Source: Crocinitomicaceae bacterium (GTDB lineage: Bacteria; Bacteroidota; Bacteroidia; Flavobacteriales_D; Crocinitomicaceae). From it: DNA of 33,583 bases. The notes beneath the pieces were generated by a model. It was not told where the DNA came from. It saw only the letters and a list, made by a program, of their open reading frames with translations, and ran no database searches. Shown here piece by piece: positions 1-33,583 of this stretch. Location: the NCBI GenBank assembly GCA_025210175.1, contig JAOASF010000107.1, positions 1-33,583 of the forward strand, written 5' to 3'. The position numbers and the translations under genes were made by a program. Every line of letters starts with the position of its first letter. Position 1 is the first letter of the stretch.

Positions 1-1649
1 ATTCCCGATTCATAATAGGCTGTTAAGGAAACATTTTCGCTGAACTCAAACAAAACACCTGCATTCGGGAAGGGAAGGATGAAAGAAGAATCCATGAATT
101 GCTGCTGCAAAGATTTGCTGTAACCGTCTAATCGCGTGTACTCACCTCTAATTCCAATTTGTCCACCAAATTTTTTCCATTTCTTCGAGATTTGTGCGAA
201 CATCCCACCAATTTGTTCCTGATAGGTATAGCTATTCGAAAAGAGCATGTCTTCCTCCCATCGGTCCGAAACGCGATTGAAACGGTTGAATTTCTTCTGG
301 TTGAACAACATACTAAATTCACCTCCTAGTTCTAATTTCAACTCATTGGTGTCCAAATAGCGCTCCCAAACTACCCTCAATTCACCAATATTGGGTTGAT
401 CGGCGGAAGTTGTTTTCACGTGATAATCTGTCGAATTATTGTTCACAAAATCATTAATCTCTGAGCGGTTCTCGTTGTTTCCGCCCGAATTTCTTCGGCT
501 GTAATTCAAGTTTACTTCAAACACCGATCCAATGGTGTCCGTTTCCCACGTATAATTGGCAAATGTGGCGTTGTTCAACCATTTATAGGATGAACTATTT
601 TCCGTGCGTTTATCTCCTCTCAAAAACTCATTCTGTCGGTACTCTGTGAGTGAATTATTGTCATTCGAGCCCAAGGAACCGTAACCTCTATTTCCGAGTG
701 ACAAACGTTGTTTATCATTGATCTCATACCCCATTTTCACCTTGTAGTTTTGCCAGATGTTGGTATTTTCTCCAAGTGAATTGGACGAATTGTGCAAACC
801 TTCGGGACCATATAATTCGGATGTGTAAGTAGACAAACTTTCGTTGTAATTCATTCCTCCAAAACCATCGAGGGAGAATTTGCCCTTCTTGATATTGAGT
901 CCAGCATTCAAACCAGACTGAGGGTACTTCATTACATTCATCCCTCCATCGGCACGAATGTGAGCACGATACCCCTGCAAGGAAAAGTTTTTCGTATACA
1001 CCTCTATCACCCCATTGGCACTTCCTTGCGCTCTGTACTTGGCAGAAGGGTTGGTCAAAATTTCAATCCGTTCCACCTCGTTGGCCGGTATGGCTTTTAG
1101 CTCTTCATTGGAAACCAAAGGCTGCCTATCGATCAGAATTAGCGGGACTCCCCTTCCAATGATCTCAATGCTTTCCTCATCGGGAGAATTGAGCCTGGGA
1201 GAGGCCTTCAATACATCAAACAAGGTATTCAATTCTTGCAAGGTCGTTCCTTCCACATTGATTTTGATCCCGTTCATCGTGCGTTCAAAGGTGGGTCTGG
1301 TGTAAGTGGCCTGTACCTCATCCAGGGTTTGATTTTTGGCCAAAACAATCTTTGGCAATACCACCAAGGTATCCGTAACATCAAATGGAATCAAACTATC
1401 GGTGAATCCCGGAGCGGTAATTTTTAAATAATAATTTTCCTTGTCCTTGGCTTTGAAAAACAAGTCAATTCGGTTGCTATCGATGTAACTTCCCTTCACC
1501 ATTGTAGAGTCTGAAGTTCTAAAAACAATGGCCTTACCAATCTCATTTGCCAAGCCTCCTGACTCAACATCTGCCTGAAGATGAGTCATTTGTCCATAGG
1601 AAAGTAAAACGAAAAACTGGGTAATCAATAAGGAAGTAAAGCGCATCAT
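1..1649 (-). CDS. TonB-dependent outer-membrane beta-barrel receptor, C-terminus cut by the window edge
   Basis: An open frame runs from an ATG at 1649 (an alternative ATG is at 1646) down to base 1 without a stop, giving 549 residues of a protein whose family is usually 750-950 residues long. The N-terminus has a signal-like hydrophobic stretch (MMRFTSLLITQFFVLLSYGQ). A beta-sandwich-like region of about 80 residues follows, then a plug-like domain with the motifs VPLILIDRQPL and VERIEILTNPSAKY, and a segment ending in ANGVIEVYTKNF. The remainder alternates polar and aromatic residues, as in a barrel (for example FEVNLNYSRRN and KLELGGEFSMLF). This layout fits the OMP_b-brl_3 group of TonB-dependent receptors, which is common in Bacteroidetes. 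It probably imports a ligand across the outer membrane; the ligand cannot be read from the sequence. It is transcribed divergently from the gene at 1830. Confidence 0.85.
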   Translation of the reverse strand, partial: MMRFTSLLITQFFVLLSYGQMTHLQADVESGGLANEIGKAIVFRTSDSTMVKGSYIDSNRIDLFFKAKDKENYYLKITAPGFTDSLIPFDVTDTLVVLPKIVLAKNQTLDEVQATYTRPTFERTMNGIKINVEGTTLQELNTLFDVLKASPRLNSPDEESIEIIGRGVPLILIDRQPLVSNEELKAIPANEVERIEILTNPSAKYRAQGSANGVIEVYTKNFSLQGYRAHIRADGGMNVMKYPQSGLNAGLNIKKGKFSLDGFGGMNYNESLSTYTSELYGPEGLHNSSNSLGENTNIWQNYKVKMGYEINDKQRLSLGNRGYGSLGSNDNNSLTEYRQNEFLRGDKRTENSSSYKWLNNATFANYTWETDTIGSVFEVNLNYSRRNSGGNNENRSEINDFVNNNSTDYHVKTTSADQPNIGELRVVWERYLDTNELKLELGGEFSMLFNQKKFNRFNRVSDRWEEDMLFSNSYTYQEQIGGMFAQISKKWKKFGGQIGIRGEYTRLDGYSKSLQQQFMDSSFILPFPNAGVLFEFSENVSLTAYYESG

Positions 1650-1829
1650 AACCGTTTAGTTGACGTAATAAGTATGGAAGCTGCGAAGGTTACACAATCC
1701 TGTGGTTTTTCAAACTGAGCGCTCTGTTTTTGTGATTTTTTATCAAACAATATGTGAACTCATCTGTTTCCCCTAAAGATTCTTTCGGCACGCAAAGAAC
1801 CATGTCACAAAAAACTGCGTATTGCTTAT

Positions 1830-2564
1830 TTGATTAACTTAATCACAGAAATTTTGACTTTGAACCAGGAAACAGCAATTATTGTCTTTACGCGCAGAGC
1901 CTCCGAAGAGGTGAAGGTTAAAAGGTTATCGAAGCTGTCTTATCAGAAAAATCTTGGTTTGGTTCGCTCCATGATTCAACAAGCAGTGACCATTGCCAGT
2001 CACACTACAGCCAAAGTTTTTTGTATTGATGATACCGAACAAATTGGGCAATCCTTTGGAGAAAAATTATCCAACGCCTTTGAAGACATTTACAGTAAGG
2101 GATACAAAAAAGTAATTGCGATAGGTAATGACTGTCCGAATTTGGACACCGAAACATTGGAGTTGGCCATTCAAAAATTAGCGCAAACCGAAGTCGTGCT
2201 CGGGCCATCTAAAGATGGTGGAATGTATTTAATTGGGATGCAAAAAGAGTACTTCGAGCGAAATCGTTCCACGTTTGAACGCCTGCCTTGGCATTCCAAT
2301 CGCGTCTTCTCGGACTTTCTGAATTTGGCCACTTGTCAACACGCCAAAACATCCATTCTGCGAGCTCTGTTGGATTTGGATAATGTTCTGGATGTTCAAG
2401 AATATTTAAGAAAAACAACCCGGGTACTTCGTGCCTTCCTCTCTTTAAAACACCCACCTTTTATTCGGATTTGTTTGAAGCTTAGGCGACTGAGGAATTA
2501 TTATGATTCCCCAATCATTCACGCGCTTCAATTAAGAGGACCCCCTACATTGAGTTTGACTTAA
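1830..2564 (+). CDS. DUF2064 / TIGR04282-type glycosyltransferase-like protein
   Basis: The 244-residue protein has the GT-A-like pattern of the DUF2064 family, which shares its fold with MobA- and CofC-type nucleotidyltransferases. Visible motifs are AIIVFTRRASEEVKVKRL (residues 16-33, matching the family's N-terminal FxR...KVKxRL strand and loop), AIGNDCPNL (97-105, the acidic metal/nucleotide turn) and LGPSKDGGMYLIGM (124-137). The family's usual Gly before KVK is missing here. The start is uncertain: the frame is open from 1758 but has no ATG before the conserved strand, so TTG at 1830 is taken. An ATG at 1802 lies in another frame (see findings). The stop is 29 bases before the SusC gene, so co-transcription is plausible. 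The family's substrate is not established. Confidence 0.7.
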   Translation: MINLITEILTLNQETAIIVFTRRASEEVKVKRLSKLSYQKNLGLVRSMIQQAVTIASHTTAKVFCIDDTEQIGQSFGEKLSNAFEDIYSKGYKKVIAIGNDCPNLDTETLELAIQKLAQTEVVLGPSKDGGMYLIGMQKEYFERNRSTFERLPWHSNRVFSDFLNLATCQHAKTSILRALLDLDNVLDVQEYLRKTTRVLRAFLSLKHPPFIRICLKLRRLRNYYDSPIIHALQLRGPPTLSLT

Positions 2565-2593
2565 AACAACAGTACAAACTCAATATTTAATAC

Positions 2594-5500
2594 ATGCAAA
2601 AAATTACGATCTGGGTACTTTCGTGCCTATCATCTTTGTCCTTGTTTGCACAAACGGACATAACGGGTGTCGTTCGCGACGCTCAAACCGGAGCCACCAT
2701 TCCCGGGACCAAAATCGAAGAGGTGGGAACATCCAACAAAGTTTTATCTGACGCAGATGGAGCCTTTGCTTTGTCGATTTCAAACCCAAACACAACGCTT
2801 CGTTTCATTTATTTCGGGTACGATACCTTGGAATTGCAAACCAATGGCGAGCGCAAAATCATCGCCAACCTCTCATCAAAAGCCCAAGAAATTGGTGAAA
2901 TCGTAGAAACGGCCTTAGGTTTGAAACGTCAGACACGTGACCTAGGTTATGCCGTTCAGGATTTGGATACCAAAGAAGTTTCTGAGGTGAAGAGTCCGAA
3001 CTTCTTGGATGATTTAGCTGGGAAATTGGCAGGGGTAACGATCACGCAAGGAGCAACTGGTGTTGGTTCATCGACTAAAATTGTGATTCGAGGAGAACAA
3101 TCTTTCACCAACAACAACCCACTTTTCGTAGTAGATGGAATCATCATCAACAACCGCTCTGTCGTGAACCCAACTACGGATGCAGCGTCTGGTTTCCAAG
3201 AAATCGACTTCGGTAACGGAGGAATGGAAATCAACGCAGATGACGTGGAGTCAGTAACGGTTTTGAAAGGACCATCAGCAGCGGCTCTTTACGGAACACG
3301 CGCATCGAATGGGGTCATCATCATCACAACCAAAAACGGAAAGAAATCAAAAGGGATGGGCGTTAGCTTCAATAGTACTACGTACATGGAACAAGCTTTC
3401 AAACTTCCTGAATTCCAAAACAAATATGGTCAGGGTAACTCTGGTCAATTCGCATATGTAGATGGTCGCGGTGGAGGAGTTAACGATAACATTTCGTACA
3501 GCTGGGGACCTGAATTGAACGTTGGTTACATGACCACTCAGTTTGATGGACCGGTTACTTTGCCAGATGGAACAGTTGTTCGAGGTGGTGATGTAGCGGT
3601 ACACGGTGGTGCAGCGATTACTCCAACGGAAATGGTTTCATACGACGACAACTTGAAGGACTTCTACAACACAGGAGTAACGACGATGAACTCCATCGCT
3701 TTAGATCAAGGTTTCGACAAAGGAAATGTACGTTTCTCTTTCGGAGATATGCGTTCAAAATCAATCATCCCAGGTGTAAACTTGGATCGCAACAATGTAT
3801 CTGCGAAATTGAATTTCAACCCAACAACTCGTTTGAATGTAGGATCAACGATTCACTACATCAATTCTCGCAGCGACAACCGTCCAGGTGCTGGTTACGG
3901 TTCTGAAAACTTGAATTACTCATTGGTAGCTTGGGGACCTCGTTCATTGAACATCGCAGCAATGGAAGATTACTGGCAACCAGGTTTAGAAGGATTGCAA
4001 CAATATTCTTTCAACTACACGTATTTCGATAACCCTTACTTCATTTTGTACGAAAACCGTAACTCGTTTACACGTGATCGTTTGATGGGAAGTATGCATG
4101 CTAGCTATGACATAACTGAGCATTTACAGTTAATCGTTCGCACGACAATGGATTACTCAAATGAGGAAAGACAAATGCGTCGCGCATACTCAAGTAATCG
4201 TTTCATCAATGGTGCTTATGCAGAACAAACCGTTGGGTTCCGCGAGAACAACTCCAACTTTTTGTTGACTTACAACCGCCGCGTTGGAGATATTCGTTTC
4301 GAAGTTTCAGCAGGTGGTAACCGAATGGATCAATACACAGGAAATCAGATGATGACAGCAGTTGGATTGGCACAACCAGGTGTTTACCGCTTGTCGAACG
4401 CTGCTTCTCCATTGACAATAGATGAGTATTTCACAAGAAAACGCATCAACAGTTTGTACGCCTTAGGAAAAGTGAGCTACAAAAATTACTTGTACTTGGA
4501 TATCACTGGAAGAAATGACTGGTCTAGTGCTTTGGCATCACCAAGCTCAACGGCAAACGTTAGCTTCTTCTACCCTTCAGCATCTCTTGGATTTGTTGTG
4601 AGCGAAGTAGTTGACCTTCCTGATTTTGTGAACTTCGCGAAAATTCGTGCAAGTTTGGCGCAAGTGGGTAACGATACAGATCCTTATCAAACGGCAAATA
4701 CATTTATTCCTCAGGTAGCTTACCAAAGTCAACCTACATTCTCAAACCAAACGTTGATCGCAAATGGGAATCTTTCTCCAGAGCGTACAACAAGTAGAGA
4801 AATCGGTGCTGATTTGAGCTTCTTCAACAATCGTTGGAATATCGACATCACATACTACAATGCTGTTACGACTAACCAAATCATTGCCCTTCCGGTAGCG
4901 GTTTCTTCTGGTTACAACTCGCAAGTTGTGAACGGTGGTCAAGTAAATTCTCAAGGATGGGAAATCTTTACCAGTGTTAAGGCTGTCGATAAAACAAAAT
5001 TCAAGTATACAACAGGATTGAACTTTTCCCGCAACGTTTCTACAGTAAGTGATTTGCCAGAAGGAGTTGACAAGATTACGCTTGCTTATTCATCTATTTA
5101 TGACAACGTAAACCAAACAGTATGGTTCCAAGTTGAAAACGGTGGTCGCATCGGTGACATGTACGGTACAGGTTACAAGAAAACAGATGACGGACGTTTC
5201 ATCGTTGACGCTAACGGAAACTTCATTGCCGATAACGAATTGCAAAAATTAGGAAACTACAACCCAGATTTCATGTTGGGATGGAGTAACCAATTTAGCT
5301 ACGGTAAATTCAACTTTGGCTTCTTGTTCGACTGGAGACAAGGTGGAATCTTGGTATCTCGTACTCAAGCCTTAGCTGGTGTTGGAGGTCAGTTGATCGA
5401 AACGGAAGATCGTCCAACAGATGGTATCGTTGTGGATGGTGTTGTAAACGTTGGAACAGAAGAAAGTCCTGAATACGTTGAAAACACAACGGCAATTTCA

Positions 5501-5812
5501 GCAGAATCGTACTACCGTCAGTACTACGATCGTAACCACGAAGTAAACAACGTATACAATGCAACTTACATCAAATTGCGTCAGTTTAGCTTCGGATACA
5601 CCTTTGATTCGAAAAAAGCTTCAGGATTCTTGGGGGCTGGTCGTGCATTGAATGTTTCAATCATTGGAAGAAACTTGTTTGCCTTCTCAGCAATTCCTCA
5701 TTTCGATCCAGAGCAAACTGCTACACAAGGACAAAAATTCTTGAACGGAGTGGAAGACATGTCATACGCTTCTACACGTAGTATCGGTATCAAATTGGGT
5801 TACAACTTCTAA
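2594..5812 (+). CDS. SusC/RagA family TonB-linked outer-membrane transporter
   Basis: This 1072-residue protein has a signal peptide ending near residue 20 (SLSLFAQ). A carboxypeptidase-regulatory-like domain follows (about 22-95, TDITGVVRDAQTGATIPGT). The SusC junction motif (GLKRQTRDLGYAVQDL) comes next, then the plug (FLDDLAGKLAGVTI, LFVVDGIIINN, VTVLKGPSAAALYGTRASNG). The rest is a long barrel whose last strand ends in LGYNF, with a C-terminal aromatic residue as expected. It forms the outer-membrane channel of a SusCD complex, powered by TonB/ExbBD. The partner SusD starts 11 bases downstream. Codons favour TTC, AAC, TAC and CGT, which suggests high expression. The ligand is unknown; the absence of glycoside hydrolases nearby argues against a typical polysaccharide utilisation locus. 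Confidence 0.95.
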   Translation: MQKITIWVLSCLSSLSLFAQTDITGVVRDAQTGATIPGTKIEEVGTSNKVLSDADGAFALSISNPNTTLRFIYFGYDTLELQTNGERKIIANLSSKAQEIGEIVETALGLKRQTRDLGYAVQDLDTKEVSEVKSPNFLDDLAGKLAGVTITQGATGVGSSTKIVIRGEQSFTNNNPLFVVDGIIINNRSVVNPTTDAASGFQEIDFGNGGMEINADDVESVTVLKGPSAAALYGTRASNGVIIITTKNGKKSKGMGVSFNSTTYMEQAFKLPEFQNKYGQGNSGQFAYVDGRGGGVNDNISYSWGPELNVGYMTTQFDGPVTLPDGTVVRGGDVAVHGGAAITPTEMVSYDDNLKDFYNTGVTTMNSIALDQGFDKGNVRFSFGDMRSKSIIPGVNLDRNNVSAKLNFNPTTRLNVGSTIHYINSRSDNRPGAGYGSENLNYSLVAWGPRSLNIAAMEDYWQPGLEGLQQYSFNYTYFDNPYFILYENRNSFTRDRLMGSMHASYDITEHLQLIVRTTMDYSNEERQMRRAYSSNRFINGAYAEQTVGFRENNSNFLLTYNRRVGDIRFEVSAGGNRMDQYTGNQMMTAVGLAQPGVYRLSNAASPLTIDEYFTRKRINSLYALGKVSYKNYLYLDITGRNDWSSALASPSSTANVSFFYPSASLGFVVSEVVDLPDFVNFAKIRASLAQVGNDTDPYQTANTFIPQVAYQSQPTFSNQTLIANGNLSPERTTSREIGADLSFFNNRWNIDITYYNAVTTNQIIALPVAVSSGYNSQVVNGGQVNSQGWEIFTSVKAVDKTKFKYTTGLNFSRNVSTVSDLPEGVDKITLAYSSIYDNVNQTVWFQVENGGRIGDMYGTGYKKTDDGRFIVDANGNFIADNELQKLGNYNPDFMLGWSNQFSYGKFNFGFLFDWRQGGILVSRTQALAGVGGQLIETEDRPTDGIVVDGVVNVGTEESPEYVENTTAISAESYYRQYYDRNHEVNNVYNATYIKLRQFSFGYTFDSKKASGFLGAGRALNVSIIGRNLFAFSAIPHFDPEQTATQGQKFLNGVEDMSYASTRSIGIKLGYNF

Positions 5813-5823
5813 AAGAAATCAAG

Positions 5824-7284
5824 ATGAAAAGAATGATAAAATACATAGGAATCGTCCTTCTTTTAGCAAGTGCAACGGCTTGTAAAAAGGACTTTGATTT
5901 GATCAACACCAACCCTAACGCACCGATTGATGTGCAACCAAGTTTGTTGTTGCGTCAAGTAATTTACGATTACGGAGAGCAAATGTCGTATGAAGGCTTT
6001 GTGGCTGGAAACCTTTTGGGGCAGCACATGTCGATGACCGACTTTAACTTGTTCGATCGTCACGCTCTAAGCCAACCTCAATTGGGAGGAAATCCTTGGC
6101 CTGTATTGTATAAAAACCTTCGCGACAACCAAATCCTTTTGGAAAAATCGCAAGGGGAAGCAATCTATAAAGTTTACGAAGGTCCAGCACATATCTTAAA
6201 GGCATACATCGCTATGGCCTTGACGGATATTTACGGTGATGTTCCTTACTCTGAGGCTTTGAAAGGATTGGAAGGAAACACAGCTCCGGCTTACGATAAG
6301 CAAGAAGATATCTACTTGGCTGCAGGAGGAATCTTGTTTGAGTTGGATGCAGGTATCGCGGCCATCAATGCCTATTCTGGCGTTCAGCCTTTGACTGGAG
6401 ACATTCTTTATTCAGGTGATTTGACAAAATGGAAAAAGTTTGCAAAATCACTTAAGATCAAAGCTTTGATGCGTATTTCAGATCAAGCTGGTAGCATTAG
6501 CTACGATGTTGCAGGAAACTTGCAAACCTTGGTAACAGAAAACGATTACATCAGTGCAAATACAGACGATGCTTTGTTCCGTTTTACGGCTTCACAACCG
6601 AATTCATTCCGTATGCAAAAATTGCGTGAGGGTGATTTCAAGCAGTTCGTGATGTCTCAAACGAGCGATACCTTGTTCAGCATGTACAACGATCCTCGCG
6701 ATTTGACTTTCTTCCGTACTTCAGCGGATGCAAACGATCCATTGAATGGTTTGATCAACGGTATCAATGCAAGTACAACTTCAATTGTTGCTGCAAATTA
6801 CTCGTTGGCGAGCATGTGGTTTAGAGAGAATACGGCTGATTTGCCATGCAACTTTATGTCGGCATGGGAAACGCAATTCTTCATCGCTGAGGCTTGTGAG
6901 AAAGGCTTGGTTACAGGTGTAGCGAAAACCTATTATGACGCTGCAGTAACCAATGCATTTGCCTACTGGGCAACGGATCTTCCAGCTACATATTTGACAG
7001 TTGGACCTGGAGCATATGGTACAACGGGCGACAACATGGAACAAATCATGACCCAAAAGTGGTTTGCTAGCTTCATGAATGGTTACGAAAGTTGGATTGA
7101 ATACCGTAGAACCGGTTACCCAGCTTTGCTGCCAGTATCAGCAAGTTTGAACAACAATTTAATTCCAGTGCGTATGCCTTATCCTACGGATGAGGAAGCT
7201 TTGAACTTCGGAAACTATGTGACCGCTTCAAGCAATACAAATGGAAACAGCATCAACGTTCGCGTTTGGTGGGATATTAATTAA
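5824..7284 (+). CDS. SusD/RagB-like substrate-binding lipoprotein
   Basis: The 486-residue protein carries a lipoprotein signal, with a hydrophobic stretch and the lipobox ATAC at Cys20, then KKDFDLINTNPN. The last part (DLINTNPNAP) is typical of the SusD-like start. The middle is rich in helical, TPR-like segments (for example YEGPAHILKAYIAMALTDIYG and DLTKWKKFAKSLKIKALMRI), and the C-terminus carries FMNGYESWIEYRRTGYP, a hallmark of the SusD-like family (the SusD-like_2 branch fits best). It sits on the outside of the outer membrane as the lid of the SusC channel and binds the imported ligand. It starts 11 bases after the SusC stop and shares its codon bias, so the two form one operon. A hairpin follows its stop. 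Confidence 0.95.
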   Translation: MKRMIKYIGIVLLLASATACKKDFDLINTNPNAPIDVQPSLLLRQVIYDYGEQMSYEGFVAGNLLGQHMSMTDFNLFDRHALSQPQLGGNPWPVLYKNLRDNQILLEKSQGEAIYKVYEGPAHILKAYIAMALTDIYGDVPYSEALKGLEGNTAPAYDKQEDIYLAAGGILFELDAGIAAINAYSGVQPLTGDILYSGDLTKWKKFAKSLKIKALMRISDQAGSISYDVAGNLQTLVTENDYISANTDDALFRFTASQPNSFRMQKLREGDFKQFVMSQTSDTLFSMYNDPRDLTFFRTSADANDPLNGLINGINASTTSIVAANYSLASMWFRENTADLPCNFMSAWETQFFIAEACEKGLVTGVAKTYYDAAVTNAFAYWATDLPATYLTVGPGAYGTTGDNMEQIMTQKWFASFMNGYESWIEYRRTGYPALLPVSASLNNNLIPVRMPYPTDEEALNFGNYVTASSNTNGNSINVRVWWDIN

Positions 7285-7296
7285 AATTATCTTCAC

Positions 7297-7325
7297 GGTC
7301 CCCAGCATCAGTTGGGGACCCTTTT
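7297..7325 (+). terminator. Hairpin after susD (terminator or attenuator)
   Basis: A perfect 8-base-pair stem GGTCCCCA / TGGGGACC (7297-7304 with 7313-7320) encloses an 8-base loop and is followed by CTTTT. This has the form of an intrinsic terminator for the SusCD operon. It lies only 6 bases before the ATG of the symporter gene, so it would also limit read-through into that gene and could occlude its ribosome-binding region. Confidence 0.75.
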
Positions 7326-7331
7326 ATACCG

Positions 7332-8684
7332 ATGACAATCTTATCCTGGCAATGGACCCTTGTGGTTAGCTCTTGTTTAACCTTCTTTTTTCTCTCTCCG
7401 TGGGCGAAATCAGTAAAGGAGTTTTTTGTAAGCTCCGAAAAGAAACAAGAACAACCCACTACTCTTCTTTTGACGAGTAGCTTGGTCATTTCGTGGATAT
7501 TCGCAAAGTCCATTTCTGTGGTTGCCGGCCTTGGGTTTTCCTATGGTTTGGTTGGAGCCGTTGCCTATGGGGTTTATTACCTTTCGTTCATAGTAGCCGG
7601 CTATGTGTTGGTCCGCATGCGAATGAAAGGAAACTTAACTTCCATCCCTTCCTTTATAGAAGGAAAATTCGGTCGATCCGCCTTGGTTCTTTTCACCATT
7701 TTAATTGGGTTTCGCTTGTTCAATGAGGTTTGGTCCAATACCATGATCATTGGAGGCTTTTTTGGCGAAACAGGTTCAACTCCATACTACCTGGCTATTT
7801 TAACTTTTACCGGCTTAACCATCGCTTATGTGATCAAAGGAGGAATGAAAAGTTCTCTTTTTACCGACGGTATCCAAATGCTGCTTTTCGGGATCTTATT
7901 AGCGGTCATCTTGTTGGTCTTATTCAATACAAATACTGAAAAAATGGATTGGTCAAAAATGTCAGGCGAATGGAAATTTGACCAAGGTGTCAATTTACTT
8001 TTAGTGGCCTTCATTCAAATCTTCTCCTACCCTTTTCACGATCCTGTAATGACCGACAGGGCTTTTGTTTCTTCGGTGGATGTAACCAAAAAGAGTTTCT
8101 TCAGAGCAGGAATCATTGGATTCATTTGCATCGTATTATTTGGCTTTGTGGGCATCTTGGCAAAAGCCATGAATCTCGAAGGAGAACCGGTTATGGCTAT
8201 CGGACAATTGATCGGTCTACCCATGCTACTTCTGATGAATTTCATCATGATTACTTCAGCTACATCTACCTTGGACAGTACCTTTACAAGTTTTTCTAAA
8301 CTCTTTGTATTCGACTTAAAAATGGTTGGATCTGCCTCCGTTTCAAAAGGTCGAATAGCCATCGTAGTTCTGGGTTTATTGGGTACCCTTCCTGTTTTCT
8401 TGAACAGTGAAGTAATTAGTGCCACCACCATCAGCGGGACCATGGTTTTGGGATTGGCTCCTGTTTTTCTTTTTTGGAAAGACCGATCGGCTCCCCAAGC
8501 CTATTTTGGGTCCATCCTTACGGGAATCGTTTTTGGAGTTTTATTGGCAACTAATAGTTTTCCTTCCAGCTGGTTTTGGACGGATGGGAAGTACAATGAC
8601 CTCCTCTGGGTCAACATCGTGGCAACAATTGCTTGCTTTTTCGTTTACTTTGTAAGTGCAATTATATGGAAGAAAAAAGGATAA
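7332..8684 (+). CDS. Sodium:solute symporter (SSS family) inner-membrane transporter
   Basis: This 450-residue protein is almost entirely hydrophobic, with about 12 likely membrane helices. The SSS-family signature is visible at about residues 169-183 (KGGMKSSLFTDGIQM), and the SWIFAKS segment lies in an early helix (54-60). A polar loop with HDPVMTDRAF follows later. The family moves sugars, amino acids, nucleosides, vitamins or urea with sodium; which one applies here cannot be told. The length is at the short end for the family. The ATG at 7332 lies just after a hairpin and gives a good N-terminal helix. Its 3' end overlaps the next gene by 19 bases, which implies translational coupling. 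Its position after SusCD suggests it carries the inner-membrane step for the same ligand (inference). Confidence 0.9.
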   Translation: MTILSWQWTLVVSSCLTFFFLSPWAKSVKEFFVSSEKKQEQPTTLLLTSSLVISWIFAKSISVVAGLGFSYGLVGAVAYGVYYLSFIVAGYVLVRMRMKGNLTSIPSFIEGKFGRSALVLFTILIGFRLFNEVWSNTMIIGGFFGETGSTPYYLAILTFTGLTIAYVIKGGMKSSLFTDGIQMLLFGILLAVILLVLFNTNTEKMDWSKMSGEWKFDQGVNLLLVAFIQIFSYPFHDPVMTDRAFVSSVDVTKKSFFRAGIIGFICIVLFGFVGILAKAMNLEGEPVMAIGQLIGLPMLLLMNFIMITSATSTLDSTFTSFSKLFVFDLKMVGSASVSKGRIAIVVLGLLGTLPVFLNSEVISATTISGTMVLGLAPVFLFWKDRSAPQAYFGSILTGIVFGVLLATNSFPSSWFWTDGKYNDLLWVNIVATIACFFVYFVSAIIWKKKG

Positions 8685-9553
8685 AACAGTACAATTATAC
8701 AGGTGAGCGCCTACTCATTTTTGGCGGTTCTTATTCCAACTTTCAGGCACTTGAGGAGCTGAAAAGAATTGCTGATGAACATGGTTTTAACAAAGAACAA
8801 ATCATTTGTACGGGAGATGTTGTTGCTTACTGCGCGCAGCCCGAGGAAAGTGTCAACCTGATCAAGGATTGGGGTATTTTAACTTTGGCTGGAAACGTCG
8901 AAATTCAATTGCGAAATGGTGACGATGATTGTGGTTGCAACTTCAATGAAGGAAGCCGATGTGATCTTTTTTCTCGACAATGGTATCCCTATGCCAAAGC
9001 ACGTTTGAGTGAAGCTTCAATCGATTGGATGCACGGTTTACCCGATGTGGTCCTCATGGATTGGAACGGAACACGTGTCGGGATAGTTCATGGAACACAC
9101 GAAGAAACAGCGGGATATATTTTCGGATCGACTCCTTGGGAAGAAAAGAAGCGATTGATTGACAACTTGGGCGTTGACCTTATGATAGGCGGACATTGTG
9201 GATTGCCTTTCCACCACCTCGAAGAAAACCACCTTTGGTTCAATGCCGGAGTAATCGGTATGCCTGCCAATGATGGTACCGACCGAGTTTGGTATGCCAT
9301 TGCAGAAATGAAGGACGACGAAATCGTTTTCACTCACCATTGTTTTGAATATGATGCCGTGGAATCCAGCGCACGAATGCGCGAAGAAAAGTTGCCTCAG
9401 GAATATGCAAAAACCTTACTCAATGGCATTTGGGATAGCAATGAAATTTTACCACCAGCGGAAACAGCCCTTCAAGGTCAACCCATTTCACTTTCCGACA
9501 TCCAGGTTTGCTTTCCAAAGAAACCAGTTATAGTCCAAAGTAACAGAGCCTAA
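8666..9553 (+). CDS. Calcineurin-like metallophosphoesterase with variant metal motifs
   Basis: The ATG at 8666 gives 295 residues and overlaps the symporter stop by 19 bases. The frame is open further upstream, but that part lies inside the symporter gene. The order of motifs is that of the metallophosphoesterase fold: GGSYSN (20-25) where DxHGN is expected, TGDVVAY (49-55), AGNVE (75-79) where GNHD is expected, VHGTHEE (141-147) and GGHCGLPF (175-182). The first metal-binding Asp and His are therefore replaced, while the GD, GN, VHG and GGH positions remain. A cysteine-rich stretch DDCGCNFNEGSRC lies at 87-99. Members of the superfamily hydrolyse phosphomonoesters or phosphodiesters; the substrate is unknown here. 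Coupling to a symporter suggests it acts on the imported compound or a derivative of it. Confidence 0.85.
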   Translation: MEEKRIKQYNYTGERLLIFGGSYSNFQALEELKRIADEHGFNKEQIICTGDVVAYCAQPEESVNLIKDWGILTLAGNVEIQLRNGDDDCGCNFNEGSRCDLFSRQWYPYAKARLSEASIDWMHGLPDVVLMDWNGTRVGIVHGTHEETAGYIFGSTPWEEKKRLIDNLGVDLMIGGHCGLPFHHLEENHLWFNAGVIGMPANDGTDRVWYAIAEMKDDEIVFTHHCFEYDAVESSARMREEKLPQEYAKTLLNGIWDSNEILPPAETALQGQPISLSDIQVCFPKKPVIVQSNRA

Positions 9554-9779
9554 AACATCCCCAAAACTGTATTTCTCTCTACTCCTTTTGTTGTAGTTTT
9601 GATGTGGCGCCCAAACTTTATTTTGAGGGGTGAATCGGGTTTTATAAATTCGCTTTTTAGGTGCTTCTCCTTCTTCCTTAATCTCCTTATAATTATTAAT
9701 TTAAGCCTTGCGTATCATTATGCGGTCATAGCTTTTTAGCCCAAGTACTGAGCCGAAGTTGTGCCATTTAAAATTTAGG
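9554..9779. other. Intergenic region upstream of the histidine kinase
   Basis: These 226 bases hold no convincing gene. TAGTTTTG at 9594-9601 matches the Bacteroidetes -7 consensus TAnnTTTG on the plus strand, but no clear TTTG box lies at the expected distance upstream. An AT-rich block lies at about 9680-9710. No hairpin with a T-run follows the phosphoesterase gene. Confidence 0.4.
9594..9601 (+). promoter_or_regulatory. Possible -7 promoter box
   Basis: TAGTTTTG fits TAnnTTTG. It would give a leader of roughly 170 bases before the histidine kinase gene. Support is weak because the -33 box is missing. Confidence 0.3.
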
Positions 9780-11468
9780 ATGAAGACAAACACCCGCTAT
9801 ATCATCTTGCTTAGCGTTTTGACGCTCACCTTGTTGCTTTCGCAAATCTTCTTGCAAAACAGCATATCTAGTAGCCAGAAAGATTCGTTTATAATCAATA
9901 TCTCCGGTCGCCAGCGTATGCTTAGTCAAAAAATCACCAAACACGCCTTACAGCTTCGTTCGCATGTGAAAAACCCCAATTGGGATTATGTGGTGCCGGA
10001 ATTGAATGAAACCTTAAAAGATTGGGAATTTGGTTTACACTATCTCACCGAAGATGAAGGAGCCAGTTTAACCAACCCAAAAGTTCAGGAGCTATTCTCC
10101 AAGGCAAAACCCTATTTTCAAGAAATTCAAGCAGCCACTATTGCGATTACTCAAATGCACAGTGTAGGGAGGGTTGATACCTTACAGGCGGAAGAACTCA
10201 TCGAACGCATTCAGTCCAACGAAGAAAACTTTCTTGAATTGATGGACGAAATAACCTATGAACTCGACCGAATTTCTCAGGAAAAAATTTCCCGATTGCG
10301 CACCATCGAGTTCATTCTTTTGAGCTTTACACTTCTGATTTTGGCTTTAGAAGTATGGGGAATTTATCAGCCCTTAAGCAAAAAATTGCAATCGAAAAAT
10401 GAACAAAATAAAAACCTCACCACCATCATCGATTCACTCGAAAATTACGGTGTCCTTTATTTGGATCCGGATTTCAAAGTGATAGGTGGCAACAAGGGAG
10501 CAAGTAACCTGTTTCAGTTCACCAAGGAAGAATTGACCGGGAAATACCTCGGGTTTTTGTTCGCCGAAGAACTGGCCGAAAACTTCAACCAAGACAAATG
10601 GGTGGAAATGGTTAAACAAAGAGGCATGATGCAAATAAGCGGTTCACATGCGACCAAATCGGGCGAAAACTTTTATGCTGCCTCTACCTTGCTGAAAGTG
10701 GAAACCGCGGAGGGAAAATTGGGGTATACCTTGCTGACGGTTGACCAGAGCCTGTATCTCAAAAATAGGCAACTAAATGAGCAAAACCAGCAATTAACGC
10801 AGTTCAACTACATCGCTAGTCACGACCTCAAAGAGCCCCTTCGAACGATCAAAGGCTTTTTAAAACTCATGGAAACGGAATATGCCGACGATTTGAATGA
10901 GAGTTACCAGACCATGATGCATCACATCGTTCATTCCGCAGATCGGATGGAAAACTTGATTACTTCCTTGCTCAGTTATGCCCAAACAGGCGCAAACCTG
11001 CAATTTGTTGAGCTCGACCTAAATCATCTGATAAAAGCAGTGGTAAGCGATCTTCAAAAACGAATGGAAGAAAGAGAGGTGAATTTTGAGTGTGAGAAAC
11101 TGCCGAAGTTGGTGGCTAGTTCCGTAGAGATCCGCCAATTGTTCCAAAACTTGATTTCCAATGCCATTAAGTACACTCCCAAGAATCGCAAACCCAATGT
11201 GAAAGTTCGCTGTACAGAGGAGGAACAATTTTTCCATTTCACTATAGAAGACAACGGTTTCGGTATCGAAGAAAAATACCTTCATGAAATATTCAAGCCC
11301 TTCAAAAGACTACACGGTTCCGAAGATACCGAAGGTCAAGGTTTGGGATTGGCACATTGCCAGAAAATTGTGGAATTGCACCAAGGCAAAATTTGGGTAG
11401 AAAGCATCGTAAACGATGGTAGCCGTTTTCATTTTACCCTTTCCAAAAAATTGACGGTAAACTCCTAA
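9780..11468 (+). CDS. Membrane sensor histidine kinase (PilJ-like sensor, PAS, HisKA, HATPase_c)
   Basis: The ATG at 9780 is chosen because the transmembrane helix follows it directly; a TTG at 9759 is possible. The 562-residue protein has a first helix (about 8-25) and a periplasmic helical domain with SGRQRMLSQKI (42-52), the mark of PilJ-type sensor domains. A second helix (about 176-195), a PAS domain (about 213-325), HisKA with phospho-accepting His348 in ASHDLKEPLR, and HATPase_c with QNLISNAIKY (N box), EDNGFGI (G1) and GQGLGLA (G2) complete it. It should autophosphorylate at the inner membrane and pass phosphate to a response regulator. No regulator gene is adjacent, so it is an orphan in this window. 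Its stop overlaps the stop of the convergent gene at 11465. Confidence 0.93.
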   Translation: MKTNTRYIILLSVLTLTLLLSQIFLQNSISSSQKDSFIINISGRQRMLSQKITKHALQLRSHVKNPNWDYVVPELNETLKDWEFGLHYLTEDEGASLTNPKVQELFSKAKPYFQEIQAATIAITQMHSVGRVDTLQAEELIERIQSNEENFLELMDEITYELDRISQEKISRLRTIEFILLSFTLLILALEVWGIYQPLSKKLQSKNEQNKNLTTIIDSLENYGVLYLDPDFKVIGGNKGASNLFQFTKEELTGKYLGFLFAEELAENFNQDKWVEMVKQRGMMQISGSHATKSGENFYAASTLLKVETAEGKLGYTLLTVDQSLYLKNRQLNEQNQQLTQFNYIASHDLKEPLRTIKGFLKLMETEYADDLNESYQTMMHHIVHSADRMENLITSLLSYAQTGANLQFVELDLNHLIKAVVSDLQKRMEEREVNFECEKLPKLVASSVEIRQLFQNLISNAIKYTPKNRKPNVKVRCTEEEQFFHFTIEDNGFGIEEKYLHEIFKPFKRLHGSEDTEGQGLGLAHCQKIVELHQGKIWVESIVNDGSRFHFTLSKKLTVNS

Positions 11469-12316
11469 ACTTCAAATGGATACTCTTGGAGTACCTCCCC
11501 ATCCATATAGAGAACTAAGGTATATTGACCTGTTTCCCATCCAGACACGGTTAACTTAAAGCCCATGTTGTAATTTCCTTTTTGCGGAAAAGTACTTTTA
11601 CTCTGGTAGGTTCTGAGTACCGAACCAGCGGCGTCGATTACTTGATAACTCAATCTTCCCCCCGGCTTTTCGACTCGGTAACTCAATTTTGCTTCCACAC
11701 TCACAGGCAAGCGAAGTACCTGTCTGTTTTCATCCATTTCTATTCGTCTTTTCTTTTCATACCAAGGCTCGTCCACCCCGTTGATGCTACAAACCAATTT
11801 GCGAAGCTCATCTACATCCTTGTTGTTTTCTTCAAACAAAGAAGTAGGCAACTCTCCATCACAAATGTTCCAGATAGCATCTTGTATCAGATCCTTTGAA
11901 ATATTTTTTTGTGGTAAAAAGGCGACCAACTGGGCAATTCCCTTGGAAGGATGAACACCTACCTTAAAATCTGAATCCAAACTAGGCACGGCATTGGAAG
12001 CTTGACAACAATACCCATCAATTTCATTGACTTTTTTTTCGCGCGTTGCAAGCAGCTCTTGCTCCTCCACCACTAACATATCCTGCATTCCATCATCGAT
12101 GGTGTGAAAAACCGAACCTCCAGGAATAACAATCTTCAAAACACCGCCTTTGATTACTTGTACTTCGAGATTTACCGCCTTGCCATTCATATTACCCGTA
12201 GACTTGGCCTGAATCTTTACAAGTCCTTCAGCCAATGCTTCATGAATGTTTTTGGTCGTAATGGCCTGAGCCGTGAGGGAACCAAAGAAAAATAATACAG
12301 CAAGAATCTTATACAT
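11465..12316 (-). CDS. Secreted protein of unknown function
   Basis: I do not recognise this family. The 283-residue product begins with a clear signal peptide (MYKILAVLFFFGSLTAQA) and has no lipobox cysteine. Residues about 25-110 look like a compact beta domain (KAVNLEVQVIKGGVLKIVIP, then GSVFHTIDDGMQDMLVVEE) that ends in the cysteine pair GYCCQAS at 103-104. Further cysteines are at 152 and 176, so disulfides are possible in the periplasm. The last 90 residues look like a second beta-sandwich (RLSYQVIDAAGSVLRTYQS, WETGQYTLVLYMDGE). That region resembles a fibronectin-like or sorting-domain-like fold, but it lacks a YPNP motif, so I do not call it a T9SS sorting domain. The gene is convergent with the histidine kinase and divergent from the GNAT gene. 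Confidence 0.75.
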   Translation of the reverse strand: MYKILAVLFFFGSLTAQAITTKNIHEALAEGLVKIQAKSTGNMNGKAVNLEVQVIKGGVLKIVIPGGSVFHTIDDGMQDMLVVEEQELLATREKKVNEIDGYCCQASNAVPSLDSDFKVGVHPSKGIAQLVAFLPQKNISKDLIQDAIWNICDGELPTSLFEENNKDVDELRKLVCSINGVDEPWYEKKRRIEMDENRQVLRLPVSVEAKLSYRVEKPGGRLSYQVIDAAGSVLRTYQSKSTFPQKGNYNMGFKLTVSGWETGQYTLVLYMDGEVLQEYPFEV

Positions 12317-12377
12317 AGCGAGAAGTTTTTGTAATCTTATTAACCCAATTTACTCCCTTGGTTACAAAAACGCTGCC

Positions 12378-12926
12378 ATGATCTTGTTTCAAACTCTGCG
12401 ATTAAAAATTCGATACTTCCATTCCTCCGACACATCCGCCTTCCATGCCTATCGGTCACTCGAGTCCGTTGCACGTTTTCAAGGATACGAGCCCATGAGC
12501 TTTGTGGAATGTGAAGAATTTATCACTTCTCAATTGGACGCGCAACTCAACCACGATGCCGCTTGGATTCAATTGGCTGTGGAAATGATAGAAAGCAAGC
12601 AACTCATCGGAGACTTTGGCCTATGCATGTCGGACCAAATTGCTGAAGTAGGATTTAGTTTTCATCCCGACTTTCAAGGAAAAGGATTCGCCACAGAAGC
12701 CTTTAGAGGAATGATTGACTTCTTATTTGCAAAAGAGGGTATTCGTCGACTTGTAGAAACGGTAGACGAAAGAAATCTAGCTTGCATACGCCTGTTGGAA
12801 CGGTGCGGGTTGACAAAGGAAGGACATTTTCGTGAAAATATCTTCTTAAAGGGAGAATGGTGCAGTGAAATGCAATACGCTTTGCTGCGATCAGATTGGG
12901 AGCAACAAAAAAGCCTCCAGTCATAG
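12378..12926 (+). CDS. GNAT-family N-acetyltransferase (RimJ/RimL-like)
   Basis: The ATG at 12378 gives 182 residues. The frame is open back to 12273, but that part would overlap the divergent neighbour and adds no conserved sequence. The protein follows the Acetyltransf_3 pattern: an N-terminal strand (TLRLKIRYFHSSDTSAFHAY), a central strand (IGDFGLCM) with AEVGFSF, the acetyl-CoA loop HPDFQGKGFATEA (96-108), then ETVDERNLACIRLLERCG and GHFRENIFLKGEW. Proteins of this type acetylate ribosomal-protein N-termini, other amines or antibiotics; the target here is unknown. The last 16 bases of the gene form one arm and part of the loop of the terminator of the opposite operon. Confidence 0.88.
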   Translation: MILFQTLRLKIRYFHSSDTSAFHAYRSLESVARFQGYEPMSFVECEEFITSQLDAQLNHDAAWIQLAVEMIESKQLIGDFGLCMSDQIAEVGFSFHPDFQGKGFATEAFRGMIDFLFAKEGIRRLVETVDERNLACIRLLERCGLTKEGHFRENIFLKGEWCSEMQYALLRSDWEQQKSLQS

Positions 12927-12939
12927 AACCAGAGGCTTT
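12905..12939 (-). terminator. Terminator of the yceD-rpmF-plsX-fabH-accB-accC operon
   Basis: On the minus strand the 8-base-pair stem AAAGCCTC / GAGGCTTT (12939-12932 with 12917-12910) encloses a 14-base loop and continues directly into a T-run (the complement of the A-run at 12907-12912). It lies 22 bases past the accC stop. The plus-strand version lacks a good T-run, so it serves the minus-strand operon best, although the stem overlaps the 3' end of the GNAT gene. Confidence 0.85.
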
Positions 12940-12960
12940 GTATCTTAGAAAGACTTCTTT

Positions 12961-14295
12961 TTAGTATTCGAACGTTTCCATGAATTTCGTTGTAAAGTTT
13001 CCTTCACAGAAGTTCTTGTCATCCATCAATTTCAAATGGAATGGAATGGTCGTTTTGATACCTTCGATGATGTATTCACCCAAAGCTCTTTTCATTTTCA
13101 AGATCGCTTCATCACGCGTTTGAGCAACCACGATCAACTTTGAAATCATTGAATCGTAGTTTGGTGGGATAATATACCCAGCGTGTGCATGTGAATCTAC
13201 ACGAACTCCATGTCCACCTGGCGAATGGTAATCCGTAATTCTTCCTGGAGAAGGACGGAAATCATGGTCCGGATCTTCCGCATTGATACGACACTGAATA
13301 GCGTGCATCTGTGGGTAGTAATTCTTCCCTGAAATTTTATCTCCCCAAGCCAATTTGATTTGCTCCTTAATCAAGTCGAAGTTAATTACCTCTTCTGTAA
13401 TCGTGTGCTCTACTTGGATACGCGTGTTCATCTCCATGAAGTAGAAGTTGCGGTGCTTGTCAACCAAGAACTCAACCGTACCTACTCCTTCGTATTTAAC
13501 AGCTAAGGCAGCTTTAATTGCCGCTTCACCCATTTTCTCACGCAATTCATCCGTCATGAAAGGAGATGGAGTTTCCTCCACCAACTTCTGGTGACGACGT
13601 TGAATGGAACAATCTCTTTCCGACAAGTGACATGCACTTCCGTGTTGGTCACCTGCAATTTGGATCTCGATATGGCGAGGCTCTTCGATGAATTTCTCCA
13701 TGTACAAACCGTCGTTACCGAAAGCCGCTCCTGCTTCTTGTTTAGCTGAATCCCAAGCTGCCTCCAGATCCTCTTCTTTCCAAACAATACGCATCCCTTT
13801 ACCACCACCTCCGGCAGTTGCCTTCATGATGACAGGGTATTTGATTTTTTTCGCTTCTTTCTTCGCGTCTTCCAAGCTGTCCAAAAGACCTTCCGATCCA
13901 GGAATACAAGGAACACCAGCAGCGATCATTGTTGCTTTCGCTGTCGCTTTATCACCCATCGCAGCAATTTGCTCTGGCAAGGCTCCGATGAACTTAATTC
14001 CGTGTTCTTGACAAACTTTTGAGAATTTCTCATTTTCAGACAAGAACCCGTAGCCAGGGTGAATCGCATCGGCATTTGTAATCTCTGCTGCTGCGATAAT
14101 GTTTGGAATCGACAAGTAAGATTGCTTACTCACTGGGGGTCCAATACAAACTGCCTCATCCGCAAAACGAACAGGTAAACTATCCTTATCTGCAGTTGAG
14201 TAAACAGCTACCGTTTTGATACCCATTTCCTTACACGTGCGAATCACACGCAAGGCAATCTCTCCACGATTGGCTATAAGTACTTTTTTAAACAT
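12961..14295 (-). CDS. accC: Biotin carboxylase subunit of acetyl-CoA carboxylase
   Basis: This 444-residue protein matches the biotin carboxylase length and pattern. The N-terminal domain starts [18 protein letters not shown], with [13 protein letters not shown] at about 79-91. The ATP-grasp glycine loop is [14 protein letters not shown] (158-170), the bicarbonate and catalytic segment is [13 protein letters not shown] (225-237), and the metal/biotin site is [14 protein letters not shown] (288-301). It carboxylates biotin on AccB using ATP and bicarbonate, the first half of malonyl-CoA formation, in the cytoplasm. It follows accB by 46 bases and is the last gene of the operon before a strong terminator. 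Confidence 0.97.
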
Positions 14296-14341
14296 ACCGT
14301 GATGTTTTTAAGTGTTTTTGTTTCTGAAATAAGGTTTGGGC

Positions 14342-14842
14342 CTAGTTTGGCTCAACCAAGAATAATGGTTGGTCGTATTCTACTGGTGTAGCATCATCAA
14401 CCAATACTTTCACGATTTTTCCGCTGAATTCAGCTTCAATTTCGTTGAACAATTTCATCGCTTCGATGATACAAACTGTAGAACCGTTTGAAATTGAATC
14501 TCCTACATTCACAAATGGATCCTTGTCTGGTCCAGCCGAACGGTAGAAAGTTCCGATCATTGGAGACTTGATTGTCAACAATTTTGAGTCATCAGCTGGA
14601 GCTGCTGCAGGAGCCGCTGGTGTAGCTGCTGGCGCTGCTGCTGGAGCAGGGGCTGCCGCTACTGGAGCTGCTTGAACCTGAGGTGCAGGAGCCGATGCTT
14701 GAACTATAATTGGTTGTTGATCATCCTTTTTCTTAGACGCTGATTTGATAACTATCTTGAAATCCTTTTTCTCGATTTCAACTTCACTCACTTGGGTTTT
14801 TGATACAAACTTGATCAGATCCTGAATCTCTTGAATATTCAT
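14342..14842 (-). CDS. accB: Biotin carboxyl carrier protein of acetyl-CoA carboxylase
   Basis: The 166-residue protein has an N-terminal helical region, a flexible linker at about 48-84 made almost wholly of Ala and Pro, and a C-terminal biotinyl domain. The biotin-accepting Lys130 lies in [15 protein letters not shown] replaces the commoner MKM, which is a tolerated variant. It carries carboxybiotin from AccC to the carboxyltransferase AccAD, whose genes are not in this window. It starts 45 bases after the fabH stop and lies directly before accC, the usual bacterial pairing. Confidence 0.96.
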
Positions 14843-14887
14843 GTTTGAGGTTTTATAAAGTTTTAAATGTACTAATAATAATCTTTT

Positions 14888-15871
14888 TTAGTAGGCCCAT
14901 TTCAGGTACAAAGCACCCCAGGTAAACCCACCTCCAAAGGCAGATAAAATAATGTTGTCGCCCTTCTTCAATTGTGATTCATAATCCCACAAACACAAAG
15001 GCAAAGTTCCCGCCGTCGTGTTTCCGTATTTCTGGATATTAATCATCACTTTTTCGCTCGGCAAGCCCATGCGGTTAGCCGTAGCATCGATGATGCGCAA
15101 GTTTGCTTGGTGTGGGACCAACCAATCAACGTCCTCACTTTTCAAGTTGTTTCGGTCCATGATGTTTGCCGACACTTCCGCCATGTTGGTAACAGCAAAC
15201 TTAAATACTTGCTGTCCTTCTTGCTTCACGTAGTGCAAGCGCTCATCAACTGTTTCGCGAGATGCCGGTCTGGCCGCTCCTCCTGCTGGTTGAACCAAGT
15301 ATTTCACACCTGATCCGTCTGAATGCAATAGGAAGTCTTGGATACCCGTTCCGTCGGTAGTTGGTTCCAACAATACTGCACCCGCTCCATCTCCGAAAAT
15401 CACACAAGTCGTACGGTCTTGATAATCGATTATTGACGACATCATATCTGCGCCAATTACAATTACTTTCTTGTACTTACCTGTTTGAATAAATTGACTT
15501 CCAGTAGCCAAGGCGTAAATGAAACCTGAACATGCCGCATTCACGTCAAAACTCCAAGCATTTTTCATTCCCACTTTGTCCGCTACTAGGTTAGCCGTGC
15601 TTGGGAAAGGGTAATCTGCTGTTACAGTTGCCACAATCACCAAGTCAATATCTAGTGGATCGAGTCCTTTCTTTTTCAAAAGTCCTTCTACAGCGCGAGC
15701 TGCCATGTCGGATGTAGCTCCATCCTTCATGATTCTACGTTCTTTAATTCCTGTACGTGAGGTAATCCACTCGTCAGATGTATCAACAATTGTAGACAAT
15801 TCTTCGTTTGTCAACACATAATCTGGTAGATAACCTTGAACGCCTGTTATCGCTGCTGTAATTTTTTCCAT
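14888..15871 (-). CDS. fabH: Beta-ketoacyl-ACP synthase III
   Basis: The 327-residue protein has the complete KAS III catalytic triad: Cys114 in NAACSGF, His254 in VPHQANLRI and Asn284 in KYGNTTAGT. The N-terminal substrate segment TSDEWITSRTGIKERR and the C-terminal FGGGFTWGA loop are also present. It condenses acetyl-CoA (or branched acyl-CoA primers) with malonyl-ACP to start fatty-acid synthesis. Only 2 bases separate it from plsX upstream, and accB and accC, which make its malonyl donor, follow in the same operon. Confidence 0.97.
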   Translation of the reverse strand: MEKITAAITGVQGYLPDYVLTNEELSTIVDTSDEWITSRTGIKERRIMKDGATSDMAARAVEGLLKKKGLDPLDIDLVIVATVTADYPFPSTANLVADKVGMKNAWSFDVNAACSGFIYALATGSQFIQTGKYKKVIVIGADMMSSIIDYQDRTTCVIFGDGAGAVLLEPTTDGTGIQDFLLHSDGSGVKYLVQPAGGAARPASRETVDERLHYVKQEGQQVFKFAVTNMAEVSANIMDRNNLKSEDVDWLVPHQANLRIIDATANRMGLPSEKVMINIQKYGNTTAGTLPLCLWDYESQLKKGDNIILSAFGGGFTWGALYLKWAY

Positions 15872-15873
15872 AG

Positions 15874-16812
15874 TTATTTAAAAGCTTCGTTTACTTTGGT
15901 TGCCAAGCCATTCTTAGCGACCTCGTAAGCGTGTAGTATCATGTTCTTTACGGCAATGTCGTTGGAGATACCATGTCCAATAATTACATTCCCTTTTACT
16001 CCAAGTATAGGGGTTCCACCATAATTTTCGTAGTTGAAACGGTCAAAAAATTCATCGCGAATTCCTCGTTTGCGCATCAACATGTAGATCCCTTCTGCTT
16101 CCTTCAAAACCACATTTCCAGTAAAGCCATCACAAACGATAACGTCTGCTGCTCCCGTAAACAGGTCTCGACCCTCAATGTTTCCAATAAAGTTCAAACG
16201 ATTCTGTTCGCGCAACAATTTATTGGTCGCCACGGTCGCCAAATTTCCTTTGGCATCCTCCTCACCTATACTCAACAATCCAACTCGTGGATTCTCAATA
16301 TGGTGTACATTTTTCATGTACAAGGCGCCCAACTCGGCAAACAAAGCCAATGTTTCAGGTTTACAATCTGCGTTTGAACCCACGTCCAACAAAACTCCTT
16401 GTCCCCCATTGATTTGAGGAAGGGTAGAAGTAATACATGGACGGGTAACGCCTTCGATTGCTCCCAATTTGAACATCGCACCGATGAGCATGGCTCCGGT
16501 GTTTCCCGTGCTGGCGAAAACATTCAACTCTTTCTTTGCCAAAAGGTCGAAACCTACGGCAATGGAACTATTGGGTTTGGACGGTATTGCCTTCGTTGGG
16601 TGATCGTGCATGGTAATTACATCAGGCGCATGAACAATTTCATAACCTGCTGCATCCTCGCCAAACGAAGAAAGGCCACTCAAGATTTGCTCTTGGTCGC
16701 CTATCAAAACAATATTGCTATCCTGAGGAAGTTCCTTTTTAGCTAAAATCGCACCCTTGATATTAGCATCCGGTGCAAAATCGCCTCCTGATATATCTAA
16801 GCCGATCTTCAT
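15874..16812 (-). CDS. plsX: Phosphate acyltransferase (acyl-ACP to acyl-phosphate)
   Basis: The ATG at 16812 gives 312 residues starting MKIGLDISGGDFAP. An in-frame TTG one codon earlier is less likely. The first motif GGDFAP, the block HDHPTKAIPSKPNSSIAVG, the segment ASTGNTGAMLIGAM and the C-terminal DGFTGNVVLKEAEG are all characteristic of PlsX. It converts acyl-ACP to acyl-phosphate, the donor for PlsY in phospholipid synthesis, at the inner face of the membrane. It lies between rpmF and fabH, as in many bacteria. Confidence 0.95.
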   Translation of the reverse strand: MKIGLDISGGDFAPDANIKGAILAKKELPQDSNIVLIGDQEQILSGLSSFGEDAAGYEIVHAPDVITMHDHPTKAIPSKPNSSIAVGFDLLAKKELNVFASTGNTGAMLIGAMFKLGAIEGVTRPCITSTLPQINGGQGVLLDVGSNADCKPETLALFAELGALYMKNVHHIENPRVGLLSIGEEDAKGNLATVATNKLLREQNRLNFIGNIEGRDLFTGAADVIVCDGFTGNVVLKEAEGIYMLMRKRGIRDEFFDRFNYENYGGTPILGVKGNVIIGHGISNDIAVKNMILHAYEVAKNGLATKVNEAFK

Positions 16813-16833
16813 CAAGAAGAAGATTTACTCTGC

Positions 16834-17025
16834 TTACGCAGCTACTTCTTTCTCAGCAACTACTTTACCTCTGTAGTAAAGCTTCCCTTCATGCCAGTAT
16901 GCATGGTGAAACAAATGCGGCTGTCCTGTTGTTGGACAAGTTGCGATATTCTTAGCAGTTGCCTTGAAGTGAGTTCTTCTCTTGTCTCTTCTTGTGGTCG
17001 AGATTCTTCTTTTTGGATGTGCCAT
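16834..17025 (-). CDS. rpmF: Large-subunit ribosomal protein L32
   Basis: The 63-residue basic protein starts [19 protein letters not shown] and includes [15 protein letters not shown], the conserved L32 core. The length is normal for the family. Only one cysteine of the C-x-x-C zinc pattern is kept ([12 protein letters not shown]), as in zinc-free L32 forms. It is part of the 50S subunit. It lies 19 bases after the yceD stop and 21 bases before the plsX ATG, which ties ribosome and lipid synthesis in one transcript. Confidence 0.96.
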
Positions 17026-17044
17026 CTTACTTTATATTAAATCT

Positions 17045-17587
17045 TTAATTCAAACTTTTTAGGATATCCCATGGCGACTGACCATCGTCTTCGTCGTCAT
17101 CGTCATCCTCGTATTCTTCGTCTTCGTCGTGCAAATTTACGGTGTACTTCTCTACAGCTTGCATCATTTCTTCGTTGCACTCGCCTTCGTCGTGAATCAA
17201 CTTAGCGGGCAGCGACACCATGATTAGCTCATAGATATTCTCTTTAACATCGATCTCGTATGAATCGGGGTGCAAAACCACCAAATTTTCGTCGTCCGAC
17301 TCCTCGAAACCAAATTTAAAAATGATTTGGTACGCATCGTCTAAGTCAAATTTTAGCGGGTCCATGCAACGATCGCAAGGCGCCTGAATCCATCCAGTTA
17401 AGTTGAAATGAGCGATCAACATCGTCTCTTTTTTCTCCAGTACTAAATGAACTTTTACGCTTGCATCATCGATTCCTACGTAATTTTGCTCATCAAAGAA
17501 CGCATTGTCAATTTCAAACTCGTAGTCGTGACTTCCGATTTTAAGCCCCACAAAGGGAATTACGAATGGTCGTTTCGAACTACTCAT
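17045..17587 (-). CDS. yceD: DUF177 (YceD-like) protein upstream of rpmF
   Basis: The ATG at 17587 gives 180 residues (MSSSKRPFVIPF). A TTG at 17608 would fall inside the likely promoter and is rejected. The conserved DUF177 motif is WIQAPCDRCMDPL (Cys71 and Cys74), and the C-terminus ends in the typical DPRW-like position as SPWDILKSLN. Between them lies a strongly acidic run at about 157-171, made of Glu and Asp with one Tyr. In bacteria and plastids this family is linked to 23S rRNA processing or ribosome assembly, and it almost always precedes rpmF, as here. A good -7 box lies 18 bases before the start. Confidence 0.92.
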   Translation of the reverse strand: MSSSKRPFVIPFVGLKIGSHDYEFEIDNAFFDEQNYVGIDDASVKVHLVLEKKETMLIAHFNLTGWIQAPCDRCMDPLKFDLDDAYQIIFKFGFEESDDENLVVLHPDSYEIDVKENIYELIMVSLPAKLIHDEGECNEEMMQAVEKYTVNLHDEDEEYEDDDDDEDDGQSPWDILKSLN

Positions 17588-17605
17588 TTTTTGAAAATTG
17601 GAGGA

Positions 17606-17613
17606 CAAAGGTA
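17606..17613 (-). promoter_or_regulatory. Promoter -7 box for the yceD-rpmF-plsX-fabH-accBC operon
   Basis: On the minus strand TACCTTTG matches the Bacteroidetes -7 consensus TAnnTTTG exactly. It lies in the only sizeable gap of this block (80 bases after pdxA) and would give a very short leader. I see no clear TTTG box 19-21 bases upstream. Confidence 0.55.
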
Positions 17614-17667
17614 ATATTTTAATTCCATTCTACCTCATAACCAGCAAAAAATTAATCTTGCTTTTCT

Positions 17668-18756
17668 TTATTCGATATCGCGTTGGTTCGAACGCCTTTT
17701 TTCCTTGGGTGAAATCGGCAAGGGGTTGGCATTGATTTCCTTATTTGCTTTGCGCATGCGATAAACGTCAATGGCTAGATAAATAGCCTCACGGAAGGAA
17801 CTTGCAGACGCCTGATCCGTTCCAGCAATATCGAAGGCAGTACCGTGATCGGGTGAAGTGCGAACGATTGGTAAACCTGCCGTGTAATTAACTCCTTCAT
17901 CAAAGGCCAGTGCCTTGAACGGAGCCAAGCCCTGATCGTGATACATGGCCAGTACCGCGTCGTATTGATTGCGCGCATGTGAACCAAAAAAGCCATCTGC
18001 TGGGAATGGTCCAAAGGCCAAAATTCCTTTGTTTTTTGCCAAATTCATGCCCGGTACAATAACATTCGCTTCCTCGTCGCCCATTTTACCATTCTCACTC
18101 GCATGTGGGTTCATCCCCAAAACGGCAATCTTCGGTCTGAGAATTCCAAAGTCCTTCTTTAAACTTTGCTCCACTTGGCTCAAGCGCTCGGCTATCATTT
18201 CTTTGGTTAATGCCGCGCTTACCTCTTTTAAAGCCACGTGAGTGGTTACCAAAGCCACGCGCAAGTTTCCTGCCACCATCATCATCAAAGCTTCGGCTCC
18301 TGCCATATCGGCCAAGTATTCCGTGTGACCCGGAAACTGAAATCCAGCCTTGGCAATTGTTTCCTTGGAAATAGGCGCGGTAACCAAGACGTCAATTTTG
18401 TTGGTCGTTAAATCCTTGGTTGCTTTTTCCAAGGAAAGAAAGGCATACTTTCCTCCTTCCTCGGTAGCCTTGCCCAATTCAATTTTCGGCTCCTCATCCC
18501 AGGACTGAACCACATTGATGCGCTTGCGTTTTGCATCACTCGCATCCTTGCATGTGGTGTACTGTATGTCTTCGCCATGCATGTTTTTCTTGTGAAAAGA
18601 AAGCGTTTTAGCCGAAGCGTAAATAACTGGCGTACAACCTTGTAAGATTCGATTATCAGCAAAGGCCTTGATAATTACCTCCGGACCTATTCCATTGATA
18701 TCTCCGATGGTTATTCCTACACGAATATCCGCTAGTACTTCGTTTTCTTTTTCCAT
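17668..18756 (-). CDS. pdxA: 4-hydroxythreonine-4-phosphate dehydrogenase
   Basis: The 362-residue protein carries the PdxA markers: GITIGDINGIGPEVI (14-28), PISKETI followed by FPGHTEYLADMAGA (141-154), and three metal-binding histidines in TTHVAL (His173), NPHASE (His218) and MYHDQGLAPFK (His273). GVNYTAGLPIVRTSPDHGTA follows. It oxidises 4-phosphohydroxy-threonine in the DXP-dependent pyridoxal phosphate pathway. It is slightly longer than many homologues because of a basic C-terminal tail. It starts 30 bases after the lipoprotein gene and has its own likely promoter there. Confidence 0.95.
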   Translation of the reverse strand: MEKENEVLADIRVGITIGDINGIGPEVIIKAFADNRILQGCTPVIYASAKTLSFHKKNMHGEDIQYTTCKDASDAKRKRINVVQSWDEEPKIELGKATEEGGKYAFLSLEKATKDLTTNKIDVLVTAPISKETIAKAGFQFPGHTEYLADMAGAEALMMMVAGNLRVALVTTHVALKEVSAALTKEMIAERLSQVEQSLKKDFGILRPKIAVLGMNPHASENGKMGDEEANVIVPGMNLAKNKGILAFGPFPADGFFGSHARNQYDAVLAMYHDQGLAPFKALAFDEGVNYTAGLPIVRTSPDHGTAFDIAGTDQASASSFREAIYLAIDVYRMRKANKEINANPLPISPKEKRRSNQRDIE

Positions 18757-18772
18757 AGATTTTTGCTTTGTG

Positions 18773-18780
18773 CAAAAGTA
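18773..18780 (-). promoter_or_regulatory. Promoter -7 box for pdxA
   Basis: On the minus strand TACTTTTG matches TAnnTTTG exactly, 16 bases before the pdxA ATG and just past the stop of the preceding gene. A leader of about ten bases would result. No -33 box is obvious. Confidence 0.5.
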
Positions 18781-18786
18781 AGGTTC

Positions 18787-19761
18787 TCAAGGATACAATT
18801 CGTATTGGAAATTCTCCACGTAAACAAATCCGCCTACATTGTTTGGGTTTTGCTTCTGATGAAGAACGGTATTGGGCACGTTCATTTTGTTCAACAGAAA
18901 ACGCGTCTTGATGCGCGTGAGGTACTTTTCATCGCTAAAAACCGAGTCAATATACCCCGTGCAGAAACCCGGCAAATTGTACAAAAATGAGCGCTCTGAT
19001 CGAAAGGGATAATCCTGCTTTTCTATGCGCAAAATAGCTCCTCGGTGGTAACTAAACTTCTGCACATCGCGTTCTATTACCTTGTTTTCTACTCGGTATA
19101 TCTTGGTCGGACTCGGCAAGTCGCCCACTATTATTTTGTCCTTTGGCGTTGGGCTCAACAGACGATCTATTTCCAACGGATTTTTCAATTTTTTATCGCG
19201 CAACAGAAAAAGATAATTCCCCGTTTCCGAATTGCGGTAAACGGTATACTTGTCCGCTTTTTCTATCAAGGTATAGACGTGATACAGGTCCTCCTCATTG
19301 TCATCGTAAGAGGGCATAAAATCGCCCGCTCCAAAACGCACCATCGAATCCTTTAAAACTGCGCGGTACAAGTCCGTGTTTTTTACCTTCGGATAGGCAA
19401 AATCGAAGCGACTAATCACCTGATCGTCGAAAAATCTGCGGTGCGAGACGCGTGAAATGGAGCCGTCCTCCCGAAAGTAATATTCCCACTGCTCGCGGGG
19501 CACCATGGACGTGGTGTCAACCTGCGTAACGCCCTCTATGCGTGGGTAAATACTGCGAACGATGCGACAAATACGCTGACGAGCCACCAGGGTGTCGTTG
19601 AACCACAAGGGAAAAGAAATTTCCTTGCCCAAATCCGAATACATCACCTGGTAATTGATCATGGCAGGCGGACGTTTGCGCTTGATTAAGCTCTTGCGCT
19701 TCCCCTCCGACTGACAAGCAACCAACCACAACCCCAAGAAGACGATTAGATAGAACCGCAT
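18787..19761 (-). CDS. Predicted lipoprotein of unknown function
   Basis: I do not recognise the family. The ATG at 19761 gives 324 residues with a compact lipoprotein signal (MRFYLIVFLGLWLVAC, Cys16), followed by a basic stretch GKRKSLIKRKRPP. An ATG 60 bases upstream would put a second hydrophobic segment in front and is less likely. The body is rich in charged and aromatic residues and looks like beta-rich periplasmic protein (WEYYFREDGSISRVSHRRFF, YHVYTLIEKADKYTVYRNS). No catalytic motif stands out. It precedes pdxA on the same strand, but pdxA appears to have its own promoter. Confidence 0.75.
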   Translation of the reverse strand: MRFYLIVFLGLWLVACQSEGKRKSLIKRKRPPAMINYQVMYSDLGKEISFPLWFNDTLVARQRICRIVRSIYPRIEGVTQVDTTSMVPREQWEYYFREDGSISRVSHRRFFDDQVISRFDFAYPKVKNTDLYRAVLKDSMVRFGAGDFMPSYDDNEEDLYHVYTLIEKADKYTVYRNSETGNYLFLLRDKKLKNPLEIDRLLSPTPKDKIIVGDLPSPTKIYRVENKVIERDVQKFSYHRGAILRIEKQDYPFRSERSFLYNLPGFCTGYIDSVFSDEKYLTRIKTRFLLNKMNVPNTVLHQKQNPNNVGGFVYVENFQYELYP

Positions 19762-19854
19762 TTTTTTGCTTTGATTGAAGATAGGGAAAAAGATAGGAAA
19801 AGAAATCAAGAACCACTTCATCTAGGATTTCGACCAACTTTCTTGAAAAAAAAT

Positions 19855-19888
19855 TTTGTTGACGCGCATAATAAGCCGCTAAAGTTTG
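19855..19888 (+). promoter_or_regulatory. Candidate promoter of the T9SS cargo operon
   Basis: TTTG (19855-19858) is followed after 21 bases by TAAAGTTTG, which is the -7 consensus TAnnTTTG with one extra base. The spacing is slightly longer than the usual 19. It would give a leader of about 200 bases that contains the palindrome at 19918. Confidence 0.35.
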
Positions 19889-19917
19889 AAACCCTAGAAA
19901 AACAAATAATAAAAACC

Positions 19918-19931
19918 ACTAATCGATTAGT
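19918..19931. repeat. 14-base perfect palindrome with a downstream half-site
   Basis: ACTAATCGATTAGT is its own reverse complement. ACTAATC occurs again at 19948-19954, exactly 30 bases after the first half, or about three helical turns. The form suits a dimeric regulator's binding site, but no regulator gene is nearby. Confidence 0.5.
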
Positions 19932-20090
19932 TACAAGTAATATAGCAACTAATCCTTTTGGAGTAAATAGGAATTTTTTTTTGCTATTTGTTTGGTGAAC
20001 AATGAAAAAATAGTTGTAAACTGTAAAAAGCTATTCGCCTCTACTACGGTTATAATTGCCATTACTATTTACTTATTAAAACTACTTGCT

Positions 20091-22067
20091 ATGAAAAAGT
20101 TAATCACATTCACTTTGGGCATCGCCTTCCTGATTCCATCACTTTGCTGGTCTCTCAATTCTCCTACAGTCGTTTGGCCCAATCAAGACGGGTACTATGT
20201 TCAACCTGGAGCAAACCAATTGTTCCAAGTTCAGACAAATGTTAACAATTGTGTCGCTTATGTTACCTTGTATACAATCAATGCCGGAGTGAAAACCCTT
20301 GTGGAAACCAAGGAAATCAAGGCCAAGAAAAATCATAACCATGTTGATTTACACATTAAAATCCCTCAATGTCTTGCAACATCAGAATTGTGTATTGGTG
20401 TAAGAAATAAAAAAGGAACAAGCTATTCAAACGAGGTATTCCGCTATCTTACCAGTAGTCAAATGGAAATTTCTATTCCGTATCCGGTCCCTTTTCTTCA
20501 GTTTAAATGTATGGACGACCCATGGGAGCCGATTATTCCAAAGGGATGCAAAGCGAGCCTATCTAACCCTACACCCGACCCTACTCAAAATTACAACGGC
20601 TTGGTTCATTATTTTGAGAATTTTCAAAATCCATTTTCGGACTCCCCGATAGCTACAACCAATAACGGCACAGGTTTTTCCCCTTATCATCTTCCATACT
20701 CACCACAACAACAAGAAATGGGGGGTGTGTTCAAGTATACGATTCCAGCGCCCCCATGCTCTCCAAAAGGAAATCTCTTTAATCAAATGATGTTTACAAG
20801 GCCCAACATTCCTTATACACTTATTGACTTCCCTGCAGATCAAACTATTATCAATCCAGAAATGTTACCATGTTCGGACAAAGTAAAATGCAACCTACCT
20901 CAAGTAACATTTGTTTATTTGCCCTCTGTAGCGAGCATCGACATCCCATACTCTTCAATTCTAGATGTTAAATATTATGCAGTTGAAAATGGTCAACTAA
21001 TAGAAAACGGATATATGACAAATGCAGGTACCGTTTTCGGTTATCCGAATCCTATTGGTCAGAAAATTGTTTGTTATGACCATCTTTTAGATCAAAATGG
21101 TGATGCTGTAACTAGGAATTATATTGTTGAATATATTTTCACAACCTCACTACTTATCCCTATACCTTCCTATCAAACAATAGATATTACTTGCCGTATT
21201 CAAATTCCAACATCCGTATCTCCAACAAATTCACCAGCCCTCGTTACAGCAAGTAACAAAGTTCAAGAATTTATCAATTTATTCAACAACCTTATGTCTC
21301 AATTTGGTCAACTTCCTGGAGTTAATGAAAAGTATATTTGTGATTTGATTTTCACGTTATTCGATGCTTTACCTAATGGCATTGATCGAGTTGACGACAT
21401 TGCGTTTAACAAAAACCTTTCCGAAGAAGTTCTTGCCAGAATTACAAATGTTTTATCAGCAGTTAATAATTCAGAAGACGTTTTGACCACTTATTGGTTG
21501 TTTAACTCAAATAAACGATTCGAAACCAAAGACTTTACTCCCAATGAAAACGGACACTACCAACTATTCATTCAGAATAAATATGGTGTTTCCAAGGAGG
21601 TATATACACTTACATTGAAAACCAATAAACCAGTTGCATCCTGGAATTTAATCGACATTGTTGATGATAGTCTTTACGCTTTATTTTTCGAAGGCCTTCC
21701 TAATGACCTGAAAAGTGTTGAACAATTGAAAAACCAACACTCCAAAGAGTACAATGAACTGAAAGATAGAAAGAATGTGGTCTACCCACAGCTTTATTTT
21801 TCGAATAACGACATGAATTTACTTTCAGAAGTAAAAGTCTATCCTAACCCTGTAAACGATATATTGTCTTTCGAATCTTCGATTCCTTTCAACTTTGATG
21901 GATTTAGCTTTATTATTTATTCAATTGAAGGAAAAGAACTTCATCATGGAGAAATTAACTCAACAGGTCAAATTAACATAGAGTCTTTACCTCAAGGGAA
22001 GTACATAATAAAACTTATAGACTCCTCTCAAATACACACGGTTAACCTCAAATTTCTCAAACAATGA
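20091..22067 (+). CDS. Large secreted protein with T9SS type A sorting domain
   Basis: The ATG at 20091 gives 658 residues with a signal peptide (MKKLITFTLGIAFLIPSLCWS). The C-terminal 75-80 residues form a T9SS sorting domain: EVKVYPNPVNDILSFESS, then IYSIEGKELHHGEI and LPQGKYIIKLIDSS. The protein should be exported by Sec and then moved to the cell surface by type IX secretion, with the domain cleaved off. I do not recognise the rest. An N-terminal beta domain (about 22-150) looks immunoglobulin-like (NQLFQVQTNVNNCVAYVTLY). A Pro- and Cys-rich middle follows, and near 455-530 another short beta region (YWLFNSNKRF, GHYQLFIQNKYGVSKEVYTL). It overlaps the next gene by 4 bases (ATGA). Confidence 0.85.
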   Translation: MKKLITFTLGIAFLIPSLCWSLNSPTVVWPNQDGYYVQPGANQLFQVQTNVNNCVAYVTLYTINAGVKTLVETKEIKAKKNHNHVDLHIKIPQCLATSELCIGVRNKKGTSYSNEVFRYLTSSQMEISIPYPVPFLQFKCMDDPWEPIIPKGCKASLSNPTPDPTQNYNGLVHYFENFQNPFSDSPIATTNNGTGFSPYHLPYSPQQQEMGGVFKYTIPAPPCSPKGNLFNQMMFTRPNIPYTLIDFPADQTIINPEMLPCSDKVKCNLPQVTFVYLPSVASIDIPYSSILDVKYYAVENGQLIENGYMTNAGTVFGYPNPIGQKIVCYDHLLDQNGDAVTRNYIVEYIFTTSLLIPIPSYQTIDITCRIQIPTSVSPTNSPALVTASNKVQEFINLFNNLMSQFGQLPGVNEKYICDLIFTLFDALPNGIDRVDDIAFNKNLSEEVLARITNVLSAVNNSEDVLTTYWLFNSNKRFETKDFTPNENGHYQLFIQNKYGVSKEVYTLTLKTNKPVASWNLIDIVDDSLYALFFEGLPNDLKSVEQLKNQHSKEYNELKDRKNVVYPQLYFSNNDMNLLSEVKVYPNPVNDILSFESSIPFNFDGFSFIIYSIEGKELHHGEINSTGQINIESLPQGKYIIKLIDSSQIHTVNLKFLKQ

Positions 22068-23452
22068 AAAGTCTAGCAATAATCCTTTTGATATTTAGCA
22101 CCCACGCATTTGTCCATGCGCAACTGTTTGAAGATCATTTTGAAAAAATCTGGGACTCCCAAATTCCATTATTTCAAAATGAAGCTATTCGGGATGTAAA
22201 GTTCATTGACTCTACTTACGGGTTGATATTGACTAGAACATTAGGTGCAAATCAGGCTTTAAACGAATATCGCACGTTTGACGGTGGTTATAGCTGGTCC
22301 AAAACAACGATACCCAATCTCAATGGGACCAGCACAGAAATCGAGTTTGACGGTAATAATTATACTTATGCGTTTATTCAGTTTGGACAAGATGTATATG
22401 GCGATTCTGGTTCTATAATTGTTTTTAGAGAGATAGATTATAATTCAAATTATAATTCCCTCAAAACTGTACCCATTCCAGCTGCGATATATATTTCAGA
22501 TATTTCATTATCAAACTATACCAGTACCAAAAAGTATCTCACAGTTAGAAATTTTGTCAATTTAAATGAACAAATCAATGGGATTTTCTATACTTCGAAC
22601 AATTTCGATAGTTTGATTTTCATTTCTAATCACACGCCTTATAACATCTGTGAGCATTCTGGGAAAAGCTATTATTTTCATGATAACACGATTTATAAGA
22701 TTCTTGAAGGAAGCATAGAGAAATACAGTGAATGTTACATTCATTGTTCTAGTGACATGAAAGTCAAGGTAATGAAAAACCAAGCAGATCTTTTTGTTTA
22801 TTACGATTTAAAATGTCACGATCAAATTGGAGCTCATAATTTATTTAATGCCGGTATACAACAAATCATACCCCAAAATCAAGAAATTCATTTCTTACGA
22901 ACTCATAGTTTAAAAAATCAACTTTTCGGAGATACTCTATTTTGGGGTACTTCCCAACCGAATAAATATATTCTTGGAGAAGATTCTAGTTTGGCTATGA
23001 ATGAAATTGGAAGAACAGGGTTTGGCGATCTGAAGTTTGTTGACAACTATTATTATTCTCAATTTATTAATGATTCCGTTGCGTTCGTTTTCAGCTATAT
23101 AAATAACGAAGACAGCACCTGGTGCCTCTTTAAAACCACAACGGGACAACCTGGGTACAAAACCTATATAGGTCATGGTACGGCTGAAATCAATGAAATA
23201 CGTACGGAACAACGCTCCATCTCAATCTACCCAAACCCAACGGTGGGGAATATTCAAATTGATTTTGGCAATCTGGAAGAATCAGTTGAGTTTCAAATCT
23301 ATGATTCTCAAGGAAAAATCTTGTTGACAGGAAATAGTTCAGAATCTATTCTAGAGGTTCCTTTATCGGATTTGGGACCTGGCATTTATCATCTTCGAAT
23401 AATCGATCATGATAAGGAAGTATTGCTACATGAAAGAATTGTAAAACAATAA
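22064..23452 (+). CDS. Secreted T9SS-sorted protein with an Asp-box-like segment
   Basis: The 462-residue protein starts within the stop of the previous gene (ATGA), so the two are translationally coupled. It has a signal peptide (MKSLAIILLIFSTHAFVHAQ) and a C-terminal T9SS type A sorting domain from about residue 385 (SISIYPNPTVGNIQIDFGN, then IYDSQGKILLTGN and LGPGIYHLRI). The N-terminal half contains TFDGGYSWSKT, which resembles the Asp-box of BNR/sialidase-type beta-propellers, preceded by VKFIDSTYGLIL. Only one such box is clear, so a propeller is a weak inference. Its location should be the cell surface or outside the cell. The function is unknown. Confidence 0.83.
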   Translation: MKSLAIILLIFSTHAFVHAQLFEDHFEKIWDSQIPLFQNEAIRDVKFIDSTYGLILTRTLGANQALNEYRTFDGGYSWSKTTIPNLNGTSTEIEFDGNNYTYAFIQFGQDVYGDSGSIIVFREIDYNSNYNSLKTVPIPAAIYISDISLSNYTSTKKYLTVRNFVNLNEQINGIFYTSNNFDSLIFISNHTPYNICEHSGKSYYFHDNTIYKILEGSIEKYSECYIHCSSDMKVKVMKNQADLFVYYDLKCHDQIGAHNLFNAGIQQIIPQNQEIHFLRTHSLKNQLFGDTLFWGTSQPNKYILGEDSSLAMNEIGRTGFGDLKFVDNYYYSQFINDSVAFVFSYINNEDSTWCLFKTTTGQPGYKTYIGHGTAEINEIRTEQRSISIYPNPTVGNIQIDFGNLEESVEFQIYDSQGKILLTGNSSESILEVPLSDLGPGIYHLRIIDHDKEVLLHERIVKQ

Positions 23453-23489
23453 CATTACAGCTAACCTTTACTACTATTGCTTATTCTTC

Positions 23490-23520
23490 ATTGTCCTCTT
23501 GCTTTCTGTAAGGGGACAAT
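23490..23520 (+). repeat. 11-base-pair inverted repeat downstream of the T9SS operon
   Basis: ATTGTCCTCTT (23490-23500) pairs with AAGGGGACAAT (23510-23520) over 11 pairs with one T-G wobble, around a 9-base loop. No T-run follows on either strand, so it may be a transcript-protecting hairpin rather than a simple terminator. Confidence 0.6.
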
Positions 23521-23571
23521 TGAAGAAAATGAAAAACTTTACAACAACCTCAACTACTATCACTTAAACAC

Positions 23572-23596
23572 GCCCTCAAAAATCTCACTTGAGGGC
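23572..23596 (-). terminator. Hairpin after metG
   Basis: GCCCTCAA / TTGAGGGC is a perfect 8-base-pair stem (23572-23579 with 23589-23596) with a 9-base loop, 7 bases past the metG stop. The sequence after it on the minus strand (GTGTTTAAG) has only a short T-run. It may also stop transcripts arriving from the T9SS operon on the other strand. Confidence 0.6.
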
Positions 23597-23603
23597 TTGT
23601 TGC

Positions 23604-25658
23604 TTAGCGCACGTCTCCTCCTGCACCAAAACCTTTTTCGGGAGCCATGAATGATAGTTCACCTTTTTCGTTTTCGGCCATCAGGATCATCCCTTGTGAT
23701 TCAATTCCTTTGATCTTGCGGGGTGCAAGATTCAATAGGATTTGTACCGTTTTTCCTACTACTTCTTCTGGTGTGTAATGTTCGGCTATACCCGAAACAA
23801 CGGTTCTTTTGTCGATGCCGGTGTCTACCAACAACTTCAACAATTTATCCGCCTTCTTCACCTTTTCCGCTTCCAAAATGGTTCCCAATCGGATGTCCAT
23901 CTTCGTAAAATCCTCAAAAGTGATTTCTTCTTTCACTGGTTCAAAAGCCTTGTTTGCTACCTGCGCGTCTTTCAAGAATTGGATTTCGGCCTCCACTAGG
24001 CTATCGTCAATCTTTTCGAACAAAATACCTGGTTGTTCAATGATCGTTCCAACGCTTGCAATATCGATTGCTCCTGCTTTGGTCCAACTCGTGTCGGCCA
24101 ATTTCAAGGCTTGCTTCAGTTTTTCCGCCGTGTTTGGCAAGAAAGGTTGAAGAACCACCGCCAAGTTACCCGTAATTTGAAGGGCAATGTGCATGATGGT
24201 TTTCACGCGTTCTGGATCGGTTTTCACCAATTTCCAAGGTTCCGTGTCGGCCAAATATTTGTTCCCCAAACGTGCCAAGTTCATGGCTTCGGCTTGTGCG
24301 TCTCTTAGTTTGTAGGCGTATAGTAAACTTTCAATTTTCGCAGGGAAGGCTTTTACCTCGTCCAATACTTTTTGGTCTTCATCCGTAAAGTTTCCTGCTG
24401 CTGGAATGGCACCTTCGTAGTACTTGTTGGTCAATACCAAGGCACGGTTCACGAAGTTCCCCAAGATATCGGCCAACTCCGAGTTGATACGTGTTTGGTA
24501 TTCCTTCCAAGTGAATTCTGCATCCTTTGTTTCGGGTGCAATGCTGGTCAAAACGTACTTCAATTCGTCTACCTTGTTCGGGTAGCGCTCCAAGTATTCG
24601 TGCAACCAAACTGCCCAGTTGCGAGAAGTCGAGAATTTATCGCCTTCCAAGTTCAAAAACTCGTACGCAGGAACATTATCTGGTAAAATCAAATCGCCGT
24701 GATCTTTCAACAAGATTGGAAAAATGATGGCGTGGAAAACGATATTATCCTTCCCAATGAAGTGCACCAATTTGCGGTCACCCTTCCAGTAATCTTCCCA
24801 GTTTTTATTGTTGTCTTGCGCCCATTGTTTGGTCGCAGAAATATATCCAATCGGTGCATCCAACCAAACGTACAATACCTTTCCTTCAGCGTTCGGAAGA
24901 GGAACTTTCACTCCCCAATCCAAGTCGCGCGTCATGGCACGTGGACGTAAACCTCCGTCAATCCAAGACATACACTGTCCCACCACTTGATTTTTCCATT
25001 CCTTCGGATTGTGCTGTTGAACGCCATCCAATTTTCCGTCCTTGATCCATTCTTTCAACCACTCTTCGTGATTTTGCATCGGCAAGTACCAATGCGAAGT
25101 CTGACGCATAACGGGTGTTTTACCACTCAAGGTAGAAACGGGATTTTTCAAATCTGTAGGGCTCAATGCCGAACCACATTTCTCACACTGATCGCCATAT
25201 GCAGAAGGGTTTTGACACTTTGGACATTCTCCTGTTATGTAACGATCGGCCAAGAACTGTTGGAACTCTTCGTCGTAATATTGCTCTGAAGTTTCTTCGG
25301 TGAACTTTCCTTTTTCGTACAAAACCTTGAAAAAGTCTTGACTCGTTTGGTGGTGAATTTCAGCAGAAGTACGGTGGAAAATATCGAAACCTATGTTGAA
25401 ATCTTGGAAGGATTTTCCAATTATCGCATTGTATTTATCAACGATTTCCTGGGGAGTTGTCCCCTCTTTTTTAGCGCGCAAAGTAATCGCAGCACCGTGT
25501 TCATCACTACCACAAATGAAGGCAACATCGTGACCTTTCAAGCGCAAGAAGCGAACGAAAATGTCGGCTGGTAAATAAACGCCAGCAACGTGCCCCAAAT
25601 GAAGAGGTCCGTTGGCGTAAGGAAGTGCTGCTGTTACTGTATATTTTGCTAATGACAT
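23604..25658 (-). CDS. metG: Methionyl-tRNA synthetase
   Basis: The 684-residue enzyme shows the class I signature PLHLGHVAG (HIGH motif as HLGH, 20-23), a four-cysteine zinc knuckle (Cys145, 148, 158, 161) in [18 protein letters not shown], and the KMSKS loop as KFSTS (341-345). The C-terminal tRNA-binding OB domain lies at about 575-684 ([39 protein letters not shown]), and the length fits the form with this appended domain. It charges tRNA-Met in the cytoplasm. It stands alone, with a -7 box 20 bases upstream and a hairpin after its stop. Confidence 0.97.
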
Positions 25659-25677
25659 CGTATTCGAAATATGCCGG

Positions 25678-25685
25678 CAAAGATA
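25678..25685 (-). promoter_or_regulatory. Promoter -7 box for metG
   Basis: On the minus strand TATCTTTG matches TAnnTTTG exactly, in the 57-base gap between the hydrolase gene and metG. No clear -33 box is seen. Confidence 0.5.
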
Positions 25686-25715
25686 AACAGAAAATAGGGA
25701 TCCGGGCGAAGATGG

Positions 25716-27848
25716 TTAGGGAACAATCTGGTCGATGCTGAACCAAATTACGGGATTCAAGTTTCCTTCCTTCACCTCTAAAACAGGATGCTCCAATTTG
25801 AGCTTACCCGAGCGCTTCGACTCGACCTCTGTGGAAGAAAGAATTTTTCCTGTTTTATAGGCAAAATAGGTCACTTTGTACTTATTCTTCCCTTCTAACC
25901 CTTTCAATACCAACTTATTGCTTTTTTCACCCACCGGTCGTTGGCTCTCAAAATAGTCGTTGTTACCCGTAATTACATTTTTCAGCTGGGCGCAGTCAGA
26001 TTCATCCGATAGTCGGTTGGTATACACATTATACGAACGATTCATCAACACACCGCTTGCATCCTTCCCATTCTGACCGAGATAATAGTGTATTTCTTTG
26101 ATGCTTTCTGCTTTTTTGAAAAGGCCAACTTTTTCATCTGCCACTTGCGTTATGGTCTGGTACTTCCCTTCTCCTTCCATCAAGGTGGTTTGAGCGGTAA
26201 ATTGCATGTATTCTTGTGTTCTAATCAGAGGAGTCCAAATGGATCGATCGTCCTGCCCTTTGCCATCGGCTTGATGAAAAAATACTTCCCACAAATTGAA
26301 GCCCGCCAAACCGAGAAAACCTGTCGTCATGATGTCTACAGGTAGTGTTTTATTGCCACTGCAATCTCCAAGTTGATCGGCCGTTTGAGTTTCGCTAAAA
26401 TAGATGGGCTTTTTGTAGTGCTGATGCAAAACTTTGATCCGCTCCGAAAGAACATTGTTGCTACTCAAACTAAAATGAGAGGCAGAGGCTTTGTAAACAT
26501 TCATACAAATCACATCGATATAGGGACTTTCCCAACTCGTGTCATTCGTTCCTCCTGGTTCATTCGGATACAAGGGATTGTTCAAGCCCGGCATGTGACT
26601 CAAAGCCGCAAGTGGATGGTCGGTATACCCCAATTCTTCTTTGATGTATTTCCCCATTTCGTGATGAAACTTGGCCACTGCCTTCCTAGTCGGTGAATCT
26701 CCTTTTTCGGTATCGTAAGGAGAACCTGGAATTCGGTCGTCTTGATTCATCCAGAAGGGTTCACTCATCAACTCAATAAAGCTGATTTGGGCAGAATAAC
26801 CCCAACGCGCCATGATGTAGCGGTAACGCTCCTTGAAATATTTAAAGGCTTCTGGTTTGGTGATAATCTCGCTCGGTTTGGTTAGTACAAACGCCTCTTG
26901 GTAGGCATAAGCTGGACGTTGTGACTCCGGACTCACCCCAAAATCCCATGACTTAAACTCGTTGTCAAAAATTTTAAACGGCGATTGGATCATGCAATTG
27001 AACTGAATCATCAAATCTTTTTCTTCCGCAATTTCAAAGAAGTGATCCATTTCCCAAGCCAGGTTGAGACGATCGGTGTAATTCCCCAACTTTTCGAATT
27101 CGATTTCGGACGAGGTAGGTTCCATAATGAAGCGAATGTACTTTCCTCCCTCGTTTGCATATCGTTTAATATCTTCCTGATAAATGGTCCAAGCGGAAAG
27201 GTTCAGCTCGTCTTTTGGGTTACCCGAATAGTACAAGTTGTTGTCTACATACGGTGAAAACAAGTTGGCCCCCACGGGATAAATCATCTTTCCTCCTCTT
27301 TCGAAGTTTTTCTGATTGGCATGTACACGAACCAAGCCCGCTTTGTTACTTTTCACTATTTCAACCGCTTGGGTGCGAACAGAGCGAACTTCTTCACCGT
27401 TGATCCACTCTTTGATTTCGACCTTCCATTTACCAGCATCTGGCAAAGCTACACGAAAACGGAAGGGATACAGCGTCTGCCTTTTAATCCAAGTATTTTG
27501 AATTTTCTCGCGTGAATAATCTTGGTAATAAAAACCCTCAACCGACTTTTCTTGACCTGTTTCACTATTGGTAAACGTAGCCGTGTATCTCACCTGCCAA
27601 CTCAAATATGGGTTCAACATTTGATCGGCGGGTACCTTTCGATTCATGATGAAGTTTTTCATTTTTTGATACACTTCCTCTTTGGGAATGAATCCCAACT
27701 CAACCGTTCGAAACGTTCCAACTTTTCCCTTTTCATCCCCACTCAATAAGACCACGTCCTTTTGAGGAGTTAGGTAAATCGGTGAATTAACTTGAGCAAA
27801 TAAGTTCCCACAAAAGAGAAGAAAGAAAAAAGCAAGTATTCGGTGCAT
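25716..27848 (-). CDS. Secreted DUF5060-type GH-A-like glycoside hydrolase (putative)
   Basis: The 710-residue protein has a signal peptide (MHRILAFFFLLFCGNLFAQ). A beta-sandwich follows at about 45-165 (FRTVELGFIP, RYTATFTNSETGQ, GKWKVEIKEWING), which resembles the DUF5060 domain that precedes TIM-barrel hydrolases. The barrel region (about 185-530) begins FERGGKMIYPVGANLF. Candidate catalytic acids are Glu363 in FIELMSEPFW, placed like the acid/base of clan GH-A, and Glu486 in PIYFSETQTAD, placed like the nucleophile. The tail at about 560-700 is beta-rich and has no T9SS motif, so it probably stays in the periplasm. Family and sugar substrate are unknown. It follows hisIE after 70 bases, with a weak hairpin between them. 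Confidence 0.78.
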   Translation of the reverse strand: MHRILAFFFLLFCGNLFAQVNSPIYLTPQKDVVLLSGDEKGKVGTFRTVELGFIPKEEVYQKMKNFIMNRKVPADQMLNPYLSWQVRYTATFTNSETGQEKSVEGFYYQDYSREKIQNTWIKRQTLYPFRFRVALPDAGKWKVEIKEWINGEEVRSVRTQAVEIVKSNKAGLVRVHANQKNFERGGKMIYPVGANLFSPYVDNNLYYSGNPKDELNLSAWTIYQEDIKRYANEGGKYIRFIMEPTSSEIEFEKLGNYTDRLNLAWEMDHFFEIAEEKDLMIQFNCMIQSPFKIFDNEFKSWDFGVSPESQRPAYAYQEAFVLTKPSEIITKPEAFKYFKERYRYIMARWGYSAQISFIELMSEPFWMNQDDRIPGSPYDTEKGDSPTRKAVAKFHHEMGKYIKEELGYTDHPLAALSHMPGLNNPLYPNEPGGTNDTSWESPYIDVICMNVYKASASHFSLSSNNVLSERIKVLHQHYKKPIYFSETQTADQLGDCSGNKTLPVDIMTTGFLGLAGFNLWEVFFHQADGKGQDDRSIWTPLIRTQEYMQFTAQTTLMEGEGKYQTITQVADEKVGLFKKAESIKEIHYYLGQNGKDASGVLMNRSYNVYTNRLSDESDCAQLKNVITGNNDYFESQRPVGEKSNKLVLKGLEGKNKYKVTYFAYKTGKILSSTEVESKRSGKLKLEHPVLEVKEGNLNPVIWFSIDQIVP

Positions 27849-27866
27849 GTCGATTATTTTGAATCG

Positions 27867-27895
27867 AAAAGTTAAGCATTCAAAAAGGAATGCCT
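27867..27895 (-). terminator. Weak terminator after the his operon
   Basis: On the minus strand AGGCATTC / GAATGCTT (8 pairs, one wobble) encloses the 6-base loop CTTTTT and is followed by AACTTTTC. The T-run is short. It lies 23 bases past the hisIE stop and before the hydrolase gene. Confidence 0.45.
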
Positions 27896-27918
27896 GATTA
27901 ATTCATCCTAAGTTTTCC

Positions 27919-28530
27919 TTAATTCTTTTGGTGCCGCTGGGCTAAAACTTCTTCAATATCCTTCAGTGAAAATCCTTTTTTCTTCAACAACATGAGGTAG
28001 TGAAACAACAAGTCTGCCGATTCGTTCAGGAACAATTTATCATCATTTCCCATGGCTTCAATCACGGTTTCAACCGCTTCTTCACCCACTTTCTGAGCTA
28101 CTTTCGCCACACCTTTTTGCGAGAGTGAAAAGACATACGATTTTTCGTCTTTGGCCTCTAATCGTTGATCGATGATTCCTTCGAGGGTTCGAACCGTGAA
28201 CTCTTCTTGGTTCGTAAAACAAGAAACATCCCCTGTGTGACAGGTAGGACCAACAGCTCGTACTTGAAATAAGATGGTATCGTTGTCACAATCCCATTCG
28301 CAGGATTTCCAGAATAAATAATTACCCGATTCCTCACCCTTGACCCAAAGTCTATTTTTGGAACGCGAAAAAAAGCAAATTTTATTGGAATTCATGGTTT
28401 GCTCGTAGGCTTCCAAATTCATGTAGCCCAACATACGAACCTGCTTCGATCCTTCCTCTTGAATAATTACAGGAATCAAGTTGTTCTTTTCAAATGCTGC
28501 TACAATCGTACTGGTATCTCTTGTTGCCAT
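27919..28530 (-). CDS. hisI: Phosphoribosyl-AMP cyclohydrolase / phosphoribosyl-ATP pyrophosphatase
   Basis: The 203-residue bifunctional HisIE has an N-terminal cyclohydrolase domain with RLWVKGEESGNYLFW (60-74), the metal site WDCDNDT (79-85) and GPTCHTGDVSCF (94-105, Cys97 and Cys104 as zinc ligands). The C-terminal pyrophosphatase domain carries KVGEEAVETVIEA and ESADLLFHYLMLL. It catalyses steps 2 and 3 of histidine synthesis. The ATG at 28530 lies inside hisF (31-base overlap), so translation is probably coupled. It is the last his gene here. Confidence 0.96.
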   Translation of the reverse strand: MATRDTSTIVAAFEKNNLIPVIIQEEGSKQVRMLGYMNLEAYEQTMNSNKICFFSRSKNRLWVKGEESGNYLFWKSCEWDCDNDTILFQVRAVGPTCHTGDVSCFTNQEEFTVRTLEGIIDQRLEAKDEKSYVFSLSQKGVAKVAQKVGEEAVETVIEAMGNDDKLFLNESADLLFHYLMLLKKKGFSLKDIEEVLAQRHQKN

Positions 28531-29255
28531 AAGGTCTCTTTTAATGTTTTTATTTTCAATTTTTCGAAGTGGAACAAGCTTGCCGCCAAGGCCCCTGTTG
28601 CCTTTGTTTGTTCGAATACATCGATGAAATCTTGCTCCGATCCCGCACCGCCTGATGCGATAACGGGTATGTTCACCAAGGACGAAACTTGTTTGGTTAT
28701 TTCCAGTGAATAACCCGCTTCAGTTCCATCGGCTGCCATCGAAGTCAATAGGATTTCTCCCGCTCCTCGATTTTCGGCTTCTTTCACCCAATCCAAGCAA
28801 CGTTTGTTGGTTCGGTTTCTTCCTCCTTGTGTATACACCCACCAATCGTTTTCAATTTTATTGGTGTCTACTGCCAAAACCACACATTGATTTCCGAAGT
28901 ATTTCGCAATGTCATTAATCAACTGAGGATTGGATACCGCAGCCGAATTGATGCTGATTTTATCCGCTCCAGCTTCGATCACTTTTCGAGCATCTTCCAA
29001 GGTTCTTATTCCTCCTCCCACGGTAAAAGGAATCGACAAATGGCCCGCCAAATTTTTGACCAAAGAAAGTAAGGTTCCACGATTTTCAACCCCGGCTGTA
29101 ATGTCCAAAAAAACCAACTCATCGGCTCCTTCAACCTCATATCGTTTCGCCAATTCCAAAGGATCGCCTGCCGAACGAAGGCCTTCAAAATTAACTCCCT
29201 TTACGGTCCATCCGTCTTTGATATCCAAACAAGGAATAATTCTCTTTTTTAGCAT
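28500..29255 (-). CDS. hisF: Imidazole glycerol phosphate synthase, cyclase subunit
   Basis: The 251-residue TIM barrel has both catalytic aspartates, Asp11 in IPCLDIKDG and Asp130 in VLAVDTNK, and phosphate loops with TVGGGIRT (78-85) and IASGGAGS. WTVKGVNFEGLRSAGDP matches the HisF start. It uses ammonia from HisH to close the imidazole ring and release AICAR. It overlaps hisA by 7 bases and hisIE by 31 bases. Confidence 0.97.
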   Translation of the reverse strand: MLKKRIIPCLDIKDGWTVKGVNFEGLRSAGDPLELAKRYEVEGADELVFLDITAGVENRGTLLSLVKNLAGHLSIPFTVGGGIRTLEDARKVIEAGADKISINSAAVSNPQLINDIAKYFGNQCVVLAVDTNKIENDWWVYTQGGRNRTNKRCLDWVKEAENRGAGEILLTSMAADGTEAGYSLEITKQVSSLVNIPVIASGGAGSEQDFIDVFEQTKATGALAASLFHFEKLKIKTLKETLWQQEIPVRL

Positions 29256-29965
29256 AAGGCAAATAATTCGTTGATGTCAATTTTCCCTTCGTAAATGGCT
29301 TTACCAACGATGGCCCCTTCGCAACCGATTTTTTCCAAGGCTTTCAAATCATCCAAAGAAGAAACCCCACCACTCGCTATCAAATTCAATTTTGGCTTTC
29401 GTTTTAAAATTTCTCGGTACAAATCAAGGGAAGGTCCTTGTAACATTCCATCTTTCGAAATATCGGTGCAAACCACATTATTAATTCCTTGACGATTGTA
29501 ATAATCAATGAAATCAAAGACGCTCAAATCCGTTTCTTCTGTCCAACCTTGAACCGCTATTTTCCAATCCTTACAATCCGCGCCTAGGATAAATTTATCC
29601 GCGCCAAATTCGGCAATCCAACTTTTGAATTCCTCTGGATTCTTCACGGCCAAACTTCCAACGGTTACTTGTTTTACACCTTTCGAAAGGACGAATTCAA
29701 CATCGGCTTTGGTCTTCACTCCGCCTCCAAAATCAATGACAAGATTCGTTTTTTCGCAAATTTCTCGAACTATTTCTCCATTTTGTATGCCCATTCCCTT
29801 TGCTCCATCCAAATCTACTACGTGCAAATACCGGCATCCTTTGCTTTCCCAATCCTGGGCAACTTCAACTGGATTGGTATAATAGGTTTTAGCTGTATCG
29901 TACTTCCCTTCCGAAAGTCGAACACAGGCTCCATTCAATATATCTATGGCTGGTATGATTCTCAT
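29249..29965 (-). CDS. hisA: ProFAR isomerase
   Basis: The 238-residue TIM barrel starts MRIIPAIDILNGACVRLSEG (catalytic Asp8). It carries VVDLDGAKGM, IDFGGGVKT and Asp130 in the GADCKDW segment, followed by VQGWTE, and the second phosphate loop IASGGVSS. It isomerises ProFAR to PRFAR, step 4 of histidine synthesis. It overlaps hisH by 4 bases upstream and hisF by 7 bases downstream. Confidence 0.97.
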   Translation of the reverse strand: MRIIPAIDILNGACVRLSEGKYDTAKTYYTNPVEVAQDWESKGCRYLHVVDLDGAKGMGIQNGEIVREICEKTNLVIDFGGGVKTKADVEFVLSKGVKQVTVGSLAVKNPEEFKSWIAEFGADKFILGADCKDWKIAVQGWTEETDLSVFDFIDYYNRQGINNVVCTDISKDGMLQGPSLDLYREILKRKPKLNLIASGGVSSLDDLKALEKIGCEGAIVGKAIYEGKIDINELFALC

Positions 29966-30549
29966 AATGCTAAAAAGTTTTGTAAAATTTTGCGCCCGTT
30001 TTCTCCTGATTTTTCAGGGTGAAATTGGACACCGTAAAAATTGTTTTGGTGGATTATGGAACTCAAATTCTCCACATAATTCAACCCTCCGATGGTCGCT
30101 TTTCCGGTCTCGATATAATACCCGTGAACGAAATAGAAATCAGCAACTAGGGCTACATCCTTGGTCAAGGCATCTTGCTTCAAATAATCGTGGTTGTTCC
30201 AACCCATGTGTGGTACACGGTCCAATCCATTCTTTGGAAAAGCCTTTACAGCCAGATCGAAAACCCCAAGCCCTTGACAATTGCCTTCTTCCAAAAAAGA
30301 ACACAAAATTTGTGCTCCCAAACAAACGCCTAAGAAGGGTTGCTGTAATGTTGGAATAAACTCGACCAAATCTTTTTCTTCAAGAGCCTTCATGGCTTGA
30401 GCCGCATCCCCCACTCCGGGAAAAACGACCTTTTCGGCCTTTCTTATTTCATCTTTATCAGATGTCAGGATAGTTTCAGCTCCAAGCGACTTCAAGGCAT
30501 TTTGTACCGAAGTCACATTCCCCGCTCCGTAATCAATGATGGCAATCAT
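29962..30549 (-). CDS. hisH: Imidazole glycerol phosphate synthase, glutaminase subunit
   Basis: The 195-residue class I glutamine amidotransferase has the complete triad: Cys76 in FLGVCLGAQIL, and His177 with Glu179 in VQFHPEKSG. The N-terminus MIAIIDYGAGNVTSVQNAL and VVFPGVGDAAQAM are typical. It hydrolyses glutamine and channels ammonia to HisF. It overlaps hisB and hisA by 4 bases each. Confidence 0.97.
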   Translation of the reverse strand: MIAIIDYGAGNVTSVQNALKSLGAETILTSDKDEIRKAEKVVFPGVGDAAQAMKALEEKDLVEFIPTLQQPFLGVCLGAQILCSFLEEGNCQGLGVFDLAVKAFPKNGLDRVPHMGWNNHDYLKQDALTKDVALVADFYFVHGYYIETGKATIGGLNYVENLSSIIHQNNFYGVQFHPEKSGENGRKILQNFLAL

Positions 30550-31634
30550 AAGCTTCCTTTTGTACTAGGGATTTGAAAATCGTTTCCTTGTTTGACCGCT
30601 TGTTTCAAACACTTGGCAAAAGCCTTGAAAATGGATTCAATCAAGTGGTGATCGTTATCTGCCGAAGCTTGAACATTGAGGTTGCACTCCGCCTTATCGC
30701 AAAAGGACTTGAAAAAGTGTTCCCACAGCTGATTCGAAATTTCTCCTGTTTTTTCTGCCTTAAAATCAGCCGACCAAACCAGCTGCGCTCTTCCACCAAA
30801 ATCCAAGGCTACCTGAGCCAAACTTTCATCCATCGGCAAGACAAAGGCATAACGTTCAATTCCTTTTTTAGAACCCAAAGCATTCTTAAAAGCCGAACCC
30901 AAAGCCAAACCGATATCCTCGATGGTGTGGTGTTCGTCGATTTCCAAGTCCCCGTTTGCTTTGACTGTTAAATCCACTTGTCCGTGACGAGCAATTTGAT
31001 CCAACATGTGATCGAAGAAAGGCAAACCTGTTTCAATTTTTCCCTTTCCAGACCCATCCAAATTCACTTCAATTTGAATCTTGGTTTCATTGGTATTTCG
31101 AACCAAACGCGCTTGTCGACCATACCCTTTGAGATATTCGTAAATCTCTTTCCAAGTCTGTACCTGACAATCCGCAGCGGAATCTTGTGTCCCAATAAAA
31201 ATGCTCTTTGTTCCGAGATTTTTCGCCAGTTCCACATCGGTTAAGCGATCACCGATCACGAAGGAATTTTGCAAATCGTACTCTCCTTGTAAATAAGAAG
31301 TCAGCATCCCTGTTCGTGGTTTGCGCAAGGGTGAATTCTCCGACTCAAAACTTCGGTCGATTCGGATATCGTAAAAACGAATTCCCTCACCTTCCAGAGC
31401 TTCTAACATCTTGTTCTGTGCTGGCCAAAAGGTAGCTTCCGGAAAGGAATCCGTTCCCAAACCATCTTGATTGGTCACCATCACCAAGGTATAATCCATC
31501 TCCTGAACGATCTTTCCGAGGTAGGTAAATACCCCTGGTAAATAGCTCAATTTCTCAAGACTATCCACTTGAAAATCCACAGGTGGTTCCTGAATCAGGG
31601 TTCCGTCACGATCAATAAACAGTACTTTTTTCAC
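30546..31634 (-). CDS. hisB: Bifunctional histidinol-phosphatase / imidazoleglycerol-phosphate dehydratase
   Basis: The 362-residue fusion has an N-terminal HAD phosphatase (VLFIDRDGTLIQEP, Asp8 and Asp10; MVTNQDGLGT; FVIGDRLTDVELAKNLG). From about residue 175 a dehydratase domain follows, with the two manganese repeats FFDHMLDQIARHG / DEHHTIEDIG and DNDHHLIESIFKA. It performs steps 6 and 8 of histidine synthesis. The same fusion is known in enteric bacteria and many Bacteroidetes. It overlaps hisC by 23 bases and hisH by 4 bases. Confidence 0.96.
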   Translation of the reverse strand: MKKVLFIDRDGTLIQEPPVDFQVDSLEKLSYLPGVFTYLGKIVQEMDYTLVMVTNQDGLGTDSFPEATFWPAQNKMLEALEGEGIRFYDIRIDRSFESENSPLRKPRTGMLTSYLQGEYDLQNSFVIGDRLTDVELAKNLGTKSIFIGTQDSAADCQVQTWKEIYEYLKGYGRQARLVRNTNETKIQIEVNLDGSGKGKIETGLPFFDHMLDQIARHGQVDLTVKANGDLEIDEHHTIEDIGLALGSAFKNALGSKKGIERYAFVLPMDESLAQVALDFGGRAQLVWSADFKAEKTGEISNQLWEHFFKSFCDKAECNLNVQASADNDHHLIESIFKAFAKCLKQAVKQGNDFQIPSTKGSL

Positions 31635-32661
31635 GAATAAAGGTTTTAATGGTTTGTATCAATTTTTTGTTTTCCACCTCTGTTCCTATTGAAACACGAA
31701 GGGCATTTTCTCCAACATCTTTTCGTCTTCGAACTACAATTCCTCTTTCCAATAAATAGGCATAAAGTTCAGTGGCATCTTCGAAGATTCCCAAAATGAA
31801 ATTGGCATCCGATGGATAGAGCTTTTGGGTTATTTCAAGCGTTTCTAACTCATCGAAAAGAATGGCTCTTTGTTCCAAAATCTGCGCGATCTCGTCGATT
31901 ACTTGATCCTTGTTTTTCAACTTTTCCAGTGCCGCTTTTTGGTTCAACTCGCTCACATTGTAGGGTGGTTTCAATTTGTTCAACCAAGAAACGACTTCCA
32001 CATTTGCAAAAGCCAATCCAACACGAGCACCTGCCAGTCCGAAAGCCTTGCTCATGGTTTGAAGCACTACCAAGTTTGGAAAATCAACCAGGCGTTTACT
32101 CCAACTTTCACTCAAGGCAAACTGAACATACGCCTCATCCAAAACAACCAAACCTTTGAAGCGGTTCAGACATTCCAAAATGATGCCCTCCTCGATGCTA
32201 TTGCCTGTTGGGTTATTTGGTGAACACAGAAACAGAAGTTTGTTGGTAGGGTTCTCCCAAAAGCAAGCATCCTGAGGCAATATAGGCTGGAAACTTTTAT
32301 CCAAATTCAACTCTATTGCATCCACCGCATTGATTTCAGCGGATACCTTGTACATACCATAAGTCGGCACGAAGGTTACGATCTTGTCATGCCCAGGTTG
32401 ACAAAAGGTGCGAATCAACAAGTCAATAATTTCATCACTTCCGTTGCCAATGAACATATTTTCAGTCGGCACTCCATTGTAAAGCGAGAGCTCCTTTTTC
32501 AGTTCATTTTGAAAAGGATCCGGATAGCGATTGTAGTTCCCATTCGGGTTTTCATTGGCATCCAAATAAACTTCTGCTTTGCCCGAAAACTCATCACGTG
32601 CACTGGAGTAGGGTTTTAAGCGTCTCAATTCGGGTCGTATCAATTGTTCAATTCTAGTCAT
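31612..32661 (-). CDS. hisC: Histidinol-phosphate aminotransferase
   Basis: The 349-residue fold-type I PLP enzyme shows the cofactor lysine Lys205 in TMSKAFGLAGARVGLA, Asp175 in VVLDEAYVQF, LCSPNNPTGN (145-154) and NENPNGNYNRYPDP near the N-terminus. It transaminates imidazole-acetol phosphate with glutamate, step 7 of the pathway. It overlaps hisD by 8 bases and hisB by 23 bases. Confidence 0.96.
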   Translation of the reverse strand: MTRIEQLIRPELRRLKPYSSARDEFSGKAEVYLDANENPNGNYNRYPDPFQNELKKELSLYNGVPTENMFIGNGSDEIIDLLIRTFCQPGHDKIVTFVPTYGMYKVSAEINAVDAIELNLDKSFQPILPQDACFWENPTNKLLFLCSPNNPTGNSIEEGIILECLNRFKGLVVLDEAYVQFALSESWSKRLVDFPNLVVLQTMSKAFGLAGARVGLAFANVEVVSWLNKLKPPYNVSELNQKAALEKLKNKDQVIDEIAQILEQRAILFDELETLEITQKLYPSDANFILGIFEDATELYAYLLERGIVVRRRKDVGENALRVSIGTEVENKKLIQTIKTFIREKSTVY

Positions 32662-33583
32662 TTTTCAGTTTTTTTAGTCGAACACTAACGGCATTTTTGT
32701 GGGCATCCAATCCTTCAGCTTCCGCCATGATTTCGATGATTGGACCGAGGTTTTTAATTCCTTTTTTGGAGATTTCTTGGAAGGTGATTTTCTTCACGAA
32801 GCTGTCGAGCGAAACCCCTGAATAGGCATTTGCATAACCATTCGTCGGCAGGGTGTGATTCGTTCCCGAAGCATAATCTCCAGCACTTTCGCAGGAGTAA
32901 TTGCCCAAGAAAACAGAGCCAGCATTCTCTATCAGATCCGTTTTAGAAGACGCATCATCAAAAGCAAGAATCAAGTGTTCGGGTGCGTATAGGTTCGAAA
33001 ATTCAAAACAGTCCTTTAGGCTATCCAATAGAATAATCATGCTCGAATCAATGGCCTTTTGTGCCACTTCTTTTCTTGGCAAAACAGCCAATTGCTTCGC
33101 AACTTCTTCTTGCACTTCTTGGGCAATTTTTTCCTTTGTCGTCAACAAAACAACCTGGCTATCGGGTCCGTGTTCTGCCTGAGACAACAAATCAGCTGCT
33201 ACGAAACTGGGTTCTGATTTTTTACCCGCAATAACCAAAACTTCACTTGGTCCAGCAGGCATATCTATCGCCACACCCATCACTTGAGCTCTCTGTTTGG
33301 CTGCCGTTACGTAAGCATTTCCTGGACCAAAAATTTTCGAAACTTGAGGAATACTCTCCGTCCCAAAGGTCATCGCTGCAATGGCTTGAATCCCTCCAAC
33401 TCGGGCGATGTTTTCAATTCCACATAGCTTGGCCGCATAAACGATCGCCGGATTGATTTCTCCCTTCTCATTCGGAGGAGTGCACAAAACGATCTCCTTG
33501 CATCCCGCAATTTGTGCTGGGATACCCAACATCAAAACCGTTGAAAACAAAGGCGCAGATCCACCCGGGATATACATGCCCAC
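32654..33583 (-). CDS. hisD: Histidinol dehydrogenase, N-terminus cut by the window edge
   Basis: The visible 310 codons lack roughly the first 110-120 residues of the usual 430. The first codon in the window is GTG, an internal valine of the motif VGMYIPGGSAPL, not a start. Zinc and catalytic residues are present: QAEHGPDSQ (Gln and His), YAPEHL (the Glu-His base pair), SAGDYASG (Asp) and DAHKNAVSVRL (the C-terminal His). It oxidises histidinol to histidine with NAD in two steps. It is the most upstream his gene seen; hisG would be expected beyond the right edge. Confidence 0.95.
   Translation of the reverse strand: MGMYIPGGSAPLFSTVLMLGIPAQIAGCKEIVLCTPPNEKGEINPAIVYAAKLCGIENIARVGGIQAIAAMTFGTESIPQVSKIFGPGNAYVTAAKQRAQVMGVAIDMPAGPSEVLVIAGKKSEPSFVAADLLSQAEHGPDSQVVLLTTKEKIAQEVQEEVAKQLAVLPRKEVAQKAIDSSMIILLDSLKDCFEFSNLYAPEHLILAFDDASSKTDLIENAGSVFLGNYSCESAGDYASGTNHTLPTNGYANAYSGVSLDSFVKKITFQEISKKGIKNLGPIIEIMAEAEGLDAHKNAVSVRLKKLKND

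Follow-up and report, generated by a model that had tools for sequence, protein, structure and literature searches.

A conserved SusCD-symporter-phosphoesterase-like gene cassette of Bacteroidota linked to arsenosugar metabolism

We describe a gene cassette encoding a DUF2064 protein, SusC, SusD, a sodium:solute symporter (SSS) and a metallophosphoesterase-like (MPE-like) protein. Its link to arsenosugars is well supported, and a role in arsenosugar metabolism is very probable. The best explanation, to which we give an even chance, is an uptake-and-activation module of that metabolism, in which an arsenical would be reduced by the MPE-like protein to feed the radical SAM enzyme ArsS. The window, that is the whole stretch of DNA analyzed, comprises 33,583 nt from a Crocinitomicaceae bacterium (GCA_025210175.1, contig JAOASF010000107.1, positions 1–33,583, forward strand), and contains the cassette as follows:

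1830–2564, + strand: DUF2064/CofC-like protein, a divergent TIGR04282 paralogue (PF09837, 82.3 bits; true start unsure)
2594–5812, + strand: SusC/RagA-type TonB-dependent transporter (TIGR04056, 549.7 bits, and TIGR04057, 59.9 bits, both above cut-off)
5824–7284, + strand: SusD-like surface lipoprotein (PF12771, 288.4 bits)
7332–8684, + strand: putative Na+:solute symporter, SSS family (PF00474, 24.5 bits, cut-off 22.8)
8666–9553, + strand: calcineurin-fold MPE-like protein with a degenerate metal site, proposed arsenical reductase (PF12850, 31.6 bits)

The last four genes run head to tail as the first-pass annotation described, spaced by 11, 47 and −19 bases, the negative value being the symporter/MPE overlap (8666–8684, counted from the ATG at 8666). 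The DUF2064 gene, overlooked in that annotation as the fifth, upstream member, is on the same strand, stops 29 bases short of SusC and is part of the conserved unit. A histidine kinase gene (9759–11468) was rejected as a further member, since in 11 further order genomes the MPE gene has no kinase 3′ of it. Scans of the window for tRNAs and Rfam families gave no matches. The SusC-SusD pair has the TIGR04056, TIGR04057 and PF12771 matches of polysaccharide-utilization loci, but differs from these in being linked to symporter and MPE-like genes and in lacking the CAZymes, sulfatases or peptidases that mark such loci; the reported absence of carbohydrate-degrading enzymes was borne out by Pfam: of the 27 window proteins, none matched a glycoside hydrolase, sulfatase or peptidase family, and three had no Pfam match at all.

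Relatives of the MPE-like protein were confirmed in 569 candidate stretches of a species-genome collection. The best 80 of these 569 were taken as named loci with about 10 kb on either side, and their reading frames were labeled with a simple longest-ORF script; cassette counts are lower bounds because truncation at contig ends and spurious reverse ORFs, as at L058 and L089, can hide members. SusC, SusD, SSS and MPE genes are consecutive in at least 70 of these 80 loci, and the same gene order is seen in 10 of 11 further genomes of the order that have a strong MPE match. This layout is conserved far beyond chance, and it sustains the proposal that a small solute is imported across the outer and then the inner membrane. 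DUF2064 lies 5′ of SusC in at least 62 of the best 80 loci. The RGPP/NKGSP signature with which DUF2064 ends was considered as a nucleic-acid element and rejected as such: free variation at third codon positions marks it as a protein motif. The symporter and MPE genes overlap in 53 of the 69 loci measured, which suggests a common substrate.

The SusCD-symporter linkage would be in doubt if homologous SusCD pairs usually lay without the symporter, but orthologues stay linked: SusD adjoins the symporter in 12 of the 13 order genomes that have the symporter clade. All six SusDs at 58% identity or more (the window's own included) adjoin it, as do six at 35–38% identity, with two others in that range (G015 and G051) apart from it, while 17 further genomes have only distant SusD relatives (30–35%) without the symporter. 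In the order sample the symporter clade is confined to the cassette and present in 13 of 199 genomes. The symporter scores 50.8 bits against TIGR00813 (cut-off 184), yet its model has the SSS-type fold (CHT1: Z 37.3, rmsd 3.0, 439 residues aligned). The fold is shared with CHT1, DUR3, SiaT and SGLT across about 420–440 residues, at only 12–17% identity. A PDB sequence search with the symporter found no close relative of known substrate, thus none that would assign the clade to an unrelated, well-defined one.

The cassette keeps company with arsenosugar genes. ArsS (TIGR04167) is encoded within about 10 kb in 55 of the best 80 loci and elsewhere in the genome for 24 of the other 25, making 79 of 80. 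In samples whose genomes are related to one another, ArsS was found in 13/13 genomes with the symporter clade vs. 69/199 overall for the order (Fisher p 4.7e-7), and in 9/9 genomes with a strong MPE match vs. 156 overall among 395 for the phylum (p 2e-4). The window's genome has ArsS on another contig (C209; 448.6 bits, above the TIGR04167 cut-off). In many Flavobacteriaceae the cassette is inside an arsenosugar cluster; at L109 it is flanked by TIGR04169-ArsS on one side and rhodanese-TIGR04282-PNP-ArsM-TIGR04283 on the other, all scoring above their cut-offs. The cassette is embedded in, or dependent on, ArsS/ArsM clusters (TIGR04167, NF038099, TIGR04169, TIGR04282, TIGR04283), from which its DUF2064 differs in scoring below the TIGR04282 cut-off (107.5 bits in the window, cut-off 134), whereas the copy adjoining ArsS in the same genome passes it (188.7 bits). 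ArsM and ArsS of Synechocystis are reported to catalyze the first arsenosugar steps (PMC8552651); the pathway descriptions surveyed do not name SusCD, the symporter or the MPE-like protein.

The MPE-like protein was modeled (pLDDT 92.5) as a calcineurin fold. Its best structural matches are phosphoesterases, the closest being an Ap4A hydrolase (SapH, 3qfm; Z 25.4, rmsd 2.8, 244 residues aligned). Binuclear calcineurin-like phosphoesterases carry the motifs DxH, GD, GNH[DE], H and GHxH. In the window protein and all 80 relatives (best 80 of 569) these read GxY, GD, GNVE, H and GHxG, although the positions within FGGxYSN and N[AP]GVIGMP are partly selection conditions because the loci were retrieved with patterns covering them; a 12-row alignment from pattern-free searching gave the same residues. 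The changes (D to G and H to Y in motif I, GNH to GNV, GHxH to GHxG) replace three metal ligands and the catalytic His in 80/80 relatives, and four cysteines (C56, C89, C91 and C99) are invariant in the same 80. Retained are D51, N77, H142 and H177, which we take to be metal-2 residues under our assumed allocation of ligands to metals; with the phosphoesterase-like fold, these mean that hydrolase activity may persist. In a tree the cassette MPEs group with full support, while Paraclostridium and generic proteins, on long branches, are unsure in place. The MPE frame continues into an AhpD-like TIGR04169 domain in 17 of the best 80 loci, so that in some genera the proposed thiol reductase and an AhpD-like putative redox partner form one reading frame.

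The first proposal, uptake of a phosphoester, nucleotide or vitamin to be processed by a true phosphoesterase, draws on this fold and on the kept residues presumably of metal 2. It is nevertheless very unlikely, and we rejected such substrates: motif I, GNH and GHxH are broken in every close relative examined, the four cysteines are invariant, relatives outside the cassette occur mainly in arsenic operons, and the cassette follows arsenosugar genes. That the last gene acts on the cargo in the cytoplasm is still probable; its identity as a phosphoesterase is what fails, given the replaced ligands and catalytic His.

Outside the cassette, relatives are found mostly in arsenic operons. Weaker phylum matches to the MPE number 12, and at the 11 whose loci were examined CGC is present in all and ACR3 adjoins in seven. 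Six of eight plasmid relatives examined (from 28 records) lie in ars operons. In three ars-operon relatives CGC falls at residues 74–76, the positions of Cys74 and Cys76 reported to be essential in Car1 of Rufibacter tibetensis, a metallophosphoesterase-type As(V) reductase (PMC12124457). Two ars-operon relatives, a second Pedobacter copy and that of Flammeovirga, lack CGC, so ars context alone is no proof of the redox type. The cassette MPE is about 24–27% identical to Car1-like proteins, a comparison with homologues and not Car1 itself. With Car1, as cited in PMC12124457, and its ars-operon homologues it shares the superfamily, CGC (C89 and C91), a GNH motif without its catalytic His and the association with arsenic genes. 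It differs in having also lost the D and H of motif I (SD[IV]H in 11/11 phylum relatives vs. GGxYS) and the last His of GHxH, in its invariant Cys56 and Cys99, and in traveling with SusCD/SSS and ArsS. On a Roseomonas haemaphysalidis plasmid (NZ_CP061178.1, L131) an MPE copy of the same subtype (41% identity) is the last gene of an operon that likewise holds a TIGR04282 member over cut-off, two radical-SAM genes and an importer; here, however, the importer is a PhnD/PhnE-type ABC system in place of SusCD-SSS, and the radical-SAM proteins fall short of the ArsS cut-off.

The MPE-like protein resembles a relative of an arsenic-reducing enzyme, and the cassette travels with arsenosugar genes. The cargo is therefore probably an arsenical, not a sugar or nucleotide, and we moderately favor the MPE as a thiol reductase. 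A non-arsenical partner in arsenosugar assembly, for instance a glycerol- or sulfonate-derived aglycone, with the MPE acting elsewhere in the pathway, might suit the DUF2064 paralogue, which may act on an intermediate of sugar or nucleotide type. The common substrate suggested by the symporter/MPE overlap and the arsenic ties of the MPE family make this improbable.

Arsenate usually enters cells through phosphate transporters. Import of inorganic arsenate by the symporter, reduction by the Car1-like MPE and passage through ArsM to ArsS would agree with the reported As(V) reductase activity of Car1 (PMC12124457) and with the PhnD/PhnE-type importer of the Roseomonas operon. It would have no need of SusCD, the cassette metal site is more degenerate than the ars-operon type, and 7 of 13 order cassette genomes have no ArsM-like gene at E ≤ 1e-20; we rate it as improbable too. 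ArsM-like genes occur in 6/13 order cassette genomes vs. 47/56 other ArsS genomes (p 0.008), NF038099 in 0/13 vs. 23/56, and within the class ArsM is in 3/8 vs. 18/20. The cassette as a general replacement for ArsM was rejected: for the phylum, where 72 of 156 ArsS genomes were chosen so as to thin near-duplicates (a set without the window's genome), arsenosugar-type ArsM is in 3/8 cassette vs. 22/64 other genomes (p 1.0), and ArsM is near the cassette in 20 of the best 80 loci. In the window's genome an ArsM-like gene scores below cut-off.

We infer reductase activity, cargo identity and transport direction for the cassette. A pentavalent organoarsenical, either a methylarsenical or an arsenosugar, is a plausible cargo, at slightly under an even chance. 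In the uptake-and-activation module, the arsenical would cross the outer membrane through SusCD and the inner one through the Na+ symporter. The MPE-derived protein would convert pentavalent to trivalent arsenic through a cysteine pair, as reported for Car1 (PMC12124457), and ArsS would adenosylate the trivalent product (e.g., dimethylarsinous acid) en route to arsenosugars. Against this, a small methylarsenical has no obvious need of SusCD. A larger cargo would fit SusCD if the system salvaged algal arsenosugars or arsenosugar-phosphates, imported by SusCD and the symporter and then reduced or opened by the MPE; seaweeds are reported to be rich in arsenosugars (PMC6656958) and marine Flavobacteriaceae account for many of the cassette carriers. 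Dependence on ArsS (79/80) points to a pathway precursor more than a product, and we consider salvage unlikely, though less so than import of arsenate.

Among CC-licensed PMC papers, our search found none joining arsenosugar with TonB, and the matches listed for arsenosugar with SusC-type words included no title that seemed to concern such a locus. The cassette is widespread, yet bland gene names hide its arsenic link. We suggest, tentatively, that Bacteroidota actively scavenge organoarsenicals by dedicated TonB- and Na+-driven import of pentavalent arsenic in methylated or sugar-bound form, with a new thiol-reductase subclass, built on an MPE with a half-dismantled metal site, making it trivalent and so feeding ArsS. 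If so, uptake and reduction steps would be added to arsenosugar metabolism, arsenic uptake would have a TonB-dependent route, and a phosphoesterase fold would have been converted towards redox chemistry. The cassette would offer a testable genetic marker for marine arsenic cycling, and arsenic would be for these bacteria a wanted building block, not only a toxin to expel.

The first-pass annotation had claimed SusC, SusD, an SSS symporter and a metallophosphoesterase (MPE) head to tail; all four are present as described, with intergenic distances of 11, 47 and −19 bases, the last being the SSS/MPE overlap. A DUF2064 gene, absent from that annotation, is also a member of the conserved unit:

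1830-2564, DUF2064/TIGR04282-like gene, its stop 29 bases 5′ of SusC
2594-5812, + strand, SusC
5824-7284, + strand, SusD
7332-8684, + strand, SSS symporter
8666-9553, + strand, MPE, a calcineurin-fold protein

A Pfam scan of the 27 window proteins found no carbohydrate-active enzyme, sulfatase or peptidase, in agreement with the earlier statement that no carbohydrate-degrading enzyme lies nearby. A TonB-plug/OMP_b-brl_3 receptor gene (3-1649, −), truncated at the contig end, is divergent from the cassette, and a PilJ-PAS histidine kinase (9759-11468, +) lies 205 bases 3′ of it, a placement that is not conserved. Proteins of 283, 344 and 710 aa (11468-12316, 18790-19821 and 25719-27848, all −) have no Pfam matches.

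Strong MPE matches occur in 12 of 199 genomes of the window's order, its own among them; two more have weak generic matches only. The gene order seen by the first-pass annotation proved to be conserved: SusC-SusD-SSS-MPE is retained in 10 of the 11 other strong genomes (one of them has two short called ORFs separating SSS from MPE, and in one more the contig end truncates SusC), DUF2064 lies upstream in 8 of the 11, and one is reduced to SSS-MPE. Named species genomes were also scanned, confirming 569 candidate stretches encoding an MPE relative, of which the best 80 (loci L031-L110) were retained. Among these best 80 of 569, SusC-SusD-SSS-MPE is uninterrupted in 70, accompanied by DUF2064 in 62, and the SSS-MPE pair is found in 75; 53 of the 69 loci measured have overlapping SSS and MPE frames. 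Three loci (L034, L086, L101) have a cassette-type MPE without SusCD or symporter according to the ORF script, with ArsS still in their genomes. The symporter clade is found in 13 of the 199 order genomes, namely the 12 with strong MPE and one 57 %-complete genome whose partial symporter match lies directly 3′ of a cassette-type SusD. SusD relatives (E <= 1e-40) are found in 31 order genomes. Of these, 12 have the symporter clade (36-60 % identity, the window itself set aside) and the other 19 lack it (30-37 %). Cassette-type DUF2064 proteins (window and L031-L110) carry a short near-C-terminal motif, (F/Y)NKGSP or RGPP/RAPP, missing from the canonical TIGR04282 tails compared; because third codon positions vary, the conservation is that of a protein motif.

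The cassette is associated with arsenosugar metabolism. The radical-SAM marker ArsS (TIGR04167), reported to adenosylate arsenic during arsenosugar synthesis (PMC8552651, PMC12159101), lies within 55 of the best 80 of 569 loci and elsewhere in the genome for 24 of the remaining 25, a total of 79/80. It occurs in 13/13 symporter-clade genomes of the order sample vs 69/199 overall (Fisher p 4.7e-7), and in 9/9 strong-MPE genomes of the phylum sample vs 156/395 overall (p 2e-4), p-values that are too small owing to kinship among genomes; cassette genomes come from four families of the order; those of the phylum sample come from six, counting the window's own. The association runs one way, many ArsS genomes being without the cassette. 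Patiriisocius marinistellae (L109) has TIGR04169, ArsS, the five-gene cassette, rhodanese NF045521, TIGR04282, purine-nucleoside phosphorylase (PNP) and arsenosugar-type ArsM, with TIGR04283 farther along, every flanking gene scoring above its own family cut-off. Among the best 80 of 569 loci, canonical TIGR04282 is found in 34, PNP in 32, TIGR04283 in 23 and ArsM in 20. The genome that holds the window has TIGR04169, ArsS, TIGR04282 and TIGR04283 clustered on a different contig.

The MPE model (pLDDT 92.5) has the calcineurin fold, nearest to SapH, 3rqz, 1nnw and 2gju (Z 24-25; next group Z 16). In all 80 relatives motif I DxH has become GxY, GNH has become GNV and GHxH has become GHxG, and D51, N77, H142 and H177 are retained; by the usual ligand scheme, the metal-1-only ligands and catalytic histidine are lost and the metal-2 ligands kept. 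Residues C56, C89, C91 and C99 are invariant in the 80 and in the 12-row free-search set. In 17 of the 80 loci (L035, L068, L082, L108 and 13 more, from Maribacter, Euzebyella, Flagellimonas, Cellulophaga and others) the MPE frame continues without a stop into an AhpD-like TIGR04169 domain. An internal ATG before this domain is retained in the 16 of these 17 that were listed, so that the product may be a fusion or two separate proteins; it would be reasonable for a thiol reductase to be coupled to a thiol-redox partner.

The next-nearest MPE relatives in the phylum (11 of 12 examined) have SD[IV]H, GNYD and CGC, and ACR3 lies within the same 3.6-3.9 kb stretch in 7 of the 11. Six of eight plasmid relatives opened are in ars operons (Pedobacter, Hymenobacter, Pontibacter, Flammeovirga, Paraclostridium, Rubrobacter); of the other two, Roseomonas has a radical-SAM/TIGR04282 cluster and Halorubrum no arsenic context. 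CGC (residues 74-76 in three ars-operon relatives) co-occurs with loss of the GNH histidine in Pedobacter (first copy), Hymenobacter, Paraclostridium, Pontibacter and Rubrobacter; GNHD is retained, and CGC missing, in Halorubrum, Flammeovirga and the other Pedobacter copy. CGC without the GNH histidine (L132-L136 and L138 compared) is a possible signature of a redox-type metallophosphoesterase. A Paraclostridium metallophosphoesterase from an ars operon is reported to be ~40 % identical to Car1, the Rufibacter tibetensis As(V) reductase, and to have Cys74 and Cys76, essential in Car1 (PMC12124457); Mucilaginibacter ars operons are likewise reported to contain uncharacterised metallophosphoesterases (PMC10652896). 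MPE belongs to a superfamily branch with one member reported to reduce pentavalent arsenic via a cysteine pair.

That branch membership, with a cassette almost never found without ArsS, suggests import and reduction of a pentavalent arsenical. SusCD and the symporter would carry the solute into the cytoplasm, where it is probably a substrate of MPE, whose gene is last and overlaps that of the symporter. The ArsS substrate is trivalent dimethylarsenic, and on the economical reading MPE would reduce the imported arsenical to supply it. The symporter model (pLDDT 87.4) has the SSS fold. VIA-align ranks CHT1, which transports choline, first (Z 37.3, rmsd 3.0, 439 aligned), and next the urea transporter DUR3 and the sialic acid symporter (Z 33). 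Identity in these matches is 12-15 %, and they do not set the substrate. Cassette MPEs and the Roseomonas copy share one side of a 100/100 branch, and in Roseomonas a PhnD/PhnE-type ABC importer occupies the place of SusCD-SSS. Methylated arsenicals are similar to phosphonates, and by this analogy the importer fits an arsenical cargo without proving it. The Roseomonas haemaphysalidis plasmid operon (L131, NZ_CP061178.1) reads TIGR04282-DUF547-radical SAM-radical SAM-PhnD/PhnE-type importer-MPE; of its radical-SAM proteins, one resembles the Rv1681 family under cut-off (94.9 bits), and a putative selenate-binding family is a further match for the importer's binding protein.

In the order, ArsM-like genes (E <= 1e-20) occur in 6/13 cassette genomes vs 47/56 other ArsS genomes (p 0.008), and arsenosugar-type ArsM in 0/13 vs 23/56 (p 0.003); the window's genome retains an ArsM-like gene scoring under the family cut-off. 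When the phylum sample is restricted to the class, arsenosugar-type ArsM is found in 3/8 cassette vs 18/20 other genomes (p 0.009), and it is found in 3/8 vs 22/64 among all 72 phylum ArsS genomes tested (p 1.0). The deficit hints at import of pre-methylated arsenic in some lineages and is no general rule.

We found no account of the combined cassette among CC-licensed PMC papers. Its components are known; what appears new is their combination, a SusCD import locus that ends in a divergent Car1-like gene and is tied to the metabolism of arsenosugars.
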